Notes under the pieces: generated by a model
Databases searched by the model: none
Told to the model about the DNA's origin: nothing
What the model saw: only the letters and a program-made list of their open reading frames with translations
Shown: positions 1 to 64,000 of the stretch, one piece after another
Layout of the letters: every line of letters begins with the position of its first letter
How positions within the stretch are numbered: the first letter of the stretch is position 1
Assembly (NCBI RefSeq): GCF_023973145.1
Contig: NZ_CP099546.1
Span: 2,356,001 to 2,420,000 of the forward strand
DNA: 64,000 nt
Direction of reading: 5' to 3'
From: Natronosalvus vescus
GTDB lineage: Archaea; Halobacteriota; Halobacteria; Halobacteriales; Natrialbaceae
Position numbers and translations under genes: made by a program

Positions 1-334
1 CGTCGGTGTCGGAGGGAGATGGCGGCGACGTCGGACTCGTGAACACGGAGGGAGCAACGGTCGTACCGCGGGTGACACCGTCGCCGTCGTATTGAATGAT
101 GGTCGTCTCATCGACCGAGTTCGCCTGGTGGATGTGTTCGTCGATACCCTCGCCGGTCGTCGTCACCAGAATTCGGCGACGCTGTTGTTCGGCATCGTCT
201 CCGAGGAGTCGACTGGTGACGTGCTGACGCTGTCGCTCGCCCACCGAACCGACGACGAGGACGCTCGAGCCGTCCCGCTTCAGTCGCTCGAGTGCAGTAG
301 TAAACGACGTACCGGTGGGATCGAGATTGTTCAT
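1..334 (-). CDS. DUF7504-like haloarchaeal protein, truncated by window edge
   Basis: The reading frame stays open to the window edge, so only the first ~111 residues are visible. The N-terminus has the pattern FTTALERLKRDGSSVLVVGS followed by a polar, Arg-rich stretch. I recognise this from haloarchaeal DUF7504 proteins, RecA/KaiC-like ATPase relatives often found near sensor kinases and halorhodopsin-type regulators. The hydrophobic SSVLVVGSVGE segment sits where a P-loop strand would be, but no canonical Walker A is present. The start used gives MNNLDPTG; an in-frame ATG five codons upstream (MPSGT) is equally possible. Function is not known. The sensor kinase that follows is divergent from it. 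Confidence 0.6.
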   Translation of the reverse strand, partial: MNNLDPTGTSFTTALERLKRDGSSVLVVGSVGERQRQHVTSRLLGDDAEQQRRRILVTTTGEGIDEHIHQANSVDETTIIQYDGDGVTRGTTVAPSVFTSPTSPPSPSDTD

Positions 335-757
335 AGTACCGGAAGGCATCAGTTGTACGTCTCAGCCATAGGGGGTATTACCCATTAAGCGTTCTGGGTG
401 GTGATATCCCGTCGAACGACGGTATTGGTCTGGTGTCCATCGCAGCGTCATCTCTGAACCTGCTGGTCGTCGGCGCACGATTGCCTCAGCAGCTTCGATG
501 TCGGTACGTCCTGCCGATTCCCGTCTCATACTGCCGATTAATGGCAACCGTTCCAAAGGCCATCTCTGTTGTATTGTTTCGTCGTGACATGCTCGGGCAG
601 TCGTGCTGATTACATAGCGTGAATCCGGTGGGCAACGAATCCCGGTTCCGATGTTCGTGACCCCATCGCTATTCTCCGCCCCCGAACACCGAGACGCAGT
701 CACTCGTGAATCACGACCAGCACGGGTTTTATCGTCAACCATGCATACCACGTAGCT
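335..757. other. Intergenic region between divergent genes, no gene seen
   Basis: This 0.42 kb stretch separates the truncated DUF7504-like gene from the sensor kinase. It has slightly lower GC than its neighbours. The reverse-strand frame crossing it runs into the kinase gene and has no recognisable protein pattern, so I do not call it. No convincing hairpin, tRNA or TATA box stands out. Confidence 0.5.
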
Positions 758-3700
758 ATGAGTAAGCGAACGGACGCGACAGGATCTCCTTTCTGGGCGG
801 ATGACGTCGACGACTCTCTGGCGATCCATCGTTTCCAGACGCTCGTTAATATCGTCGACGATGGAATCTATCAACTCGATGCTGCCGGTCGATTCGTCGC
901 AGTTAACGATGTCATCGTCGAGCTGAGCGGCTACACCCGGGACGAACTCCTCGGCGAACACGTCTCTATTGTGCTCCATGACGACGATATCGAACGAATC
1001 ACGCGTGAAATCGCCAGATGCATACGGAGCGACGAGCGGTTGACCGAAACGTTCGAAATCACACCCCGAACTGCCTCCGGTGAGGCCCCGGATTGTGAGC
1101 TACGGGTGAGCCTGCTCGTCGACGATGACACGTATCAGGGATCCGTCGGAATCGTCCGTGACGTGACCGACAGAAAACGAAGGAAGGAAACGCTCGACGA
1201 ACGCGAACAGCAACTCGAGCGCGAACGCGACCTAATCGATCGAATTCTGGAGACGAGCCCCATCGGGATCCAGGTGCTCGACGCTGACGGGAATATAACT
1301 CGCATGAACGAGCATCTCAAGGATATCCTCGAAATTCCCGACGGGAAAGCGGACACGTACGACCCGTCACAGCGGACGGTTTACGACGAGAACGGGAGCG
1401 AAGTCACGACGGACGAACACCCCTTTGCGCGAACGCTCGAGACGGGGGAGCCGGTGTACGACGAAGTCTTTCAGATCGAACTTCCGAGCGGCGATTCACG
1501 GTGGCTCTCGGTCAGTGCAGCACCGCTTTTCGATGAGGCCGGCGGGATCGATCGTGTCATCGCGGCCGGCGAGGACATTACCGATCTCAAAGAGCGAGAA
1601 CGGGAACTCGAGACCGAATTAGACGAGGTATTCGGACGAGTTTCTGACGCATTTTACGCAGTCGACGATGAGTTCCGGTTCACACACGTCAACGATCAAG
1701 CAGCAGATCTCCTGCAACATCCCAAAGAAGCGTTACTCGGTGAGACGCTCTGGGACGTGTTTCCGACTGCCGCAGAAATCGACGAGGTGTGGGGCGCGTT
1801 TCACACGGCCCGGGACACACAGGAGCCGACCAGCTACGAACTCTACTACGACACGCTCGACTTCTGGGTCGAAGCAAATCTCTACCCGTCCGAAACCGGG
1901 ATTTCGGTCTACTTCCGCGACGTGACCGAGCGGAAGGAGCGCGAACGCGCCCTGGAGGAGTCCGAACGACGCTACCGCACGCTCGCGGAGTATTTTCCGA
2001 ACGGGCTCGTCACGCTGTTCGATCACGACCTCGAGTATACGCTCGCGGCCGGCCAGGGATTCGACTGGATCCCCGTCGAGCCCACCGATCTCGAAGGCCG
2101 GAGCTTCTACGACGTCTGGCCCGAGGAGACAGCGAGTGCGCTCGAACCCGCGTTTCAGGCAGCACTCGACGGTGAGGAGGCATCGGTCGAACTCGAGTAC
2201 GCCGGTCGCGAGTGGGTGCTCCACGGCGTGCCGATCACCGACGAGCGCGGTGAGGTCTTTGCCGGCATGACGATGGCCCAGGACATCACGGAACAAAAAG
2301 AACGCGAGCGCTATCTCGAGGATGCGAAGGCCCAACTCGAGGCAGCGACCGAAGCCGGTGCGGTCGGCACGTGGGAATGGCACGTCCCAGAGAACAGGTT
2401 CGTTACCGGCGCTTCCTTCGCCAATACGTTCGGCGTCGATCCCGAAGACGCACGGGAGGGTGTGCAACTCGAGCGGTTGCTGTCGTCGATTCACGACGAC
2501 GATCGTGACCGGGTCGCCGAGCAGATCGAAGCGGCCGTAGACACCTGCGGTGACTACGAGGCGGAGTATCGCGTCTGGAACGCTGCCGATGAACTTCGGT
2601 GGGTCGTGGCTCGTGGCCACGTTGAATGCGACGAGGATGGCACTGCGGGAACGTTCCTCGGTGCGCTCACCGACATCACTGAACGAAAACGTGCCGAGTT
2701 ACAGCTTGAGCGAAACAACGAGCAGTTAGAGAGGCTGTTCGAAATTCTCCCCGTCGGTGTCGTCGTCGCGGAACGAGACGGCGCGCTGATCGAGGCGAAC
2801 AACGCCGCCAGGGAAATCTGGGGCGGGGATGTGTTCGACGCCGAGTCCCTCGACGAGTACGAGAAGTACCCCGTCAGGTGGGCTGACACGGACAAGCCGG
2901 TCGAGCGAGAGGAGTGGACGATCGCCCGAGTACTCCGAGGCGAAGCGGTCACCGATCCTGCCGTCTTCGAGATCGATAGCCAGAATGGCGAACGCAGAAT
3001 CGTGAGCGTCCGGGGAATGCCTGTCAGAGATGAACACGGGACGATAACTCGCGCCGTGATCACGCTATCGGACATCACTGAACGCCGTGAGTATCAGCAA
3101 AAAATCGAACAGACGATCGAGCGACTCGAGGCGTCGAACGAACGCCTCGAACACTTCGCATACGCTGCCTCACACGACCTGCAGGAACCGTTGCGGATGA
3201 TTTCGAGCTATCTTCAGTTGATCGAGAATCGGTACGCCGACGCGCTCGATGAGGACGGTGAAGAGTTTCTGGAGTTCGCCATCGATGGTGCGGATCGGAT
3301 GCGTTCCATCATCAAGGGACTGCTCGAGTACTCCCGTATCGAAACCCAAGGCGATCCGTTCGAGCCGATCGACCTCGAAACCGTTCTCACCGACGTCCTC
3401 GAGAATCTTCGACTCCAACTCGATGAAAGCGACGCCGACGTTCAGATCGAGGCACTCCCTCATGTACACGGTGACGCCAGCCAGTTACACCAACTCTTCC
3501 AGAACCTCATATCGAACGCGATCGAATACAGCGGCGACGAACCGCCGACAATCCATGTCGACTCGGAGAGGGAGGACGGGAAGTGGATCGTCTCGATCCA
3601 CGATGAGGGGATCGGTATCGACCCCGACGACCAGGAGCGAGTGTTCGAGGTCTTCCAGCGCCTCCACAGCCGCGATGAGCACGACGGGACGGGCATCGGA

Positions 3701-3811
3701 CTGGCACTGTGTCAACGAATCGTCGAGCGCCACGGTGGCGAGATCTGGGTCGATTCCGAACCCGGTGAGGGGTCGACGTTCTCGTTCACGTTGCCACCAA
3801 GTGACGCCTGA
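758..3811 (+). CDS. Multi-PAS soluble sensor histidine kinase
   Basis: Cytoplasmic signal-transducing histidine kinase of 1017 residues with no membrane segment. Six PAS/PAC modules can be delimited by their DITER/DVTER-type ends, at about residues 24-138, 163-280, 291-390, 405-510, 529-640 and 660-772. A short helix leads to a HisKA domain with phosphoacceptor His806 in SHDLQEPLRM, then a HATPase domain: N box NLISNAIEYS near 918, G1 DEGIGID near 949, G2 GTGIGLAL near 977. The fifth PAS has the GTWEWH motif of PAS_3 domains. It probably senses redox, light or a ligand and passes phosphate to a separate regulator. No receiver domain or partner gene lies beside it. The PAS ligands cannot be read from the sequence. 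Confidence 0.95.
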   Translation: MSKRTDATGSPFWADDVDDSLAIHRFQTLVNIVDDGIYQLDAAGRFVAVNDVIVELSGYTRDELLGEHVSIVLHDDDIERITREIARCIRSDERLTETFEITPRTASGEAPDCELRVSLLVDDDTYQGSVGIVRDVTDRKRRKETLDEREQQLERERDLIDRILETSPIGIQVLDADGNITRMNEHLKDILEIPDGKADTYDPSQRTVYDENGSEVTTDEHPFARTLETGEPVYDEVFQIELPSGDSRWLSVSAAPLFDEAGGIDRVIAAGEDITDLKERERELETELDEVFGRVSDAFYAVDDEFRFTHVNDQAADLLQHPKEALLGETLWDVFPTAAEIDEVWGAFHTARDTQEPTSYELYYDTLDFWVEANLYPSETGISVYFRDVTERKERERALEESERRYRTLAEYFPNGLVTLFDHDLEYTLAAGQGFDWIPVEPTDLEGRSFYDVWPEETASALEPAFQAALDGEEASVELEYAGREWVLHGVPITDERGEVFAGMTMAQDITEQKERERYLEDAKAQLEAATEAGAVGTWEWHVPENRFVTGASFANTFGVDPEDAREGVQLERLLSSIHDDDRDRVAEQIEAAVDTCGDYEAEYRVWNAADELRWVVARGHVECDEDGTAGTFLGALTDITERKRAELQLERNNEQLERLFEILPVGVVVAERDGALIEANNAAREIWGGDVFDAESLDEYEKYPVRWADTDKPVEREEWTIARVLRGEAVTDPAVFEIDSQNGERRIVSVRGMPVRDEHGTITRAVITLSDITERREYQQKIEQTIERLEASNERLEHFAYAASHDLQEPLRMISSYLQLIENRYADALDEDGEEFLEFAIDGADRMRSIIKGLLEYSRIETQGDPFEPIDLETVLTDVLENLRLQLDESDADVQIEALPHVHGDASQLHQLFQNLISNAIEYSGDEPPTIHVDSEREDGKWIVSIHDEGIGIDPDDQERVFEVFQRLHSRDEHDGTGIGLALCQRIVERHGGEIWVDSEPGEGSTFSFTLPPSDA

Positions 3812-3954
3812 GCGGCCTCTACTGAGCGATCACTGCTCGTTACAGACCGACACTGTGCGACTCGCACTGTGTATTCAGCACACGAGATGTATCAGCGACA
3901 GCTGATTTCGACAGGACTACCAATCCCTGCCAGTCTCCCGTCGCTGGCTCTCGA

Positions 3955-4725
3955 TCACTCTGCGGTTTGCCCGTTCCCGCTTGAATCGACGTCGACGTAT
4001 GCCCGCGTGAGTTCCACGAGCGTCTGGCGGTACGCTCGAGGGGTCGGGTCGTGGCTCAGGTCGCGAAACTGCCGGCGGAACGTTCCGAGATCGACCTGTG
4101 GGGCGTCCATCGCCGCCGCGTGGGCGAGATCGTACAGCCGGTGGTCGGCCTCGAGCAGGCCGTGTCGCTCGGCGAGTGCGAGCGCGAACGCGGCGTTGAC
4201 CGCGGTAATCTCGGGATCCGAAGCCGGTGAATGGCGGGAGCCCGGAGGTCGGAGAGTCGACTCTGCGGGGCGATTTGCGAGTGCCGCGGCGAGTGAGGAC
4301 TCGAGAAACGAGAGCAGCTTCGTTCCGGGGCCGACCGAGAGCGTGATGTCGTCGGCGTAGATGTCCTTCGCGTGGTTGGCGATCTGGTAGCAGTGGGCGA
4401 GTTTTCGGCGCTCGACCTGCTTTCCGGCGAGGGAGAGGTAGAGCGCCTCCTCGGTCGACTGGACGTGAGAGGGGTGGCCCTCTTCGTGGCGAGCCATGTG
4501 GGCGAACTCGTGTAAGGCGAGTTCGCGGGCCATCGCCGAGGAGGCGGTCTGGCTCGAGATGTTGAGCACGTGGTGGTCGTCGTGGTGTCCGGCCCAGGTT
4601 CGCTCGTCGGGGTCGTCCTGGATTCGAACGTACACGGGGCGTGAGAGATCCTGTTCGGTCTCGAAGAGATCCCGGGCGCCGAGAAAGGGTGCCGCAGGGC
4701 CAGCACCCTGTATGCGGAGCTCCAT
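3955..4725 (-). CDS. DUF5781 family putative metallopeptidase
   Basis: Haloarchaeal protein of 256 residues that I match to DUF5781 by pattern. A zinc-protease HEXXH signature is visible (LHEFAHMARHEEGH, with His72, Glu73 and His76), followed by SHVQSTEEALYLSLAG, where a third ligand could lie. That makes a gluzincin-like fold plausible, but activity is inferred. I start at MELRIQGAG because the family N-terminus begins there; longer frames upstream add unrelated Arg-rich sequence. The gene is divergent from the EF-2 gene, with about 290 bases between their starts. A GPGTKLLSFLESS segment follows the putative active site. Confidence 0.75.
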   Translation of the reverse strand: MELRIQGAGPAAPFLGARDLFETEQDLSRPVYVRIQDDPDERTWAGHHDDHHVLNISSQTASSAMARELALHEFAHMARHEEGHPSHVQSTEEALYLSLAGKQVERRKLAHCYQIANHAKDIYADDITLSVGPGTKLLSFLESSLAAALANRPAESTLRPPGSRHSPASDPEITAVNAAFALALAERHGLLEADHRLYDLAHAAAMDAPQVDLGTFRRQFRDLSHDPTPRAYRQTLVELTRAYVDVDSSGNGQTAE

Positions 4726-5014
4726 GTGTAAAAGTATCATGGGCTGGGCGGGTATGGCTCTTGCGGGGGTTTGCTCTGGACGGACTGGGCGGTTACTCGA
4801 TTGCGGGGTTTTGCTCAGGGCGGAATGCCGGCCGCTCGAGGCGCGTTTCTGGCGCGGACTGAGCCGTTCGTGTGAACGCGCGTACCGAGAGCTCAACGTG
4901 TGAGCTATTCACTCACGCAAACGTGACGTATCAGGCGGTACGGTGGTTTCAGGGATGGTTCCAGCCGATTCGAAACAGCACCCTTTTGACCCCGCTGCCG
5001 GTAGGGGTTCGTAT

Positions 5015-7201
5015 ATGGGCCGACGCAAGAAGATCGTTCAAGAGTGTGAACGGCTGATGGGCAACCCGGAACACATCCGGAACATCGCCATCGCCGCTCA
5101 CGTTGACCACGGTAAAACGACACTTTCTGACAACCTCCTCGCGGGAGCGGGCATGATCTCCGACGACACGGCAGGTCAGCAACTCGCGATGGACACGGAA
5201 GATGACGAACAGGAGCGTGGGATCACCATCGACGCGGCGAACGTCTCGATGACCCACGAGTACGACGGAACCAACCACCTGATCAACCTCATCGACACGC
5301 CCGGCCACGTCGACTTCGGTGGCGACGTCACCCGTGCGATGCGTGCCGTCGACGGTGCGCTCGTCGTCGTCGACGCCGTCGAAGGTGCCATGCCCCAGAC
5401 CGAAACGGTGCTGCGCCAGGCCCTTCGCGAGGGCGTCAAACCGGCGCTGTTCATCAACAAGGTCGACCGCCTCATTTCCGAGCTGCAGGAAGGCCCCCAG
5501 GAGATGCAAGAACGCCTCCTGAAGGTTATCAAGGACGTCAACGACCTGATCCAGGGCATGACCGAGGAGATGGACGACGTCGACGACTGGACGGTCTCCG
5601 TCGAAGGCGGTACCGTCGGCTTCGGATCCGCGCTGTACAAGTGGGGTGTCTCCATGCCCTCGATGCAGCGCACCGGCATGGACTTCGGTGACATCATCGA
5701 CCTGGAGCAGGCCGACAAACGCCAGGAACTCCACGAACGGACGCCCCTGTCGGACGTCGTCCTCGACATGGTCTGTGAGCACTTCCCGAACCCGGTCAAC
5801 GCCCAGCCCCGCCGTATTCCGCGTATCTGGCGCGGTGACGCCGAGTCCGATCTGGCAGAACAGATGCGGGTCGTCGACGAGGACGGCGAGGTCGTCCTGA
5901 TGGCCACCGACATCTCGATGGATCCTCACGCCGGCGAAATCGCGTCCGGCCGTGTCTTCTCGGGTACCCTCGAGAAGGGCCAGGAGCTGTACGTCTCCGG
6001 CGTCGCGGGCAAGAACCGCGTCCAGTCCGTCGGGATCTACATGGGCGGCGAGCGCGAGGAAGTCGAGAAGGTTCCCGCCGGGAACATCGCGGCCGTCACC
6101 GGCCTGCGCGACGCCATCGCTGGCTCGACCGTCTCGAGTATCGAGATGACGCCGTTCGAGTCCATCGAACACATCTCCGAGCCCGTCATCACGAAGTCCG
6201 TCGAGGCGAAGACGATGGACGACCTCCCGAAGCTCATCGAGGCGCTCCGGCAGTTCTCGAAGGAGGATCCGACGATCCAGATCGACATCAACGAGGACAC
6301 CGGCGAGCACCTGATCTCCGGGCAGGGCGAACTCCACCTCGAGGTCATCACCCAGCGGATGGAGGCCAACCAGGGCATCCCCGTCAACACCGGTGAGCCG
6401 ATCGTCGTCTACCGCGAGGCCGTCCAGCGTGCGAGCGACCAGGTCGAGGGTATCTCGCCCAACCGCCACAACCGCTTCTACATCACCGCTGAGCCGCTCA
6501 CCGAGGAGCTGATCCAGACGATCCAGCTCGGTGAGGCCTCGATGGACATGCCCGAACTCGAGCGCCGTGAGGCGCTGCAGGAGGCCGGGCTCGACAAGGA
6601 CACGTCCCAGAACGTCGAACACATCCACGGGACGAACATCCTCATCGACGACACGAAGGGGATTCAGCACCTGAACGAGACGATGGAACTCGTCATCGAG
6701 GGGCTCGAGGAGGCGCTGGACAACGGCCCACTCGCCAACGAGCCAGTTCAGGGTACCCTGATTCGGCTACACGACGCCAAGCTCCACGAGGACACCATCC
6801 ACCGTGGTCCGGCACAGGTCATCCCGGCGACGCGTGAAGCGGTTCACCGATCGCTGATCGACGGTCACATCAAGCTCCTGGAGCCGATGCAGGACGTCCG
6901 TATCGACGTGCCGAACGACCACATGGGTGCCGCCTCCGGCGAGATCCAGGGTCGCCGTGGCCGCGTCGACGACATGTACCAGGAGGGTGACCTCATGGTC
7001 GTCGAGGGCATCGCGCCCGTCGAAGAGATGATCGGGTTCTCGAGCGACATCCGCAGCGCGACCGAGGGTCGTGCCGCCTGGAACACCGAGAACGCCGGCT
7101 TCGAGGTCATGTCTAACTCGCTCCAGCGCGAGACCATCATGGAGATCCGCGAGCGCAAGGGCATGAAACTCGAGTTGCCGCAGTCGATCGACTACATCTA
7201 A
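5015..7201 (+). CDS. aef2: Translation elongation factor aEF-2
   Basis: GTPase that drives ribosome translocation. The 728-residue length fits haloarchaeal EF-2. G1 is AHVDHGKTT (residues 28-36), G2 lies around ERGITI, G3 is DTPGHVD (from 94) and G4 is NKVD (from 148). Domain IV has the diphthamide loop LHEDTIHRG with the modifiable His596, and the C-terminus is the conserved LPQSIDYI-type tail. The start [14 protein letters not shown] is the family start; a longer frame would begin 24 codons upstream. A T-rich TTTTGA lies about 27-32 bases ahead of the ATG, fitting a leaderless transcript. Codon use is strongly biased, as expected for a highly expressed gene. Confidence 0.98.
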
Positions 7202-7511
7202 GGCAGCTCGCTGTTTTACAGATTTTTTCTACTCGTTTCTGTCCGTTGTTCTCGAAGCGTCCTCACGAGCTCGAGTGGCGTCGCCGCCCGTGTGGTCGAG
7301 TGCGCCCGTCTCCAGCGCTCACCCCGCTCACTTGCAGGTAGTGGGTACTCAGTCACGTTCGTCGAGTTGTGATCCGCTGTGTCGGGGTGATTGAGTCCGG
7401 ACTCGAGAACCGGCCCCGACCTCTTAGCAGCGTCACATGTATGCAGGGTCGTGGACAACTCGAGACATAAAGGTTTAAGCACACCTCATTACATATGCTC
7501 GAACATCCAAC
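7202..7511. other. Intergenic region with EF-2 terminator and NCS2 promoter
   Basis: The 310-base gap opens with a T-rich tract just past the EF-2 stop. It ends with TTTAAG at 7474-7479, about 33-38 bases before the permease ATG, which I read as its TATA element. The middle part carries frames on the reverse strand with no protein pattern, so no gene is called. Confidence 0.5.
7221..7230 (+). terminator. T-rich terminator after EF-2
   Basis: A run of six T within GATTTTTTCT lies about 20 bases after the EF-2 stop. Archaeal RNA polymerase stops at such U-tracts without needing a hairpin. The position is right, and no strong stem is seen. Confidence 0.5.
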
Positions 7512-8996
7512 ATGGGGGTTAGCGAAACGATCGCGGAGTACTTCGACTTCGCGGCACACGAGACGAGCCTTCGAACCGAGCTGATCGCCGGGGCGACGAC
7601 GTTCCTCGCGATGGCGTACATCATCGTCGTCAACCCGTCGATTCTCGTTCCCGCAATATTCGGCGCGCCGCCGGGCGAACTGTCGCCCACGTCGGAGACG
7701 GAGATTGCCGGCGACGTCTACACCTACACCGAGGTGTTTCAGATGCTCGCGGTGGTGACGATACTGGCATCGATTGTCGCCATCGCGGTGATGGCGTTCT
7801 ACGCGAACCGACCGTTCGGCCTGGCTCCCGGCATGGGGCTGAACGCTTTCTTCACGTTCACGGTCGTGTTGATCCTCGGCGTCCCGTGGCAGGTCGCCCT
7901 CGCGGCGGTCTTCGTCGAAGGAATCATCTTCATCGCGCTCACGGCCGTCGGTGCACGTCGATACATCATCGAACTCTTCCCCGAACCGGTCAAGTTCGCC
8001 GTCGGCGCCGGTATCGGTATCTTCTTGCTCTTTCTGGGGCTCCAGGAGATGGAACTCGTCGTCGCCTACGACGCGACCCTCGTCAACCTCGGAAACGTCC
8101 TCGAGAGCCCGATCGCGGCGTTCTCCCTCGCCGGTCTGACGCTGACGCTGTTGCTCTACGCACGCGGGGTTCGTGGCTCGATCATCATCGGTATCCTGAC
8201 GACCGCGATCGGTGCGTGGCTCGTGACGCTCCTGGGGCTGGTCAGCCCTGGCGTCATCACGCCCGAACAGCCGTACGAGGACGTGACGAACGAGGGCCTG
8301 CTCTCGGTGCTGACGTCCGTCCAGTACGACTTCACGCCGCTCGTCTGGGGCTTCGTCGAGGGGCTCGGTATGATCGTGGACGACCCGCTGGTGTTCGCCC
8401 TGGTGGTCTTCACGTTCTTCTTCGTCGACTTCTTCGACACGGCGGGGACGCTCATCGGCGTCTCCCAGGTCGGCGGCTTCCTCGATGAGCAGGGCGATCT
8501 GCCTGAGATCGAGAAGCCGCTGATGGCCGACGCAGTCGGGACGACGGCCGGCGCGATGATGGGGACGTCGACGGTGACGACCTACATCGAATCCTCGACG
8601 GGGATCGAAGAGGGTGGCCGCACCGGATTCACCGCGCTCGTCGTCGGCGGATTCTTCGCGCTCTCGTTGCTGTTCGTGCCGCTGATGAGCGCGATCCCGC
8701 AGTACGCGACGTACCTCGCGCTGGTGGTCGTCGGGATCATCATGCTCCAGGGGGTCGCCGACATCGACTGGCAGGATCCCGCCTGGGCGATCGCTGGCGG
8801 TCTAACCATCACCATCATGCCGCTGACCACCTCCATCGCAAACGGACTGGCAGCCGGGATCATCAGCTACCCGCTCGTGAAGGCGGCGATGGGCGACCAC
8901 CGCGACGTCTCGCTGGGGCAGTGGCTCCTCGCGGTCGCGTTCGTCGTCTACTTCGTGATCTACTTCGCGGTACAGGCCGGTCAGTTCGGGTTCTGA
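7512..8996 (+). CDS. NCS2 family (AzgA-type) purine permease
   Basis: Nucleobase:cation symporter of 494 residues with about 12-14 membrane helices. It likely imports guanine, hypoxanthine or adenine. Family signatures seen: the N-terminal TELIAGATTFLAMAYIIVVN segment, MAFYANRPFGLAPGMGLNAF, FVDFFDTAGTLIGVSQVGG and the GTSTVTTYIESSTGIEEGGRTG motif, which together separate the AzgA/PbuG branch from the UraA/UapA branch. The start fits the family, and a TATA-like TTTAAG sits at -33 to -38. The gene is followed by a separate glutaredoxin gene, with no obvious functional link. Exact substrate is inferred. Confidence 0.93.
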   Translation: MGVSETIAEYFDFAAHETSLRTELIAGATTFLAMAYIIVVNPSILVPAIFGAPPGELSPTSETEIAGDVYTYTEVFQMLAVVTILASIVAIAVMAFYANRPFGLAPGMGLNAFFTFTVVLILGVPWQVALAAVFVEGIIFIALTAVGARRYIIELFPEPVKFAVGAGIGIFLLFLGLQEMELVVAYDATLVNLGNVLESPIAAFSLAGLTLTLLLYARGVRGSIIIGILTTAIGAWLVTLLGLVSPGVITPEQPYEDVTNEGLLSVLTSVQYDFTPLVWGFVEGLGMIVDDPLVFALVVFTFFFVDFFDTAGTLIGVSQVGGFLDEQGDLPEIEKPLMADAVGTTAGAMMGTSTVTTYIESSTGIEEGGRTGFTALVVGGFFALSLLFVPLMSAIPQYATYLALVVVGIIMLQGVADIDWQDPAWAIAGGLTITIMPLTTSIANGLAAGIISYPLVKAAMGDHRDVSLGQWLLAVAFVVYFVIYFAVQAGQFGF

Positions 8997-9079
8997 CGGC
9001 TGGCGACGCTGTTTTGGCGATGACGGCACCACCTCCCGCTACCGGAGGGCTCATTGCTTGTCCGTTCGAAGGCCTGGAC

Positions 9080-9334
9080 ATGGCAGCAATCACCCTCTAC
9101 GAACTCCCCGGCTGTCCGTTCTGTGCGAGCGTTCGATCGAAACTCGACGAACTCGACCTCGAGTACGACGTCGTCGAGGTGTCGGCGGCCCACAGCGCCC
9201 GCACGGAGGTCGAGGAGGTGAGCGGCCAGACCGGCGTTCCGGTGCTGACCGACGAGGATCACGACGTCCACGGGATGGCCGAAAGCAGCGACATCGTCGG
9301 GTATCTCGAGGAAACGTACGGCAACGGCGCCTGA
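9080..9334 (+). CDS. Glutaredoxin-like thiol-disulfide protein
   Basis: Small cytosolic redox protein of 84 residues with a complete thioredoxin-fold glutaredoxin core. The active site is CPFC (Cys12, Cys15) in LYELPGCPFC. The cis-Pro segment TGVPVL is near residue 53, and a C-terminal helix DIVGYLEETYG follows. It probably reduces protein disulfides, using gamma-glutamylcysteine-type thiols in haloarchaea (inferred). The start chosen gives MAAITLYELPG, the family start; the longer frame overlaps the permease. It lies 83 bases downstream of the permease on the same strand. Confidence 0.92.
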   Translation: MAAITLYELPGCPFCASVRSKLDELDLEYDVVEVSAAHSARTEVEEVSGQTGVPVLTDEDHDVHGMAESSDIVGYLEETYGNGA

Positions 9335-9419
9335 ACCTGCGTCTGAGCCTGCGTCCTGTTCTGACTCGATCCGTCCACCACAGTCGATTTCTCACTCGAT
9401 TCGTTCACCTCAGTCGCTT

Positions 9420-10853
9420 TCACTCGATTCGTCCGTCACACGTGCCCGTCTCACACGTCGAGCCATCAGTCCAGGTCGCGCCGGTGAGATCCGAGCCTGA
9501 AAACGACGTCCCCTCGAGCGTCGCCCCGGTGAAGTCCGCGCCGGTGAGGTCGGCATCCTCGAGGTAGGCATCGGTGAGATTCGCCCCGGCGAAGGTCACG
9601 CCGGTGAGGTCGGCGTTCCAGCAGTCGGTGCCGACGAGCGTCGCTCCCGAGAGGTCGGCGCCCGACAGATTGGCGAGAAAGAGTTCGGCGTTGGAGAAGT
9701 CGACCCCCGCGAGGTTCCGTCCGGCAAGGTCAGCTTCCATGAGTTCGACCCCGGCGACCGTCGCTGCTTCGGTGAGATCGACTCCCTCGAGCGTCGCCTC
9801 GAACAGGTTCGCACCCGTGAGATCGGCGTTCTCGAGGCTCGCGTCAGTGAGGTCGACGCCATAGAGGGTCGTATCGGCGAGGATCGTCTCGGAGAGATCG
9901 TGGCCCGAGAAATCGCGTTCACGGAGATCAGCGCCGGTGAGGTCGGCCCCGCCGAATCGGACGTCCTCGATCGTCACGTCGGAGAAGTCGACCTCGGCCG
10001 CCGTCACGCCTGCGAGGTCGATCGATGCAAGCGTCGCGTTCTCGAGCGTCGCCCCGGATAGATCGGCGTCGGTGAGCGTGACGTCTTCGAGTGTTGCCCC
10101 GGAGAGGTCGGCATCGACGAGCGTCGCTTCGGAGAGGTCGGCGTCGGTGAAATCGACCGACTGGAGGGCGGCCTCCCTGAGCGTCGCATTCGAGAGGTCG
10201 GTTCCGGCGAGCGACTGTCCGACCAGGCGCGCCTCGTCGAGCGAGGTGTACTCGAGGATCGTTCCCTCGAGGACGGCCGTAGTCAACGTCGCGCCTGTGA
10301 GGTCGACGCTGGTGAGGTCGGCATCGGTGAAATCGACCGAATCGAGTCTGGCATCCGTGAAATCAGCGGCTCTGAGGACGACGCCGCTGAGGTCGACATC
10401 GCTGAGGTCGAACCCGGCGAACGTTTCCCCCGAGAGGTTCGCCCCTGTGAGGTCGGCATCGAGGAGGGCACTCAACAGGTACTGGGCTCCGCGCAGGTCG
10501 GCGCGTTCGAGGGAGGCCCCCTCGAACGTCGCGAGAAAGAGGTTCGCGTCCCGGAGGTCGGTTTCGACGAGGGAGGCGTCGGTAAGCGTTGCTTCCGAGA
10601 GGTCAGCACCCACGAGATCACAGCCCGAGAGGTCGGTACCGCTGAGATCCGCGCCCGCGTGGACGCGGTGATCGTTACAGCTGACGCCGCTCGAGCGAAG
10701 CGACGAGAGACAGCCTGCGAGCCCGCCAACGGTACCGACGGCACCGGCGCTGGCGACGCATCGGAGGAGCCGTCGTCTTGTGGAGCGGGACGTCTCCTTC
10801 GATGGGCTCGTTCGTCTGGTCTCTCTTGTCGTCTCTGCGTTGGAGTCTCGCAT
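9420..10853 (-). CDS. Tat-exported lipoprotein of ~79 pentapeptide repeats
   Basis: Predicted extracellular, membrane-anchored right-handed beta-helix of 477 residues. The N-terminus carries a Tat-like STRRRLLR motif, a weakly hydrophobic stretch and the lipobox LAGC with lipidated Cys48. I count about 79 consecutive A(D/N)LXX pentapeptides, e.g. ADLSG, ADLTG, ATLEG. One six-residue break occurs (AATVAG, about unit 60). The array is flanked by a short Cys-containing cap (SCNDHR) and a C-terminal tail with two Cys (CETGTC). That would give roughly 20 helical coils. The longer upstream start adds 15 residues before the Tat region, so I use MRDSNAET. Function is unknown; known relatives include DNA-mimic gyrase protectors, but a surface lipoprotein is unlikely to act that way. 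Confidence 0.85.
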   Translation of the reverse strand: MRDSNAETTRETRRTSPSKETSRSTRRRLLRCVASAGAVGTVGGLAGCLSSLRSSGVSCNDHRVHAGADLSGTDLSGCDLVGADLSEATLTDASLVETDLRDANLFLATFEGASLERADLRGAQYLLSALLDADLTGANLSGETFAGFDLSDVDLSGVVLRAADFTDARLDSVDFTDADLTSVDLTGATLTTAVLEGTILEYTSLDEARLVGQSLAGTDLSNATLREAALQSVDFTDADLSEATLVDADLSGATLEDVTLTDADLSGATLENATLASIDLAGVTAAEVDFSDVTIEDVRFGGADLTGADLRERDFSGHDLSETILADTTLYGVDLTDASLENADLTGANLFEATLEGVDLTEAATVAGVELMEADLAGRNLAGVDFSNAELFLANLSGADLSGATLVGTDCWNADLTGVTFAGANLTDAYLEDADLTGADFTGATLEGTSFSGSDLTGATWTDGSTCETGTCDGRIE

Positions 10854-11058
10854 GGGCACTTCGAGGTGGTCGTGTTCGTACGAAGACGGGGAACGCACTC
10901 GACAAATGTTTTCTGGTCTGACGAGTCGTGTCCTCGACGTGGTGTCGTTTCGCTGTTTTCGAAAAAGGAGTGGTCACTGGGAGGGACTGTTGTGGTGGTC
11001 TCTCGTCGGTGGCTAACCCGAAAAGGCACTCACCGGTACCCCGTTTCAACAGCCCGTA

Positions 11059-11232
11059 TCAGACGGTCTGGAGGTATTCGTCTCGGAGTTCATCGTCGGA
11101 AAACTCCTTCCCGTGTGCGTCTTTCATGTGGCTTCTGGCCAGTTCGATTGCTTCGTGTTCGTCCTCCGACTGGATAATGAATCGGCAATCCGACTCCGCT
11201 GATTCACAGTCGAGCTTGTGTGCGTGTCCCAT
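11059..11232 (-). CDS. DUF1059 small protein
   Basis: A 57-residue frame encodes MGHAHKLDCE, then DCRFIIQSEDEHEAIELA and ARSHMKDAHG. This is the DUF1059 pattern: a conserved DC(x)F...I.s.de.Ei...a..H....H organisation. Such proteins are widespread single-domain proteins in haloarchaea and actinobacteria with no known role; Cys and His residues could bind a metal. The gene lies alone between the pentapeptide lipoprotein and a SHOCT membrane protein, both also on the reverse strand, with gaps of ~200 and ~160 bases. Confidence 0.82.
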   Translation of the reverse strand: MGHAHKLDCESAESDCRFIIQSEDEHEAIELARSHMKDAHGKEFSDDELRDEYLQTV

Positions 11233-11393
11233 GGATACTCAGCCCGGAACAATGTCGAATGTTACCGGACAACACAGTACGTACGCCGATCCAATACTTA
11301 GCGCTTTTTGACGGAAAACATGTGCGAGCAGTACGGACAGTCAATCGACGGATCCAGTCGATTTCGACCCGACTCGACGACACTGATCCCGCC

Positions 11394-11861
11394 TCACTCC
11401 CGTTCACGGCTCAGTCTCCGTTCGTCGTTCCGGTCGGCAGAACCGGTTCCATATCGCGATTCGACGTCCTCGAGCGTCTCGACGTCGAGCAATCGCTCGA
11501 GTTTGTGTTCGAACTGTTCGTCTGAGAGCTCTCCGCGTGCGTATCGCCGTCGAATGGTCTCGAGGGCGTCTTCCTCCGGAACGTGGCCGTCGGGTGCGGG
11601 TGGCGCTCGGTTGTCGGCCGCGTGGTCGTTCCGGGACGATGCCGGTGTCTCAGTGTCCTCCTCGAGTTCGCCCTCCCACTCCTCGTCGTCGAACAACATC
11701 GACACGGCTGGAATCACGGCGACGTACCCGACGATGAGCACGGCGAGCCACAGATTCCCGCCGATATCGCCAACCAGTAACCCGAGCCAGAGGCCCGTGA
11801 TCAGCGTCGACGTGATCGCCGTCGCGTTCTGCGCGAAGCGATCACCGAGAGATACCGTCAT
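11394..11861 (-). CDS. SHOCT-domain membrane protein
   Basis: A 155-residue protein with two membrane segments near residues 13-60 (ITSTLITGLWLGLLVG and LWLAVLIVGYVAVIPAV), then an acidic disordered linker. A C-terminal SHOCT (short C-terminal) module follows: LETIRRRYARGELSDEQFE...LERLLD. SHOCT domains are thought to mediate oligomerisation. The start MTVSLGDRF avoids an upstream Arg-rich extension. A second protein of the same architecture, with the same RYA(R/T)GELSD core, is encoded about 4 kb away on the other strand. The 75-base gap from the DHH gene upstream would allow co-transcription. Confidence 0.85.
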   Translation of the reverse strand: MTVSLGDRFAQNATAITSTLITGLWLGLLVGDIGGNLWLAVLIVGYVAVIPAVSMLFDDEEWEGELEEDTETPASSRNDHAADNRAPPAPDGHVPEEDALETIRRRYARGELSDEQFEHKLERLLDVETLEDVESRYGTGSADRNDERRLSRERE

Positions 11862-11935
11862 ACCGGACTCTGGACGGGCGCGAATCAAAGATGTTTCTCC
11901 GAGCAACACGAGTGGTCGAAAACGAGTCCAGCCGA

Positions 11936-14032
11936 TCAGGCGAGTGTCTCGCCGATCTGCTCGAGGGCGGCTTCGCGAACCGCCTCGCGCTCGCCCGAGA
12001 GGAACTTGACGTAGCCGTCTCGGCCACCGACGACGTGGACACCGGCGTCGGGAACGGCTTCGGTCAGCGCCTCCCCGAGTTCGCGGACGTCGAGGGCGTC
12101 GTCGGCGCGGACGTGTAGTTCGTCCTCACCGACGCCGAGGGTGACGGACTCCGAACCCTGGCGGTGAATCGCATCGAGCAACAGGGTCGTCGTCGGGAAG
12201 TTGAACCGGTGGATGAACGCCGCCGTATCGAGGACGGCGATCTCGAGGTCGTCGACCGACCGCGTCTCGAGGTTCTCCCGTGCCGTCTCGAGTTCGGTCT
12301 CGAGCTTGGAACGGAACTGTTCTGAGACGTGGGCTGCGAGGTTGCCGTTCTGTGGCCCGTCCTCGCCATCGCCGTCGAACAGCAAGTCAGCCACGAGTTC
12401 GCGCTTGTCCTTGTAGGACTGGTAGTACGCCTCGAGGGCGACGGCTTCCCGTCGCTCGGCACACGCGTGCTCGTCGTAGCCCGCTCGCTCGGCAAGGTCG
12501 GCGTAGGCGTCGGGGACGTCCGACCAGAAGCTCACCGCGGGGAGGTGCTCGAGGTCGCCGCGCACGTCATCGTTGACGTGGGCTGCGACGTTTGCGGCGA
12601 GGGCCGTCGTGGTAACGGTCGAGAGGTCGACCTCGCCGTCGCTCGCGAGCGACGGCGAGACGGCGATGGAAACGGCGTCGGTGATCTCGTTGTCGGCACG
12701 GCTGTCGTCGATCACCAGTCGGTCGACGCCGTAGATGTCGAGCAGTTCGTAGCCATCACTGGAGTCGACCGTCGCACCGGCGTCGATGAGGATGACCAGC
12801 GGAAGTGGCTCGTCGTGACGCTCGTGTGCCTCGAGCATCGACGTGACGTCGCCGGTGGCGGCGTCCATGTCGTACACCTGGCCGTCGAGCGGTCGCCGCT
12901 CGAAGTAGTGGTAGACGGCGTCGTCGCGCGTGTGCTTGTCGGTTATCAGCGGCAACACCGCCCGTTCGATCGCGGCGCCGGCCACGTAGCCGTCGGCAGT
13001 CGCGCTGTGGCGAACGACGATCGGGCGTGCCTCCATGACCGCACGACGGATCTCCGTCGCCGTATCGACGATCTCGGTTTCGACCGCGTCGATCGCGTCG
13101 TCCTCGACCAGTGGGGCGACGATCGTCGGTCGGGCCTGTTCTTCGATCGCGTCCTCGAGGCGGTTGGCGACGGAGTCGGCCTCCTCGCCGTCGAGTACCT
13201 CGAGGGCCTCAGTTTCGACCTGAATGTCGCCGTGGTGGCGTTCGACCTCGCCCTCGAGGGCGACCACGTCGTCGACCTCGACGGTCGGGTACGCGCGAAC
13301 GCCGGCCTCCTCGAATGCGGCACAGTCGACGGTGCCGGTCTCGTCGCTGAGGGTGAACACGGTGGGGCCGCTCGTCTGGCGGACGCCACTGATCTCGCCT
13401 TCGAGGCGGACGACCGAGCCGACCTGCGTGTCGATCGAGTCGACCGTCGTTCGGTTGAGTTCGGCCGATGGGGTCGGTTCCTCCGCGCTTTCGGTGGTGC
13501 TTTCGGTAGCGGTGGCGCTCGCGCTTGCAGCGCCGCCTGCACCACCACGAGTGACCGGATCGGTCGCCGATGGAGCCGGTTCCGATGAGGGTGGCTCCGA
13601 AGTCGTTGGTGGTTCGTCGTCGACGGCTTCGTCCGTCTCCTCGCCGTCTCGCTCCTCCGGGAGCACGTCGCCGTCGGGAGTCTGGATGACCTCCCCACGG
13701 AACTCACGTGGTGCCTGGCGGATCGACCAGCCGAGGTCGACGTTGCCGTTGTCTCTGACGTCCAATACTTGTACGTACACCGAATCGCCGGCCTCGAGAT
13801 CGAGACTCTCGAGTCGTTGATCCAGTTCACTTCGATGGAGCAAACCCGTGACGTGGTCTCCAATGTCGACGAAGAGACCGAAGTCAGCGTAGCCGTCGAC
13901 CGTGCCCCGGTAGTACCGGGATGAAACGAGTTCCGAGGGAGAGCCACCTTCGAATTCGAAGGCGACGTCCTCCTCGTGGAACTCACAGACATGGCCGTCG
14001 ACGGGCTTGCCACAGATGATACAGTTACCCAT
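11936..14032 (-). CDS. Zinc finger-S1-OB-DHH family protein (RecJ-like)
   Basis: Cytoplasmic nucleic-acid-binding protein of 698 residues in the haloarchaeal DHH/RecJ-like group. It starts with a CxxC...C zinc knuckle (Cys4, Cys7, Cys16), then an S1 domain (~38-105, YADFGLFVDIGDHVTGLLH). An acidic, Ser/Thr/Glu/Pro-rich linker follows (~115-195), then an OB fold (~200-285, ISGVRQTSGPTVFTLSDETG). The C-terminal half is a DHH-like phosphoesterase region. Its metal motifs look degenerate: RHSATADGYVAG for motif I, LIDAGATVD for motif II and VIDDSRAD where DHH is expected. Nuclease activity is therefore uncertain; it may be a structural relative used in RNA or repair complexes. The N-terminal MGNCIICGKP is the family start. 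Confidence 0.8.
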   Translation of the reverse strand: MGNCIICGKPVDGHVCEFHEEDVAFEFEGGSPSELVSSRYYRGTVDGYADFGLFVDIGDHVTGLLHRSELDQRLESLDLEAGDSVYVQVLDVRDNGNVDLGWSIRQAPREFRGEVIQTPDGDVLPEERDGEETDEAVDDEPPTTSEPPSSEPAPSATDPVTRGGAGGAASASATATESTTESAEEPTPSAELNRTTVDSIDTQVGSVVRLEGEISGVRQTSGPTVFTLSDETGTVDCAAFEEAGVRAYPTVEVDDVVALEGEVERHHGDIQVETEALEVLDGEEADSVANRLEDAIEEQARPTIVAPLVEDDAIDAVETEIVDTATEIRRAVMEARPIVVRHSATADGYVAGAAIERAVLPLITDKHTRDDAVYHYFERRPLDGQVYDMDAATGDVTSMLEAHERHDEPLPLVILIDAGATVDSSDGYELLDIYGVDRLVIDDSRADNEITDAVSIAVSPSLASDGEVDLSTVTTTALAANVAAHVNDDVRGDLEHLPAVSFWSDVPDAYADLAERAGYDEHACAERREAVALEAYYQSYKDKRELVADLLFDGDGEDGPQNGNLAAHVSEQFRSKLETELETARENLETRSVDDLEIAVLDTAAFIHRFNFPTTTLLLDAIHRQGSESVTLGVGEDELHVRADDALDVRELGEALTEAVPDAGVHVVGGRDGYVKFLSGEREAVREAALEQIGETLA

Positions 14033-14239
14033 CTATTCATAACAAGCAGGTTCGCCCTAAAACGGTTGTCGAAATACGTTCGCCAGCAAATCGAGGATCG
14101 ATCGACGGTTGGTTTTCACTCGAGCGCGCCGCGACCGTGGCGCATGCTGGTGTTTTTCGATCCCGTTCGATCGTGCGTGGTCGATTGAATGGTGTCCTGT
14201 CCCTTGAGCGGCCGTCATACGGTCGGTTGGAACGTTTTC

Positions 14240-14276
14240 CCGGTGATCGCTGTCCCCCGTCATGAGCGATCACCGG
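14240..14276. repeat. Perfect 12-bp inverted repeat (hairpin)
   Basis: CCGGTGATCGCT at 14240-14251 and its exact complement AGCGATCACCGG at 14265-14276 enclose a 13-base loop. It lies between the stop of the small gene at 14299 and the start of the DHH gene, both on the reverse strand. It could terminate the first transcript, act as an operator, or be a dispersed palindromic element. Confidence 0.75.
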
Positions 14277-14298
14277 TACGAGACTACAATCGACCGTC

Positions 14299-14568
14299 TC
14301 AGTCGTCGTCGAACACCGGTGACTCCGCCTCGAGCGCCTCGAGGTCGGCGGCGATGGCGCGGGCGTCCTCGGGGAAGAGCGCGGCTTGCAGTTCGTTGCC
14401 CTCGTCGTCCTCGAAGACGAGTTTGACGCGTTTGTCGCCGAACTCCCGAGCCTCCGCGTGTTCGACGTCGAAGAGCTTCGCGGTCGCGGCCTTGTTCGTC
14501 GGCCCGACGTTCTTGATGGAGCCGTCTTTCAGTTCGATCATGAACGCCTCGAGTGAGAGCGTGAGCAT
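14299..14568 (-). CDS. Conserved haloarchaeal small acidic protein
   Basis: An 89-residue acidic protein with no membrane segment. I know the pattern from haloarchaeal genomes but cannot give a function. It begins MLTLSLEAFMIELKDG, contains a VGPTNKAATAKLFDVEHAEA stretch and a beta-rich RVKLVFEDDEGNELQAALFP core, and ends in an acidic tail. A GTG 11 codons upstream extends the frame, but the ATG fits conserved length. The gene points toward the DHH gene, with a hairpin in the gap. The regular beta hairpin followed by a helix suggests a compact single domain. Confidence 0.7.
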   Translation of the reverse strand: MLTLSLEAFMIELKDGSIKNVGPTNKAATAKLFDVEHAEAREFGDKRVKLVFEDDEGNELQAALFPEDARAIAADLEALEAESPVFDDD

Positions 14569-14657
14569 ACCACTCCTACGCAGTCGGTGCAAAAAAGCCA
14601 CGGCATCGCCGCGCCGTCAGGCTGACGATACCCGATATTCCCTGTCGGTTTTCATCG

Positions 14658-14744
14658 TGACCGCTTGGTGTGTCAACGGATGCGGTCAATAGTGGTGTCG
14701 GCTTGACCGCGTGGTGTGTCTACGAGTGCGGCCAGTGTGGTGTG
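14658..14744. repeat. Imperfect 42-bp tandem duplication
   Basis: Two copies (14658-14699 and 14704-14744) share TGACCGC.TGGTGTGTC followed by GTGCGG/ATGCGG and a GTGGTGT ending, with roughly four fifths of positions equal. They sit in the divergent gap upstream of the UPF0173 gene, about 130 bases before its start. No coding frame runs through both. Confidence 0.6.
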
Positions 14745-14834
14745 CACATGGCACATATATAAATATGGGAGATTGTACAGCCCTGCAGACACCTCCTGGG
14801 ACGATACTGCACCAAAGTGGGTGATCGAACCCAG

Positions 14835-14840
14835 TTTTAT
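14835..14840 (+). promoter_or_regulatory. TATA element of UPF0173 gene
   Basis: TTTTAT lies 29-34 bases before the ATG, the spacing expected for a leaderless haloarchaeal transcript. Confidence 0.5.
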
Positions 14841-14868
14841 GATGATAACGTGAGTAGTACCGACCGCA

Positions 14869-15591
14869 ATGGAACTTACCTGGCACGGCCACTCGACGTG
14901 GTACGTTTCCGTCGGCGGAACCGACCTGTTGATCGATCCGTTCTTCGACAACCCAAAGACGGATCTCGAGCCCGACGACCTCGAGACGCCGGACTACGTG
15001 CTCCTCACGCACGGGCACGCCGATCACATCGCTCACGCCGAGGCGTTTTCAGCGGCTACGCTCGTGGCGACGCCAGAACTCGTCTCCTACTGCCAGGAGG
15101 CGTTCGGCTTCGAGGATGCCGTCGGCGGCATGGGTATGAACATCGGCGGCACCGTCGAGTGCGGCGACACCTTCGTGACGATGCATCGGGCCGACCACAC
15201 CAACGGTATCATGACCGAGTACGACGTCGACGCGGGGATGCCCACCGGGTTCGTCATCTCCGATACGAAGCCGACCCAGGTCGAAGACGAAGCCTCGACG
15301 ACGTTCTACCACGCCGGCGACACCGGCCTGATGACCGAGATGCGGGAGGTCATCGGGCCGTACCTCGAACCCGACGCCGCCGCGCTCCCCATCGGCGATC
15401 ACTTCACGATGGGGCCGTGGCAGGCCGCCATCGCCGCCGACTGGCTCGACGTCGACTACGCCTTCCCACAGCACTACGATACGTTCCCGCCGATCGAGCA
15501 GGATCCCGACGACTTTGCTCGCGAGGTGAAAGCAGCGGGAAGCAGCGCCGAGGTCGTGGCGCTCGAGGGCGACGAGACGTTCGAACTGTAG
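14869..15591 (+). CDS. UPF0173 metal-dependent hydrolase (MBL fold)
   Basis: Metallo-beta-lactamase-fold hydrolase of 240 residues, the usual UPF0173 length. Zinc ligands seen: the early family His8 in TWHGHSTW, and HGHADH (His48, His50, Asp52, His53). A later His is in DHTNGIM, an Asp in YHAGDTGLM, and a further His in PQHYDTFPP near the end. The physiological substrate is not known; relatives are listed as metal-dependent hydrolases possibly acting on phosphodiesters or lactones. It is preceded by a TATA element at the right distance and appears to be a single gene. Start [10 protein letters not shown] is the family start. Confidence 0.92.
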
Positions 15592-15616
15592 TCGTCGGTT
15601 GCGATTCGGCCACCCG

Positions 15617-15623
15617 TATTTAG
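15617..15623 (+). promoter_or_regulatory. TATA element of SHOCT membrane gene
   Basis: TATTTAG is centred 30 bases before the ATG, fitting a leaderless promoter in the short gap after the UPF0173 gene. Confidence 0.5.
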
Positions 15624-15649
15624 TAGTCGAGACACGTCGTGGAACGTGT

Positions 15650-16141
15650 ATGGCAACCGACGCCCCCACGTTCGTCAGCGAGGATCTCTGGCTCTTCGTC
15701 GCCATCGCGACGTTTTTCCTCGCCGGTGTCCTCGCCATCCTCGGCCTGCAGACCGTCGTTGCGCTGGTGACTTTCGTCGGCTGGTTCTTTCTGACACCGG
15801 TCTTTCTGTTCTGGGGCGAGGAGATTTCTGCGTGGCTCTACGGCACCGACGACGAGAACCGAAGACAGGTGGCTCGAGAGGGTGACACCAACCGCGACTA
15901 CGACCACGACCACGACCACGACCGCAACCGTACCCGACAACGAAACCCACCAGACGACCCACTCGAGCAACTCAAACACCGCTACGCGACGGGCGAACTC
16001 TCCGATGCGGAGTTCGAGCATCGCCTCGAGCGACTGATCGAGGTGGACGACCGGTACGAACGACGTGACGGTCGCGACGCCGCCGACCCCAGCGCGGTCT
16101 CGGATCGATCAGACCGCGAGTTCGAACGCGAGCGAACCTGA
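15650..16141 (+). CDS. SHOCT-domain membrane protein (second copy)
   Basis: A 163-residue protein with two membrane segments (LWLFVAIATFFLAGVLAIL and TVVALVTFVGWFFLTPVFLF). It then has a charged Asp/His/Arg-rich linker (DYDHDHDHDRNR) and a C-terminal SHOCT module, LEQLKHRYATGELSDAEFE...LERLIE. It shares architecture and SHOCT core with the protein at 11394-11861 but not the linker, so they are distant paralogues. The linker could bind metal ions or simply be a polyampholyte suited to high salt. Start MATDAPTF is chosen from the TATA spacing; a longer frame adds 17 residues. Confidence 0.85.
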   Translation: MATDAPTFVSEDLWLFVAIATFFLAGVLAILGLQTVVALVTFVGWFFLTPVFLFWGEEISAWLYGTDDENRRQVAREGDTNRDYDHDHDHDRNRTRQRNPPDDPLEQLKHRYATGELSDAEFEHRLERLIEVDDRYERRDGRDAADPSAVSDRSDREFERERT

Positions 16142-16233
16142 CACTCGCTGCGATGGTCATGGGCGCGTGCACCCGGCGAGACCCGTCGGAGAAAACAACG
16201 TTTACGCCGTCGGCTCTCGAGAGTACGGATGCA

Positions 16234-16629
16234 ATGGCAAAAGACGTCACCACCACCTCAGAAGAAGGATTCGCCTCCACGAACCAGATTCGCGACTTCG
16301 AGGTCACGATCGACGCGACCGGCGAGGACGCACCGGACACCCTCGAGTCCCTGCTCGCCGCTTACGGCTCCTGTTACGTCCCCGCCCTGCGCGTCGGCGG
16401 CCAGCAGCGCGGCGTCGACGACCTCGGGAAAGTCGAGATTTCGGTCACCGGTGAGCAGAACGATGACGACAAACTCGAGTCGGTCAGCTTCGACATTCGC
16501 GTGGAAGCCGACGTCGACGACGAGACCGGCCAGAAGATCATCGATCGCGCGAACGAGCTCTGTAAGGTGTACGACGCGGTCAAATCCGACCTCAAGGCCG
16601 AGTGCACGATCGAAGGTAACGCGTTCTAG
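16234..16629 (+). CDS. OsmC family peroxide-reducing protein
   Basis: A 131-residue cytosolic protein of the OsmC/Ohr family, which reduces organic hydroperoxides with two cysteines. Both are present: Cys47 in LLAAYGSCYVPALR and Cys110 in ANELCKVYDAVK. They have the family's spacing (about 60 residues). The C-terminal SDLKAECTIEG strand is also typical. Whether it is an Ohr, OsmC or YhfA-type member cannot be settled; the short length and lack of an N-terminal arm favour the YhfA-like group. Start MAKDVTTTSEEG is set by family N-termini. Confidence 0.9.
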   Translation: MAKDVTTTSEEGFASTNQIRDFEVTIDATGEDAPDTLESLLAAYGSCYVPALRVGGQQRGVDDLGKVEISVTGEQNDDDKLESVSFDIRVEADVDDETGQKIIDRANELCKVYDAVKSDLKAECTIEGNAF

Positions 16630-16655
16630 CTGGCCGGGAATTCGACGATCGCGAA

Positions 16656-17092
16656 TCAATTTTCGAGGGCACGTCGCAAGTGACTCTGACCGATCCAGAG
16701 CCAGGCGGCAACGCCGAGTGCGTGCACCGCCGCGACCGGGTACGCCGTCCGGTTCGGATCGACGCCGAAGCCGGCGGACATCACCACCGCCGTCACCCCG
16801 ACGAGTCCTACCAGTCCGGCGGTCACTCGGCCGTCGGCGTTCCACCCGAGCGTCCGGGCGCCGGCCCAGAGCACCGCCAGCCCGTAACAGAGCGTCCCCA
16901 GCGGCCAGTACTGGAGTTCCGTCGGCCGGGGCCCCGGCTGTTCGTAGAATACCAGATTGGGGTGACCTGTCCCGTCTCGAGGACGACGGTTCCCCAGGGA
17001 AACAGCAGCGTCGTCCCCGTCGTCCGGATGACGACCCACGGCACGAGGGCGAGCGAGAGCAAGGCAAGCCAGGTTGCGACGCTCGAGGCCAT
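16656..17092 (-). pseudogene. Frameshifted TIGR04206-like membrane protein gene
   Basis: Two reverse-strand frames complement each other. The first encodes MASSVATWLALLSLALVPWV, then LLFPWGTVVLETGQVTP. The second continues NLVFYEQPGPRPTELQYWPL with further helices (LCYGLAVLWAGART, AGLVGLVGVTAVV, PVAAVHALGVAAWLWIG) and ends RRALEN. Joined at the GGGG tract at 16959-16962 (CCCC on the coding strand), they form one four-to-five-helix protein. I match it to the haloarchaeal TIGR04206 family. One missing C would explain the break. It may be a true null allele, a phase-variable homopolymer or a sequencing error. The gene converges on the OsmC gene. Confidence 0.78.
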
Positions 17093-17263
17093 TTGCCCGC
17101 CCCCGCTCGAGTTTGTGCCGCCGGTCATTGCCCACGACACCACCGAATCGGCATGGGTATCCCTCGGGACGGATGGGAAAAAACGTGCCGACGCGACCCG
17201 CTCATCCCCGTCTCCTGACCCACGACCCGAGACTTCTTACCCTCGCGCTCGAACAATTTTCCC

Positions 17264-17890
17264 ATGCCACGGATCCTTCTGACGGGCTACGAACCGTTCG
17301 GGGAGTTCGAGACGAACCCCGCCCGCCACCTCGCCACCCGCCTCGACGGCACCGACCTCGGCGGGGCGACGATCGTCGGCCGCGAACTCCCGGTCGCGTT
17401 CGAACGGTCGAAACCGACCCTCCTCGAGTACGTCGAACGTCACGACCCGGCCATCGTCCTCTCGCTGGGGCTGGCCGGCGGCCGTCCGGCGATGGCCCTC
17501 GAGCGCGTCGGCATCAACCTCCGCGACACCGTTGGGATCCCGGACAACGACGACCGTGAGGTCGTCGACGACCCGGTCGAACCCGGCGGGCCGGACGCCT
17601 ACTTTTCGACCCTTCCCGTTCGGCGGATGTGCGAGGCGATGTCCGACGCAGGGGTGCCGACGACGCTCTCGACCTCCGCCGGAACCCACCTCTGTAACGA
17701 CGTCCTGTATGCGACCCGCCACTACGTCGAGACGAACGCCCGCGAAATCGCCTCCGGATTCGTCCACGTTCCGTTTACCCACGAACAGGCTGCCAGGCGC
17801 GACGACTGCCAGCCGAGCCTGTCCCTGGAGACGATGGCCCGGGGCCTCGAGGTGGGGCTGGAGACGGCGCTCGAGGCTAGTAAACTATAG
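17264..17890 (+). CDS. pcp: Pyroglutamyl-peptidase I
   Basis: Cytosolic cysteine peptidase (family C15) that removes N-terminal pyroglutamate from peptides. The 208-residue length is typical. The catalytic triad is complete: Glu80 in AMALERVGIN, Cys144 in SAGTHLCNDVLY and His168 in GFVHVPF. The N-terminal LLTGYEPFGEFETNPA is the family signature. The stop codon is overlapped by an AT-rich palindrome that may belong to the promoter of the next gene. It fits a peptide-recycling role in a proteolytic, amino-acid-using organism (inferred from the nearby protease and amino acid genes). Confidence 0.95.
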   Translation: MPRILLTGYEPFGEFETNPARHLATRLDGTDLGGATIVGRELPVAFERSKPTLLEYVERHDPAIVLSLGLAGGRPAMALERVGINLRDTVGIPDNDDREVVDDPVEPGGPDAYFSTLPVRRMCEAMSDAGVPTTLSTSAGTHLCNDVLYATRHYVETNAREIASGFVHVPFTHEQAARRDDCQPSLSLETMARGLEVGLETALEASKL

Positions 17891-17900
17891 AAATTATAGT
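17884..17900. promoter_or_regulatory. 17-bp AT-rich palindrome between pcp and threonine synthase
   Basis: ACTATA, a 5-base spacer (GAAAT), then TATAGT form a perfect 6-bp inverted repeat overlapping the pcp stop. It is directly followed by the AT-rich AATTTACTT. In this GC-rich context such a block looks like an operator plus TATA region for the downstream threonine synthase, though its ATG is some 70 bases further on. Confidence 0.45.
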
Positions 17901-17973
17901 AATTTACTTCGACATCCATACCATTCGCCTGTATTCCGGGACTGCCTTCGTCTCTCGCCCAGAAGGGAAACTA

Positions 17974-19143
17974 ATGGCTGCGACTCAGCGCACCTGCTAC
18001 GCCTGCGAGCGCACGTTCGATCGGCCTCGAGCCCGCTGTGACTGTGGCGAACCGCTCTGGCTCCCGATACAACCGCTCGCCGAGTGGCCTCCCGATCCGC
18101 GGGTATCGGGCTCGATCTGGCGCTACGCCGACGCCCTCCCCGTAGCGCAGCCGCCGGGCGACCTCGAGCCAGGCGGGACGCCGCTGTGGCGCACCCCGTC
18201 CCTCGACGCGTACGCGGGTGCGCGGGTCTGGTGTAAGGACGAGGGTCGAAATCCGACGGGGAGCTTCAAGGATCGAGGCAGCGCCGTCGGCGTCGCCGCG
18301 GCCCTCGAGGCCGGGTACGATCGCGTGGGGACGGTCTCACACGGCAACATGGCCCTGAGCACGGCCGCCTGTGCCGCTGCCGTGGGGATCGACTGTACGG
18401 TACTCGTCCCCGCCGACATCGCTTCGGATCGCCTCAGCGCCATCGCCCGATTCGAACCGGAGATCATCCGCGTACGCGGGGACTACGGCCGGCTGTACCA
18501 CGACGCCCTCGAACGCGGCCGCGAGCGCGACATCGCGTTTCTCAACTCCGACGTCCCCCGCCGCGTCGCCGGGCAGAAAACGCTCGCGCTCGAGCTACTC
18601 GAGGCCGGGCCCGATCTCGACGCGATCGTCCTCCCGGTCAGCAGTGGCGGCAACGCGAGCGCGGTCTGGAAAGCGCTGCTCGAGGTTCGGGCTGCTGGAC
18701 TTCTCCAGGACTCGGCGCTGCCACGGCTGTATCTCGTTCAGGCGGCAGCCTGTGATCCGATTGCGCGGGCGTTCCGCGAGAACGAAACGATTGTCAAGGC
18801 ACTATCCGAGGCCGATGAGACCATCGCTTACTCTATCGCGAACGCCGATCCGCCCAGCGGTGCCCGTGCACTCGCCGCCGTTCGCGACATCGGTGGTGTC
18901 GTCGTGTCCGTCGACGACGACGCGATTCTGGCGGCTCAGACGCGACTTTCCCAGAATGCGGGCATCCGCGTGGAACCGGCTTCAGCGACGACGCTCGCGG
19001 CTCTCCGCAAACTGACGGCTCGTGGGGAGATCGAACCGGCGGAACGGGTGGCCTGCGTGCTGACCGGCCGGGGGTACGGCGAGGGTGGCGCTGAACCCGA
19101 GACGACCGTCGTCGATCGATCCGACCTGTCGACAGCTCTCTGA
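17974..19143 (+). CDS. thrC: Threonine synthase family PLP enzyme
   Basis: PLP-dependent enzyme of 389 residues that would convert O-phosphohomoserine to threonine. A zinc-ribbon-like N-terminus (Cys8, Cys11, Cys22, Cys24) is typical of archaeal threonine synthases. The PLP lysine is Lys99 in NPTGSFKDRGS, and SHGNMALSTAA binds cofactor phosphate or substrate. VSSGGNAS is the glycine-rich PLP-phosphate loop near residue 225. Haloarchaea usually carry several thrC-like paralogues, and the substrate of this one is inferred. It lies just downstream of pcp on the same strand, with its own AT-rich upstream block. Confidence 0.88.
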   Translation: MAATQRTCYACERTFDRPRARCDCGEPLWLPIQPLAEWPPDPRVSGSIWRYADALPVAQPPGDLEPGGTPLWRTPSLDAYAGARVWCKDEGRNPTGSFKDRGSAVGVAAALEAGYDRVGTVSHGNMALSTAACAAAVGIDCTVLVPADIASDRLSAIARFEPEIIRVRGDYGRLYHDALERGRERDIAFLNSDVPRRVAGQKTLALELLEAGPDLDAIVLPVSSGGNASAVWKALLEVRAAGLLQDSALPRLYLVQAAACDPIARAFRENETIVKALSEADETIAYSIANADPPSGARALAAVRDIGGVVVSVDDDAILAAQTRLSQNAGIRVEPASATTLAALRKLTARGEIEPAERVACVLTGRGYGEGGAEPETTVVDRSDLSTAL

Positions 19144-19349
19144 GCGCCGTTTTCCACCTGAACGGACGAGTGAAACCGACGGCGACCATCCGGTTTTACT
19201 CGTCGGTCGATGGTTCGAACGGTACTGAGGATCGACCTCGTGATTACCAGTGCCACCAGCGCTCGAGGCTCGAGAACCCCCACTCGCGATAGTTCCAGTC
19301 TCCGGGAGGTGACACAATACTCTTATCACCGGAGCGTGTACGTTCGGGC

Positions 19350-19637
19350 ATGGCAGACAAACCAACCTCCGGTGAGATCCTTGGCGTCCCGTACAATTTC
19401 GAGCGACCCAGCTTCGGCCGGATGCTCTCGTCGTACTGGCAACCGGGCAAGGGGATGCTCGTCGAGAAGCCGTTCGGCGTCGGCTACACGCTGAACCTGG
19501 CGAATTGGCGCTCGTGGATCGTCGTCCTCGTCGCCGGTGCACTCCTCTGGCAGCAGGAGAAAGGGCCCAGCGAGCCAGCGGAATCCACCAAAGACGAACC
19601 GGTCGAAGTGATCGTCGACGACGACGGCGACGACTGA
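19350..19637 (+). CDS. DUF5808 family protein
   Basis: A 95-residue protein I place in DUF5808: GVPYNFERPSFGRMLSSYW, GKGMLVEKPFGVGYTLNLAN, then one membrane helix WIVVLVAGALLWQQ and an acidic C-terminal tail. The family motif (short basic segment, Trp, Pro-Phe-Gly-x-Gly-Tyr-x-x-Asn) is known from membrane proteins of Firmicutes and haloarchaea with no assigned function. The C-terminus is likely cytoplasmic. A TATA-like AATACTCTTA is upstream. The stop codon abuts a nested inverted repeat. Confidence 0.8.
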   Translation: MADKPTSGEILGVPYNFERPSFGRMLSSYWQPGKGMLVEKPFGVGYTLNLANWRSWIVVLVAGALLWQQEKGPSEPAESTKDEPVEVIVDDDGDD

Positions 19638-19715
19638 TACGGTTTGCTGTAGTCTCTTACCAGTGATTGCCGACCCGGTAGGGTAATCACCGACAAAAAG
19701 GGACGGCAAACCGTA
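19638..19715. repeat. Nested inverted repeat after DUF5808 gene
   Basis: TACGGTTTGC at 19638-19647 pairs exactly with GCAAACCGTA at 19706-19715. Inside it, GTGATT (19663-19668) pairs with AATCAC (19685-19690). The element begins right at the DUF5808 stop and ends ~70 bases before the stop of the converging lipoate ligase gene. It could serve as a two-way terminator. The look is that of a dispersed palindromic element rather than a simple stem. Confidence 0.7.
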
Positions 19716-19787
19716 CGACACCGCCTCGAATCGATCGGTTTCTCGTCTTTTGTGACGCGCGGCGTACCTACGCTCGCCAGTGACTGC

Positions 19788-20636
19788 TCACTCGAGCCCG
19801 CCGGGCGCGTCGAGCACCTCGCGGTCTCGAATCCAGGCGCCCGCACCGAACTTTCGATCCGCGAGCTCCGTTGCGGCCTCGAGTTCGGATTCCCGCCACG
19901 ATCCCTCCGTCGCCCCACACCACTCCCCGAGGGCGTCCTCGAGACACTCGCAAGCCTCCACGCGGTCGATTCCGGCCTGCTCGTGGATGCTCGTCACCCG
20001 ATCGGTGAACGTTCCGGTTTCGAGATCGTCCGTCGCGAAGACGCCAATGTGCGCATCGGGCTCGAGGTCGAAACTGAGCGAACCGTGCTGGATGACGACG
20101 TCGCGCTGGCGGTACTGGGCGTTGCCGCTGATCTTTCTCGAGGTAGCGTTGGGATCGCTAACCGGTGCGACGATGTCGTGGGCCGGGTGGATGTCCCGGA
20201 GGTAACACGACGGTCTGTAGATCGCGTCCTGTTTCGCCCCCGCGAAGTCGGCGTCGACGCCCATCCGTGAGAACGAGTCGAGAATCGGTTCACAGAACAG
20301 CGCGTAACAGTCCATCAGGTCGCCGGGCACCTCCGCGGCGGGGGCGACGATGGTGTAGGAGATATCGGCCGTCGCGTCGTGGTAGATCCCGCCCCCGCCG
20401 GTCTGACGTCGGGTAACGCCAATGCCGTTCTCGGCACAGAACTCCCAGTCGACCGTCTCGGGTGCCTGCTGGTAGCCGAGTGAGAGCGTACTCGGCTCCC
20501 AGTCGTAGACGCGAACGGTTCGCAGGTCGTCCTCGAGTGCGGTTCGGGCGGCGACCTCCTCGAGGGCCATCTGGATGGCTCCGTTCCGGGGGTCGTCCCT
20601 GATCAGTCGCCAGTCGCGATCGGTGAGGGCGGTCAT
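19788..20636 (-). CDS. lplA: Lipoate-protein ligase A family protein
   Basis: Cytosolic ligase of 282 residues of the biotin/lipoate ligase fold, which attaches lipoate or octanoate to E2 or H-protein lysines. Family motifs: the N-terminal RLIRDDPRNGAIQMALEE, the RRQTGGGGIYHD substrate loop, and RKISGNAQYR with the acyl-AMP-binding lysine. VIQHGSLSFDL follows. It ends shortly after the core, so a separate accessory domain (LplB type) may be needed, as in other archaea. The ATG chosen gives MTALTDRDWR; 28 more residues upstream look unrelated. A lipoamide dehydrogenase-like gene lies 2 kb away, in keeping with lipoate metabolism. Confidence 0.88.
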   Translation of the reverse strand: MTALTDRDWRLIRDDPRNGAIQMALEEVAARTALEDDLRTVRVYDWEPSTLSLGYQQAPETVDWEFCAENGIGVTRRQTGGGGIYHDATADISYTIVAPAAEVPGDLMDCYALFCEPILDSFSRMGVDADFAGAKQDAIYRPSCYLRDIHPAHDIVAPVSDPNATSRKISGNAQYRQRDVVIQHGSLSFDLEPDAHIGVFATDDLETGTFTDRVTSIHEQAGIDRVEACECLEDALGEWCGATEGSWRESELEAATELADRKFGAGAWIRDREVLDAPGGLE

Positions 20637-20877
20637 GGCTGATCCTGCGACTCCGATCGGCAAAGGGATTCCGACGTTCGGGTCGGTGACGGCGTGCGAT
20701 CGGATCTCTCGCGTGGACACGCGTCACGGCCTCTATCGGTCACCGTTCCTGAGTTCCCTTCGCGAACCTCTACAAGATTTCCTATCGCATTATATGGTTT
20801 ATCAACCTCCATTCACCGCTCATTACGCACTCGAGGCGGTCGTGAAGACCTTTACGTGCGCACCGGCTACCACGCGC

Positions 20878-21780
20878 ATGGTGCGGAACGTCGCCGAGCT
20901 GTTGGCGGAACTCGACTCCGAGGACTTCTATCTCCTCTCGGGAATCGAACAGGGAATGCGCTTTTCGGAGTGGGTACAACGCGAGAAGCTCCCGAAGTTC
21001 TCCGGACTCACTCCAGAGGAGGTGGAGTATCGTCTCGAGCGCTGTCTCAAACGCGGTTTGATCGAGAAAAAGACCATCCAGTACGAAGGCTACACCCTGC
21101 AGTTCGAGGGGTACGACGCCCTTGCGCTACGGGCACTGGTCGAACGCGACACGATCGCGGAGTTCGGCTCGCCACTGGGCGTCGGCAAGGAGAGCGACGT
21201 CTACGAGGTCAAATCCTACAAACCGCTCGCGCTCAAGTATCACCGCGAGGGCTATACGAACTTCCGGGAGGTACACCGTGAACGCGATTACACGTCCGAA
21301 AATCGCCACGTCTCCTGGCTCTACACGGCCCGGAAGGCGGCCGAGCGGGAGTACGAGGTGCTCGAGACGCTCTATCCGGACATTTCGGTTCCTCGACCGA
21401 TCGACCAGAACCGACACGCCATCGTGATGGAGAAGATGCCGGGGGTCGAGCTCTCGCGAACTCGCCTCGAGGACGACCAGGTACTCGGCGTGCTCGAGTT
21501 GCTGTGTTGGGAACTCACGCGCGCGTACGAGTACGGGTACGTCCACGCGGACATGAGCGAGTACAACGTCTTCGTCGCCGAGGACGGCGTCACGATTTTC
21601 GACTGGCCCCAGGCGGTCTCGACCGAGCACGAACACGCCGGGGAGTTCCTGGATCGGGATCTCACGAACCTGGTCGGCTACTTCCGGCGCAAATACCCCC
21701 GGATCGTCCCGGACGACCTCGAGAGCGACGCGATTGCGGCCGAGATCGCTGCTGGTTCGTTCGAGTCGATTCCCCGATAA
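20878..21780 (+). CDS. rio2: Rio2 atypical serine/threonine kinase
   Basis: Archaeal Rio2 ATPase/kinase of 300 residues, needed for late 30S ribosomal subunit maturation. It has the N-terminal winged-helix domain (residues ~1-80, MVRNVAELLAELDSEDFYLL) and the Rio kinase fold. The P-loop equivalent is GVGKESDVYEV, the ATP-binding lysine is in LALKYHREG, the catalytic YVHADMSEYNVF carries Asp225, and the metal motif is IFDWPQ (Asp242). The start ATG follows a TTTACG TATA element by about 25 bases, whereas the longer frame would reach back into the lipoate ligase gene. Confidence 0.96.
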   Translation: MVRNVAELLAELDSEDFYLLSGIEQGMRFSEWVQREKLPKFSGLTPEEVEYRLERCLKRGLIEKKTIQYEGYTLQFEGYDALALRALVERDTIAEFGSPLGVGKESDVYEVKSYKPLALKYHREGYTNFREVHRERDYTSENRHVSWLYTARKAAEREYEVLETLYPDISVPRPIDQNRHAIVMEKMPGVELSRTRLEDDQVLGVLELLCWELTRAYEYGYVHADMSEYNVFVAEDGVTIFDWPQAVSTEHEHAGEFLDRDLTNLVGYFRRKYPRIVPDDLESDAIAAEIAAGSFESIPR

Positions 21781-21957
21781 GGCGGTGATAAACTTCATTT
21801 CACGATACCAAACGATCTGGTTCGATTTCTCGGGAAACCTGCCGTATGCGGACGGGATGACCCTAGCACCTGAGTTCGTCGTTGCTCGCGCTCGAGTCCG
21901 CGTTCCGTTCCGGTGAGGGAAACAGTTTTTCCCGCTCCCAGTGAGTTGCACACGACG

Positions 21958-22485
21958 ATGGGACGCATCGACGCCCTCCAGGCGACGTGTCATCGCTACG
22001 GACCGGGGCGACTGCCTCGAGCAAACGAGCCAGCAGTCGGAGCCGGGTACGCGGCCGCGAGCGCAGCGGCCTGTGTCGCGGTGGTGTACGCTGGCGTCGC
22101 GACCGGACTGGACGGGGTCGGGTTGAGTGCGACGACCGAACTCGTCAACGTCGCACTGGCCGCGCTCGCGCTCCCGTTCGTCGTTCCCGCGGCGTTCGGC
22201 GTCGGGCACCTGGGGTGGCGGTGGCTCTCACCCCGTTCACCAACGACCGGACTCGTCGTTGGGTTGCTCGGGACGCTCGCGACGTACGGCGTCTTTCTGG
22301 TACTCATCGGGGTTCCGATCACGGCCCTGGAGGCGGTATCGGGAGCCGATCCCGTTCGAGCGGCGGTCTTTTCGTGGGGCGTGGTCTATCTGACGGCCGT
22401 TGAAACGTGGTGGGTCGCGTTCCCGGTCGGCGGGGTGAGTGGCGCAGTGTACGCGGTCGTCGTCTCACGACCGGACGACAGCTGA
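21958..22485 (+). CDS. Haloarchaeal membrane protein, four helices
   Basis: A 175-residue membrane protein of unknown function. After a polar N-terminus (MGRIDALQATCHRYGPGRLP) it has helices around residues 29-50, 60-85, 98-118 and 130-165, rich in Ala/Val/Gly/Leu. A GWRWLSPRSPTTG loop separates the second and third. It lies alone between Rio2 and a converging flavoprotein gene. No motif identifies a family; a small transporter subunit or a general haloarchaeal conserved protein are both possible. Confidence 0.65.
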   Translation: MGRIDALQATCHRYGPGRLPRANEPAVGAGYAAASAAACVAVVYAGVATGLDGVGLSATTELVNVALAALALPFVVPAAFGVGHLGWRWLSPRSPTTGLVVGLLGTLATYGVFLVLIGVPITALEAVSGADPVRAAVFSWGVVYLTAVETWWVAFPVGGVSGAVYAVVVSRPDDS

Positions 22486-22597
22486 TTCGACCTGACCAGT
22501 CCTTATTTAGCCAGGTCTGCTCTTACCCAGGAGCCCACTGGTATCCCGTGCGTTGTGGAACGTGGCCCCGTCGGCCGCGGCCGCCGTCCGTATCCGG

Positions 22598-24019
22598 TTA
22601 CGTCTCGAGTTCGGCGACCGCATCTCGAAAGAGCCCGTCGAGGATTTCGGGCGTCGTCGGATGGTAGGCCCGATCCGGGAGCTCGCGAACGTCCAGACCG
22701 AGTTCGACGACGACCTGCATCGTCTTCGCCATCACGTCTGCGTGGAGGTGCAGTCCCTGGTAGCCGAGGACGGTTCCGTCGGCCTCGCTGACGATCAATG
22801 TGGCCACGCCTTCGGGATGATTTTTAGTCTTGAAAACGCCATCAGCGGAGGCCTCGCGGGTGACAACGACCGTCTCCATGGTCGATTCGCTGGCGGTCTC
22901 CGGCGTGTGACCGATCCGGGCGACCGGATAAACCCCCAGCCCGGAGAAGATGACGTGGTGAGGGACGTTTACGTAGGGCTCGAGTTCCTCCCCACGGGCG
23001 TGACGCAGGACGTTCGCTCCGGCGGCAAATCCTTCTTCCTTGGCGACGTGGAGGATCGGCTCCCGACCGTTGACGTCACCGACGACGAACGTTCGCTCGT
23101 CCGCCGTGGCCTGCATCGTCGACCCGACCCATCCCTGTGTCGCCTCGAGCGCGGTGTTCTCGAGTCCCAGTCCGTCGACGTTCGGCTGCCGACCAGTGAA
23201 CAGATAGAGGGTGTCGGCCTCGCGGGTCGTTTCGATGCCGTCCTGATCGACGGTCAGGCGGACGCCACCGTCGGCCGTTCGCTCGATCCGTCTTTCGTCG
23301 GCGTTGGTCAGGATGTCGACGTTGAAGTGATCGCGATAGAGGTCGAGTATCGTCTCCCCGAAGGCGGGATCGAACTCGTCGAGGGGGTGGTCGTCGTGTT
23401 CGATTACGGTGAGGTCGACGCCGCCAACTTCGCTGAGGTAGGGGACGAGTTCGAGACCGATGTAGCCAAAGCCCATCACGATGGCCGAGTCGGGGAAGGT
23501 GGTCGCGTCGAGAACGTCCGCGCTCGAGTGGAACTCGACGTCTTCGATGCCGGGGAGGTCGGGAACGTTGAGACTTGATCCGGTGGCGATCACGACGTAG
23601 TCCGGTTCGATCGTCCGGTCTCCGACAGCGATGGTTCGGTCATCGACGAATCGGGCGTGTTCGTCGAAAAAGACGACGTCGTCGCGCTCGGCGAGGTCGT
23701 GGACGTGCGACCGACGGTGCTCGGCGAACCCGTGGATGTGGTCGTCCTTCGTGGCGACGACGCGCTCGGGGTCAACGGCTGGGGCACCCATGAGCCGGTC
23801 GTCGTGTCTCGCCTGATAGCGGTGCTGGGCGGCCGAGAGGACGTCCTTCGAGGGCATACAACCCTCGAGAATACAGAGACCACCGCCCGGTTCGCCGCCG
23901 TCGATCAGCGTGAGGTAAATCTCGTGACCTGATTCGTCGGCACGCTCGAGGAGTTCGTCGGCCGCGGCGACACCAGCGCTGCCGTAGGCACCGATAATCG
24001 CGACGTGGAGTTCGTCCAT
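22598..24019 (-). CDS. Dihydrolipoamide dehydrogenase-like flavoprotein
   Basis: Class I pyridine nucleotide-disulfide oxidoreductase of 473 residues using FAD and NAD(P)H. It has an N-terminal dinucleotide motif VAIIGAYGSAG and redox-active Cys49/Cys54 in CILEGCMPSK (the CxxxxC pattern). A second Rossmann motif GFGYIGLELVPYLSE and the FAD-ribityl FVVGDVNG segment follow. The C-terminal dimer-interface motif is HPTTPE, equal to the HxHPTxxE motif of lipoamide dehydrogenase and mercuric reductase except for the first His (YHPT). No E1/E2 genes are adjacent, so it may act outside the 2-oxoacid complexes; the substrate is open. Confidence 0.88.
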   Translation of the reverse strand: MDELHVAIIGAYGSAGVAAADELLERADESGHEIYLTLIDGGEPGGGLCILEGCMPSKDVLSAAQHRYQARHDDRLMGAPAVDPERVVATKDDHIHGFAEHRRSHVHDLAERDDVVFFDEHARFVDDRTIAVGDRTIEPDYVVIATGSSLNVPDLPGIEDVEFHSSADVLDATTFPDSAIVMGFGYIGLELVPYLSEVGGVDLTVIEHDDHPLDEFDPAFGETILDLYRDHFNVDILTNADERRIERTADGGVRLTVDQDGIETTREADTLYLFTGRQPNVDGLGLENTALEATQGWVGSTMQATADERTFVVGDVNGREPILHVAKEEGFAAGANVLRHARGEELEPYVNVPHHVIFSGLGVYPVARIGHTPETASESTMETVVVTREASADGVFKTKNHPEGVATLIVSEADGTVLGYQGLHLHADVMAKTMQVVVELGLDVRELPDRAYHPTTPEILDGLFRDAVAELET

Positions 24020-24194
24020 AGCGGTGTTACCGTGCCCGGGTCAATAGACGTTCGCTCGGTCGTGCGTTCGCGGTGCCGACACGCGAAACGGTCGCGTCCT
24101 CGAGTACGTCGGTCAGTCACCGGGCGAGCGGCCGCGCGAGGATCGGTTCAATACACACTACGGAGAGCCGAAGCGCCGTCCGAGGTGGGGTGGG

Positions 24195-25340
24195 CTACTG
24201 TCGGAGTCGGACACCGACACCGGCACCGAGAGCGAGGAGCGCGGCGAGGGCACCGAAGCCAGGCAGTCCATCGTCGGTGCTGTCGGCACCACCGTCGTCG
24301 CCCGCGCCGATCGAAGCCGTTCGCTCGGAGAAGTGGTTGAACGCGACGTAGACGGTCGCTTTCGTTTCGGATTCGGCGTGTTGACTAACCATGTACGCCG
24401 ACTCCTCGCCACCGATGGCGCTCTCGAGTTCCGACTGCGAGGAGGCCTCTACAGCGGCCTCACCGTCGACGCGGACTTCGAGGTTCTCGAGGGTTCCCAC
24501 CGCTTCCTCCTCGACGGTCGTTATGACGATCGCCCCCTCGCTGATGGCGCGGTCGACGACGACCTCGATGTGCTGTTCGCTCTCCTGACGGGCTTCGACG
24601 GCGGTTTCCTCGCCGTAGCTGACTGTATCGGCGACTGTCTCGCCGTCTCGCACGTCGACGTAAACTTCGGCGGCGGCCGAGCCGTCAGCGATGCGCTGTT
24701 CGTCTTCTTTGGCCTGGTCGTCACGTTCGCCCTCGGCGTACGATCGGAACACGAGCGTCGACTCTCTCTCGAGGCTCGCGACGACGTCACCCTGCTCGTT
24801 GACGGTCACGTCACCGTCGCCGACGACGAGGAAGACGCCGTTGCGGGTGTCGCTTTCGACGACCACGCGGTTGTCGCCTTCGGCACTCGCCTGGGCGTTC
24901 CCGTCGAGTTTGGCCTCGACGACCTGTGATTCGTCGCCCGCGCTGACGACCAGGTGGCCGCGTTCGGTGTCGTGGGCCGAGAGCGACGCGCCGCTGTCGG
25001 CGTCGATCTGGGTCGTCGTCTGGGACTGGGCGGTGATCGAGAGACCAGCACCACTGATATCGACGACAGCGCCGAGATCGATCGACGCGTCGGCACCCCC
25101 GTCGACCTCGCTCTGGGAGTCCACGGCGACAGACGAGAAGAGGGTCTCGCCGTCGACCGTGTAGTCTGTAACTGCATTTCCGGAGGCCTCGAACGCGAGG
25201 TACGTACCCGCGTACGATTCGTTCGAGGTCGTCGTTTTAGCCGATTCAGCCGTCGTGCTTGCACCAACACCTGCGGCACCCACCAAACTAACGATCAACA
25301 GGGTCGCGAGAATGACGGTCGCGACTGCGTTACGGTTCAT
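24195..25340 (-). CDS. Secreted PGF-CTERM surface protein
   Basis: A 381-residue exported protein. It has a Sec signal peptide (NRNAVATVILATLLIVSLVG), a long acidic beta-rich region, then the archaeosortase A sorting signal: a Ser/Thr/Asp linker, DGLPGFGALAALLALGAGV and an Arg-rich tail. ArtA would cleave near PGF and attach a lipid anchor. The ectodomain has no family I recognise. It has many Gly/Asp/Ala residues, few aromatics and repeated DAS/ADG patterns, as in haloarchaeal S-layer-associated proteins. The start MNRNAV gives the cleanest signal peptide; the longer frame adds 18 basic residues. Confidence 0.85.
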   Translation of the reverse strand: MNRNAVATVILATLLIVSLVGAAGVGASTTAESAKTTTSNESYAGTYLAFEASGNAVTDYTVDGETLFSSVAVDSQSEVDGGADASIDLGAVVDISGAGLSITAQSQTTTQIDADSGASLSAHDTERGHLVVSAGDESQVVEAKLDGNAQASAEGDNRVVVESDTRNGVFLVVGDGDVTVNEQGDVVASLERESTLVFRSYAEGERDDQAKEDEQRIADGSAAAEVYVDVRDGETVADTVSYGEETAVEARQESEQHIEVVVDRAISEGAIVITTVEEEAVGTLENLEVRVDGEAAVEASSQSELESAIGGEESAYMVSQHAESETKATVYVAFNHFSERTASIGAGDDGGADSTDDGLPGFGALAALLALGAGVGVRLRQ

Positions 25341-25494
25341 TGCATCCGTTCTGTTGAACGGCTTCTTAAAGGGACTTCTGACAAAGCCGTCCAAACGACG
25401 GTCTCACGGCAGTCACTTTCACACACGATCGAGTATCGAGTATCGATCATCGATCGAAATCGTGATCCTCGAGCGAGGGCGCTTTGCGCCCCGA

Positions 25495-26448
25495 TCAGCG
25501 CGAAATCGCTTCGCTGTCGTCGGCGACGACGGCGTCGACCTCTTCTTTCGTGACCAGCGCCGCGTCGCCAGGAATCGTTCGCTTCAGGGCAGCCGTCGCC
25601 GCTGCGTACTCGAGCGCGCGACCGACGTCGTCCCCCGAGAGTCGCCGGGCGATGAATGCCCCGGTGAACGCGTCGCCGGTGCCGATCGGGTCGTGGGTTT
25701 CGGTCTCGTACGCATCGTGGTCGTGGACGACGTTGTCGTGCCAGGCGAGTGCGCCCTGTGCGCCCCGGGTGACGACGACCGTCCGGAAGTCGAACTGCGA
25801 GCCGAGTTTGTGGGCGAGCTGGCGCGGATCGCCCTCGTAGCCGAGCACCGTCCGGGCGTCGCGGGCGGCGATGACGAGGATGTCGATGCCGGGGAACAAC
25901 TTCGTCAGGGTGTTCCGGGCCTCCTCGGGCGTCCAGAGCTTGCGCCGGTAGTTGACGTCGAAGGCGGTGGTCGTCCCGCCCTGTCGAGCCGCTTTCAGGA
26001 GCTGCGCCGTCGTCTCGCGCAGGGTAGGCGAGAGCGCTGGGGTGATCCCGGAGGTGAAGAACACCCGTGCGTTCTGGATCAGGTCGATGTCGAACTCCTG
26101 CGGTTCGGCGGTCGTGACCGCCGCGTCAGACCGGTCGTAGATCACGTTCGTGCCACGAGGTTTTCCCCCGTGTTCGAGGTAGTACGTTCCCTGGCGTCCC
26201 TCCTCGCTCCAGACGATGTCCGTGTCGATGCCGTACTGCTCGAGTTCGCCGACGACGCGCCGGCCAAGCGGGGTGTTGGGCAGTTTCGACGTCCACGTCG
26301 AGACCGCGCCCAGCCGTTCGGCGGCGACGGCGACGTTGCTCTCGGCACCGGCCGCGCGAACCTCGAACTCGGAGGCCGTCTCGAGGCGTTCGTGGCCGGG
26401 CGGGGAGAGCCTGAGCATCGTCTCGCCGAAGGTGACGACGTCGCTCAC
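25495..26448 (-). CDS. kdgK: 2-keto-3-deoxygluconate kinase (PfkB family)
   Basis: Cytosolic PfkB-family sugar kinase of 317 residues. It phosphorylates KDG (and perhaps KDGal) in the semi-phosphorylative Entner-Doudoroff pathway used by haloarchaea. Seen: the N-terminal GETMLRLSPPGHERLE substrate motif, the AAGAESNVAVAAERLG signature 1 loop, FDVNYRRKLW, and the DPIGTGDAFTGAF signature 2 with the catalytic Asp. The FDVNYR motif and the glycine pattern match bacterial and haloarchaeal KDG kinases better than ribokinase. It lies between a surface protein and RtcA on the same strand, with gaps over 100 bases, so it is probably transcribed alone. Confidence 0.92.
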   Translation of the reverse strand: MSDVVTFGETMLRLSPPGHERLETASEFEVRAAGAESNVAVAAERLGAVSTWTSKLPNTPLGRRVVGELEQYGIDTDIVWSEEGRQGTYYLEHGGKPRGTNVIYDRSDAAVTTAEPQEFDIDLIQNARVFFTSGITPALSPTLRETTAQLLKAARQGGTTTAFDVNYRRKLWTPEEARNTLTKLFPGIDILVIAARDARTVLGYEGDPRQLAHKLGSQFDFRTVVVTRGAQGALAWHDNVVHDHDAYETETHDPIGTGDAFTGAFIARRLSGDDVGRALEYAAATAALKRTIPGDAALVTKEEVDAVVADDSEAISR

Positions 26449-26566
26449 GCCGTGCCCTCCGGCACCGATCGAGCGGTGACCTGTCTATCGCGCATGGCTC
26501 GTCAAACGAAGGGGTGTGCTATAAGTTGTGGCGTTAGTGCCACTGCTGGCCGCTCGTCGGGCCGTC

Positions 26567-27676
26567 TCACGTGAGGCCGAGCCCTCGAGTGCTCACGACC
26601 GTCGTTTTGCCATCAGCTTCCCGCTCGAGGTCGACGCCGAACGACTCGAGCAACCGGGTACTCGTCTCGACGTGATCGGTGACCGTCGGTACCCGAATCC
26701 GGCCGCCCGCCAGCGTGAGGTGATCGAGTAGCTGGTCGGCGAGATACCGGTCGACCGTGCCGTCGGACTCGAGAAATGCCAACGCTTCGTCCGCAGCGTC
26801 TTCACCGACTCGTTCGGCCGGTTTCCCGGGTTCGCCGAGGGCGGAGAAGCCGGCGAGCGGCCAGTCGGTGCCCGTTCCGTCCTGCTGTGCCTCGCGCTCG
26901 AATGCGAGCCCCAGGACGATCACCGACCCCGGACAGTGACTCTCGGCGACGGTTTCTATCCGTTCGATGACCTCGAGGGATCGGTTTTCATCATCGTCCT
27001 CGAGTGCAGGCCGACCCTGAAGCCCGCTCCGAAGCCGTTCGAGCGCCCCGCCAGCCTGCCGCCGGCCGACGTCAGCATCGGCCAGCGAGGCGGCGCAGGT
27101 CGAGTAGACCCGGACGCCGGCGATCCGTCCACGCCGATCCAGTTCGAGGGGATCGAACGCCGACGGGGCCAGCTGAAGCCGGAGGCGACCCCCGCCGGCC
27201 GGATAGAATCCGCGACGGTCGACCTCGAGGGACGCCTGGAGTCCGTGGCGGCGCAACAGCGGCAGCTTCACGTAGCGGAGGTAATCCAGCGGCGGCGACC
27301 AGGCGACGTCCGTCCCGCCCGTCGCCGTCAGCGTCAGGGGCGCCTCGAGCCGATGGGTCAGTGGAAGGAGACTGTCGATCAGGAGAGTGAGACTGGCGGC
27401 AGTACCGACCTCGACGGTGTACTCGCCGCCCGGGATCGCCCCCGCGAGTCCGGGGTCGAACGTGACGGTCTCGGCCTCGAGTTCGGCCCCCGATACGTCG
27501 GCGTCACAGATCGTTGCCATCGTCTCGAGGACGGCCAGGTGCTGGGTGGCGAGCCCCGGATCCGGACGGTTTCCCCGTACGGACTCGAGTCGAACCGGCT
27601 CGCCGGTGAGTGCCGAAAGGGTGAGCGCACGGCGGAGGAACTGGCCGCCGGCGTCGCTGCCGTCGAGCGTGTGCAT
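26567..27676 (-). CDS. rtcA: RNA 3'-terminal phosphate cyclase
   Basis: RtcA ligase of 369 residues that converts RNA 3'-phosphate ends to 2',3'-cyclic phosphates via an enzyme-AMP intermediate. Motifs: the N-terminal LDGSDAGGQFLRRALTLSALTG core, RGNRPDPGLATQH, and the central PLLRRHGLQASLEVDRRGFY with PAGGG. ADQLLDHLTLAGG and the likely AMP-accepting His335 in TVTDHVETSTRLL lie near the end. The start MHTLDGSDAGG fits; the upstream extension is Arg-rich and lacks conservation. It is divergent from the MFS gene. The RNA end may feed RtcB or repair, though no such partner is adjacent. Confidence 0.93.
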   Translation of the reverse strand: MHTLDGSDAGGQFLRRALTLSALTGEPVRLESVRGNRPDPGLATQHLAVLETMATICDADVSGAELEAETVTFDPGLAGAIPGGEYTVEVGTAASLTLLIDSLLPLTHRLEAPLTLTATGGTDVAWSPPLDYLRYVKLPLLRRHGLQASLEVDRRGFYPAGGGRLRLQLAPSAFDPLELDRRGRIAGVRVYSTCAASLADADVGRRQAGGALERLRSGLQGRPALEDDDENRSLEVIERIETVAESHCPGSVIVLGLAFEREAQQDGTGTDWPLAGFSALGEPGKPAERVGEDAADEALAFLESDGTVDRYLADQLLDHLTLAGGRIRVPTVTDHVETSTRLLESFGVDLEREADGKTTVVSTRGLGLT

Positions 27677-27827
27677 AGCTGATTCCTCGATAGCGGCCGG
27701 GAAAATAGTTCGTGTCGGCTGAACGTGTGGTTCGTGTCGGATGGGCGAATAGAGCTCGCCGGGTGGGAGAGCCACAGAACCGCCGGTATCTGAACCGTTA
27801 GGTGCCTCGAGCCGAGACGGGAGACCG

Positions 27828-29126
27828 ATGCGAGGCTGGCGCGACCCCCTGACCCGTCGATGGCTGCTCTGGGGAACCCTCGGTATCGTCTTCCTGCTCG
27901 TCAACATCTATCGGCTCTCGACGGCCGTCCTCGCCGAGGAGTTGATGGCCGGCTTCCAAACGACGGGCGCTCAGCTCGGCACGCTCCACGCGATGTTCTT
28001 CTGGATCTACGCGCTCATGCAGCTACCGACGGGGATCCTCGCGGATCGAGTCGGCCCACGACGAACGGCCGCCGCGGGTGGCCTCGCGATGAACGTCGGC
28101 GCGATCTGGTTCGCGCTCGCCGACGGCTACGTGAGCGCGCTCGGGGCTCGAGCCCTGGTCGGATTGGGCGCGAGCGTGATCTTCGTCTGCATCCTTCGAT
28201 TCTGTGCCAACTGGTTTCGAGCCGACGAGTTCGCCACTGTGACCGGCCTCAGCTTTGCCGTTTCGGGGTTCGGCGGCGTCCTCGCGACGACGCCGCTGGC
28301 GCTGGCCGCTGGCTCTGCAGGCTGGCGGACGACCATCGGCGCACTGGGCGTCTTCGGGATCGCCTTCAGTCTCGTCGTCTACCTGGTCGTTCGCGACACG
28401 CCCGAACGGGCGGGCTTCGAGCCGATCGAGGGCGTTCCCGGCCAGCCGACGCTCTCGACGGCCGCGGTTCGTCGCCACGTTCGATCCGTTCTCGCGGATC
28501 GAGTCACCTGGGTGGTCAGCCTCCTGCTCTTCTGTACGTCCGGGCTGAATCTGACGCTGTTCGGACTGTGGGGGGTTCCATACGTCGTCCAGACCTACGG
28601 CGTCTCGGTGACTTACGCGTCGATGTTCACGCTCCTCGGTGGCGTCGGCATGATCGTCGGCCCCCCGGCGCTCGGTTGGCTGTCCGATCGCCTCGAGCGC
28701 CGCGTCGAGTTGATGGTCGCGGGAGCCGTCATCTACACGGCCGCCCTCGGCCTCATCGCCCTCCTCGGCAAACCGCCGCTCGCCATCGTCGCCCTCGTCT
28801 ACTTCCTGGCGGGGGCGTTGCTGGGCGCGTTCGTCCTCAGTTACGCGCTCGTCAAGGATCGTCACCCCGCCAGTGCGAGTGGGATCTCGACCGGCGTCAT
28901 CAACGGCGCGGCCTTCTTCGGGGCGGCCATCCTGCCGACGGCGATGGGCTACGCCCTCGACAGCTACTGGACGGGCACGCTCGAGGCCGGCGTCCGCGTG
29001 TATACGGCCACGGGTTACCGAATGGCGTTCGTCATCGCGACCGGTGCGGGGGCCGTCGCGCTTGCGTGTTCCCTCTGGTTGTATCGTTACCAGCGGCGTC
29101 CCTCCACCTCGCCCCAGCAGGCGTGA
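27828..29126 (+). CDS. MFS transporter (nitrate/sugar-phosphate-like)
   Basis: Major facilitator superfamily permease of 432 residues with 12 predicted helices. The loop after helix 2 has GILADRVGPRRTAAAGG, the MFS motif A equivalent, and a second copy DRLERRVELMVAG lies between helices 8 and 9. The first helix pair (WLLWGTLGIVFLLVNIYRLS then MFFWIYALMQLPTG) fits the nitrate/phosphate-sugar-type branch. No substrate can be read from sequence. It is divergent from RtcA and followed by a GNAT gene 55 bases downstream. Confidence 0.88.
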   Translation: MRGWRDPLTRRWLLWGTLGIVFLLVNIYRLSTAVLAEELMAGFQTTGAQLGTLHAMFFWIYALMQLPTGILADRVGPRRTAAAGGLAMNVGAIWFALADGYVSALGARALVGLGASVIFVCILRFCANWFRADEFATVTGLSFAVSGFGGVLATTPLALAAGSAGWRTTIGALGVFGIAFSLVVYLVVRDTPERAGFEPIEGVPGQPTLSTAAVRRHVRSVLADRVTWVVSLLLFCTSGLNLTLFGLWGVPYVVQTYGVSVTYASMFTLLGGVGMIVGPPALGWLSDRLERRVELMVAGAVIYTAALGLIALLGKPPLAIVALVYFLAGALLGAFVLSYALVKDRHPASASGISTGVINGAAFFGAAILPTAMGYALDSYWTGTLEAGVRVYTATGYRMAFVIATGAGAVALACSLWLYRYQRRPSTSPQQA

Positions 29127-29181
29127 TGCTGACGAGTGTGGCCACCTTTTTGCGACCTACAACGAGACTCTCGAGCAATCA

Positions 29182-29721
29182 ATGGGCGACATCCACCACA
29201 TCCGTCCGGCGACACCCGGCGACGCCGCTGCCATTCGTTCGGTGGCTCGAGCGAGCTGGCACGCGGCTTACGACGACTTTCTCGGCCGCGAGACGGTCGA
29301 CGCGGTGACCGACGACTGGTACGCCGTCGATCGCCTGCGGGACTCGATCGAGGCGGCGGAGAGCCACCTGTTCGTTTGCGACCTGGCGGACGCCGACTGG
29401 GGGAGTGATCGTTCCGTCAACGACGTCGCCGGATTCGTCCACGTCAGCCCCTGGGCCGGGGAATCAGGCGTCGGCCACCTCAAGCGGCTGTACGTCCACC
29501 CGGATCACTGGGGCCAGGGTCTCGGTACCGCGCTCCTCGAGCGTGGCGAACGCGCCCTCGAGCAGGCTGGGTACGACCGGATTCGTCTCGAGGTATTCGC
29601 CGAAAACGGCGACGGCGTCGGGTTTTACGAGGCTCGAGGGTACGGCGGGGTCGACGAGGAGTGCGAGACGCTGGGCGGCGAGACGCGCCACCTACTGATC
29701 CTCGAGATGGGGCTCGAGTGA
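29182..29721 (+). CDS. GNAT family N-acetyltransferase
   Basis: Acetyl-CoA-dependent N-acetyltransferase of 179 residues, probably cytosolic. It shows the GNAT core: N-terminal IRPATPGDAAAIRSVARASW, central VGHLKRLYVHPDHWGQGLGT (motif A with the acetyl-CoA pyrophosphate loop Q-x-x-G-x-G/A), and RIRLEVFAENGDGVGFYEARGY, the motif B. That order matches RimI-type enzymes acting on proteins or small amines; the acceptor cannot be named. The upstream longer frame runs into the MFS gene, so the ATG giving MGDIHHIRPA is used. Confidence 0.88.
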   Translation: MGDIHHIRPATPGDAAAIRSVARASWHAAYDDFLGRETVDAVTDDWYAVDRLRDSIEAAESHLFVCDLADADWGSDRSVNDVAGFVHVSPWAGESGVGHLKRLYVHPDHWGQGLGTALLERGERALEQAGYDRIRLEVFAENGDGVGFYEARGYGGVDEECETLGGETRHLLILEMGLE

Positions 29722-29761
29722 CTCGCGGTATTTTTGGTGTGATGAGCGTGTATACGACAAT

Positions 29762-29798
29762 ACTACATAAGATGTAGTCAAGATACAAAAGATGTAGT
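29762..29798. promoter_or_regulatory. Palindrome plus direct repeat upstream of 29872 gene
   Basis: ACTACAT-AAG-ATGTAGT is a perfect 7-bp inverted repeat at 29762-29778, and AAGATGTAGT recurs at 29789-29798. The block is AT-rich and about 75-110 bases ahead of the downstream ATG. Its symmetry and the repeated half-site, two turns apart, suggest a binding site for a dimeric regulator, whose gene is unknown. Confidence 0.55.
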
Positions 29799-29871
29799 TT
29801 AGGCTGGAGCGGCCACCTTGCACATTCCGGACGCACGTCTTAGTGTCACTCCGTGGTTGACGCTGGCGACC

Positions 29872-30225
29872 ATGCTCGTTCACCTCCAGCAGTACAAACA
29901 CGAGGAAGTCCAATTCGACGACAACCGCACGACCGGCCGATCACAGACCGAGGACTCCGTCGACAAGGACGCACAGGCGTACTTCGGGGAATCCGTCGAA
30001 CAAATGGACGTCGAAACCTGGGAAACCGTCGAGTACGAGGGAGACCCGATCCAGCGTCGCGACGTCACGCTCACCGGCGTCACCTCCGTGTCGGTGCCCG
30101 ACCGACCGCTCGAGGACGAGGGCGATGCGCCGCTCCCGGGAACCACGGTACAGGTACACGTCGACGGCGGCATCGAATCGCTCGAGCAGGCGGTGATCGT
30201 CGAGGTGCAGGATTCGGAGGTGTAG
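29872..30225 (+). CDS. Haloarchaeal hypothetical protein
   Basis: A 117-residue soluble acidic protein with no family I recognise. It begins MLVHLQQYKHEEVQFDD and has a short DKDAQAYFGESVEQMDVETWET helix region. It then turns into beta-rich segments (RRDVTLTGVTSVSVPD, TTVQVHVDGGIESLEQAVIVEV). That layout would fit a single alpha/beta domain. A palindromic block upstream may control it. A TTG-start extension 18 codons upstream is less likely. The next ORF, about 200 bases downstream, has much lower GC. Confidence 0.6.
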   Translation: MLVHLQQYKHEEVQFDDNRTTGRSQTEDSVDKDAQAYFGESVEQMDVETWETVEYEGDPIQRRDVTLTGVTSVSVPDRPLEDEGDAPLPGTTVQVHVDGGIESLEQAVIVEVQDSEV

Positions 30226-30421
30226 GACGGCACCGTCACAGCGAGTCGGCCGTCGTCTCGGCCTCGAGCCTCAGTGTAGCGTCAACAGCGAACTTGCGTG
30301 TACATCTTCCCGCGATCAAGCTACCAACCTCACTTCATTCTCTGAAATCGTGCAAGATCCACAGCCCGAATGTTGCACGACAGTCAGGTTGATTTGCGAT
30401 GGTGGAGAGCGGTCAGTTCAG

Positions 30422-30883
30422 GTGAGGAACACAATATTTGAGTGTTTATCAGTCGAACGAACTATCAATGCCCTCTCGACGAAAAACACTAATTGCCAGT
30501 ATGCGGTTATAAGTTCTACGCTCGCTGGTTGTCTGGATATTCTCGAAACTGATGGTTCTGTTCAGGAGGTTATCGTAGACCTTCGCAATGCAGAGTCTGA
30601 CGAATCTCACACATTCCATCTCGCTCTCGAACTTGAAAACGAGATCATGGACTGGGAGTCACATACTGTTGCGTCGGGCACCGATGAACTGGTTACAATT
30701 GATCCATCTGGTGACACATCTCCCGTAGGTCTCCACGGAGTCGTCGATGATTTTGCAGATGATATTCGTTTTTTCGGAATAGATGATGTTGAAGAAGATT
30801 TTTGCCTTCGATTGAACTTTTGGTCTTCTCATCCCATTCGCGAGCGTCCCTTGATTGACCAATTAGCTGATATCGAATGTTGA
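30422..30883 (+). CDS. AT-rich orphan ORF, probably acquired
   Basis: Unrecognised frame whose base composition is clearly lower in GC than both neighbours. The sequence is still protein-like: LSVERTINALSTKNTN, YAVISSTLAGCLDILE, VQEVIVDLRNAE, then HTFHLALELENEIMDW, ending in a Phe-rich RLNFWSSHPIRERPL tail. There are no membrane helices. The start is uncertain: GTG at 30422 is used. A GTG at 30350 would put the first codons inside a 7-bp hairpin (CGTGCAA/TTGCACG), which argues against it. Atypical composition suggests transfer from a lower-GC source or a mobile-element remnant. It converges on the RNB nuclease gene. Confidence 0.45.
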   Translation: MRNTIFECLSVERTINALSTKNTNCQYAVISSTLAGCLDILETDGSVQEVIVDLRNAESDESHTFHLALELENEIMDWESHTVASGTDELVTIDPSGDTSPVGLHGVVDDFADDIRFFGIDDVEEDFCLRLNFWSSHPIRERPLIDQLADIEC

Positions 30884-31065
30884 CAGGCTTTTCCCGTGCA
30901 GTTCGCACCTGTAGTGAGCAGGTGGTTCACCGATTTCGGAGTGAAAAAATGGGGTCGTCGTGCTGCACTCATCCTCTGAGTGTTGTAGGCAGTGAATATC
31001 AGATACCAGTCCTATCGGCCACAATTTGATCTGGTTGACTCACAAATTGCGGATTGGGACTCCAC

Positions 31066-32364
31066 TCAGATCGTCTTCTCCGCTTCCGCCTCGTCGACGA
31101 CCTCGAGGCCGCGATTGTTGACGGCCATCGGATCGAGGCCGACCTCCTGCAGGAACCCCTTGTACTCGCGCTCGCAGGTCTCGGCCGCCTTCTGTTTGTC
31201 GCTGGCGCGATCACAGAGCGCTATGAGGTTCTCGGGGACGTCGTTCTGGTAGACGATCCAGTGGTTGATCAGATCCGACAGCCGCCGGATTGGACTCGTG
31301 AAGTGGCCGTAAATCTCGAAGTTGAGCGCGTGATGGCCGCCGAACGGATCGTTCATGTACTTCGCCCGGGGCATCACCTTCATCACCGCCCACTGGATCT
31401 TATCGAGTTGGCGACCCGGCGCGGTCTCGAGGGTCGCGTTGACTGCCTTTCGGGGCTCGTCCCACGTATCGCCGGGGATGGAGACGCCGTCGAGTTCCTG
31501 GATCTCCTGGAGCGCTTTCGACCACTCGTCGGGGGTCGGCTGGGGGTGGACGCGGTACATCGCCTCGACGCCGCGCGACCACATCAGTTCGTGCGTGACG
31601 GCCTTGTTCGCCTTGAGCATACACTCCTCGATGATGGTGTGGGCGCGGTCGCGACTCGGGTTCAGCACGAGGGAGCCGTCCTCCTTGCGGATTTCGTGCA
31701 TCTCGTTGGCGACCTCGAACACCAACGAATTCTCCTCGTGCAGCGGCGCGTCGGGATCGTCCAGGCGCTTTTCAGCCTGGGCGTAGGTGAGCCGTTCGTC
31801 GGATTCGATCACCGACTTGTAGATGTCGATGGACTCGTATGAGAGGGTCTCCTTGTCGAGGTGCATCTCGACGGTGTGGGCGAATCGCTCCTCCTGGGGT
31901 ACCAGCGAACAGACCGACTCCGCCAGCACCGGCGGGAGCATGTGGATGGTGTAGGCGGGCAGGTAGACCGTGTTGCCGCGCTCGACGGCCTCGGCCCACA
32001 TTGCCGACCCGGGGTGGACGTAGTGGGTCACGTCGGCGATGTGCACCCAGAGAACGTACTCCTCCTCGCGCTCTTCGATCGAGATCGCGTCGTCGAAGTC
32101 CTGAGCGTCGATCGGGTCGGTCGTCCACGTCGTCAGATCGCGGAGGTCGCGGCGCTCGTCGATTTCGTCGTCGATGTCGCCCTGGACGTCGCCGGAGAGC
32201 TCTCTGGCCTCATCGAGCACCGGTTCCGGGAACTCGTCGCGAATCTCGAACTTCTCGAACAGCTCCTCGCGTTTGTTCTCGAGGTGTCGTGCCAGCTCCT
32301 CGGAGATCTGAACGGGGCCTTGCCCCTCGGCCGTGCCGGCTGCGGCCTGTGCGTCGTCGCTCAT
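31066..32364 (-). CDS. rnr: RNB-domain exoribonuclease (RNase R-like)
   Basis: Cytosolic RNA-degrading enzyme of 432 residues consisting mainly of an RNB domain. Metal-binding aspartates are in TTDPIDAQDFDDAIS (residues 81-95), followed by WVHIADVTHYV, RGNTVYLPAYTIHMLPP and HALNFEIYGHFTSPIRRLSDL. It lacks the N-terminal cold-shock domains and the C-terminal S1 domain of bacterial RNase R, as in known haloarchaeal RNase R homologues. A glutamate/serine-poor acidic leader precedes it. Start MSDDAQAA is set by the family. It is divergent from the ABC gene at 32461. Confidence 0.9.
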   Translation of the reverse strand: MSDDAQAAAGTAEGQGPVQISEELARHLENKREELFEKFEIRDEFPEPVLDEARELSGDVQGDIDDEIDERRDLRDLTTWTTDPIDAQDFDDAISIEEREEEYVLWVHIADVTHYVHPGSAMWAEAVERGNTVYLPAYTIHMLPPVLAESVCSLVPQEERFAHTVEMHLDKETLSYESIDIYKSVIESDERLTYAQAEKRLDDPDAPLHEENSLVFEVANEMHEIRKEDGSLVLNPSRDRAHTIIEECMLKANKAVTHELMWSRGVEAMYRVHPQPTPDEWSKALQEIQELDGVSIPGDTWDEPRKAVNATLETAPGRQLDKIQWAVMKVMPRAKYMNDPFGGHHALNFEIYGHFTSPIRRLSDLINHWIVYQNDVPENLIALCDRASDKQKAAETCEREYKGFLQEVGLDPMAVNNRGLEVVDEAEAEKTI

Positions 32365-32431
32365 ACCCTCGCCTACGAAAAGGAGTGCCAAAGACGTGTC
32401 GGGACTCCCGTCGTGAGGTCGATGCCAAAAA

Positions 32432-32437
32432 TTATAT
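32432..32437 (+). promoter_or_regulatory. TATA element of ABC exporter operon
   Basis: TTATAT lies 24-29 bases before the ATPase ATG, as expected for a leaderless transcript. Confidence 0.55.
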
Positions 32438-32460
32438 GTTATCCAACACGATGGTGTGTG

Positions 32461-33546
32461 ATGACAACGATTGCCCTCCACGGCGTCGAGAAACGCTACG
32501 GCGACGTCGCCGCCCTCCGCGGCATCGACCTCGAGGTCGAATCCGGCGAGGTGTTCGGCTTTCTGGGGCCGAACGGCGCCGGAAAGTCGACGACGATCGA
32601 CATCCTCTTACGGTACACCCACCCCACAAGCGGCTCCGTCACTGTGCTCGACCACGACGTGACGACCGACCCCGTGCCCGTCCGCAAGCGAACCGGCATC
32701 CTCCCCGAGGGATACGCCCCCTTCGAGACGATGACCGGCCGCGAGCACGTCGAGTACGCCATCGAGGCCAACGACGCCGACGACGACCCCGACGCCCTAC
32801 TCGAGCGGGTCGACGTCGCCCACGCGGCCGACCGCCAGGCCAGTGGCTACTCGAAGGGAATGACCCAGCGGCTGGGCCTGGCGATGGCGCTCGTCGGTGA
32901 ACCGAATCTGCTCGTGCTCGACGAACCCTCGACGGGACTCGATCCACACGGCGTCAGGCTCATGCGTCGGATCGTCCGCGAGGAGCGCGACCGTGGCGCG
33001 ACCGTCTTCTTCTCGAGTCACATCCTGGAGCAGGTCGAAGCCGTCGCCGACCGCGTCGGCATCCTCCGCCACGGCCAGCTCATCGCGGTCGATACGATCG
33101 ACGGCCTTCGAGCGGCCGCCGAGACGGATGCGGAACTGGTTGTGGACGTGACGGTCGACGGCGGGGCTGGTCGCGTCGCCGGCGATCCTGGCCCTGGTAC
33201 GGGCACGGGTGCGGAACCCGGCACGGAACGCGACAGAACCGCGAGTCTCGAATCCGAGCCCAGTCTCGAACCCGACCTCGAACCCGACCTCGAGGCCGGC
33301 ACTACTACCGATCTCGCATCCGTCATCGCGGCCGTCGACTCGATCGACGGCGTCTCGAGCGTCCGCCGACGGGACGACGCCCTGGTCGTCGGCTGTACGG
33401 CCGAGACGAAACTCGAAGTACTGGACACGATTCGTGACGCCGGCGGGGAGATAACGGACTTCACGACCGCGGAGGCGTCGCTCGAGGAGCTGTTCGTCTC
33501 CTACACGGAGACCGAGCCGTACGCGGAAACGGAGGGACAGCGATGA
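32461..33546 (+). CDS. ABC transporter ATP-binding protein
   Basis: ATPase subunit of 361 residues for an ABC-2 type exporter. It has Walker A GPNGAGKST (36-44), Q-loop region LPEGYAP, signature SGYSKGMTQRLGLA, Walker B LLVLDEPSTGLD and switch His in SSHILEQ. It fits the CcmA/NatA group, with the C-terminal domain about 100 residues longer. That region carries a low-complexity stretch rich in Glu, Pro, Ser and Leu (repeated EPSLEP/DLEPDLE units) before a final SLEELFVSYTE segment common in this group. The ATG of the next gene overlaps its stop by four bases, so they are co-transcribed and translationally coupled. Confidence 0.93.
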   Translation: MTTIALHGVEKRYGDVAALRGIDLEVESGEVFGFLGPNGAGKSTTIDILLRYTHPTSGSVTVLDHDVTTDPVPVRKRTGILPEGYAPFETMTGREHVEYAIEANDADDDPDALLERVDVAHAADRQASGYSKGMTQRLGLAMALVGEPNLLVLDEPSTGLDPHGVRLMRRIVREERDRGATVFFSSHILEQVEAVADRVGILRHGQLIAVDTIDGLRAAAETDAELVVDVTVDGGAGRVAGDPGPGTGTGAEPGTERDRTASLESEPSLEPDLEPDLEAGTTTDLASVIAAVDSIDGVSSVRRRDDALVVGCTAETKLEVLDTIRDAGGEITDFTTAEASLEELFVSYTETEPYAETEGQR

Positions 33547-34358
33547 GCTGGCGCCTCGTCGGAAAAAAGGAAATTGGAGACGCGATCCGCAACTATCAGC
33601 TCTACGCGAACGCGCTCATCTTCGTCGCCGTCTTCGGCGGCTTCGGCTACCTGTTCGCGCGGGACGTCAGGCGGTCGGCTGGCGTCGACCCCTCGATGGC
33701 ACCCGATCCGATCGAGTTCGTCGGCCTGCTCTCGTTTTTCTGCATCATCATGATTCCCGCGGTCGGGCTGATGGTCTCCTACGACGCCATCGTCAAGCGA
33801 CGCGCCGGCGGGCAGTTGGCGCTATTGCTCGGAATGCCTCACGACCGCCGGGATGTCGTCGTTGGCTCGCTCCTCGGTCGGTTCGCCGTCTTCGCGGGGT
33901 CGCTCCTGGCAGGAATCGCGGCGGCGTTGGTAGTACTCCTGGTCTTCGGCCTCTCGCCGCCGTTCGGGGCGCTGGTAGGGTTCACCATCGCCACCGCCGG
34001 ACTGGGGCTGGCCTACGTGGCGATCGGCATCGGGCTCTCAGGGTGGATTCGGTCGCCGACGTGGGCGGCCATCGCGGCATTCGGCGTCTTCATGCTGTTC
34101 GTGTTCGTCTGGCGGGTCGTCCCAGACGGCGTGGTGTATCTGGTTTCCGGATTCGAGATACCCACCGAGATGCCCTGGTGGCGACCGTACGTGACGACGC
34201 TCTCGCCGAGTGTGGCCTACGAACGCGTCCTCGACGCCTACGTCTTCGACGAGGCACGGGAGGGGTATCCGACGGCCTTCGGTGCCGTCGTCTTGCTGGG
34301 GTGGACGGTGCTCGCGCCGCTGGTCGGCTACCTTCGGTTCGATCGGACGGATCTCTAA
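33543..34358 (+). CDS. ABC-2 type permease (NosY-like)
   Basis: A 271-residue integral membrane subunit with six predicted helices. It begins with a short cytoplasmic segment SWRLVGKKEIGDAIRNYQLY, typical of NosY/YhhJ-like ABC-2 permeases. The YDAIVKRRAGGQLALLLGMP segment is the family's cytoplasmic coupling region. Together with the upstream ATPase it would form a homodimeric exporter; the substrate is unknown (lipid, antibiotic, sodium and copper-site maturation are all known for the group). The gene overlaps the ATPase stop (ATGA). Confidence 0.9.
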   Translation: MSWRLVGKKEIGDAIRNYQLYANALIFVAVFGGFGYLFARDVRRSAGVDPSMAPDPIEFVGLLSFFCIIMIPAVGLMVSYDAIVKRRAGGQLALLLGMPHDRRDVVVGSLLGRFAVFAGSLLAGIAAALVVLLVFGLSPPFGALVGFTIATAGLGLAYVAIGIGLSGWIRSPTWAAIAAFGVFMLFVFVWRVVPDGVVYLVSGFEIPTEMPWWRPYVTTLSPSVAYERVLDAYVFDEAREGYPTAFGAVVLLGWTVLAPLVGYLRFDRTDL

Positions 34359-34376
34359 CTGGCTACCCTGCCTACC

Positions 34377-34664
34377 CTAGGACTCCTCGACCCGCCGTCG
34401 CTCCTCGAGTGCACACACGTACCGCCGGAGAAACGCCTCCTGTGAGTACTCGCCGGCCTCGAGTGCGACCAGCTGATCCTCGAGTCCCTCGCGGCCGTAC
34501 CGGCAGAGCTCGCTGTCGCAGGGTTTACACAGGTGCTCGAACGTCTTTCCCTCGCGTTCCCAGCGATTGCCGTGCTTGTCGTACTCCCGGGCGTCGGCTC
34601 GAGCGACACGCGTCCCACAGGCGATGCAGGTAACCGTCTCGGTACGCCACCGCGAGAGCCACAT
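34377..34664 (-). CDS. DUF7562-like zinc-binding protein
   Basis: A 95-residue protein with two CxxC pairs, CIAC (residues 13-16) and CKPC near residue 47, consistent with a structural zinc site. The order is MWLSRWRTETVTCIACG, REYDKHGNRWEREGK, then HLCKPCDSELCRYGREGLE. I match it to the haloarchaeal DUF7562 group by pattern. Small zinc proteins of this kind are common in haloarchaea and often affect stress, biofilm or motility, but no role is known here. The longer upstream extension lacks conservation. It converges on the ABC permease gene. Confidence 0.8.
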   Translation of the reverse strand: MWLSRWRTETVTCIACGTRVARADAREYDKHGNRWEREGKTFEHLCKPCDSELCRYGREGLEDQLVALEAGEYSQEAFLRRYVCALEERRRVEES

Positions 34665-34784
34665 ACCTCGGCTATTGCCGTGTGCATACTTAGCAATTAT
34701 CACGGCCTGCCTGACGGTCAGGCTGAGTGGGGGGCTCCCCGAGAACGGGCCGCATACTGTGACTTCACGAAACGGAACGGGTCG

Positions 34785-34792
34785 TTTTATAG
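34785..34792 (+). promoter_or_regulatory. TATA element of PUA gene
   Basis: TTTTATAG is placed 24-31 bases before the ATG of the PUA gene and is one of the clearest TATA boxes in the window. Confidence 0.65.
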
Positions 34793-34815
34793 CGCAACCG
34801 CTCGTCCACGAACCC

Positions 34816-35295
34816 ATGGAGGTCAAATCGCGACACCACCTGCGGAGCGATGTCGTTTCAGAACTCGAGACGGCGGTCGCCGACGGACTCGGCGTCACGC
34901 TCGAGGGCGACGCCTACGAACGCGTCGAGTTCGAAGACAGCGACTGGGAGGTCGTCCTCGTCGACGGCTCGCCCGAGATCGCCTACTTCGACGCGGAGCC
35001 GTTTCTCACCGTCCGCGGCGCGAACGCCTACGAACCCGACCGACGAATCGTCACCGTCGACGCCGGTGCCGTCTCGTTCGTCTCAGACGGCGCGGACGTG
35101 ATGCGTCCGGGCATCACCGAAGCCGACGGCGAGATTGCCCCAGACGACCTCGTCCTCATCGCGGAGGAGTCCCACGGAAAAGTGCTGGCGGTCGGACGCG
35201 CTCGCGTCGACGGCTCGCAGATGGTCGGCAACGAGGGCAAGGTCGTCGACTCGCTTCATCACGTCGGCGACGAACTGTACTCGTTTTCGGGGTAG
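34816..35295 (+). CDS. PUA-domain RNA-binding protein (MCT-1/Tma20-like)
   Basis: A 159-residue archaeal RNA-binding protein. An N-terminal pre-PUA region (residues 1-75, MEVKSRHHLRSDVVSELE, with PEIAYFDAEPFLTVRG) is followed by a PUA domain (~80-157). That domain has the signature VTVDAGAVSFVSDGADVMRPGI, then LVLIAEESHGKVLAVGRA. The order matches archaeal relatives of eukaryotic MCT-1/Tma20, which work in ribosome recycling and re-initiation. Start from the TATA spacing and family. It is divergent from the small zinc-protein gene and convergent with the DUF1028 gene. Confidence 0.9.
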   Translation: MEVKSRHHLRSDVVSELETAVADGLGVTLEGDAYERVEFEDSDWEVVLVDGSPEIAYFDAEPFLTVRGANAYEPDRRIVTVDAGAVSFVSDGADVMRPGITEADGEIAPDDLVLIAEESHGKVLAVGRARVDGSQMVGNEGKVVDSLHHVGDELYSFSG

Positions 35296-35352
35296 GCTCT
35301 CGAGTCACTCGTCGCGTCATCCAATCCATAGTTGGAGCCCAGCCCCGACGCC

Positions 35353-36114
35353 TCACTCTCTGGCAGCATCGACGTCGTCTTGCTCTCCCGCGTCCACGTC
35401 GCCCTCTTCGCCAGCGTCGATGTCGTCCGCTTCGTAGGCGTCCTCGTACTTCTCGAGCGTCTTCTCGTACCCCTCCACCGCCAACTCGTAGGTCTCCCGG
35501 AGGTCGGCGATCGGCTCGAGGCTGGCGTCGACCCGGAGGTCGTTGTAGAACGGCTCGAGTTCGGCCGCCTCGGTGGTCTCGACGACGACGGCCGTACTCT
35601 GGACGCGCAGTTCCTCGCGTTTGTCGCCACCCTCGGTATGTCCGGCCGCAAGCGCATCGATCAGGCGCTCGGCGAGCGGTTCCTCGCCGTCCCGTGCGTT
35701 TTCGTAGGCGTCGGCCGTTGCCTCTATTACCGACTCCCCAGTCAGCAGGTTTCCGGCGACGGTGTAGCCCTCGCCGCTCGTGTGCCCGAACCAGTCCTTG
35801 CAATCCTCGCCCGAAAAGGTGTACGTTCCCTCGCGGTCGACGCCGTGGAGCTGTCGGTTCGAAGCGCCGTCGTCGGCGTTGAGCAGGGCCTCGAGAGCAT
35901 CCTCGACGGCGAGGCCGTCGTCGATGTAGGCGATTCCCTTCCGACCGAGGTCGACGTTGACCAGGCTCTGGGTGGCGACGGCGCCGTTCTCGCTGGCGAA
36001 CGGACAGAGGGTGCCGACGCCAGGCAGTCGCGTTGTCACGGCGACGCCGAATCGATCGTGTTCGTCGCCGTCGTCTCCCTCGTAGGTCTCGTGGACGCAG
36101 ATGCTGAACGTCAT
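35353..36114 (-). CDS. DUF1028 family protein
   Basis: A 253-residue protein of the DUF1028 family, an Ntn-hydrolase-like fold often found in peptidase or transport operons. The N-terminal MTFSICVHETYEGD, then HDRFGVAVTTRLPGVGTLCP and GAVATQSLVNVDLGRKGI are the family pattern, with SFSIVA-type start replaced by TFSICV. Later motifs GNLLTGESVIEATADAYEN and LAERLIDALAAGHTEGGDKR follow. A long acidic tail, rich in Asp/Glu/Ala with repeated DDIDAGE/GDVDAGE units, is haloarchaeal. Biochemical role is unknown. Start MTFSICVH is the family start. Confidence 0.9.
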   Translation of the reverse strand: MTFSICVHETYEGDDGDEHDRFGVAVTTRLPGVGTLCPFASENGAVATQSLVNVDLGRKGIAYIDDGLAVEDALEALLNADDGASNRQLHGVDREGTYTFSGEDCKDWFGHTSGEGYTVAGNLLTGESVIEATADAYENARDGEEPLAERLIDALAAGHTEGGDKREELRVQSTAVVVETTEAAELEPFYNDLRVDASLEPIADLRETYELAVEGYEKTLEKYEDAYEADDIDAGEEGDVDAGEQDDVDAARE

Positions 36115-36193
36115 ACGGCTGTGGTCACGCACTGCGGTGGCAAAAAAGAGAACGTCTCGGCAGGCCGGAACGGGGATCTCTGGAGATCCCGAG

Positions 36194-37714
36194 TTAGAAG
36201 TCCTGCGTCTCGCTCGTCTCGTTCCCTGCTTCGTCGGTCACCGTCAGCCGGACACTGTCGGGGTCGTCACGCGTGCGAACCTCGTGTTCCCCGGACGCAC
36301 TCGAGCCACTGACGCTCGAGGTCTGGCTATCGAGCACGCTCGAGCCATCGAGCAGTTCGGTCGTCACGGTGTCGAGATCGCCGTCCTCGTCGGAGACGGC
36401 CCAGTCGACGTCGGCGCGCGACCAGGGGCCGCTGCCTCGAGCGGCCACGTCGAACTGGTCGATGTCCGGTGCGTTGTCGCCGGTGTCGTCGCCGTCGTCG
36501 CCGTCGTCACCATCATCATCGTCACCATCGTCTCCCTCGATTCCCAGCGAGTTGGCGACGTTCAGTCGACCGGCACCCTGCTCGTTGTCACCGAGTCCGA
36601 TGTCGTCGGCGCCGTCTTTGAGCACCTGTCGAACCTCGCTGTGGTCGTAGCCGGCGCCGATGAGCGTCGCTGCGGCACCGGAGACGTGTGGACAGGCCAT
36701 CGACGTCCCGGAGAACTCGGCGTAGTCGTCTCGGGGAACCGTCGACAGGGTATCGACGCCAGGGGCGGCGAGGTCGACTTCCGGACCGGTCGAGGAGAAG
36801 TCCGCGAGATCGTCGTTCTCGTCGCTCGCGCTGACGGCGATTACTTCGTCGTGGGCGGCGGGGTAGCCGACACAATCGGTACAGGGGCCGTCGTTACCCG
36901 CGGCTGCAACCTGCACTTTCCCCTGTTGGTCAGCGTACTGGACGGCGTCGTGGACGACGTCCGATGCGTCGCCACCGAGGCTCATGCTGAGAATGTCGAC
37001 CTGGTTCTGGTCGGCCGCCCAGGTAATCCCGGCCGCGACGCCGTCCCAGGAACCGCCACCGGAACAGTCGAGCACTTTGACGGCGTGCAGTGTCGCGTCG
37101 GGGGCGACGCCGAGCACGCCCTCGCCGTTATCGGCCGCGGCGGCCGTCCCGGCGCAGTGACTCCCGTGGTCATTGTCGTCGTCCCAGACCTCGAGACACT
37201 CGTCGATATCGTTGCCGCCGCCGAAGGGACCGCCACCACAGTCGGCGTCACATTCGGCGTCGTCGGCCGCCCAGCCTTCGCCGAGGTTCTCCGCGAGCGT
37301 CTCGTGCTGGGGATCGATCCCCGTGTCGATGACGGCGATGTTCGCGCCTGCGCCAGTTTCGCCGTCGCCGATGGCGACGTCGGCGTCGACCTGCTCGATG
37401 CCGTAAGGCGTCGTCTGCAGGGCGTGCATCCGACCGTTAGGCTCGACGTATCGAACGTTCGGACTGTTCCCGAGCGCCTCGAGTGCCGCGTCCGAGAAGC
37501 GACCCGAGACGGCCTTCCCTATTCCACCGAAATCGAGTTCGAAGCGGACGCCGTTCGCCTGCTTTTTGGCGACATCGAAACTAGCGCCAGCCTCGAGTCC
37601 GACGATATACTCGTCGTCGTTCTGCGCGGTTGCTTGCCCGGCGAGTGCGGTCGTTGCAACGCCTGCACCGACACCCTTCAACAGCGTTCTTCGGGATACG
37701 TGTTCACGTGACAT
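36194..37714 (-). CDS. Halolysin-like extracellular subtilase
   Basis: Secreted serine protease (family S8) of 506 residues. A Tat signal SRRTLLKGVGAGVA opens it, then a propeptide/inhibitor I9-like region (~33-95), then the catalytic domain: Asp130 in AVIDTGID, His183 in NDHGSHCAGT, oxyanion Asn274 in AAGND and Ser338 in SGTSMACPH. Several Cys pairs suggest disulfides. After the domain comes a Gly/Asp-rich linker with repeated GDDGDD units, then a C-terminal Ig-like domain (VDWAVSDEDGDLDTVTTELL) that may aid binding to substrate or surface. The start is placed at the Tat leader. A TATA-like AATATAAAG lies about 40-46 bases upstream. Confidence 0.94.
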   Translation of the reverse strand: MSREHVSRRTLLKGVGAGVATTALAGQATAQNDDEYIVGLEAGASFDVAKKQANGVRFELDFGGIGKAVSGRFSDAALEALGNSPNVRYVEPNGRMHALQTTPYGIEQVDADVAIGDGETGAGANIAVIDTGIDPQHETLAENLGEGWAADDAECDADCGGGPFGGGNDIDECLEVWDDDNDHGSHCAGTAAAADNGEGVLGVAPDATLHAVKVLDCSGGGSWDGVAAGITWAADQNQVDILSMSLGGDASDVVHDAVQYADQQGKVQVAAAGNDGPCTDCVGYPAAHDEVIAVSASDENDDLADFSSTGPEVDLAAPGVDTLSTVPRDDYAEFSGTSMACPHVSGAAATLIGAGYDHSEVRQVLKDGADDIGLGDNEQGAGRLNVANSLGIEGDDGDDDDGDDGDDGDDTGDNAPDIDQFDVAARGSGPWSRADVDWAVSDEDGDLDTVTTELLDGSSVLDSQTSSVSGSSASGEHEVRTRDDPDSVRLTVTDEAGNETSETQDF

Positions 37715-37918
37715 GCTATTATCAGCCACACTCACTGCCATCCCATCTTAGAATATAAAGGTTTTGTAATTCCATGCTAAATATGAAGTGGTACCCGGAC
37801 AGAAAAGTTAAGAAGTTATAATTAAGTCGATTACATTTTCACGTTGATAAAATCGAAAATGGTCTGGGGAAGGCGTCTGACGTAAGAACTATACTCACGG
37901 CGCGAAACCGTTGACCCT

Positions 37919-38275
37919 ATGGGATTGATGAGCAAAATTCTCGGAAGTGACCAGAGTCGAACCGCCGACGAGTACGTCGAACTCGACCTCGACGACGTCA
38001 GCGCTTCGGCTGGCGATGCGGCTATGTCCGTTCATATCGCCGAAATCAGCGGACAGGTCGACGCCATCGACATCAAAGACGCCGTCTACGACGGCGATAT
38101 CGTCATCGCGGACATCACGCGTCTGCGAACGAAAGATAGCACGACCGAGCACATCATCGACGAACTCCGCCAGGTCGCTCGCGAGGTCGACGGGGACATC
38201 GTCCAGAAGGGCGACGATCAGATCATCATTACGCCGACCGGTATCCGCATCGGCCGCGAAAAACTGGGTCGCTGA
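37919..38275 (+). CDS. sepF: Archaeal SepF cell-division protein
   Basis: A 118-residue membrane anchor for FtsZ, needed for haloarchaeal division. The N-terminus MGLMSKILGS is the amphipathic membrane-targeting helix. The rest is the SepF core: YVELDLDDVSASAGDAAMSV, then YDGDIVIADITRLRTKDSTT and HIIDELRQVAREVDGDIVQKG. The C-terminal Gly-rich IIITPTGIRIG closes the dimer. A TATA element ACTATA lies 26-31 bases before the ATG. It is divergent from the halolysin gene, which is not a known division partner; ftsZ itself is not in the window. Confidence 0.95.
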   Translation: MGLMSKILGSDQSRTADEYVELDLDDVSASAGDAAMSVHIAEISGQVDAIDIKDAVYDGDIVIADITRLRTKDSTTEHIIDELRQVAREVDGDIVQKGDDQIIITPTGIRIGREKLGR

Positions 38276-38333
38276 CTCGAGATCCATTCACTTCGCCGGA
38301 GTGGCACGGAGCTAATCGCTTCCTCAGATATCC

Positions 38334-39545
38334 TCAGACCAGTACTTCGACCGCGTATCCGTTCGACTCGAGCGCCTCGATCAGCTCCTCGACGTGATCG
38401 TGTCCTCGCGTCTCGAGGTCGATCTCCACTTCGGTGTCGCTCATCCCGATATCCCGTGAGGTGCGATCGTGCTGGATCGCGTAGATGTTCGCCTGGTGGC
38501 CCGAAATAATTGCGAGTAACTCCTCGAGCGTTCCCGGCCTGTCTTTGAGCACCGTTTTGAGCTTGAGATAGCGGCCTGTCTCGACCAGGCCGCGGACGAC
38601 CACCGTCGTGAGCATGTTCAGATCGATGTTGCCCCCGCACAGTGCCGGGACGATCACCTCGCCCTCCTCGTAGTCGAAGCGATCGAACAGCAACGCCGCC
38701 AGCGGCACGGCACCGGCTCCCTCGACGACCGTTTTCGACCGCTCGAGCAGGTGAACGACGGCCATGGCGATCTGTTCGTCGGTGACGGTGACGACCTCGT
38801 CGACGTACTCCTGGATGATCGGGAACGTCCGCTCGCCGACTCGGCGTGTCGCGATCCCGTCGGCGATCGTGTCGACGCTATCGATGGTGACGACCGACCC
38901 CTTCTCGAGTGAGTCGGCGACGCTCGAGGCACCGGCTGACTGGACGCCGACGATGCGCGTATCGGGCTTTCTGGCTTTGATCGCGGTCGCGATACCGGCG
39001 ATGAGGCCCCCGCCGCCGATCGGGACGATCACGGTGTCGACATCCGGGCAGTCCTCGAGGATCTCGAGGCCGATGGTTCCCTGCCCGGCCATCACGTACT
39101 CGTCGTCGAAGGCGTGGACGTACGTGCGACCTTCCTCGTGTTCGATCTCGTGTGCACGCTTGGCGGCAGCATCGTAGTTTGCCCCCGAGAGGACGACCTC
39201 GGCTCCGTAGCTCCGGGTCGCTTTGACCTTCGCGATGGGGGCGTGTTCGGGCATGACGATCTTCGAGTCGACACCGGCCCGCGTGGCCGCCAGCGCGACC
39301 CCCTGGGCGTGGTTTCCAGCACTGGCTGTCACGACACCTGCTGCCTGTTCGGCCTCCGAGAGGGTCTGGATGCGATTCGTCGCTCCGCGGATCTTGAACG
39401 CTCCCGTCCGCTGGAAGTTCTCGAGTTTCAGGGAGACCTCCGCGCCGGTCATCGCGGAGTAGGTGTGTGAGTACGTCAGCGGCGTGTGTCGCGACGTCTC
39501 CCGAACCCGTTCTCGGGCCTCGAGGACGTCCGAAAGCTCGAGCAT
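38334..39545 (-). CDS. ilvA: Threonine ammonia-lyase (ACT type)
   Basis: PLP enzyme of 403 residues that deaminates threonine to 2-oxobutyrate, for isoleucine synthesis or catabolism. PLP lysine is Lys51 in TGAFKIRGATN. The SAGNHAQGVA substrate loop and PIGGGGLIAGI (PLP phosphate) fit. After the catalytic domain, a single ACT domain (~325-403, LKTVLKDRPGTLEELLAIIS) provides amino-acid feedback. This arrangement matches the TdcB-like archaeal form rather than the two-ACT biosynthetic IlvA. The start MLELSDVLEA is well supported; the extension lacks similarity. It converges on sepF. Confidence 0.93.
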   Translation of the reverse strand: MLELSDVLEARERVRETSRHTPLTYSHTYSAMTGAEVSLKLENFQRTGAFKIRGATNRIQTLSEAEQAAGVVTASAGNHAQGVALAATRAGVDSKIVMPEHAPIAKVKATRSYGAEVVLSGANYDAAAKRAHEIEHEEGRTYVHAFDDEYVMAGQGTIGLEILEDCPDVDTVIVPIGGGGLIAGIATAIKARKPDTRIVGVQSAGASSVADSLEKGSVVTIDSVDTIADGIATRRVGERTFPIIQEYVDEVVTVTDEQIAMAVVHLLERSKTVVEGAGAVPLAALLFDRFDYEEGEVIVPALCGGNIDLNMLTTVVVRGLVETGRYLKLKTVLKDRPGTLEELLAIISGHQANIYAIQHDRTSRDIGMSDTEVEIDLETRGHDHVEELIEALESNGYAVEVLV

Positions 39546-39721
39546 ACACGCAGGTACTCGACAACTGGGGTAAAGGATTGCTGTTGGCGGTCGGTCGACA
39601 CACGGTCGTTCGCGTCGCTCTGTCGGTTGGGTTACAAAAGCGCGCTGCCGGGCGCAGACAGCACGACAGGGAATACAGGGTATGCACGGCGTGTGACGTG
39701 CGACTGTATACGAGCACCCGA

Positions 39722-39732
39722 GATATATAAAT
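39722..39732 (+). promoter_or_regulatory. Strong TATA box with no obvious downstream gene
   Basis: GATATATAAAT is the best TATA match in the 350-base gap between ilvA and the MATE gene. No frame of useful length starts 25-40 bases downstream. It may drive a small RNA or an alternative MATE transcript with a long leader, or face the other way. Confidence 0.4.
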
Positions 39733-39787
39733 CTCATGCCCGCGGAGTGAAAGTGTAATCGACAGACTGCGCCGGGTTGAAACGGCT

Positions 39788-39802
39788 GTCTGACGGTCAG
39801 AC
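39788..39802. promoter_or_regulatory. 15-bp perfect palindrome upstream of MATE gene
   Basis: GTCTGAC-G-GTCAGAC is an exact 7-bp inverted repeat with a one-base centre. It lies 95-109 bases before the MATE start and ~60 bases downstream of the orphan TATA box. It has the shape of a dimeric repressor site. The gap shows no other structure. Confidence 0.55.
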
Positions 39803-39865
39803 GACGCCCGTCATTCGGGGGTCGTTCTCACGGTTTCGTTCCCGAGTGTTTTGCTCCTACCGGAG

Positions 39866-39873
39866 GTATAAAC
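39866..39873 (+). promoter_or_regulatory. TATA element of MATE gene
   Basis: GTATAAAC is 24-31 bases ahead of the ATG, a standard leaderless placement. Confidence 0.6.
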
Positions 39874-39896
39874 GACCCCCGGCGGGTTCGGTTCGT

Positions 39897-41294
39897 ATGG
39901 GCTCGAGTCCGGACGCCACCGAAGCGCTGAGCGCGCGCGTATTCGCGGTGTGGAAACGCGTGCTTGCGCTCGCCTGGCCGATCATGGCCGAGCAGACCAC
40001 GCGCACGCTGATGCGCACGGTCGACATCATCGTGACGGGGCTGCTCTCGCCGGCCGCGATTGCCGCTATCGGACTCGCCGACCTCTACGCACGGCTCCCG
40101 CTACGGATCGGGCTCGGCCTCGGTGGCGGCGCCATCGCCCTCTCGAGTCAGGACACCGGTAGCGGCGCGACGAATACGCGAGACGAGGCGATCACGCAGG
40201 CGATCCTCCTTGGGGCGATTACGGGTGTCCCGTTCATGATCCTGGGCGTTCTCCTAAGCGAATTCGCGATCGAAATCCTCGGCGCTGAGGCCGACGTCGT
40301 CACCTACGGTGCGATCTATCTCGCAATTATCATGGTGACCGCACCGGCCCGCCACGTCGGCATCATCGCGGCGCGAGCGCTTCAGGGAACGGGCGATACG
40401 GTCTCGCCGATGGTCGTCAACGTCATCGCGAACCTCCTCAACGTGTCCGGTTCGGTCGTCCTCGGCCTCGGCATGTTCGGTGCACCGCGTCTCGAGGTCG
40501 TCGGCGTCGGCCTGGCGACGGCCGCAGCGAACGTGTTCACCGCGCTGGCCCTGCTCGTCGTCATCGCCGGCCCCTGGCGCCAGAGTTCCCTTGTCAGGCC
40601 GACCGACTGGGTCATCGCCAGGCAGTTGCTCACCGTCAGCGCGCCACGAATCGCCGAGGGGCTGGTCGCGACGGTCATCGAGTTCCCGTTCAACTCGATC
40701 CTGCTCATGATCAGCACGGAGGCCAACGCCGCCTACCAGGTCGGTCGTCGACTCTACCAGCAGATATCGAGCCCACTTTCGCGGGGATACAACGTGGCCG
40801 CGAGCATCGTCGTCGGTCAGTACCTCGGGGAAGGCGACCCCGAGGCGGCCCGGTTCAACGGCTGGGCCATCGCCGGCCTGGGGCTGGCGACCGTCGGGGT
40901 CATCGGCGTCGTTCTCGCGGCCTTCGCCCACCAGTTCGTCTACATCTTCACCACCGACCCGGAAACGGTCGGCCACGCCGTCACCTTCGCGCAGGCGTAC
41001 GGACTCAGCGCTCCGTTCCTTGTCGTCTACATCGCCATCGCCGGTTCGCTCCAGGGTGCCGGCGAAACGTTCATTCCGTTTCTCGCCCGCTCGAGCGGCC
41101 TCTTTCTGTTCTACCTGTGTTTCTCCTACGTCACCGCTATCTACCTGGGCTACGGCGTGCTCGGCGTCGCTGCGGGCGTGTTCCTCTACTACCTCTGGGC
41201 GCTGCTCATCGTCGGCTGGGCGTACGTCCACCGCGACTGGGCCGGCAAGGCCGCCCGAATGATGGCCGAACGCGGCACCAGGGCGGACGATTGA
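39897..41294 (+). CDS. MATE family efflux transporter
   Basis: Multidrug and toxin extrusion exporter of 465 residues with 12 predicted helices in two similar halves. Family signs are the N-terminal LAWPIMAEQTTRTLMRTVDI, AARALQGTGDTVSPM after helix 4, and the second-half ISTEANAAYQVGRRLYQQI with VGQYLGEGDPEAARF. Such proteins exchange cationic drugs or metabolites for Na+ or H+; the substrate is unknown. The ATG is chosen from the TATA spacing. A palindrome upstream may make it inducible. The gene ends against a long inverted repeat shared with the converging purU. Confidence 0.92.
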   Translation: MGSSPDATEALSARVFAVWKRVLALAWPIMAEQTTRTLMRTVDIIVTGLLSPAAIAAIGLADLYARLPLRIGLGLGGGAIALSSQDTGSGATNTRDEAITQAILLGAITGVPFMILGVLLSEFAIEILGAEADVVTYGAIYLAIIMVTAPARHVGIIAARALQGTGDTVSPMVVNVIANLLNVSGSVVLGLGMFGAPRLEVVGVGLATAAANVFTALALLVVIAGPWRQSSLVRPTDWVIARQLLTVSAPRIAEGLVATVIEFPFNSILLMISTEANAAYQVGRRLYQQISSPLSRGYNVAASIVVGQYLGEGDPEAARFNGWAIAGLGLATVGVIGVVLAAFAHQFVYIFTTDPETVGHAVTFAQAYGLSAPFLVVYIAIAGSLQGAGETFIPFLARSSGLFLFYLCFSYVTAIYLGYGVLGVAAGVFLYYLWALLIVGWAYVHRDWAGKAARMMAERGTRADD

Positions 41295-41377
41295 CGGGGA
41301 CGATTCTCACGGTTGCCAGTGATTTTCGGCCCATGCGGATCACCGACGGAAGTGACGACACCGATCTCGCTCATAGC

Positions 41378-41447
41378 GATTCGTGGAAGTCCTGTGACAC
41401 TCGAGTGGTAACGGCTTGCCTCGAGTGTCTCGACAGTTCCACGAATC
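41378..41447. repeat. 70-bp nested inverted repeat between MATE and purU
   Basis: GATTCGTGGAA (41378-41388) pairs exactly with TTCCACGAATC (41437-41447), and GACACTCGAG (41396-41405) pairs with CTCGAGTGTC (41420-41429). The two paired blocks are separated by an unpaired 7-base bulge on each arm, and the loop is 14 bases. It lies between converging stops, immediately beside the purU stop, so it may terminate transcripts from both sides. Its elaborate build also fits a dispersed palindromic element. Confidence 0.8.
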
Positions 41448-41451
41448 ACTC

Positions 41452-42399
41452 TCAGTCATCGCCCAGCGCACTCGTGAGTCCATCGACCGGCCGATCCGGC
41501 GTCACGTCCTCGAGTTCCGGCGGGAGGCCGAGCTGGTAGCCAGTGCCGTTCTCCCGCACCGTCGTCCTGCCACGGTGAACCGACACGTCGCCGTTGAGGT
41601 GAAGCTGCACCGCCTCGAGCAAGGCTTCGGCCTCCAGTGGCTGTCCCCGGGCTTTCATCGCCGCGAGGTCGGCGTCGTCGGGCACGTCGAACGCCCGCTG
41701 GGCGATGACCGGCCCCTGGTCGAGATCCGTGGTGACGTAGTGGGCGGTGACGCCGGCGACGCGAACACCCTCCTCGATCGCCTGTCGGTAGGCCTCCGCA
41801 CCGGGGAACGCCGGCAACAACGACGGGTGGACGTTGATGATCCGATCCTCGTACCGGAAGACGACGTTCGGACTCAGAATCCGCATATAACGGGCGAGTA
41901 CGATCAGGTCGGCGTCGTACTCGGCGAGCAATGCGAGGAGTTCGTCCTCGTTCTGCTGCCCGTTCTCCCCGCCGATGTCGTGAAACGGCACGTCGTAGTG
42001 GTCGGCCACCGGCTCCAGCGTGTCGTGGTTCCCGATGACGACGCTGATATCGGCACCGAGCCGGTCGTTCGCCCAGGCCTCGAACAGTGCTTCGAGACAG
42101 TGGCTCTCCTTCGTCACGAGGACGGCGATTTGCTGGTTGTCGCGATCGGCGGGGAATCGCACCTGGACGTCGAGCCCCAGGTCGTCGCCCAGTTCCTCGA
42201 GATCGGCTCGTAACGTGGCCTCCGTACAGCCCATATCACTGGTGTCGACGGCGAGGCACATCCGGAAGACGCCGTCGCGAACGGCCTGATCCAGATCCTC
42301 GATGTTGCAGCCGTGCTCGAACAGCAGGGTTGTCACCCGGGCGATCAACCCGGTGTCGTCTCCCCCGACGACCGTGATCTCGGTGAGGTCGGTCGTCAT
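41452..42399 (-). CDS. purU: Formyltetrahydrofolate deformylase
   Basis: Cytosolic hydrolase of 315 residues that releases formate from 10-formyl-THF, balancing one-carbon pools and supplying formate to purine synthesis. An N-terminal ACT-type domain (~3-80, TEITVVGGDDTGLIARVTTLL) precedes the formyltransferase fold. The catalytic set is seen in INVHPSLLPAFPGAEAY (Asn, His), GVTAHYVTTDLDQGPVI (His, Asp) and the SHCLEALFEAW helix. The C-terminal ~45 residues are an extension in haloarchaeal members. Start at MTTDLTEITV. The stop lies four bases from the long inverted repeat. Confidence 0.93.
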   Translation of the reverse strand: MTTDLTEITVVGGDDTGLIARVTTLLFEHGCNIEDLDQAVRDGVFRMCLAVDTSDMGCTEATLRADLEELGDDLGLDVQVRFPADRDNQQIAVLVTKESHCLEALFEAWANDRLGADISVVIGNHDTLEPVADHYDVPFHDIGGENGQQNEDELLALLAEYDADLIVLARYMRILSPNVVFRYEDRIINVHPSLLPAFPGAEAYRQAIEEGVRVAGVTAHYVTTDLDQGPVIAQRAFDVPDDADLAAMKARGQPLEAEALLEAVQLHLNGDVSVHRGRTTVRENGTGYQLGLPPELEDVTPDRPVDGLTSALGDD

Positions 42400-42583
42400 A
42401 GATACCACCGTCGACGCGGTCGCCGACACGGGTGTTGCTCGAGCGTTCGCTGAGACATTAGCTCCGTCTCAGGGATCCGGTGGGCAAAAACCCTCTTTTC
42501 GACGTACGATTTGCCAGCGCGTTTTTCGCCACGGCTCCACCTGACGGGGCCGTAATACGTCGGTTCGGGCGGAAACCGGATCG

Positions 42584-43183
42584 CTATTCCTCCGGCGAGA
42601 CGCCGACCTCGGGCGGATGACGCTTCGACTCGACCGTCGTCGCCACGAGTTCGCCGTACTCAGCCGCGGAGAGGTCGCCCGCGTTGAATCGGGCCGCCCA
42701 GTCCGTCTCGACCGTCGCGCTTCCGAAGGAGGCCGGTGCGGCGTCGAGAATCGTGATCGCGAGCGCCGCGAAGTCGTTCCCGTTCTCGATGAGGGCGGCG
42801 TAGGCGCCGGCTATCGGGGCGACGTCGTGGAGATTACCCTCCTCGTAAAGCAACGTGTTCACGTACTCGATCGAAAGGACGTCGCTCACCTGTTCGACGG
42901 CTTCGACCTCGAGGGCGTACTCGTCGAACGCGGCCGCGAACGCCTCGACATCGTCGATGTCCTCGTCGGCCATCTCCTCGATGCGCTCCGCAAGGATGTC
43001 GGTTCGTTCCCGAACCGGGAGTTCCGGCGACAGGTCGGTGGTCGGCCACTTCGTATTCGGCGGCAATTCCTGGCCAACCTCCTCGGTACAGCCCGCGAGC
43101 AACGCGGCGCTGGCGAGTCCGCCGAGACGCAGGGCTCCTCGTCGCGATATCCTCGTTCGATCCCCCGGTGGTGAGTCTCCCAT
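42584..43183 (-). CDS. Tat-exported lipoprotein, unknown function
   Basis: A 199-residue lipoprotein. A Tat signal SRRGALRLGGLASAALLAGC gives lipidated Cys32. The mature part is mainly acidic helices: TDILAERIEEMADEDIDDVE, AFAAAFDEYALEVEAVEQV, then an alanine-rich AGAYAALIENGNDFAALAIT. I recognise no family. It is divergent from the Na+/H+ antiporter gene, with about 90 bases between starts, so both promoters lie in that short gap. A role at the cell surface is inferred only from the lipobox. Confidence 0.78.
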   Translation of the reverse strand: MGDSPPGDRTRISRRGALRLGGLASAALLAGCTEEVGQELPPNTKWPTTDLSPELPVRERTDILAERIEEMADEDIDDVEAFAAAFDEYALEVEAVEQVSDVLSIEYVNTLLYEEGNLHDVAPIAGAYAALIENGNDFAALAITILDAAPASFGSATVETDWAARFNAGDLSAAEYGELVATTVESKRHPPEVGVSPEE

Positions 43184-43272
43184 GTCACGGAGTACCGGTT
43201 TCCGAATCAACGTCTCTGTGCTTGCTACTGTCGGGTTTCCATTTTTTACGCGTCCTCGTATTGAGCGTCTAC

Positions 43273-44535
43273 GTGACGCTCGAGTTGTACGATATCGGCC
43301 TGGTCGTGATCGGAATCGTCCTGTTCGGCGTCGCCGTGCTTCCGCGTTTCGCCGCGGGTCGAGCGATTTCGCTCCCGATTGTCTTCGTCGGCTTCGGTAT
43401 GCTCGCGTTCGGGTTACCCGTCGGATTGCCGCCACCGGATCCACTCGAGCAGGGGGAGACCACGGAACGGTTGGCCGAGTTCGGCGTCATCATCGCACTG
43501 ATGGCGGTCGGCCTGAAGATCGATCGGCCGCCGGGGCTTCGCGAGTGGTCGTCGACGTGGCGTCTGCTCGCTATCACGATGCCGTTGTCGATCGCGGGGG
43601 CGGCATTTCTGGGGTGGTGGTACGTCGGCCTCCTCGCACCGACGGCGATACTTCTCGGGGCCTGCATCGCCCCCACGGATCCCGTGCTGGCGTCGGAGGT
43701 GCAAGTCGAGGAACCGGGTAAAGGTCAGGAGGAAGAACTCTCAGAAACGGGGTTGAGTGGGAAGGACGAGGTTCGGTTCGCGCTCTCCTCGGAGGCCGGC
43801 CTGAACGACGGGTTCGCGTTTCCGTTCACGAACCTGGCGATCGCCGTTGCACTCGTCGGCCTATCGCCGACGAACTGGGTAGGCGAGTGGATACTCGTCG
43901 ACGTGGGATATCGGATCGTGGTTGGTGTCGCACTGGGCGTCGTTCTCGGCTGGGTCACGGCCAAGTTGGTTTTCGCGACCGAACCCGAGACCGAAATCGC
44001 CGAATCCGTTCAGGGACTCGAGGCGGTCGCCGGAACACTCGTCATTTACGGCCTTACCGAGTTGGCCGGCGGGTACGGGTTCATCGCCGTGTTCGTCGCT
44101 GCCGTCACGATCCGCGACTCCGAACGCACCCACGAGTACAACGAGTCGCTGCACGAGATCAGCGAACTCGCCGAACAGATCGCGATGGGCGTGATCATGG
44201 TATTTTTCGGCGGCGCTATCGTCGGCGGCCTCCTCGCTCCGCTCACCGTCGAGGCGTTGATCGCCGCCATCGCGATCGTGTTTCTCGTCCGGCCGCTGGC
44301 CGGGGTGATCGGTCTCGTCGGTTTCGACGCCGACTGGTCGAGTCAAGGGGTGATCGCGTTCTTCGGCATTCGGGGAATCGGCTCGTTCTACTACCTCTCT
44401 CACGGCCTGAACGAAGCCGCGTTTACCGACGCCGATCTCCTCTGGGCGTTGGTCGGCACCGTCGTCGTGATCTCGATCGTCGTCCACGGGATTACGGCGA
44501 CTCCGGCCGTTAATCGGGTTCGGCGCTCGGACTGA
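43273..44535 (+). CDS. Cation:proton antiporter, CPA1/NhaP type
   Basis: Membrane antiporter of 420 residues with about 12 helices that likely exports Na+ for H+. The transport core signature is IAPTDPVLASEVQVEEPGKG (acidic residues after TDP) and SSEAGLNDGFAFPFTNLA with the paired Asn-Asp of CPA1 proteins, then FFGIRGIGSFYYL. The start is uncertain: a GTG 25-30 bases after TTTTTTACG gives a leaderless start and a clean first helix. The longer GTG at 43168 would overlap the divergent lipoprotein gene. There is no TrkA-type regulatory domain. Fits sodium homeostasis in a halophile. Confidence 0.88.
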   Translation: MTLELYDIGLVVIGIVLFGVAVLPRFAAGRAISLPIVFVGFGMLAFGLPVGLPPPDPLEQGETTERLAEFGVIIALMAVGLKIDRPPGLREWSSTWRLLAITMPLSIAGAAFLGWWYVGLLAPTAILLGACIAPTDPVLASEVQVEEPGKGQEEELSETGLSGKDEVRFALSSEAGLNDGFAFPFTNLAIAVALVGLSPTNWVGEWILVDVGYRIVVGVALGVVLGWVTAKLVFATEPETEIAESVQGLEAVAGTLVIYGLTELAGGYGFIAVFVAAVTIRDSERTHEYNESLHEISELAEQIAMGVIMVFFGGAIVGGLLAPLTVEALIAAIAIVFLVRPLAGVIGLVGFDADWSSQGVIAFFGIRGIGSFYYLSHGLNEAAFTDADLLWALVGTVVVISIVVHGITATPAVNRVRRSD

Positions 44536-44545
44536 GTTCTCGAGT

Positions 44546-44759
44546 AAAAAAGCGCACGCTCACGACGTTTCCCGGCCGGCAGTGACCGTACGCTAGCGGC
44601 GTCCGCTCCACCACCTGCCACATGCACCTTTTTCCGGTCGGGATTCGCTCGCGACACTCGCTCACCACTCCCGCAAAAATCTGCACCAAAAACGCTCGCT
44701 CACGCCGTTCGCTCGCGGTGCAACCCTACACCAGCGGCGTCCGCTCGACAACTTGCCCA
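44546..44759. repeat. Partial duplication of the radical SAM gene's 3' end
   Basis: A ~75-base segment at 44546-44620 resembles 44687-44759, which covers the last codons and stop of the radical SAM gene. AGCGGCGTCCGCTC is identical in both. On the reverse strand, copy 1 still reads QVVERTPLA against QVVERTPLV in the gene. The codon differences are mainly synonymous. It looks like the remnant of a second, once-coding copy of the gene end. Confidence 0.7.
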
Positions 44760-45721
44760 TCGTACGTCGGATACTGCTCGACGATCTCCCCGTCGTCGAC
44801 GTCCCCTTCCTCGATCATCTCCTCGAGCAACCACCAGGCAATCTCGACGTGATTCGACTTGATCGTGTAGAACTCCTCGGGAACGCCCAGGGCCTCGAAC
44901 CGGGTGGGGTCGGCGCGTGTCTTTCCGTACACCAGGGTGCCGTCATCGGTGATGTCGTCGAACTCCCGGCGAACCGTTCGCGCCATTCGCTTGAGTCGCC
45001 GTCGGTGCTGGGCGGCGTCCTTGAACACCGAGGTGCAGAAGTACACCTTCGGATGGTCGCCCATCACCTCGAGGATGCCGTCCCGGTCGTTGTCAACGGC
45101 GCTCATGTGCCCCTCCTTGAGTTCGAACCCTTTCTCCTGCATCCGGCGGAAGTTCCCGTGGGACATCTCGAACTCGTTGACGTTACAGAAGTCGGCGGCA
45201 CCCTCGTCGAGGAACTCGAGGAACTCCGTCTCGGCGCGGATGCCGGGAATCTCGAACGCCGGCGTCAGCCCCTCCTCGCGCGCAATGTAGAGGATTTCCT
45301 CCCACTCGGTGCCGTGGAGGTCGCCCCACTGCTCGAGGGGCGGGTGAAAGCGGATCTCGTCCAGGCCGGCCTCCGAGAGGCGGCGCATGTTTTCGCGGCC
45401 ACCGGGGATGCCGGTGTAGAGGTGGGTGTGGTGATCCTCACCGAACTCCTCTTTCAGCAGGGAGAGGTAGTGGCAGGTGCGCTCGAGGGCCTCCTGTGGC
45501 TCCCCGCCCGTGATGGAGGTGCCGAGGGCGTTCATCCGGTGGGCCTCGGTGAGCACGTCCTCGTCGTCCTCGACGAGGCGTTCGTTGGCGTAGACGTCGG
45601 TCACGTTCTTGCGGGTCTCGCCGAGCGGGCAGTAAAAGCAGTCGCGCTGATCGCAGTAGCCGTACACGAACAGCACCATCTTGCCGCCTTTCGCACACTG
45701 CTCACAGCCCTTCGAGATCAT
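44726..45721 (-). CDS. Radical SAM protein with extra CxxC motif
   Basis: Iron-sulfur enzyme of 331 residues using S-adenosylmethionine radical chemistry. The cluster motif is CDQRDCFYC (Cys23, Cys28, Cys31), a Cx4Cx2C variant of the usual Cx3Cx2C. A CxxC (Cys6, Cys9) precedes it and could hold a second metal site. SITGGEPQEALERT is the SAM-binding GGE motif. YFCTSVFKDAAQHRRRL and the acidic C-terminus follow. It fits archaeal radical SAM enzymes of unknown substrate related to activases (COG2108-like). A tandem repeat lies upstream and a duplicated gene end downstream. Confidence 0.85.
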   Translation of the reverse strand: MISKGCEQCAKGGKMVLFVYGYCDQRDCFYCPLGETRKNVTDVYANERLVEDDEDVLTEAHRMNALGTSITGGEPQEALERTCHYLSLLKEEFGEDHHTHLYTGIPGGRENMRRLSEAGLDEIRFHPPLEQWGDLHGTEWEEILYIAREEGLTPAFEIPGIRAETEFLEFLDEGAADFCNVNEFEMSHGNFRRMQEKGFELKEGHMSAVDNDRDGILEVMGDHPKVYFCTSVFKDAAQHRRRLKRMARTVRREFDDITDDGTLVYGKTRADPTRFEALGVPEEFYTIKSNHVEIAWWLLEEMIEEGDVDDGEIVEQYPTYDGQVVERTPLV

Positions 45722-45816
45722 TCAATAGCCATTCTTGCGCCTCGAGGCTCAAAAACTGTGCGAATCGGTGGAGGAGTGAGTGGGACTGGCACGGCACTGT
45801 TGAACTCCTTCAGAAG

Positions 45817-45864
45817 TGATTGCAGGAGGGTACTGAATATTGATTGCAAGGGGGTACTGAATAC
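45817..45864. repeat. Two-copy 24-bp tandem repeat
   Basis: TGATTGCAGGAGGGTACTGAATAT (45817-45840) is followed directly by a copy with three differences (45841-45864). It sits in the gap between the ABM-like gene and the radical SAM gene, both on the reverse strand, about 100-140 bases upstream of the latter's start. The exact head-to-tail arrangement suggests a binding site duplicated by slippage. Confidence 0.75.
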
Positions 45865-45931
45865 GGAGGCTGAACGCAGCAAACGCCGAACATGTGTTTT
45901 GGACAGGTAGTAATGTGAGATGAATGGTATC

Positions 45932-46252
45932 TTACTGCGGTGGGTCTGCGTCATCACCGAAGCCACTCCCGTACGCGTCGATGATTTCTGTGATGGTAAC
46001 CTCGTACGCATCGTACCACTCCGTCCAGCGGGCTTTCGCCGTTTTGTGGTCTGCATCCGTCCCAAACGACTCGAGTGCATCCAGCGACTCCCAGTAGTAG
46101 GCAACGAGAATCTCCTCACTCCCGGGGGCGTGCCACGTGCGTTTGCCACGATACCCGTCTGTCCCTTCGGCGACTGCCTGTATTGCATCGTTCAGCTCGT
46201 GGAACTCTTTGTCGTATGCTCCCGGCTCGAGACGGAACGTAACGAGATACAT
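45932..46252 (-). CDS. Antibiotic biosynthesis monooxygenase-like protein
   Basis: A 106-residue protein of the dimeric alpha-beta barrel type, with the pattern MYLVTFRLEPGAYDKEFHEL, AIQAVAEGTDGYRGKRTWHA, then YYWESLDALESFGTDADHKTA and KARWTEWYDAYEVTITEI. That suits ABM (cofactor-free monooxygenase) or EthD-like domains, which often act beside oxidases or heme pathways. No catalytic residues are certain; a Trp-His pair (RTWHAPG) is near the middle. It is the first gene of an accessory-looking region and is divergent from the FilR1-type regulator. Confidence 0.75.
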   Translation of the reverse strand: MYLVTFRLEPGAYDKEFHELNDAIQAVAEGTDGYRGKRTWHAPGSEEILVAYYWESLDALESFGTDADHKTAKARWTEWYDAYEVTITEIIDAYGSGFGDDADPPQ

Positions 46253-46538
46253 CGATACTGCCCCTTCTGTTCACGTCAGCAAAGGCGTTCTCTTCTGTTT
46301 ACGCACGGCCATGATACAGGTGCGGTCTCGTGACCGATTTGTGTCCTGTCTCTTTTGGAGGCTCGACGAACTACCGATCTGCTGTCAGAATCGGCGTGCA
46401 ACATACGGTGATTGGATGAACCAAATTGAGATTCGTTTGTTCCGATCGGTCTGCGCTGAAATTGCGTCAGTAGATCTTCCCGGGCGTACCCATCATTGCG
46501 GATGTTACCTGAACCATTAATGAGTGATAACACATACC

Positions 46539-47375
46539 ATGACCATGGATGCGACACCAGACGATATCGAATTTCTCGTCACCTCGGATCACCGCGTAGC
46601 CGTACTTGGTACACTGGCCACGGGGCCGAGTGACCGTGATGAGTTGCGATCCGCAACGGGAGCTTCTTCACCAACCATAAGCCGGATACTCGCTGACTTC
46701 GAGGAGCGCAACTGGATCGAACGGGAAAGCAGGATGGCCCAGCTGACGGGCCTGGGCGAGTTCGTTGCCGACCGACTATCGGAGTTCGTGGATGCGATGA
46801 CGATAGAGCAACAGCTGCGAGAGGTCTGGCACTGGTTACCTCACGAATTCGATGGATTCAGTGCTGAGCTATTTTCGGACGTTGACGTCACATACCCGGG
46901 TCCCGGTTATCCCGACAAGCCGACGGAACGCCGGCTCGAGCTGATAACGGATACATCTACGTGGCGCGGGGTTGGAGTGGCGATGTTGGGATTACGGACG
47001 TTAGAGGCCTCTTTCGATCGGTTCCTCGACCAGCAAGATAAATTCCAGTGTGAGTACATTTATTCGCCGGAAGTGTTCGAGGAACTCTTGTCGTGGGGGG
47101 ACACAGAAACCATCATGGCGGCCGCTGATAGCGAAAGCTACACCGTGTTGCTCCACGATGATCTGCCGATCGACGATCGATTCGAAATCTGTATCTTCGA
47201 CGATCGGGTGACCATCTGTTGTTACGATCACGAGAAGGGTGGATTACAGGCGCTCGTCGAAACGTCCAGTGCCGACGCGCGGAGGTGGGCGGAGTCCTAC
47301 TACGATCGGTTCCGTACGGAATCCCAGCCGCTCGAAGACGGCTACGAACGCGGATCGCTACCGTCGCTCAAGTAG
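46539..47375 (+). CDS. HTH regulator with FilR1-type domain
   Basis: Transcription factor of 278 residues. The N-terminal winged helix-turn-helix (residues ~8-75, DDIEFLVTSDHRVAVLGTLA, then RDELRSATGASSPTISRILA) binds DNA. The rest is the FilR1-type ligand-sensing middle domain widely fused to wHTH in haloarchaea (TERRLELITDTSTWRGVGVA, AADSESYTVLLHDDLPIDDR, FEICIFDDRVTICCYDHEKG). Starts at ATG 46539 or 46545 are equivalent; a GTG upstream is possible. It lies on the same strand as the flavo-oxidase gene, with a palindrome-rich gap between, so it is the natural candidate to control it (inferred). Confidence 0.85.
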   Translation: MTMDATPDDIEFLVTSDHRVAVLGTLATGPSDRDELRSATGASSPTISRILADFEERNWIERESRMAQLTGLGEFVADRLSEFVDAMTIEQQLREVWHWLPHEFDGFSAELFSDVDVTYPGPGYPDKPTERRLELITDTSTWRGVGVAMLGLRTLEASFDRFLDQQDKFQCEYIYSPEVFEELLSWGDTETIMAAADSESYTVLLHDDLPIDDRFEICIFDDRVTICCYDHEKGGLQALVETSSADARRWAESYYDRFRTESQPLEDGYERGSLPSLK

Positions 47376-47405
47376 TCCGAATCGCCGTCCGTCGACCGGT
47401 CTGTG

Positions 47406-47445
47406 TTTCACGACGTGAAAGATTTTAGGCAGTGAAATTCTTTCA
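47406..47445. promoter_or_regulatory. Two GTGAAA-type palindromes before the flavo-oxidase gene
   Basis: TTTCAC-GAC-GTGAAA (47406-47420) is a perfect 6-bp inverted repeat. Thirteen bases later TGAAA-TTC-TTTCA (47433-47445) forms another. GTGAAA half-sites recur at 47415 and 47432, 17 bases apart. The block sits just upstream of the TATA box, where a regulator could activate or block transcription. Confidence 0.65.
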
Positions 47446-47454
47446 GCGGGAATC

Positions 47455-47460
47455 TATAAC
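47455..47460 (+). promoter_or_regulatory. TATA element of flavo-oxidase gene
   Basis: TATAAC, 25-30 bases before the ATG and 10 bases after the palindromes, is the likely core promoter. Confidence 0.6.
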
Positions 47461-47484
47461 GGTTTCGCGGTCGGATCGTCTCGC

Positions 47485-48927
47485 ATGGTGTCTGACGCAG
47501 ATACAGACGACCCAATCGACAAGTTCGATGCGGACGTCTTCGGCGACGTCATACGGCCCAAGGATTCCGACTACGAAGAAGCACGTTGCGTCTGGAACGG
47601 CATGATCGACAAACAACCCGCCGCAATCGCCCGCTGTCGAGATGTCGCCGACGTCATCGCCGCGGTCGCGTTCGCCCGCGACGAGGGCCTGGTCGTCGCC
47701 GTTCGTGGCGGCGGACACAACGCCGCGGGTCTCGGAACCTGTGACGGCGGGATCGTCATTGACTGCTCCCCAATGAACTGGGTCGACGTTGACCCGGATG
47801 CACGGCGCGTCCGCGTCGGCGGTGGTGCCACCTGGCGAGACGTCGATCACGCGACCCAGTCGTTCGGACTGGCCGTTCCTGGTGGGGTCGTTTCCCACAC
47901 TGGCGTCGCGGGCCTCACACTCGGCGGCGGATACGGCCACCTCCGACGAGCGTATGGGCTGACCTGCGACAACCTCGTCTCGGTCGATCTGGTCACCGCC
48001 GACGGCCGCTTCCTGACCGCCAGCGAGGATGAGCATACCGACCTCTTCTGGGCGGTACGCGGGGGCGGCGGTGCCTTCGGCGTCGTGACCGCCTTTGAGT
48101 TCGAAGCACATCAGATCGGAACCGAGTTGGCCACGGTCGAGACGTGGCACCCGATCGAGGACGCGACGGCGGCCTTCGAGACCTGGCGCGACTTCGTCGA
48201 GACCGCGCCACGAACCGTGAGCGGCGAAGCGATCATCTGGGGGGTTCCCGAGGATCCCCACTTCCCGGAGGAGTATCACAACAAGTCGGTTGCCATCATC
48301 ACCGCCGTCCATTCCGGCGACGACAGAGAGGGCGAGGAACTCCTCCGCCCGCTTCGGGAATTCGGCTCGCCATTGTTCGACTTCAGCGGTCGAACGCGAT
48401 ACCTCGACCTCCAGCAGGGGTTCGATCCGTTTTTCCCGGCCCAGAAGCACCGGTACTACCAGGGATCGGTCTACCTCGATTCGCTCGACGACGACACAAT
48501 CACCGACATCGTCGACCGGGAGGGATCGCGTCCGGATCCGAGGATCCTCTACTACGTCTGGAACCTGGGTGGTGCGATCGCCGACGTCCCGGAACACGCC
48601 ACGGCCTTCAGCGGTCGAGAGCATCCGTACCTCCTCGCCCTCGACTGCAAGTGGGATGACCCCGAGGCAGACGAGGCGGTTCTCGACTGGGCGCGATCCT
48701 TCCAGCGGGACATGGAGATCCACTCACCGGGCGGGGGTTATCGAAACTTCCCTGGACTTGGCGAGGCGGACGACATCGACTCCGAGCGGTCACCCCGAGG
48801 CGACGAGACGACCGACCGATTAATCGAGTTGAAAGACCAATACGACCCGACGAACGTATTCAGCCGCAATCACAGCGTCAGGCCGTCCGAATCGGAACGG
48901 GCTGACGGAGGCACAGGCCATGAGTGA
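47485..48927 (+). CDS. FAD-dependent oxidase, berberine-bridge-like
   Basis: Flavin oxidoreductase of 480 residues of the FAD_binding_4/BBE class, cytosolic (no signal peptide). The FAD domain has the RGGGHNAAG motif with His78 as the probable covalent flavin attachment site, then GVAGLTLGGGYGHLRRAYGL and DLFWAVRGGGGAFGVVTAFE. The C-terminal BBE motif is LIELKDQYDPTNVFSRNHSV, ending in the usual Asn. A second covalent Cys, as in bicovalent oxidases, is not at the expected place, so single attachment is more likely. Substrate unknown: sugar, alkaloid-like and aldehyde oxidases share this architecture. The rhodanese gene begins inside its last codons. Confidence 0.92.
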   Translation: MVSDADTDDPIDKFDADVFGDVIRPKDSDYEEARCVWNGMIDKQPAAIARCRDVADVIAAVAFARDEGLVVAVRGGGHNAAGLGTCDGGIVIDCSPMNWVDVDPDARRVRVGGGATWRDVDHATQSFGLAVPGGVVSHTGVAGLTLGGGYGHLRRAYGLTCDNLVSVDLVTADGRFLTASEDEHTDLFWAVRGGGGAFGVVTAFEFEAHQIGTELATVETWHPIEDATAAFETWRDFVETAPRTVSGEAIIWGVPEDPHFPEEYHNKSVAIITAVHSGDDREGEELLRPLREFGSPLFDFSGRTRYLDLQQGFDPFFPAQKHRYYQGSVYLDSLDDDTITDIVDREGSRPDPRILYYVWNLGGAIADVPEHATAFSGREHPYLLALDCKWDDPEADEAVLDWARSFQRDMEIHSPGGGYRNFPGLGEADDIDSERSPRGDETTDRLIELKDQYDPTNVFSRNHSVRPSESERADGGTGHE

Positions 48928-49366
48928 GACCGACCAGCGTAGGCCATCCAGGGTACAGCGGCCCCGGCACAAGAATGGTGTCAAGCCTGGATACGAGGAG
49001 TTGGTTCGCGCGGCCGAAGCCAGCGTCGGGACGTATACGCCAGCGGAAGCGATCGATATGGTCGGCGAAACCGGCGTTCTCTTCATCGATGTCCGCGACG
49101 CTGTCGAGCTGTCTGACGGGATGGTTTCCGGAGCCATCCACGCGTCCAGGGGACGGCTCGAGGCTCATCTGGATCCCGACAATCCACGGTACGTGTGTGA
49201 ACTCGACGACGCGGCCGAGATAATCTTCTACTGTGCGAGTGGAGCGCGTTCGGCACTCGCTGCCCAGCGGGCTCAGGAACTGGGATACGATCGCGTTCGG
49301 TACCTCGATGGTGGGATCGCCGCGTGGACGGACGCTGGTGGACAGAGACAGGCGATCGATAACTGA
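48920..49366 (+). CDS. Rhodanese-like sulfurtransferase
   Basis: A single-domain rhodanese of 148 residues with the catalytic Cys105 in IIFYCASGARSALAA, the CxSGxRS active-site loop. TPAEAIDMVGETGVLFIDVRD and HASRGRLEAHLDPDNP are also typical, as is the final YLDGGIAAWTDAGG. The N-terminal ~25 residues are basic. Its ATG overlaps the flavo-oxidase stop by eight bases, so the two are transcribed together and may be translationally coupled. That pairing of a covalent-flavin oxidase with a sulfurtransferase is unusual and hints at sulfur transfer to or from an oxidised substrate (inferred). Confidence 0.92.
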   Translation: MSETDQRRPSRVQRPRHKNGVKPGYEELVRAAEASVGTYTPAEAIDMVGETGVLFIDVRDAVELSDGMVSGAIHASRGRLEAHLDPDNPRYVCELDDAAEIIFYCASGARSALAAQRAQELGYDRVRYLDGGIAAWTDAGGQRQAIDN

Positions 49367-49378
49367 AGTTGAGATTGA

Positions 49379-49972
49379 ATGTTTCCCGAACACATCGAGA
49401 CGGAACGACTCAGATTCGAACGAATCTCCCACGATACCGTCGACGTCTTCGAACTTCACGAACTTTACGCCGATGGAGACGACGCGGAGGAGCTGTTCGA
49501 GTACTGGGATTCGTCGCCCCACGAGACGGTGAAAGAGACGTACGACTACGTAGACGAGGCCGAACAGCTATGGGACGACGTTGAGGGGGCGAAGTACGTG
49601 ATCCGACCGAACGAGGGAGAAGACGGTGCGGACGTCATCGCCGGAACGACGGGACTGTAGCCGGACTGGAAAAACCGATCTGCGAACCTTGGTATTCTTC
49701 TCGAGAAGCGATTCTGGGGCCGGGGGTACTCCGGCGAACGAGCCGACGCCCTGCTCTCCGTGGCGTTCGACCGACTTGATCTCGAACTCGTCGTCGCCGC
49801 CCACATCGACGGGAACGAGAAGTCTCGACGGGCAATCAACAAGTACGTCGAACGGTATGGAGGTCAATACGAGGGTCTTCTCCGGAATTGGATTCCGCTG
49901 ACGGACACGGTTGCTGACGTTCATAGATATGCCATTTCACGTGAAGAATATCTTGAAGCGACCGAATACTGA
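49379..49972 (+). pseudogene. GNAT acetyltransferase gene interrupted by in-frame TAG
   Basis: One reading frame encodes a full GNAT acetyltransferase of about 197 codons but has TAG at codon 94 (49658-49660). Before it: MFPEHIETERLRFERISHDT and YVIRPNEGEDGADVIAG, ending in TTGL. After the TAG, in the same frame: PDWKNRSANLGI, KRFWGRGYSGERADALLSVA with the acetyl-CoA loop, then NEKSRRAINKYVERYGGQY. The family has TGL-Tyr-PDW here, so a single base change of a Tyr codon (TAC/TAT to TAG) explains it. It begins 12 bases after the rhodanese stop, as if it were the third gene of that operon. Confidence 0.85.
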
Positions 49973-50162
49973 GTAGTTATCCTGCATTGAACGATCACTA
50001 CTTTCGAAGACGATGCCGAGCTTCGTGCAACATTGCGCTGTAGGCAGCAACGCCAGAACGATCTGACAAATTTGGGACAATCGAAGTAACAGACGCCTAA
50101 ACACGCTGTGCGGTGTGATAACGTGCCTGTCGCTTGCCGATGCCGGCCGTAGCGGCGACATC

Positions 50163-50483
50163 ATGCCCAAAGAGTACGTCCTATCGGGTAAGGGAATCGC
50201 GGACATGAATCGGTATGTGAACGAGTATCTTCCGGCCACACGAGCCACCGTGGATGAATACGGCGGCACGTTACTGATCTACGAATTCGACCCTGAATCG
50301 GTCGAAGGCGAATGGGATTATGCCCACACCATCGTTGCCGAATTTTCATCCGCGGACGCAGCGTAAGAGTGGTGGAACGATGAGCCATCCCAATCTGAGG
50401 AACTCGATCAGATGCGCGACGAGGTTTTCGACGACGTCAAGATCATATTTACACCAGAATTCACGCCTGAAGACCTGCAGTGA
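50163..50483 (+). pseudogene. DUF1330-like gene interrupted by in-frame TAA
   Basis: A 107-codon frame resembling DUF1330 (dimeric alpha-beta barrel) is stopped by TAA at codon 68 (50364-50366). Before it: MPKEYVLSGKGIADMNRYVN, EYGGTLLIYEFDPESVEGEW and TIVAEFSSADAA. After it, in frame: EWWNDEPSQSEELDQMRDEV and FDDVKIIFTPEF. The EF-S-x-x-x-A-x-x-WW order fits the family's usual core, with one codon lost to a single change (Lys, Glu or Gln to TAA). It follows the TAG-broken GNAT gene on the same strand, so the two breaks may reflect decay of one module. Confidence 0.72.
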
Positions 50484-50729
50484 GTTCTCCCTCAACACAT
50501 TCCTTCTCGAGTGGATTTAGCGAATCACTGAATTGGGTGGTGCTGCATTCCGCGCTGTGTATGCAGCATAGTTGCCAAACCCTGTTGACAGCTATGGAAT
50601 TCAACAGAGCCACTGACACTGACGCTGCCGCTGGCGCTACTTGCCACCGATACTGTCGCTGTTGGTAACGCTGACGGCGTCACCTGACGATGAACGGGCT
50701 CCACGCCCCCGACTCGAGCCGACCCGCAC

Positions 50730-52337
50730 TCAGTCCGCACTCGAGGGTGAGGCCGAGGCTGAGGTCGCGTTCGTGCTCCCTGCCCCTGGCGTCGTGTCGG
50801 TCTCTTCGATCACGTACTGCTGGCCCAGCATCGGATCGAGCAACGCGTCCACGGCCGCCCGGTCATCTTTGAGAACCGGTACGTCGTCAGTTGCCGGTTC
50901 GGCCATGGCGTTGTCTATTTCGTCAGTGAGGTCGATTGGCAGGGTTCGATCCTGGTTCCGACGCTCGAGGTCGGCCGCTGAGAGCCGCATCTCGTCTTTC
51001 GTCGCGATCAACTGGATGTTCTGCACGGCGGGGGCGTCGGAGGTGCGGAAGCTGTAGACGGTCGGGAACACTTCGTCCATCGTTTTGTACTGGGCGCGGT
51101 AGAACTCCGAGGCCGAGCCATCGGGGGCGGAGATGACGTTCGCCAGCAGGATGCCGTCGTCGCTCAGGCTGTCGTCGACGAGCGACATGAACTCGAGCGT
51201 GGTCATCTCGAAGGGAACCTGGTCGCGTTTGAACGCGTCGAGGACGATCACGTCGTACTGCTCGTCGCTGTTGTAGAGGAACTGGCGACCGTCGCCCTCG
51301 TGCGCTCGCAGGTTGTCGGATTGCTCGAGGCCGAAGTACCGCTCGGCGGCGGCGGTCACCTCGTGATCGATTTCGACGACGTCGATGGTCACGTCGTAGT
51401 ATTCCTCGAAGTGCTGCGGGCCGGTGTAGCCCCCGCCGCCGATGAACAACACGCGGTCGACGTCGTTCGGGTCGTCCGCGAGCAACATGGTCAGGTGGAA
51501 GTACCGCGTGTAGGTGAACACGTTCCGGTCGGGATCCTCGAGGTCGGTCGCGCTGTGGCGAGCACCGTCTAAGTACATCGTCCGGACGTCGCCGTTGTCG
51601 ACCACCTCGAGTTGCTGGTGGGGGGTCTGGGTCTCGTAAACGATCTCGCCGCGGGGGTCGAGACCGAGGGAGGCGCTGCTGGTCGAGGCGACGAGCAGGA
51701 TGGAGATGGCGGCGACGGCGACCACGGTGCGTTTCGATGGACGAGGAAGGCTCAGTACGAGTGCGGTTCCGACGAGAATTACCCCGAAGAGTAACCCGAT
51801 TTGATCGACCGACATCGCCGGGATGAGGAGGTACGTGGTCGCGCCGGCACCGATGATGCTCCCGATGGTTCCGAGGGCGTAGACGTGGCCGGAGGCCGCG
51901 CCGATCCCTTCCTTGGTCGACAGCTCGGCGGAGTAGGGGCTGATGAATCCGAGGAGGTACGTCGGCGGGCCAAAGAGGATGATGATCGCCGGCAGTGATG
52001 CGTACCGCGGCGAGAGCGGGATCGTCGCCGTGTAATACAGCAGCATGTCGCTGGCGTAGATGACGATCGCGATGTAGACGGCCGTTCCCAGCAGGAGCCA
52101 GGTCATCTGGCGGTTCGACGCCGTATCGGCTAGTTTTCCACCCTGCCAGTAGCCCAGGCTGAGCGCGGCGAGAAAGACCGTCAGCAGGCCGCCCACGGTG
52201 TATATGTGGCTGCCGAACTGCGGGGCGACGATACGTACGGCGAGGATCTCGAGGCCCATACTCGTCACGCCGGAGACGAAGACGGCGAGCTCCGGTTTCG
52301 AGAGGCGGTAGGGCTCGAGCGACCGCGGGAGATCCAT
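50730..52337 (-). CDS. Membrane-bound spermidine synthase-like protein
   Basis: A 535-residue protein with seven to eight N-terminal helices (~residues 15-225, FVSGVTSMGLEILAVRIVAP first) fused to a C-terminal spermidine synthase-like methyltransferase fold. That fold has VLFIGGGGYTGPQHFEEYYD (dinucleotide-type Gly loop), VVEIDHEVTAAAERYF and YDVIVLDAFKRDQVPFEMTT. The last ~80 residues are polar and Ser/Thr/Ala-rich. Members are common in haloarchaea and bacteria and are probably aminopropyl- or methyltransferases of unknown acceptor. Start MDLPRSLEPY fits; an upstream extension is Arg-rich. Confidence 0.88.
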   Translation of the reverse strand: MDLPRSLEPYRLSKPELAVFVSGVTSMGLEILAVRIVAPQFGSHIYTVGGLLTVFLAALSLGYWQGGKLADTASNRQMTWLLLGTAVYIAIVIYASDMLLYYTATIPLSPRYASLPAIIILFGPPTYLLGFISPYSAELSTKEGIGAASGHVYALGTIGSIIGAGATTYLLIPAMSVDQIGLLFGVILVGTALVLSLPRPSKRTVVAVAAISILLVASTSSASLGLDPRGEIVYETQTPHQQLEVVDNGDVRTMYLDGARHSATDLEDPDRNVFTYTRYFHLTMLLADDPNDVDRVLFIGGGGYTGPQHFEEYYDVTIDVVEIDHEVTAAAERYFGLEQSDNLRAHEGDGRQFLYNSDEQYDVIVLDAFKRDQVPFEMTTLEFMSLVDDSLSDDGILLANVISAPDGSASEFYRAQYKTMDEVFPTVYSFRTSDAPAVQNIQLIATKDEMRLSAADLERRNQDRTLPIDLTDEIDNAMAEPATDDVPVLKDDRAAVDALLDPMLGQQYVIEETDTTPGAGSTNATSASASPSSAD

Positions 52338-52506
52338 TAGCTGTGTCCAGTCGGCCCATTGGTGAGTACTTGTTGCATCTCGACGAACGTCCCGTCGATA
52401 CATCTCACAGCTGGACGGGCATCTCGGTGCGGCAATTGCGTACGCGTCTCGCCAACTCGAGACGCTACGAAAACAATCGACTGCCGGTCGGTCAGTCGCC
52501 CCGAAC

Positions 52507-53706
52507 TCAATTCGTCGTGACGACTTCGATCACGTCCCGTGGCTCGACCTCGTACTCCTTGCCGAGCTGGCGGTTGCTCCGGCAGTCGATGGCGTAGAGG
52601 AAACCGTCGCCGATATCGGAGTGCAGGCTGTAGGCGAAGTCCTCCGCTGTCGACTCCGGCGGGATCAGATAGCAGTCGGGCAATACCTCGCCGCGTTCGT
52701 TCCCCAGGCCGTTCGCCCCGCCGGGGAACACCGGGATGACGCCGAGCACGTCGAACAGCGCGGTCTCGAGCGCCGCTTGGACGCCCGTCGCACCGTACTC
52801 GGTCACGAATTCGCGAATCTGCTCGAGTCCCTGCTCCTGTTCGGGGGAGACGTCCCCAGTAATTTCGAAGTCGTCGTCGCCGGGTCGGTAGTCGACGACG
52901 CCGGCCTCGTCCGCCGTCTTGAGCGCCTTTTCGGCGTGGGCGCTGCAGGGAACGATCGTGAGGTGTTTGTACTCGGGGTCGCTCGTGATCGCTTCGAAGT
53001 TGGCCTGCGCCTCCGGGGTGTCCATCTTGTTAGCCGCGATCAGCATCGGCTTCGTCGTCTTGCGGATTTCGCGGGCCAACTCGAGTCTGTCCGCGTCGTC
53101 CCACTCCTCGGGGTCGAAGCCGATCCCCACGCGGCGGATCAGGAGCTTGAGCTCGTCCTCGTTCGTTTTGAACGCGCTCATCTGCTCGGCGAGATCGGCC
53201 TCGATGGCGTCGTCCTCGGTCGTGTACCCCGAGGCGTAGCGCTCGATCCCCTTCTCCAGAATGCCGAGATACCACTGGTCGAGTTCGGTCTCGAGGAAGT
53301 CGATGTCCTCGCGGGGGTCGTGGCCCTCGGTGGGTTCGCCCTCGAGGGTCGTCTCGCCGGCGAAGTCAACGACGTGAATTAGGACGTCGGTTTCGTTCAG
53401 GTCGGTCAGGAACTGGTTACCGAGGCCGTTGCCCTCGTGGGCGCCGGGGATCAGCCCGGCGACGTCGACCAGTTTCGTCGGGACGAAACGAACGTCGCCC
53501 TCGAGGTAGCCGACGCTGGGGGTCGACACTTCGCCGAATTCGGGGGCGGCGTCTTCGACCCGGACGTATGCTTCCCCGACGCTGGGGTCGATCGTGGTGA
53601 ACGGGTAGGCCCCCTCGGGGACGTCGTTCATCGTCGCCGCGTTGAAAAAGGAGGACTTGCCGACGGAGGGTTTGCCGACGAGTCCGATCCGATAACTCCT
53701 GCTCAT
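52507..53706 (-). CDS. ychF: YchF/OLA1-type ATPase (Obg family)
   Basis: Cytosolic P-loop NTPase of 399 residues related to translation. It has G1 GLVGKPSVGKSSFF, the G2/switch region around FTTIDPSVGEAYVRV, G3 LVDVAGLIPGAHEGNGLGN, and an ANKMD G4. The specificity loop is NKMD with Met, typical of YchF proteins that prefer ATP over GTP. A helical insertion spans about residues 135-205. The C-terminal TGS domain is at ~315-395 (LPDCYLIPPESTAEDFAYSLH). It is an ancient, single-copy gene in haloarchaea. Upstream and downstream genes are unrelated. Confidence 0.95.
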   Translation of the reverse strand: MSRSYRIGLVGKPSVGKSSFFNAATMNDVPEGAYPFTTIDPSVGEAYVRVEDAAPEFGEVSTPSVGYLEGDVRFVPTKLVDVAGLIPGAHEGNGLGNQFLTDLNETDVLIHVVDFAGETTLEGEPTEGHDPREDIDFLETELDQWYLGILEKGIERYASGYTTEDDAIEADLAEQMSAFKTNEDELKLLIRRVGIGFDPEEWDDADRLELAREIRKTTKPMLIAANKMDTPEAQANFEAITSDPEYKHLTIVPCSAHAEKALKTADEAGVVDYRPGDDDFEITGDVSPEQEQGLEQIREFVTEYGATGVQAALETALFDVLGVIPVFPGGANGLGNERGEVLPDCYLIPPESTAEDFAYSLHSDIGDGFLYAIDCRSNRQLGKEYEVEPRDVIEVVTTN

Positions 53707-53791
53707 TGTCAGTCGTGAGAGCGTATCGACTAAACGGGTTTTGATTCGTTCCTGCTATGGCATGACTGGACGTGACACGCTGGGTCTGTGG

Positions 53792-54067
53792 CTACACGAG
53801 GGCCTTCCAACTCCAGGCCCCAGTCGCAAGCACGACGACCGCGATCACTGCGAGAACGGCCCACTGCCCGCCTTCGGCTTCGGTGAACGGTACGGGAACC
53901 TCGATGAGGCCGGTCGCCTGTAGCATGGCCAGCGCGAGCACCACCATCGTGAAGATCGAGACGACGGCGACGGCGAGCCAGTTGCGTGCCATCCACCGTC
54001 CTTCCTGGCGGGCGTCCTCGGAATCCTCCGTCGGCGTCTCCGTCGGCCGATCGTCTGGTTTGCTCAT
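53792..54067 (-). CDS. Small haloarchaeal membrane protein
   Basis: A 91-residue protein with a hydrophilic, acidic first 25 residues (PDDRPTETPTEDSED) and two helices: NWLAVAVVSIFTMVVLALAM and AVLAVIAVVVLATGAWSWKA. It has no recognisable domain. The length and composition fit a conserved haloarchaeal two-helix membrane protein of unknown function. It lies alone between the ychF and lipoprotein genes, on the same strand. Confidence 0.68.
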   Translation of the reverse strand: MSKPDDRPTETPTEDSEDARQEGRWMARNWLAVAVVSIFTMVVLALAMLQATGLIEVPVPFTEAEGGQWAVLAVIAVVVLATGAWSWKALV

Positions 54068-54165
54068 ACGCGGTCTAGACTCGTCCCCGCCCTTACCGTT
54101 GAACCTGCAGGTTCAGGGCTCGAGGACCGTGGCCTCCAGCGGGCATCGTCCGTCGTGCGCCCCTC

Positions 54166-54936
54166 TCAGGAACCGTGCTCGAGACTGGACTCGGCTTCGT
54201 CCAGCCAATCGGGTTCGGCGGGGCCGCCCTCGTTAGGTTCGATTTCGACGAAATGTTCGAACTGGTGATACTCGGATTCGGCCGGAATAATCCCCTCGAC
54301 GTGGTAGTACTCGACGAGTCCAGCATCGGTGAGGAAGAGCTCCACCGAGAGGTTCTCATACGAGTCGAACGTCGACGCGGTTCCGGTGAGTCGATAGTGA
54401 CCTCCCTCACGTTCGACGGTATCGACTACCTGGGCGACGTCGGCGAGCGATATCGGCATCGCCGGGTCGACGCCGCTTTCGGATTCCTCGACGTACGTCG
54501 TGTTGCCGTCTTCGTCCACGAGTTTCAGCACCGTTGTCTCGCCATCGTACCAGCGCTCTCGTGTGGTGTAGCGGTGATGTGACTCCGCGACGGGGCCACC
54601 GATTTCGACGTCGACCAACGCGGGCGCGCCGCCGCCAGCGACGCTTCGCGTTTCGACCCACGTCTCGATGCGCTCTCCGGACTCGTTTTTGAACGTGGTC
54701 AGCCGTTTCTCCCGATGGGGCTGCGCATCGAGTTGCTCGCGGTGTTCGGATTCGAGTGCGATGCCACTCGTTAGTTCGTCGTCTGCTATCCCGGCTGGCT
54801 GCTCGGTTTCGAATTCGTCCCCGGTGAACGCGTCGTCGACCTCATAGGGCTCGCGGTCGTCGCCGTACTCGAGCGCCTGGCACCCTGCCGTCGTGACGAG
54901 GAGGGCGATGACGACGACGATGGCGATACGAGGCAT
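54166..54936 (-). CDS. Sec-type lipoprotein (DUF7537-like)
   Basis: A 256-residue exported lipoprotein: signal peptide MPRIAIVVVIALLVTTAGC gives lipidated Cys19. The mature region is beta-rich and acidic, with a LTSGIALESEHREQLDAQPH segment, SHHRYTTRERWYDGETTVLK, and GHYRLTGTASTFDSYENLSV. The repeated short strands match the haloarchaeal DUF7537 family, which resembles LolA/LolB-type carriers in outline. Such lipoproteins are common and their ligand is unknown. The gene is transcribed toward the small membrane gene. Confidence 0.8.
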   Translation of the reverse strand: MPRIAIVVVIALLVTTAGCQALEYGDDREPYEVDDAFTGDEFETEQPAGIADDELTSGIALESEHREQLDAQPHREKRLTTFKNESGERIETWVETRSVAGGGAPALVDVEIGGPVAESHHRYTTRERWYDGETTVLKLVDEDGNTTYVEESESGVDPAMPISLADVAQVVDTVEREGGHYRLTGTASTFDSYENLSVELFLTDAGLVEYYHVEGIIPAESEYHQFEHFVEIEPNEGGPAEPDWLDEAESSLEHGS

Positions 54937-55079
54937 CTGTACGCGTTTTGACCAGTCCTGCAGTAATAATAGTTGTCCTGCTAACGTATCGGGTCGGTAG
55001 TTTTCTCAAAATGAACGGTTCGAACGACGTTCCGGACGTCGACGACCGGGTCTGCAGTCTGCTCTTGACGCAGTCCGGG

Positions 55080-55125
55080 ACAGGGAACTCTCGACTTGGC
55101 GTGGGCAGGAACAGGGAACTCTCGA
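55080..55125. repeat. Direct repeat of 15 bases, spaced 31
   Basis: ACAGGGAACTCTCGA occurs at 55080-55094 and again at 55111-55125, both in the 250-base gap between the lipoprotein gene and the Get3 gene. The 31-base period is about three helical turns. It is close to the stop of the Get3 gene on its 3' side. Confidence 0.6.
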
Positions 55126-55189
55126 GGCGGATCCGTGTCGAAGTTCCACCTGTCTGTCTCCGCTCGAGATCATCGGTCGTGTCCGGAAC

Positions 55190-56164
55190 TCAGACGGACG
55201 TCGGCGCTTCGACGCTCGTCTCGATCTCGAGTTCCTCGGCGACGTCGGAGAGGAGATCACCCTTGACCTCCGCGACACGCCACCCGATCTCGGCCACCAG
55301 CGGCGGCTCGAACGTCTCCCGGATCGTCTCGAGATGGGCGCTTTCGGTCTTGACGCGCTCGCGAAGGTAGCGCGCCCCGCGGCCGTTCTCGTCCGGATCC
55401 GGTTCGGGCGTGAGTTTGTTGGCGATGAGACCTCGAACGGCGAGGTCTTTCTCCTGGAACTCCTCGATCGAGCGCTCGGTCTCGTTCAGGGAGAGTTCGT
55501 CCGGGTTCAGCACGAGGAAGAACGCGGCGTCTTCGCGCAGGGCGGTGCCGGCGTACTCGAAGAACGCCTTCCGTCCCTCGAGGCGGGCGAGGACGGGATC
55601 ACCCTCCATGACGCGACGGGGTTCGTTCTTGCCGATCGCCGCCTTCTCGAAGAGGTCGATACTGGTTCGTCGCTTGTACATGAGCCGGTCGATCCACTGC
55701 TCGAGCAGCTCCGGGAGGCCCAGCAGCCGGAGGGTGCTCCCCGAGGGGGCGGTGTCGAAGACGACCCGATCGTACTCGTCGGAATCGCGCATCACGTCCA
55801 CGAATCGGTCGAACAGGGCCGACTCGTAGGCGCCGGGGGTGCCGTGGGCCATCTCGAGCTGGCGGTTGATCTCGTTGACCATCGCCGCCGACACCTGCTC
55901 GGAGAGATCCTGCCGAATCTCGTCGAGGTGGCGGATGACCTCGTCCTCGGGATCGAGTTGCATCGCGTCGAGTCCCTCGATCCCCTCGACGGGCTGGGGG
56001 GTGTCGTCGAACGGCTGGTCGAACACGTCGGTGACGGAGTGGGCCGGATCGGTCGAGACGACGAGCGTCCGCAGGCCGTCGCGAGCACAGCGAAGCCCGT
56101 AGGCACACGAGACGGTCGTCTTACCGACCCCGCCTTTGCCGCCGAAGAAGACGAATGGTTCCAT
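55190..56164 (-). CDS. Get3/ArsA family ATPase
   Basis: A 324-residue P-loop ATPase of the ArsA/Get3 group. The deviant Walker A GGKGGVGKTT (residues 8-17) carries the intradimer Lys; STDPAHSVTDVF is the switch I/signature and VVFDTAPSGSTLRLLGLP the switch II region. It has one nucleotide domain, unlike duplicated ArsA. No metal CxxC or arsenic-binding Cys triplet is seen, so arsenite pumping is unlikely; targeting of tail-anchored membrane proteins is the usual archaeal Get3 role. The seven-base gap to the small upstream gene suggests one operon. Start MEPFVFFGG fits. Confidence 0.9.
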   Translation of the reverse strand: MEPFVFFGGKGGVGKTTVSCAYGLRCARDGLRTLVVSTDPAHSVTDVFDQPFDDTPQPVEGIEGLDAMQLDPEDEVIRHLDEIRQDLSEQVSAAMVNEINRQLEMAHGTPGAYESALFDRFVDVMRDSDEYDRVVFDTAPSGSTLRLLGLPELLEQWIDRLMYKRRTSIDLFEKAAIGKNEPRRVMEGDPVLARLEGRKAFFEYAGTALREDAAFFLVLNPDELSLNETERSIEEFQEKDLAVRGLIANKLTPEPDPDENGRGARYLRERVKTESAHLETIRETFEPPLVAEIGWRVAEVKGDLLSDVAEELEIETSVEAPTSV

Positions 56165-56171
56165 GGTTCGA

Positions 56172-56468
56172 TCAGAAGTGATACTGCTGGCCCTTTCGCT
56201 CGAGGAGCGTCCCACGATCCCACAGCCGTCGCTCCCAGGCTTCGAACTCGTCCTCGAGGTAGGGGAGCAGTTCGGCGGTGTAATACGAGACCGGCGAGGG
56301 GATGCCGAACGCGTCGGGGAAACACGCCAGCATGAACGCGTCCTCGGCGTCCTCGGCTTCCTTTTCGATCTTCTCGTAGGCGGGGTGGGAGATCAGTCCG
56401 TGATAGAACCCACGGAGCCACTCGTCGAGGATCGCCCGGTATCGTTCGATCCGGTCGGCCAGTTCCAT
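56172..56468 (-). CDS. Small haloarchaeal protein in operon with Get3-like ATPase
   Basis: A 98-residue soluble protein with no domain I can name. It is mainly helical: DRIERYRAILDEWLRGFYHG, HPAYEKIEKEAEDAEDAFML and an IPSPVSYYTAELLPYLEDEF segment, ending RGTLLERKGQQYHF. The strong pattern and ATG at MELAD match a conserved haloarchaeal protein. It precedes the Get3-like ATPase by seven bases, so it is likely co-transcribed and may be its partner (inferred). An alternative ATG five codons upstream exists. Confidence 0.72.
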   Translation of the reverse strand: MELADRIERYRAILDEWLRGFYHGLISHPAYEKIEKEAEDAEDAFMLACFPDAFGIPSPVSYYTAELLPYLEDEFEAWERRLWDRGTLLERKGQQYHF

Positions 56469-56571
56469 GTCAGTACATGCCATCCGGGCGGCTAAAAGCT
56501 GTCGAGGGTTCCGTTCGGGGTGCGGTATCGTGAGGGTCGCTTTCAAGACGGTTCGGTTCCAGTGACTGCGT

Positions 56572-57861
56572 ATGGATACGGATATGGACGGGGGCATTCC
56601 GGTCACGATTCTCTCGGGCAGCCTCGGAGCCGGGAAAACGACGTTGCTCAACCAGCTGCTGTCGAACGCCGGCGATCGAACGCTCGCGGTGCTGGTCAAC
56701 GACATGGGCGAGGTCAACGTCGACGCCGAACTCGTCGCCGAGGGCTCGGAACTCGACCTCGAGGACGGCATCGCCGAACTCTCGAACGGCTGTATCTGCT
56801 GTGAGCTCCAGGACGACCTCGAGACGGCCGTCGTCAGGTTGGCCCGCGACCGTTCGTTCGATCACCTGATCGTCGAATCCTCGGGGATCTCCGAGCCTGC
56901 TCCGGTCGCGCGGTTGTTCACGACCGAGTCACGCGTCGCCGCCAAATACACGGTCGATACGCTCGTGACCGTCCTCGACACGCCCGCGTTCCTCGAGGCG
57001 TTCTCGGGGGAGGCGGTTCCAGAGCGCCGCGGCGAGGACGACGACCGGCCGCTCTCGGATCTGCTCGTCGAACAGGTCGAGGTGTCGAACGTCGTCTTGC
57101 TCAACAAGGCGGATCTGTGCTCGGACGCCGAACTCGAGCACGCGGCGGAACTCGTCCGGGCGCTTCAGCCTGACGCGGAGACGATCCCAACCGAGTTCTC
57201 GGCCGTCGACCCAGACCAGTTGCTCGGTCGTGGTCTGTTCGAACAGGAGCGGCTGAGTGACCTCCCCGGGTGGAAGCGGGCGCTCGAGGCTGGTCACGAT
57301 GACGGCCACGAGCATGGTCATGGTGGCGATGACGGGGACAGGCACGCTGATAGTCACGATGACGGCCACGAGAACTCCCACCACAAGCACGAACACAACC
57401 ACTACCACCCCGACGAGGTGTACGGCGTCTCCTCGTTCGTCTACCGTCGGCGTCGCCCCTTCCACCCCGACCGATTCGCGGCGTTCCTCCGCGAGCTTCC
57501 GCCCGAAATCGTCCGCGCCAAAGGTACCGCCTGGCTCGCCGACAACGAGATGCGCGTCGCCATCGCCCAGGCCGGGCCGTCCGTTCGCGTCACCGCACAG
57601 GGGCCGTGGATCGCGAGCCTGCCCGCCGTCGAACGCGACATGTACCGCTCGAGCCGGCCCGAACTCGAGTGGGACGACGAACACGGTGATCGACGGACGG
57701 AACTCGTCTTCATCGGTACCGACTACGACGAGTCGGCGCTCAGGGAGTTGCTCTCGGCGGCGCTCGTGACGGACGGCGAGTGGGGCGAGTCCGTGGACGA
57801 GCCCGATAACGACCCGTTCCCCGTCGAACAGGGCGGTGAATCCGTTCTTCGTGAGCCCTGA
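56572..57861 (+). CDS. COG0523 GTPase (CobW/ZigA type) with His-rich loop
   Basis: A 429-residue G3E GTPase of the CobW/ZNG1 metallochaperone group. Walker A GSLGAGKTT (16-24), the metal site GCICCEL (Cys74, Cys76, Cys77), ESSGISEP and NKAD are all present. Between the GTPase and C-terminal CobW domains is a loop (~240-282) with about 18 His plus Asp/Glu, a probable metal-binding sink. It is thought to deliver zinc or cobalt to client enzymes; the client is unknown. The gene lies divergent to the Get3-like operon, with ~100 bases between starts, which may share regulation. Confidence 0.93.
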   Translation: MDTDMDGGIPVTILSGSLGAGKTTLLNQLLSNAGDRTLAVLVNDMGEVNVDAELVAEGSELDLEDGIAELSNGCICCELQDDLETAVVRLARDRSFDHLIVESSGISEPAPVARLFTTESRVAAKYTVDTLVTVLDTPAFLEAFSGEAVPERRGEDDDRPLSDLLVEQVEVSNVVLLNKADLCSDAELEHAAELVRALQPDAETIPTEFSAVDPDQLLGRGLFEQERLSDLPGWKRALEAGHDDGHEHGHGGDDGDRHADSHDDGHENSHHKHEHNHYHPDEVYGVSSFVYRRRRPFHPDRFAAFLRELPPEIVRAKGTAWLADNEMRVAIAQAGPSVRVTAQGPWIASLPAVERDMYRSSRPELEWDDEHGDRRTELVFIGTDYDESALRELLSAALVTDGEWGESVDEPDNDPFPVEQGGESVLREP

Positions 57862-57912
57862 CCGAGGCTGACAGTTCCGAGGCTGCTTGTTTTCGGTGTC
57901 ACGGCACGCCGG

Positions 57913-58230
57913 TCAGAGCATTAACGGAATCGCGAGCCCAATCATCAGAACGGCGAGGACGAGCATGAGGTAAAACAGCCGGACGGCACGGACGCTAGCG
58001 GGAACGACGCCAACGGTTTCCGGCCGCGCCGTCCAGACCTGCCAGTAATACGAGCCGAACGCGACGGCGAGAAAGAGCGCGAACGAAACGCCGACCGAGA
58101 GCTCGAGTCCTGCGCCCAGGGCTTGACCGTACAGTGGGCCGAACGAGAGCACGAACATGAAGGTAAGCCCGACGACGACCAGAAACGGGACTGGGTCGAC
58201 GGGCGTCCCCTCGTGGTTCCGAAGTCGCAT
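57913..58230 (-). CDS. Haloarchaeal membrane protein, three helices
   Basis: A 105-residue membrane protein with three helices (VPFLVVVGLTFMFVLSFGPL, VGVSFALFLAVAFGSYYWQV, RLFYLMLVLAVLMIGLAI). It is not a match to any family I know. N-terminus MRLRNHEGTPVD is polar. It converges on the COG0523 gene and is divergent from a second small membrane gene. Its conserved length suggests a real gene, but no role can be inferred. Confidence 0.65.
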   Translation of the reverse strand: MRLRNHEGTPVDPVPFLVVVGLTFMFVLSFGPLYGQALGAGLELSVGVSFALFLAVAFGSYYWQVWTARPETVGVVPASVRAVRLFYLMLVLAVLMIGLAIPLML

Positions 58231-58288
58231 GGGGGACGAACACCGTCGAGCGCCAAAGAGCTAAGTGTCGAACGAACCGTTCTCGAGT

Positions 58289-58519
58289 ATGAGCGATCCG
58301 GAGGCGGATGAGAAATCCAGGGGGTTCAGCGAGGGGCTCTCCTCGTCACAGGGCGATATTCGCGTTCTGTTTGTACTGAACGCCCTCCTATCGACGCTGT
58401 TTGGCTGGACGATCATCTGGGGACTGTCGTTGCTAGGGATGGCCGAGTACTCCCTCATCAACGTCGCTACGGCTGCGATCGTCCTGTTTGCGTTGACCTA
58501 CGCGGTAACGATGTCGTGA
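58289..58519 (+). CDS. Small membrane protein, two helices
   Basis: A 76-residue protein with a charged first ~25 residues (SDPEADEKSRGFSEGLSSS) and two helices, RVLFVLNALLSTLFGWTIIW and INVATAAIVLFALTYAVTM. Base composition is slightly lower in GC than neighbours. The ATG fits; a GTG upstream would extend it by eight residues. Function unknown. A pair of inverted repeats follows. Confidence 0.62.
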   Translation: MSDPEADEKSRGFSEGLSSSQGDIRVLFVLNALLSTLFGWTIIWGLSLLGMAEYSLINVATAAIVLFALTYAVTMS

Positions 58520-58613
58520 CGTGGGAATCGATCACTGGCAACTCGGTTGGCGCTCGCTCGAGTGGACGGCACGTAAACGCGCTCGCTCGAGTATCGAACG
58601 TCTTCTCATATCG

Positions 58614-58679
58614 GCGGCTATAGTAGCCGCTGTACGTCAGTACACACCTGATCGCCAGACGTATCGGAGATCAGTGTGT
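58614..58679. repeat. Twin inverted repeats between two small genes
   Basis: GCGGCTA-TAG-TAGCCGC (58614-58630) is a perfect 7-bp hairpin with a 3-base loop. It is followed by ACACACCTGATC (58642-58653) pairing with GATCAGTGTGT (58669-58679) with one bulged base. The two stems sit in a 240-base non-coding gap between a small membrane gene and a converging small gene. Confidence 0.7.
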
Positions 58680-58763
58680 AATCCGTTTCAGTTGTACTAC
58701 ACTAACGGTGGACACCACTCCTGATCGAGTTGCCGTCAATCTTGGAACCGGAACTGGATCGGG

Positions 58764-58985
58764 CTACCGTCCGTAAATAATCCGCTGTACACTCGCATCG
58801 ATGCGACTCGTCACGCGACCGGCCCAGGCGCCAGGGGACATCCGCCGAAGTGTCGCGTCGTCAATCTCGATCGCCTCGCCGGCGAACGGATCGCGATCGG
58901 CTGCCTTCTCGTCGTCAGAGCCGACGGCGTCGACGACGGTCGACATCGAACACCGGCCGCACGATTCGGTTTTCTTTCCTCCCAT
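58764..58985 (-). CDS. Small haloarchaeal protein with CGRC motif
   Basis: A 73-residue frame starting MGGKKTESCGRCSMSTVVDA and continuing acidic (GSDDEKAADRDPFAGEAIEI) into DDATLRRMSPGAWAGRVTSR. A single CGRC could bind zinc only as part of a dimer. A TATA-like TTTACC lies about 31-36 bases upstream on the coding strand, supporting this start; starts nearer MSTVV and longer ones are possible. Function unknown. The TSRIDASVQRIIYGR C-terminus looks conserved in tone. Coding is fairly likely but not certain. Confidence 0.5.
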   Translation of the reverse strand: MGGKKTESCGRCSMSTVVDAVGSDDEKAADRDPFAGEAIEIDDATLRRMSPGAWAGRVTSRIDASVQRIIYGR

Positions 58986-59109
58986 GGGCGTTCCTTGTAT
59001 GGTAGTACGTCTCACTGGGGTAAAGTGTACCGCCTCGAGTGCAGGCACGGGGTTCGTGGAGGCTGCATCCACCGACGCCTATTTGCTCCCCGAAGCGAGT
59101 ACCTGTGGT

Positions 59110-59496
59110 ATGGGATACCGAGTCGTCGATCCGGAAACGGTCGACCCCGCTCCGGATCGCCCGTGTGAGTGCCGAAAGCTGTCGGCGGCCGCCGGCCTCG
59201 AGGCAATGGCGCTCAACCGGTTTCGTGCCGATCCGGGCGAGGAGATACCGCTGGCCTACCACTACCACGACACCCAGCAGGAGGCGTTCTACGTCGTCGA
59301 TGGCACGCTATCGGTCGAAACGCCCGACGAAACCTACACCGTCGAGCAGGACTCGCTGTTCGTCGCCGATCCCGAGAGCCCCCATCGGGCGTACAACCCG
59401 GCCGATGCGGACGAGGCGGTGACGGTGCTTGCCATTGGTGCCCCACCAGCTGACGACGACGCACACGTGTACGATCCCGAGAACGAGAGGGCGTGA
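59110..59496 (+). CDS. Cupin-domain protein
   Basis: A 128-residue single cupin barrel. The first cupin motif is AYHYHDTQQEAFYVVDGTL, with two His and the Gln/Glu region where the metal ligands lie; the second motif is LFVADPESPHRAYN with a further His. The N-terminal GYRVVDPETVDPAPDRPCEC includes two Cys outside the barrel. Such small cupins bind a metal and act as isomerases, dioxygenases or regulators; no substrate can be named. The next gene begins within or just after its stop (GTGA overlap), so the two are one operon. Confidence 0.88.
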   Translation: MGYRVVDPETVDPAPDRPCECRKLSAAAGLEAMALNRFRADPGEEIPLAYHYHDTQQEAFYVVDGTLSVETPDETYTVEQDSLFVADPESPHRAYNPADADEAVTVLAIGAPPADDDAHVYDPENERA

Positions 59497-59501
59497 GTGA
59501 G

Positions 59502-60137
59502 ATGAGTAACGAACCGGACGCACCCGAAGCCGACGACCTGCCCGAAGCTGACGACCTGCCCGACGACCTCTGGGCGGAGGTTCCCGAGTGGGACGACGAG
59601 TACCTCGACAGAGTCGCTCACCGACTGATCTACAGCTACGACCTCGAGAAGGACTACCGCCTCGAGGGGGAGCGCTGGGATCTCTACGGCGAGATGCGCG
59701 TCGTTACCCAGAAGCAATTCTTCCATCCGGCGTTGAGCTACGCCGACCACGAGGCCGAGGAGTACCTATTCGCTCGTCGTGCACCCCGACCGACCGTCCG
59801 CGACCTCGAGCGCCTCGTTGACCTCGGACACGAGGTGGCCGACGAGCAAATCGTCGCCGACGAGGAACACTTCGGCACGGACGTGAGCTTCGTGCTCGTC
59901 GCCGACGAATTGACCGACGACGTCCGCGAGTACGTCTCCGGCTTTCGCGACCGGACGCTGTTGAAGTTCGGCTACTACGGCCACTACGACGTCAACCTCG
60001 CCGTCGTCGTTCCGGCGGACGAAGACCACGTGGCCAGCGAGGCCGCCGACGTCGCCGAGGCGTTCACCCTCTGGGCGGACGTCACCACGCCCGAGGAAGG
60101 CGTCCTCTCACGGTTTGCGAAACGGTTCTGGCGGTAG
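59502..60137 (+). CDS. Conserved haloarchaeal protein in operon with cupin
   Basis: A 211-residue acidic soluble protein. The N-terminus has repeated DAPEADDLPEADDLPDDL, then DEYLDRVAHRLIYSYDLEKD and GEMRVVTQKQFFHPALSYAD. Later segments LVADELTDDVREYVSGFRDR and TLLKFGYYGHYDVNLAVVVP look like a compact domain, ending SRFAKRFWR. I recognise no family. A GTG three codons upstream overlaps the cupin stop (GTGA); both starts are possible. The coupling with a cupin protein suggests a common task. Confidence 0.72.
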   Translation: MSNEPDAPEADDLPEADDLPDDLWAEVPEWDDEYLDRVAHRLIYSYDLEKDYRLEGERWDLYGEMRVVTQKQFFHPALSYADHEAEEYLFARRAPRPTVRDLERLVDLGHEVADEQIVADEEHFGTDVSFVLVADELTDDVREYVSGFRDRTLLKFGYYGHYDVNLAVVVPADEDHVASEAADVAEAFTLWADVTTPEEGVLSRFAKRFWR

Positions 60138-60382
60138 CCGGTCGTTCGGACGCGATCGGTGAAGGTGGTCGCTCGAGCGTGGTTTTACGAATGGAGTGGT
60201 ATGGTATTCCGGCCGATTACGTGCTTTGCGGTAATCCGAGCCCGTGTCTGCAGTCGCTTCTCCGGAGACTGATTCTCGCGATTCCTCGAGCCTGTCGTCG
60301 TCCACCGATATGAGTGCATAGCGGCGGCTCGAGTGTGCAGCTTCCAAAAAATGCGTTAGTCGGTTGTCGGTGTTCAGTCTTC

Positions 60383-62233
60383 TCAGTCGTCGCCCGGCGC
60401 GGCAGGCGTTTCTGGCCCGCCGCGAACGTCGCGGATGTTCTGGTACCCCAATCTGACGAGCGCGAGCGCGAGCGTGATCAACACGAGTCCGATCCCCATC
60501 TGCACGATCGACGAGATGAACGCTTCCGTGGTCTCTGCGCCACCCTCGATCAGGTTCAGGTAGAGGTTCTCGTAGAAGATCAGTACCAGCAATCCGAGAA
60601 TGGTGATCGTCACCATGATCGCCATCGGCACGCCGGTCGAGATGAGCTGTTTGCTGTCGTCCCAGTTGGCGAGCCAGACCGTCGCGGTCAGGAGCGCCAG
60701 TGCGGCGAGCAACTGGTTCGCGCCGCCGAACAGCTGCCAGAGCACGACCCACTGCCCGGAGATGACGAGCAGGTAGGCGGGAACGATCTGAACGAACGGG
60801 TTCGTGTATCGACCGCGGGCGAACGACGCTGGGTCGCCGCTGAGCCCTTTGTCGGTCATGCCTGCGGGTGTGCCGACGATCTCTTCCATCATGTATCGAC
60901 CCAGCCGAACGGCCGTGTCGGTCGAGGTGAGCAGGAAGCTCACGAGCACGAGCGCCATGAACACGGCACCCACCGTCTCAGGGATGCCGAGGCTCGTGAA
61001 GATGACGCCACCGCCCGCTGCGAAGTTCGGCAGTGCAGCACCGATGCCGCCTGCAACATCAGGTAAGCCCGCCACTGCGAGGGTTACGAGGGCGACCGCG
61101 GCGAGCAGTCCTTCACCGAGCATCCCGCCGTAGCCGATCAGGCGAGCGTCGGTCTCCTTGTCGAGCTGTTTGGCGGTCGTCCCCGAGGAGACCAGCGAGT
61201 GGAACCCGCTGATCGTCCCGCAGGCGATGGTGATGAACAACAGCGGGAACAGCGGTACCAGTCCGGCTGCTTCCACGCCCCAGAACCCTTCGAATGCGCC
61301 GATCGAGTCGGCGACGACGAGCGGTTCCGACGAGGTTCCGAGGAACGTGCCCACGATGATCGCGATGATCGCCCCACCGACACCGGTGTACAGCAGGAAC
61401 GACGAGAGGTAATCGCGCGGCTGGAGCAACACCCACACCGGGAGTGCACTTGCGATTGCCCCGTAGATCATGACGACCGGGATCCAGGCGGCCGTGTTGC
61501 CGCCGAGGTCTGCTGCGCCGGGCACCCAGGAGCCGTCACCACTGAGCAGCACCGTTAGGTTGTCCAGATCAGCGGCGCGCTCGGTTGTTGGCTCGAACAG
61601 TGCGACCGGGTACTGGATACCGACCCAGACGGCCGCGAACACACCCAGAACGAACAGGATCGTCCCGGGGATGAACGGTGCTCCGAGCTGGTACAGGTAG
61701 ACCCCGAAAACCAGCGCGAGCGCGATGTAGAGGAACGATGCTGTCGTCACCTCTGGATACGCGTTGAATACAATGCCCACGACCAGTGCGAACACGGCCA
61801 CGACCAGAATAATCGTCAGGAACGCGAACCACAGCAGCATGTTCTTCCCCTGTTCGCCCACGTACTCGCCGATCATGTAGCCGATCGACTTCCCCTCGTG
61901 TCGCAGGCTGCCCGACAGCGACACGAAGTCGTGAACTGCCCCCATCAGCGGGTTTCCGATGGCGATCCACAGCAGGGCCGGTACCCAGCCCCAGATCGCA
62001 CCGGCCGTGATCGGGCCGACGATCGGTGCCCCGCCCGCGATACTCGAGTAGTGATGCCCCAACAACACCGGTTTCTTCGACGGGACGTACTCCTGGCCGT
62101 CCTCGTACTTGTGCGCCGGTGTCTCCCTGTCAGCGTCGAGTTCGACGAACTGCGCAAGGTACCGTGAATACCCCACATAGCCGACAGTAAATGTAACCAG
62201 TACTGCGGCAACGATCCATATCACCTGTGTCAT
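60383..62233 (-). CDS. cstA: CstA carbon-starvation transporter
   Basis: A 616-residue membrane protein with about 16-18 helices of the CstA family, thought to import peptides or pyruvate when carbon is low. Family signs are YVPSKKPVLLGHHYSSIAGG, AGAIWGWVPALLWIAIGNPL, HDFVSLSGSLRHEGKSIGYM, and FITIACGTISGFHSLVSSGTT. FGGANQLLAALALL comes near the end. The start MTQVIWIVAA is family-like; an upstream extension lacks similarity. A TATA element TATTAAGG lies about 34-41 bases upstream. It is transcribed alone, convergent to the cupin operon. Confidence 0.94.
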   Translation of the reverse strand: MTQVIWIVAAVLVTFTVGYVGYSRYLAQFVELDADRETPAHKYEDGQEYVPSKKPVLLGHHYSSIAGGAPIVGPITAGAIWGWVPALLWIAIGNPLMGAVHDFVSLSGSLRHEGKSIGYMIGEYVGEQGKNMLLWFAFLTIILVVAVFALVVGIVFNAYPEVTTASFLYIALALVFGVYLYQLGAPFIPGTILFVLGVFAAVWVGIQYPVALFEPTTERAADLDNLTVLLSGDGSWVPGAADLGGNTAAWIPVVMIYGAIASALPVWVLLQPRDYLSSFLLYTGVGGAIIAIIVGTFLGTSSEPLVVADSIGAFEGFWGVEAAGLVPLFPLLFITIACGTISGFHSLVSSGTTAKQLDKETDARLIGYGGMLGEGLLAAVALVTLAVAGLPDVAGGIGAALPNFAAGGGVIFTSLGIPETVGAVFMALVLVSFLLTSTDTAVRLGRYMMEEIVGTPAGMTDKGLSGDPASFARGRYTNPFVQIVPAYLLVISGQWVVLWQLFGGANQLLAALALLTATVWLANWDDSKQLISTGVPMAIMVTITILGLLVLIFYENLYLNLIEGGAETTEAFISSIVQMGIGLVLITLALALVRLGYQNIRDVRGGPETPAAPGDD

Positions 62234-62534
62234 GCTACGTCTACCCACACCCAGTGCGTTCAAATGCCTTAATAGTTGTTTATTTTTCCGCGTTATTTCA
62301 GCTGATATTGTGTAATACACCCCCTGCTTGAGTCAGGTTGCTTACTCGTTTGATGTGTTCCGAGTGGCAGTTCGCGGAGTAGCACCCTTCTCCCCGGCTT
62401 CACTTCCCACTTCGTTTCGGCTACTCTGGTACGAACGCGAGCCTCGAGCGTGCTGCGGTAAAAATGAGTCTCTCGACGTCGGTATTCGAGACAAAACTGG
62501 ACAACTGTAAAACTACTCTCTGAGAGCTGCGTAT
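62234..62534. other. Intergenic region with cstA promoter
   Basis: The 300-base gap between the aminotransferase stop and the cstA start (same strand) includes the AT-rich cstA promoter: TATTAAGG on the reverse strand at 62267-62274, and a T-rich block beside it. The rest shows frames of no protein character and no strong hairpin. Confidence 0.5.
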
Positions 62535-63608
62535 TCAATTCAGCACTGCCTCGAGTGCGTCCATCGTTTGCTCGACGTGGTCGAGTCGGGCGTTGTGCCC
62601 CATGTGCCCAACTCGAAGGATATCGTCCTCGAGTTCGCCGAGTCCCGTCGAAAGGAGGATCCCATGTTTCTCACGCACGCGCGCCTGGAGATCTGTGGCC
62701 TGACCGGGCACGTCGAGTGCCGTTACCGTCGGCGAGGCCAACGCTTCGTCGGCGGGGTATACGTCGAGTCCGAGTTCCGTTGCCCGCTCGCGACACCGTT
62801 CGGCGGCGACCTCGTGGCGTTCGTACACCGTTTCGAGCCCCTCCTCGAGCAACAGATCGGTCGCCGTATCGAGCGCGAGCAGGTTCGAGACGAGGTGGGT
62901 ATAGGGGAACCACTCCTCCTCGAGGACGTCCCGCCAGGGCGCGAGGCTGGCGTAAAACGAGCGGGGCTCGACGGACTCGATGCGCTCCCAGGCGCGGTCG
63001 CTGATCGCACAGACGGTGAGTCCCGGCGGCGCGCTGAAACACTTCTGGGTCGCCCCCAGCGTGACGTCGATCAGGTCGGTCGGGACGGGTGTCCCCCCGA
63101 GGGAGGAGACCGCGTCGACGACGCTGATGACGTCGTGGTCGTCGAGGGCCTCGAGCACCGGCTCGAGATCGTTCAACGTTCCCGTCGGCGTCTCACAGTG
63201 TACCATCGTCGCGACCTCGTACTCACCGGACTCGAGTTCGTCCTCGACCGCCTCGAGGTCGATCGGCTCCCGCCAGTTGCCGCCACAGACAGTGGCCTCG
63301 CCGTCGTACAGCTCGACGAAGTCCGCGAATCCCTCACCGTAGAGACCGTTGGCGATACACAGCACGTCGTCACCGGGTGCGACCAGCGAGGCGACGGCGG
63401 CCTCGAGCCCGAGGATTCCCTCGCCACCGAGGATCGCGATGTCTCCCTCGCCGTAGAGTGGCTCGAGTTTCTCGGTGAGGTCGCGGTAGAACTCGACGAA
63501 TTCGGGTTCGACGTCGGGGTTCCAAGTCGGTTCGCTCATTCGTTCGCGGACGCGCGTGGGCACCGCCGTCGGGCCGGGCGTCATCCGAAGAAGGTCGTCC
63601 GTATCCAT
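62535..63608 (-). CDS. Class V aminotransferase (alanine-glyoxylate/serine type)
   Basis: PLP enzyme of 357 residues of the serine-pyruvate/alanine-glyoxylate aminotransferase group. The N-terminal MTPGPTAVPTRVRERM is diagnostic, the PLP-binding GGEGILGLEAAVASL region is next, and the cofactor lysine is Lys189 in LGATQKCFSAPPG. HCETPTGTLNDL and DAVSSLGGTPV follow the fold's order. Likely links glyoxylate or pyruvate with serine or alanine; a phosphoserine or hydrogenase-related role is less likely. The start fits. Its context gives no clue to the pathway. Confidence 0.92.
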   Translation of the reverse strand: MDTDDLLRMTPGPTAVPTRVRERMSEPTWNPDVEPEFVEFYRDLTEKLEPLYGEGDIAILGGEGILGLEAAVASLVAPGDDVLCIANGLYGEGFADFVELYDGEATVCGGNWREPIDLEAVEDELESGEYEVATMVHCETPTGTLNDLEPVLEALDDHDVISVVDAVSSLGGTPVPTDLIDVTLGATQKCFSAPPGLTVCAISDRAWERIESVEPRSFYASLAPWRDVLEEEWFPYTHLVSNLLALDTATDLLLEEGLETVYERHEVAAERCRERATELGLDVYPADEALASPTVTALDVPGQATDLQARVREKHGILLSTGLGELEDDILRVGHMGHNARLDHVEQTMDALEAVLN

Positions 63609-63723
63609 ACGCTACGAGAGACCGGCAGCGACAAAAGCAGCGGTGGTTACGGCGATTCGGTCGAGGCACGCGATCACCGGCGTCGCCGTGACCGTCACCG
63701 CCATCGTGACGCAATCATCATCG

Positions 63724-64000
63724 TCATCGTCGACGTCGCAACCGTCCCCGATAGAACGGGCTGGCGGGAAAGACACCCAGTCGAACGCGCTCGAGCTCGA
63801 GCACCTCGAAGGCCTCGTGGGCGACGAACAGGTCGACCGTCTCCCGGGTGACGTTACAGCCACCCGCCAGGTGGTTCCAGAGCGGGTTACAGAGGTCTTG
63901 CCCGCGCTCGCGCCAGCCGTCGGCCCGGACGTGCTCGAGGAACCGGAATTCGCCGCCGGGGCGGAGCACCCTGGCGACCTCCTCGAGGGCGGTTTCGGGA
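63724..64000 (-). CDS. SAM-dependent methyltransferase, truncated by window edge
   Basis: The C-terminal ~91 residues of a class I methyltransferase. The visible part reads VLRPGGEFRFLEHVRADGWR, typical of the post-motif II strand (Methyltransf_11/UbiE type), followed by NPLWNHLAGGCNVTRETVDL and FEVLELERVRLGVFP, and ends RGRLRRRR. The SAM-binding glycine loop lies outside the window. The CN-R pattern resembles phospholipid/arsenite-type methyltransferases. The stop is about 115 bases upstream of the aminotransferase start on the same strand. Confidence 0.8.
   Translation of the reverse strand, partial: PETALEEVARVLRPGGEFRFLEHVRADGWRERGQDLCNPLWNHLAGGCNVTRETVDLFVAHEAFEVLELERVRLGVFPASPFYRGRLRRRR

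Follow-up and report, generated by a model that had tools for sequence, protein, structure and literature searches.

Within a 64,000-nucleotide stretch of the Natronosalvus vescus genome (here called the window) we found a regulator gene (REG), an operator, a flavoenzyme gene of the EncM type (OX), a rhodanese gene (RHOD) and a broken acetyltransferase frame (GNAT) that together form a compact block recurring in other haloarchaea. The reading we favor, though with rather less than even confidence, is that of a horizontally mobile, self-regulated flavoenzyme cassette that is switched by a ligand and has exchangeable partners for sulfur disposal. Its anatomy, its conservation and that of its operator, its pattern of decay and the EncM homology of its oxidase are established by sequence comparison; from the same comparisons we infer that REG binds the operator, that O2 supports the turnover of OX and that sulfur is involved.

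An earlier note on this DNA had described REG, OX and RHOD as co-directional and tightly packed, and the coordinates and Pfam domains bore this out. REG (46545..47375, plus strand) encodes a 276-residue regulator with an HVO_A0261_N winged-helix domain (PF25213) and a FilR1_middle domain (PF08350); we placed its start at ATG 46545, not GTG 46524, as ATGGAT is conserved in relatives. The promoter of OX proved palindrome-rich, again as described: operator 1, a dyad recognized by alignment (TTTCAC-GAC-GTGAAA, 47406..47420) that starts exactly at 47406 and is centered 72 nt 5' of the OX start, is followed by operator 2, an inverted repeat recognized from sequence and alignment (TGAAA-TTC-TTTCA, 47433..47445) that is weaker in most relatives, and by a TATA-like element (CTATAA, 47454..47459, plus strand) 26–31 nt 5' of the OX ATG that is kept in all ten aligned loci. 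OX (47485..48927, plus strand) encodes a 480-residue FAD-dependent oxidase/oxygenase, assigned to the EncM type from Pfam (FAD_binding_4 and BBE), phmmer and AlphaFold/Foldseek. The eight bases it had been said to share with RHOD are ATGAGTGA (48920..48927, plus strand), and RHOD (48920..49366, plus strand) encodes a 148-residue protein with the active-site loop CASGARS. After a 12-nt gap comes the GNAT frame (49379..49972, plus strand), recognized by alignment of its relatives and by the Pfam match of an intact relative.

Conservation of gene order had been proposed as a check, and the order was not strain-specific: REG-OX-RHOD-GNAT recurred at seven loci besides that of the window, eight in all, whose flanks are unrelated and whose carriers belong to several genera and two families; this rules out an arrangement unique to the window strain. 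Nearest orthologs of OX (79–84% identity, the closest 82–84%) were patchily distributed: of the family's 125 genomes seven carry one, counting that of the window, and none of these is a congener; a further one is in a genome from a different family, and two Halococcaceae MAGs also have one. We compared ten loci, called type A here (the window, L040–L046, L064 and L067), the named carriers being Natronococcus sp. A-GB7, N. pandeyae and Natrarchaeobius chitinivorans, with MAGs besides. REG adjoins OX in nine of the ten; RHOD and GNAT, or their remains, lie 3' of OX in eight, and in two MAG loci REG-OX persists beside a decayed RHOD. The exception to the first count is L045 (N. pandeyae), where an alpha/beta hydrolase gene, a second HVO_A0261/FilR1_middle regulator gene (42% to REG) and a gene called TnpB-like by eye lie between REG and OX (4659–8638).

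No flanking gene at cassette-like similarity was common to the loci, save one in L046 and L064. The OX of L045 is 89.8% identical in nucleotides to that of L046, from the other family, versus 89.2% to that of its congener L044, and two types of RHOD allele with different N-termini have been exchanged among the cassettes of L043, L044, L045 and L046 with the 8-nt overlap retained (RHOD of L043 is 93% to that of L045 and 82% to that of L044, yet its OX is 96% to that of L044). This cross-family closeness of OX and mixing of RHOD alleles indicate that the block moves and recombines. The radical-SAM and spermidine-synthase-like genes that flank the window cassette are not adjacent in congeners, and no insertion point could be defined from them.

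Decay has been unequal across the block. Each of the ten loci has an intact REG and an intact OX; RHOD is intact in seven and GNAT in four (broken or missing in the other six), from which we take REG-OX to be the core, RHOD its usual partner and GNAT dispensable. Comparing relatives with the window gave dN/dS values of 0.14–0.19 for REG, 0.15–0.23 for OX and 0.24–0.45 for RHOD, the last indicating purifying selection with the weakest constraint of the three. The defects in RHOD are an internal deletion in L041, a transposase-like sequence fused to a remnant in L064 and at most a relic in L067 (the latter two read by eye), and all three deficient loci are MAGs, in some of which assembly error is possible. 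Since RHOD has been lost from three of ten loci and is under weaker constraint, OX appears not to need it. These counts, the swapping of RHOD alleles among cassettes and the highest dN/dS at RHOD would also suit a reading in which REG-OX is the sole functional unit, RHOD and GNAT are hitch-hikers, and the overlap simply reflects a gene-dense mobile block. We consider that improbable, as the 8-nt overlap persists across the two diverged allele types, dN/dS for RHOD stays below 0.5, and the cultured named carriers (Natronococcus, Natrarchaeobius) have intact RHOD.

RHOD matched PF00581 at 73.8 bits and has its catalytic Cys in a CxxGxRS-type loop, which identifies it as a single-domain rhodanese; this Cys is retained in the seven intact orthologs, and PDB relatives include 2hhg and 6mxv. 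The overlap with OX is exactly 8 nt in 8 of 8 loci, leaving no room between the genes for a separate RHOD promoter, one of the two findings that the earlier note had named as refuting its proposal (the other being a strain-specific gene order), and the two genes are probably translationally coupled. A search for substrate clues among RHOD relatives elsewhere was dropped: 11 other homologs (42–60% identity) had no OX nearby and shared no neighbor beyond very close relatives.

Two other genes had been given roles that the comparisons did not support. GNAT had been called an acetyltransferase by reading through a stop: its frame in the window carries an in-frame TAG (49658–49660, codon 94, which is Tyr94 in intact relatives), and the gene is intact in only the four loci mentioned. 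The nonsense codon likewise rules out four intact enzymes in the window block. The window fragment had no Pfam match, and the intact relative in L040 matched PF13302 (Acetyltransf_3). Because the remainder of the frame still shows purifying constraint (dN/dS 0.12–0.15), the lesion is either recent or a sequencing error. Just 3', a DUF1330 gene (50115–50484) has a single in-frame TAA (50364–50366) and then reads on, so that two neighboring genes each carry one nonsense codon. The ABM-like gene on the other side of REG (45932–46252, minus strand), suggested as a second oxidation step, matched PF13826 rather than PF03992 and was not conserved at any type-A or sister locus compared; it is not part of the unit.

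The promoter of the window has counterparts in all ten loci, where the TTTCAC dyad, the second dyad and CTATAA stand in the same order, with CTATAA at 26–31 nt before the ATG. The arms of TTTCAC-N3-GTGAAA are kept throughout (L043 and L067 show one or two changes) while the three spacer bases vary, and the sequence is a single site in the 3.84-Mb genome. Together with the recurrence of the block in seven further loci with unrelated flanks, this argues against chance, although the operator loci, being related by descent, are not independent observations. CTATAA is predicted, from its placement, to be the TATA box of a leaderless OX mRNA. Regulation by a REG-operator switch is well supported, and REG itself would be the protein that binds the dyad.

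The description of REG as FilR1-type held in part. REG has the HTH-plus-FilR1_middle architecture of FilR1 from Methanosaeta harundinacea; FilR1, however, belongs to the phosphorelay response regulators and has a receiver domain at its C-terminus (PMC3991700), and a Pfam search of REG found no receiver-domain match. The fold of REG is instead predicted to be TrmB-like. Its AlphaFold model (pLDDT 84) had TrmBL2 as the best PDB fold match, and like TrmB/TrmBL2 it combines a winged helix with a second domain matching a phospholipase-D-like fold (Foldseek 1e-11), but identity is only about 10–14% and the domains are placed differently (rmsd about 18 Å over both). A vicinal Cys-Cys pair in the window REG (residues about 225–226, alignment columns 226–227) is kept in type-A regulators and also occurs in the related L099, L077 and L045 regulators, with Gly-Gly or Gly-Val in the divergent-type REG; it might serve to sense thiols or persulfides.

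For OX, phmmer placed EncM first (E 5e-111, 375 bits over residues 12–468), well ahead of 6-hydroxy-D-nicotine oxidase and mitomycin radical oxidase, and Foldseek with the AlphaFold model (pLDDT 88) returned EncM chains as all of its top ten (TM 0.89–0.95; 43% identity in the alignment). Full-length homology and fold thus both place OX in the EncM type. The oxygen pocket of EncM comprises V135, V136, H138, T139, L144, L116 and L117 (PMC7662398). OX keeps His78 and the first five of these, and differs in having T for L116 and W for L117 (5/7 identical). T139 is invariant, including in homologs of uncharacterized chemistry, and H138 is common to EncM and, among the haloarchaeal homologs examined, only the window clade, as delimited on a FastTree-only tree. 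EncM-like oxygen chemistry is possible in OX. At the positions of Y249 and E355, which we take to be substrate-site and proposed catalytic residues of EncM, all ten type-A enzymes have I and Y instead, which makes EncM's own reaction unlikely; OX also differs in having no polyketide genes nearby and in having a dedicated regulator and a rhodanese. As for the covalent-flavin, BBE-like oxidase of the earlier note, its FAD_binding_4 and BBE domains stand, and a single flavin link is predicted, giving an 8-alpha-His78 mono-covalent FAD (H78 is present in every homolog aligned). Where the Cys motif of bicovalent BBE enzymes would presumably lie, OX has GVVSHTG, and the second, 6-S-cysteinyl link of classical BBE is not expected.

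These relatives bear on two further readings. McrA, the mitomycin radical oxidase, oxidizes an antimicrobial and is a model for a detoxification or resistance cassette in which a xenobiotic or antimicrobial would be sensed by REG, oxidized by OX and acetylated by GNAT, with RHOD there to protect thiols and sulfur only incidental. McrA is the next structural relative of OX after EncM (Foldseek 1.1e-37, TM 0.83–0.90), and the block is mobile, patchy and self-regulated with dispensable accessory genes, all of which suits such a role; but the McrA match is far weaker than that to EncM (149 versus 375 bits), the block has no transporter, and the pairing of OX with TauE/SafE in the sister clade, described below, would be left unexplained, so that we hold this to be a rather unlikely alternative. 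Unlikely, too, is that OX oxidizes a sugar/aldose, an alcohol or an aromatic for catabolism, under a TrmB-like, sugar-sensing REG and with RHOD countering peroxide/thiol stress. While the predicted fold of REG is of that kind and many BBE-fold relatives are carbohydrate oxidases, the latter are distant from OX (about 20% identity versus 43% for EncM), and neither a sugar transporter nor a dehydrogenase is conserved alongside.

Support for the cassette reading came from 40 other OX loci, sampled as best-scoring homologs and with neighbors called by tblastn to a few references. A REG-family gene lay beside OX in 33 of the 40, and TauE/SafE with DUF7512 lay directly 3' of OX, in the rhodanese slot, in 16; the baselines per genome are 6–15 FilR1_middle genes and 1–11 TauE genes, and in genome G024 the copy beside OX is the sole TauE. 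RefSeq annotation of plasmids of Natronorubrum aibiense and Natrinema zhouii agrees with the OX-DUF7512-TauE/SafE arrangement. In this sister group, whose OX is about 50% identical to that of the window, the REG-family gene is divergent and never co-directional with OX (35 pairings), and its product is only about 30% identical to the window-type REG. The intergenic region between them carries TCTCAC-N3-CTGAAA, in most cases centered 73–75 nt before OX (72 in the window); some sister operators are listed at 35–36 nt, where another in-frame ATG was taken as the OX start. As the operator class and spacing are common to regulators so diverged, REG-operator-OX looks like an old, rearranged unit.

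Among the other haloarchaeal OX loci (L076–L115 and L126) a widespread sister unit combines the divergent FilR1-type regulator, the common operator class, OX, DUF7512 and TauE/SafE, sometimes with an ABM gene, and several of these units are on megaplasmids. An OsmC-family gene occupies the RHOD slot in locus L058, and genome G098 has the order REG-OX-OsmC. In L118–L125 two different EncM-like OX genes repeatedly form a divergent pair; near such pairs, and near OX paralogs that stand singly, we detected neither the regulator nor a sulfur partner, a point against the cassette reading.

That the tightly coupled position is filled by one sulfur-handling gene in one OX clade and by another in a second clade is a strong lead from gene neighborhoods. 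It is a lead and not a proof, since it was noticed after the fact and loci within a clade are not independent; RHOD and TauE, being on different OX clades, may each have been acquired for a reason of its own. The earlier proposal of oxidation followed by sulfur handling thus gains independent support from the sister OX-DUF7512-TauE/SafE loci, the sulfur role itself staying conditional. On the cassette reading, REG (TrmB-like/FilR1-like, with a second domain of ligand-binding type) would bind TTTCAC-N3-GTGAAA beside the TATA box and so gate a leaderless OX-RHOD mRNA; OX, with mono-covalent FAD, would oxidize or oxygenate a small organic substrate using O2; and the translationally coupled RHOD would accept sulfane sulfur or sulfite that this reaction releases or that accompanies it. 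TauE/SafE, a sulfite exporter, would fill the role of RHOD in the sister clade, and GNAT would be a dispensable accessory, broken in the window.

EncM is the founding flavin-N5-oxide enzyme, known from polyketide biosynthesis as the antibiotic-making oxygenase of the enterocin pathway in Streptomyces, and a review asks whether it stands alone or is the first member of a wider class (PMC7662398). Haloarchaea hold many regulated EncM relatives, two clades of which adjoin sulfur-handling genes, and this points to an unrecognized flavin-sulfur pathway in salt-loving archaea. Our searches of an open-access library turned up no description of this regulator-oxidase-rhodanese cassette. With a defined operator, a defined regulator and a short list of candidate substrates, the role of EncM-like enzymes outside natural-product clusters becomes directly testable.

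Among the closest known parallels are sulfane-sulfur circuits in which rhodanese and TauE are partners, namely ScCsoR-PDO-rhodanese-TauE of Streptomyces coelicolor and the bigR operon (PMC7533328, PMC5823870). A more specific reading, very improbable in our estimate, would put an EncM-type enzyme in the position of the persulfide dioxygenase or of sulfonate monooxygenases, oxygenating an organosulfur compound or persulfide, possibly via a flavin-N5-oxide, and passing the sulfur product to rhodanese (type A) or to TauE/SafE sulfite export (type B) under one REG-operator switch. Against the cassette reading, the eight cassette loci had no further gene in common, and neither a persulfide dioxygenase (metallo-beta-lactamase fold) nor a sulfonate transporter nor another sulfur gene was conserved in the type-A block. 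Like the known circuits, the haloarchaeal loci bring a local transcriptional regulator, in those circuits a repressor, together at a single regulated locus with a rhodanese, a TauE-type exporter or both (PMC7533328, PMC5823870). They differ in that a flavoenzyme takes the position of the persulfide dioxygenase, that the regulator is TrmB/FilR1-like, and that rhodanese and TauE are split between clades, not found together.
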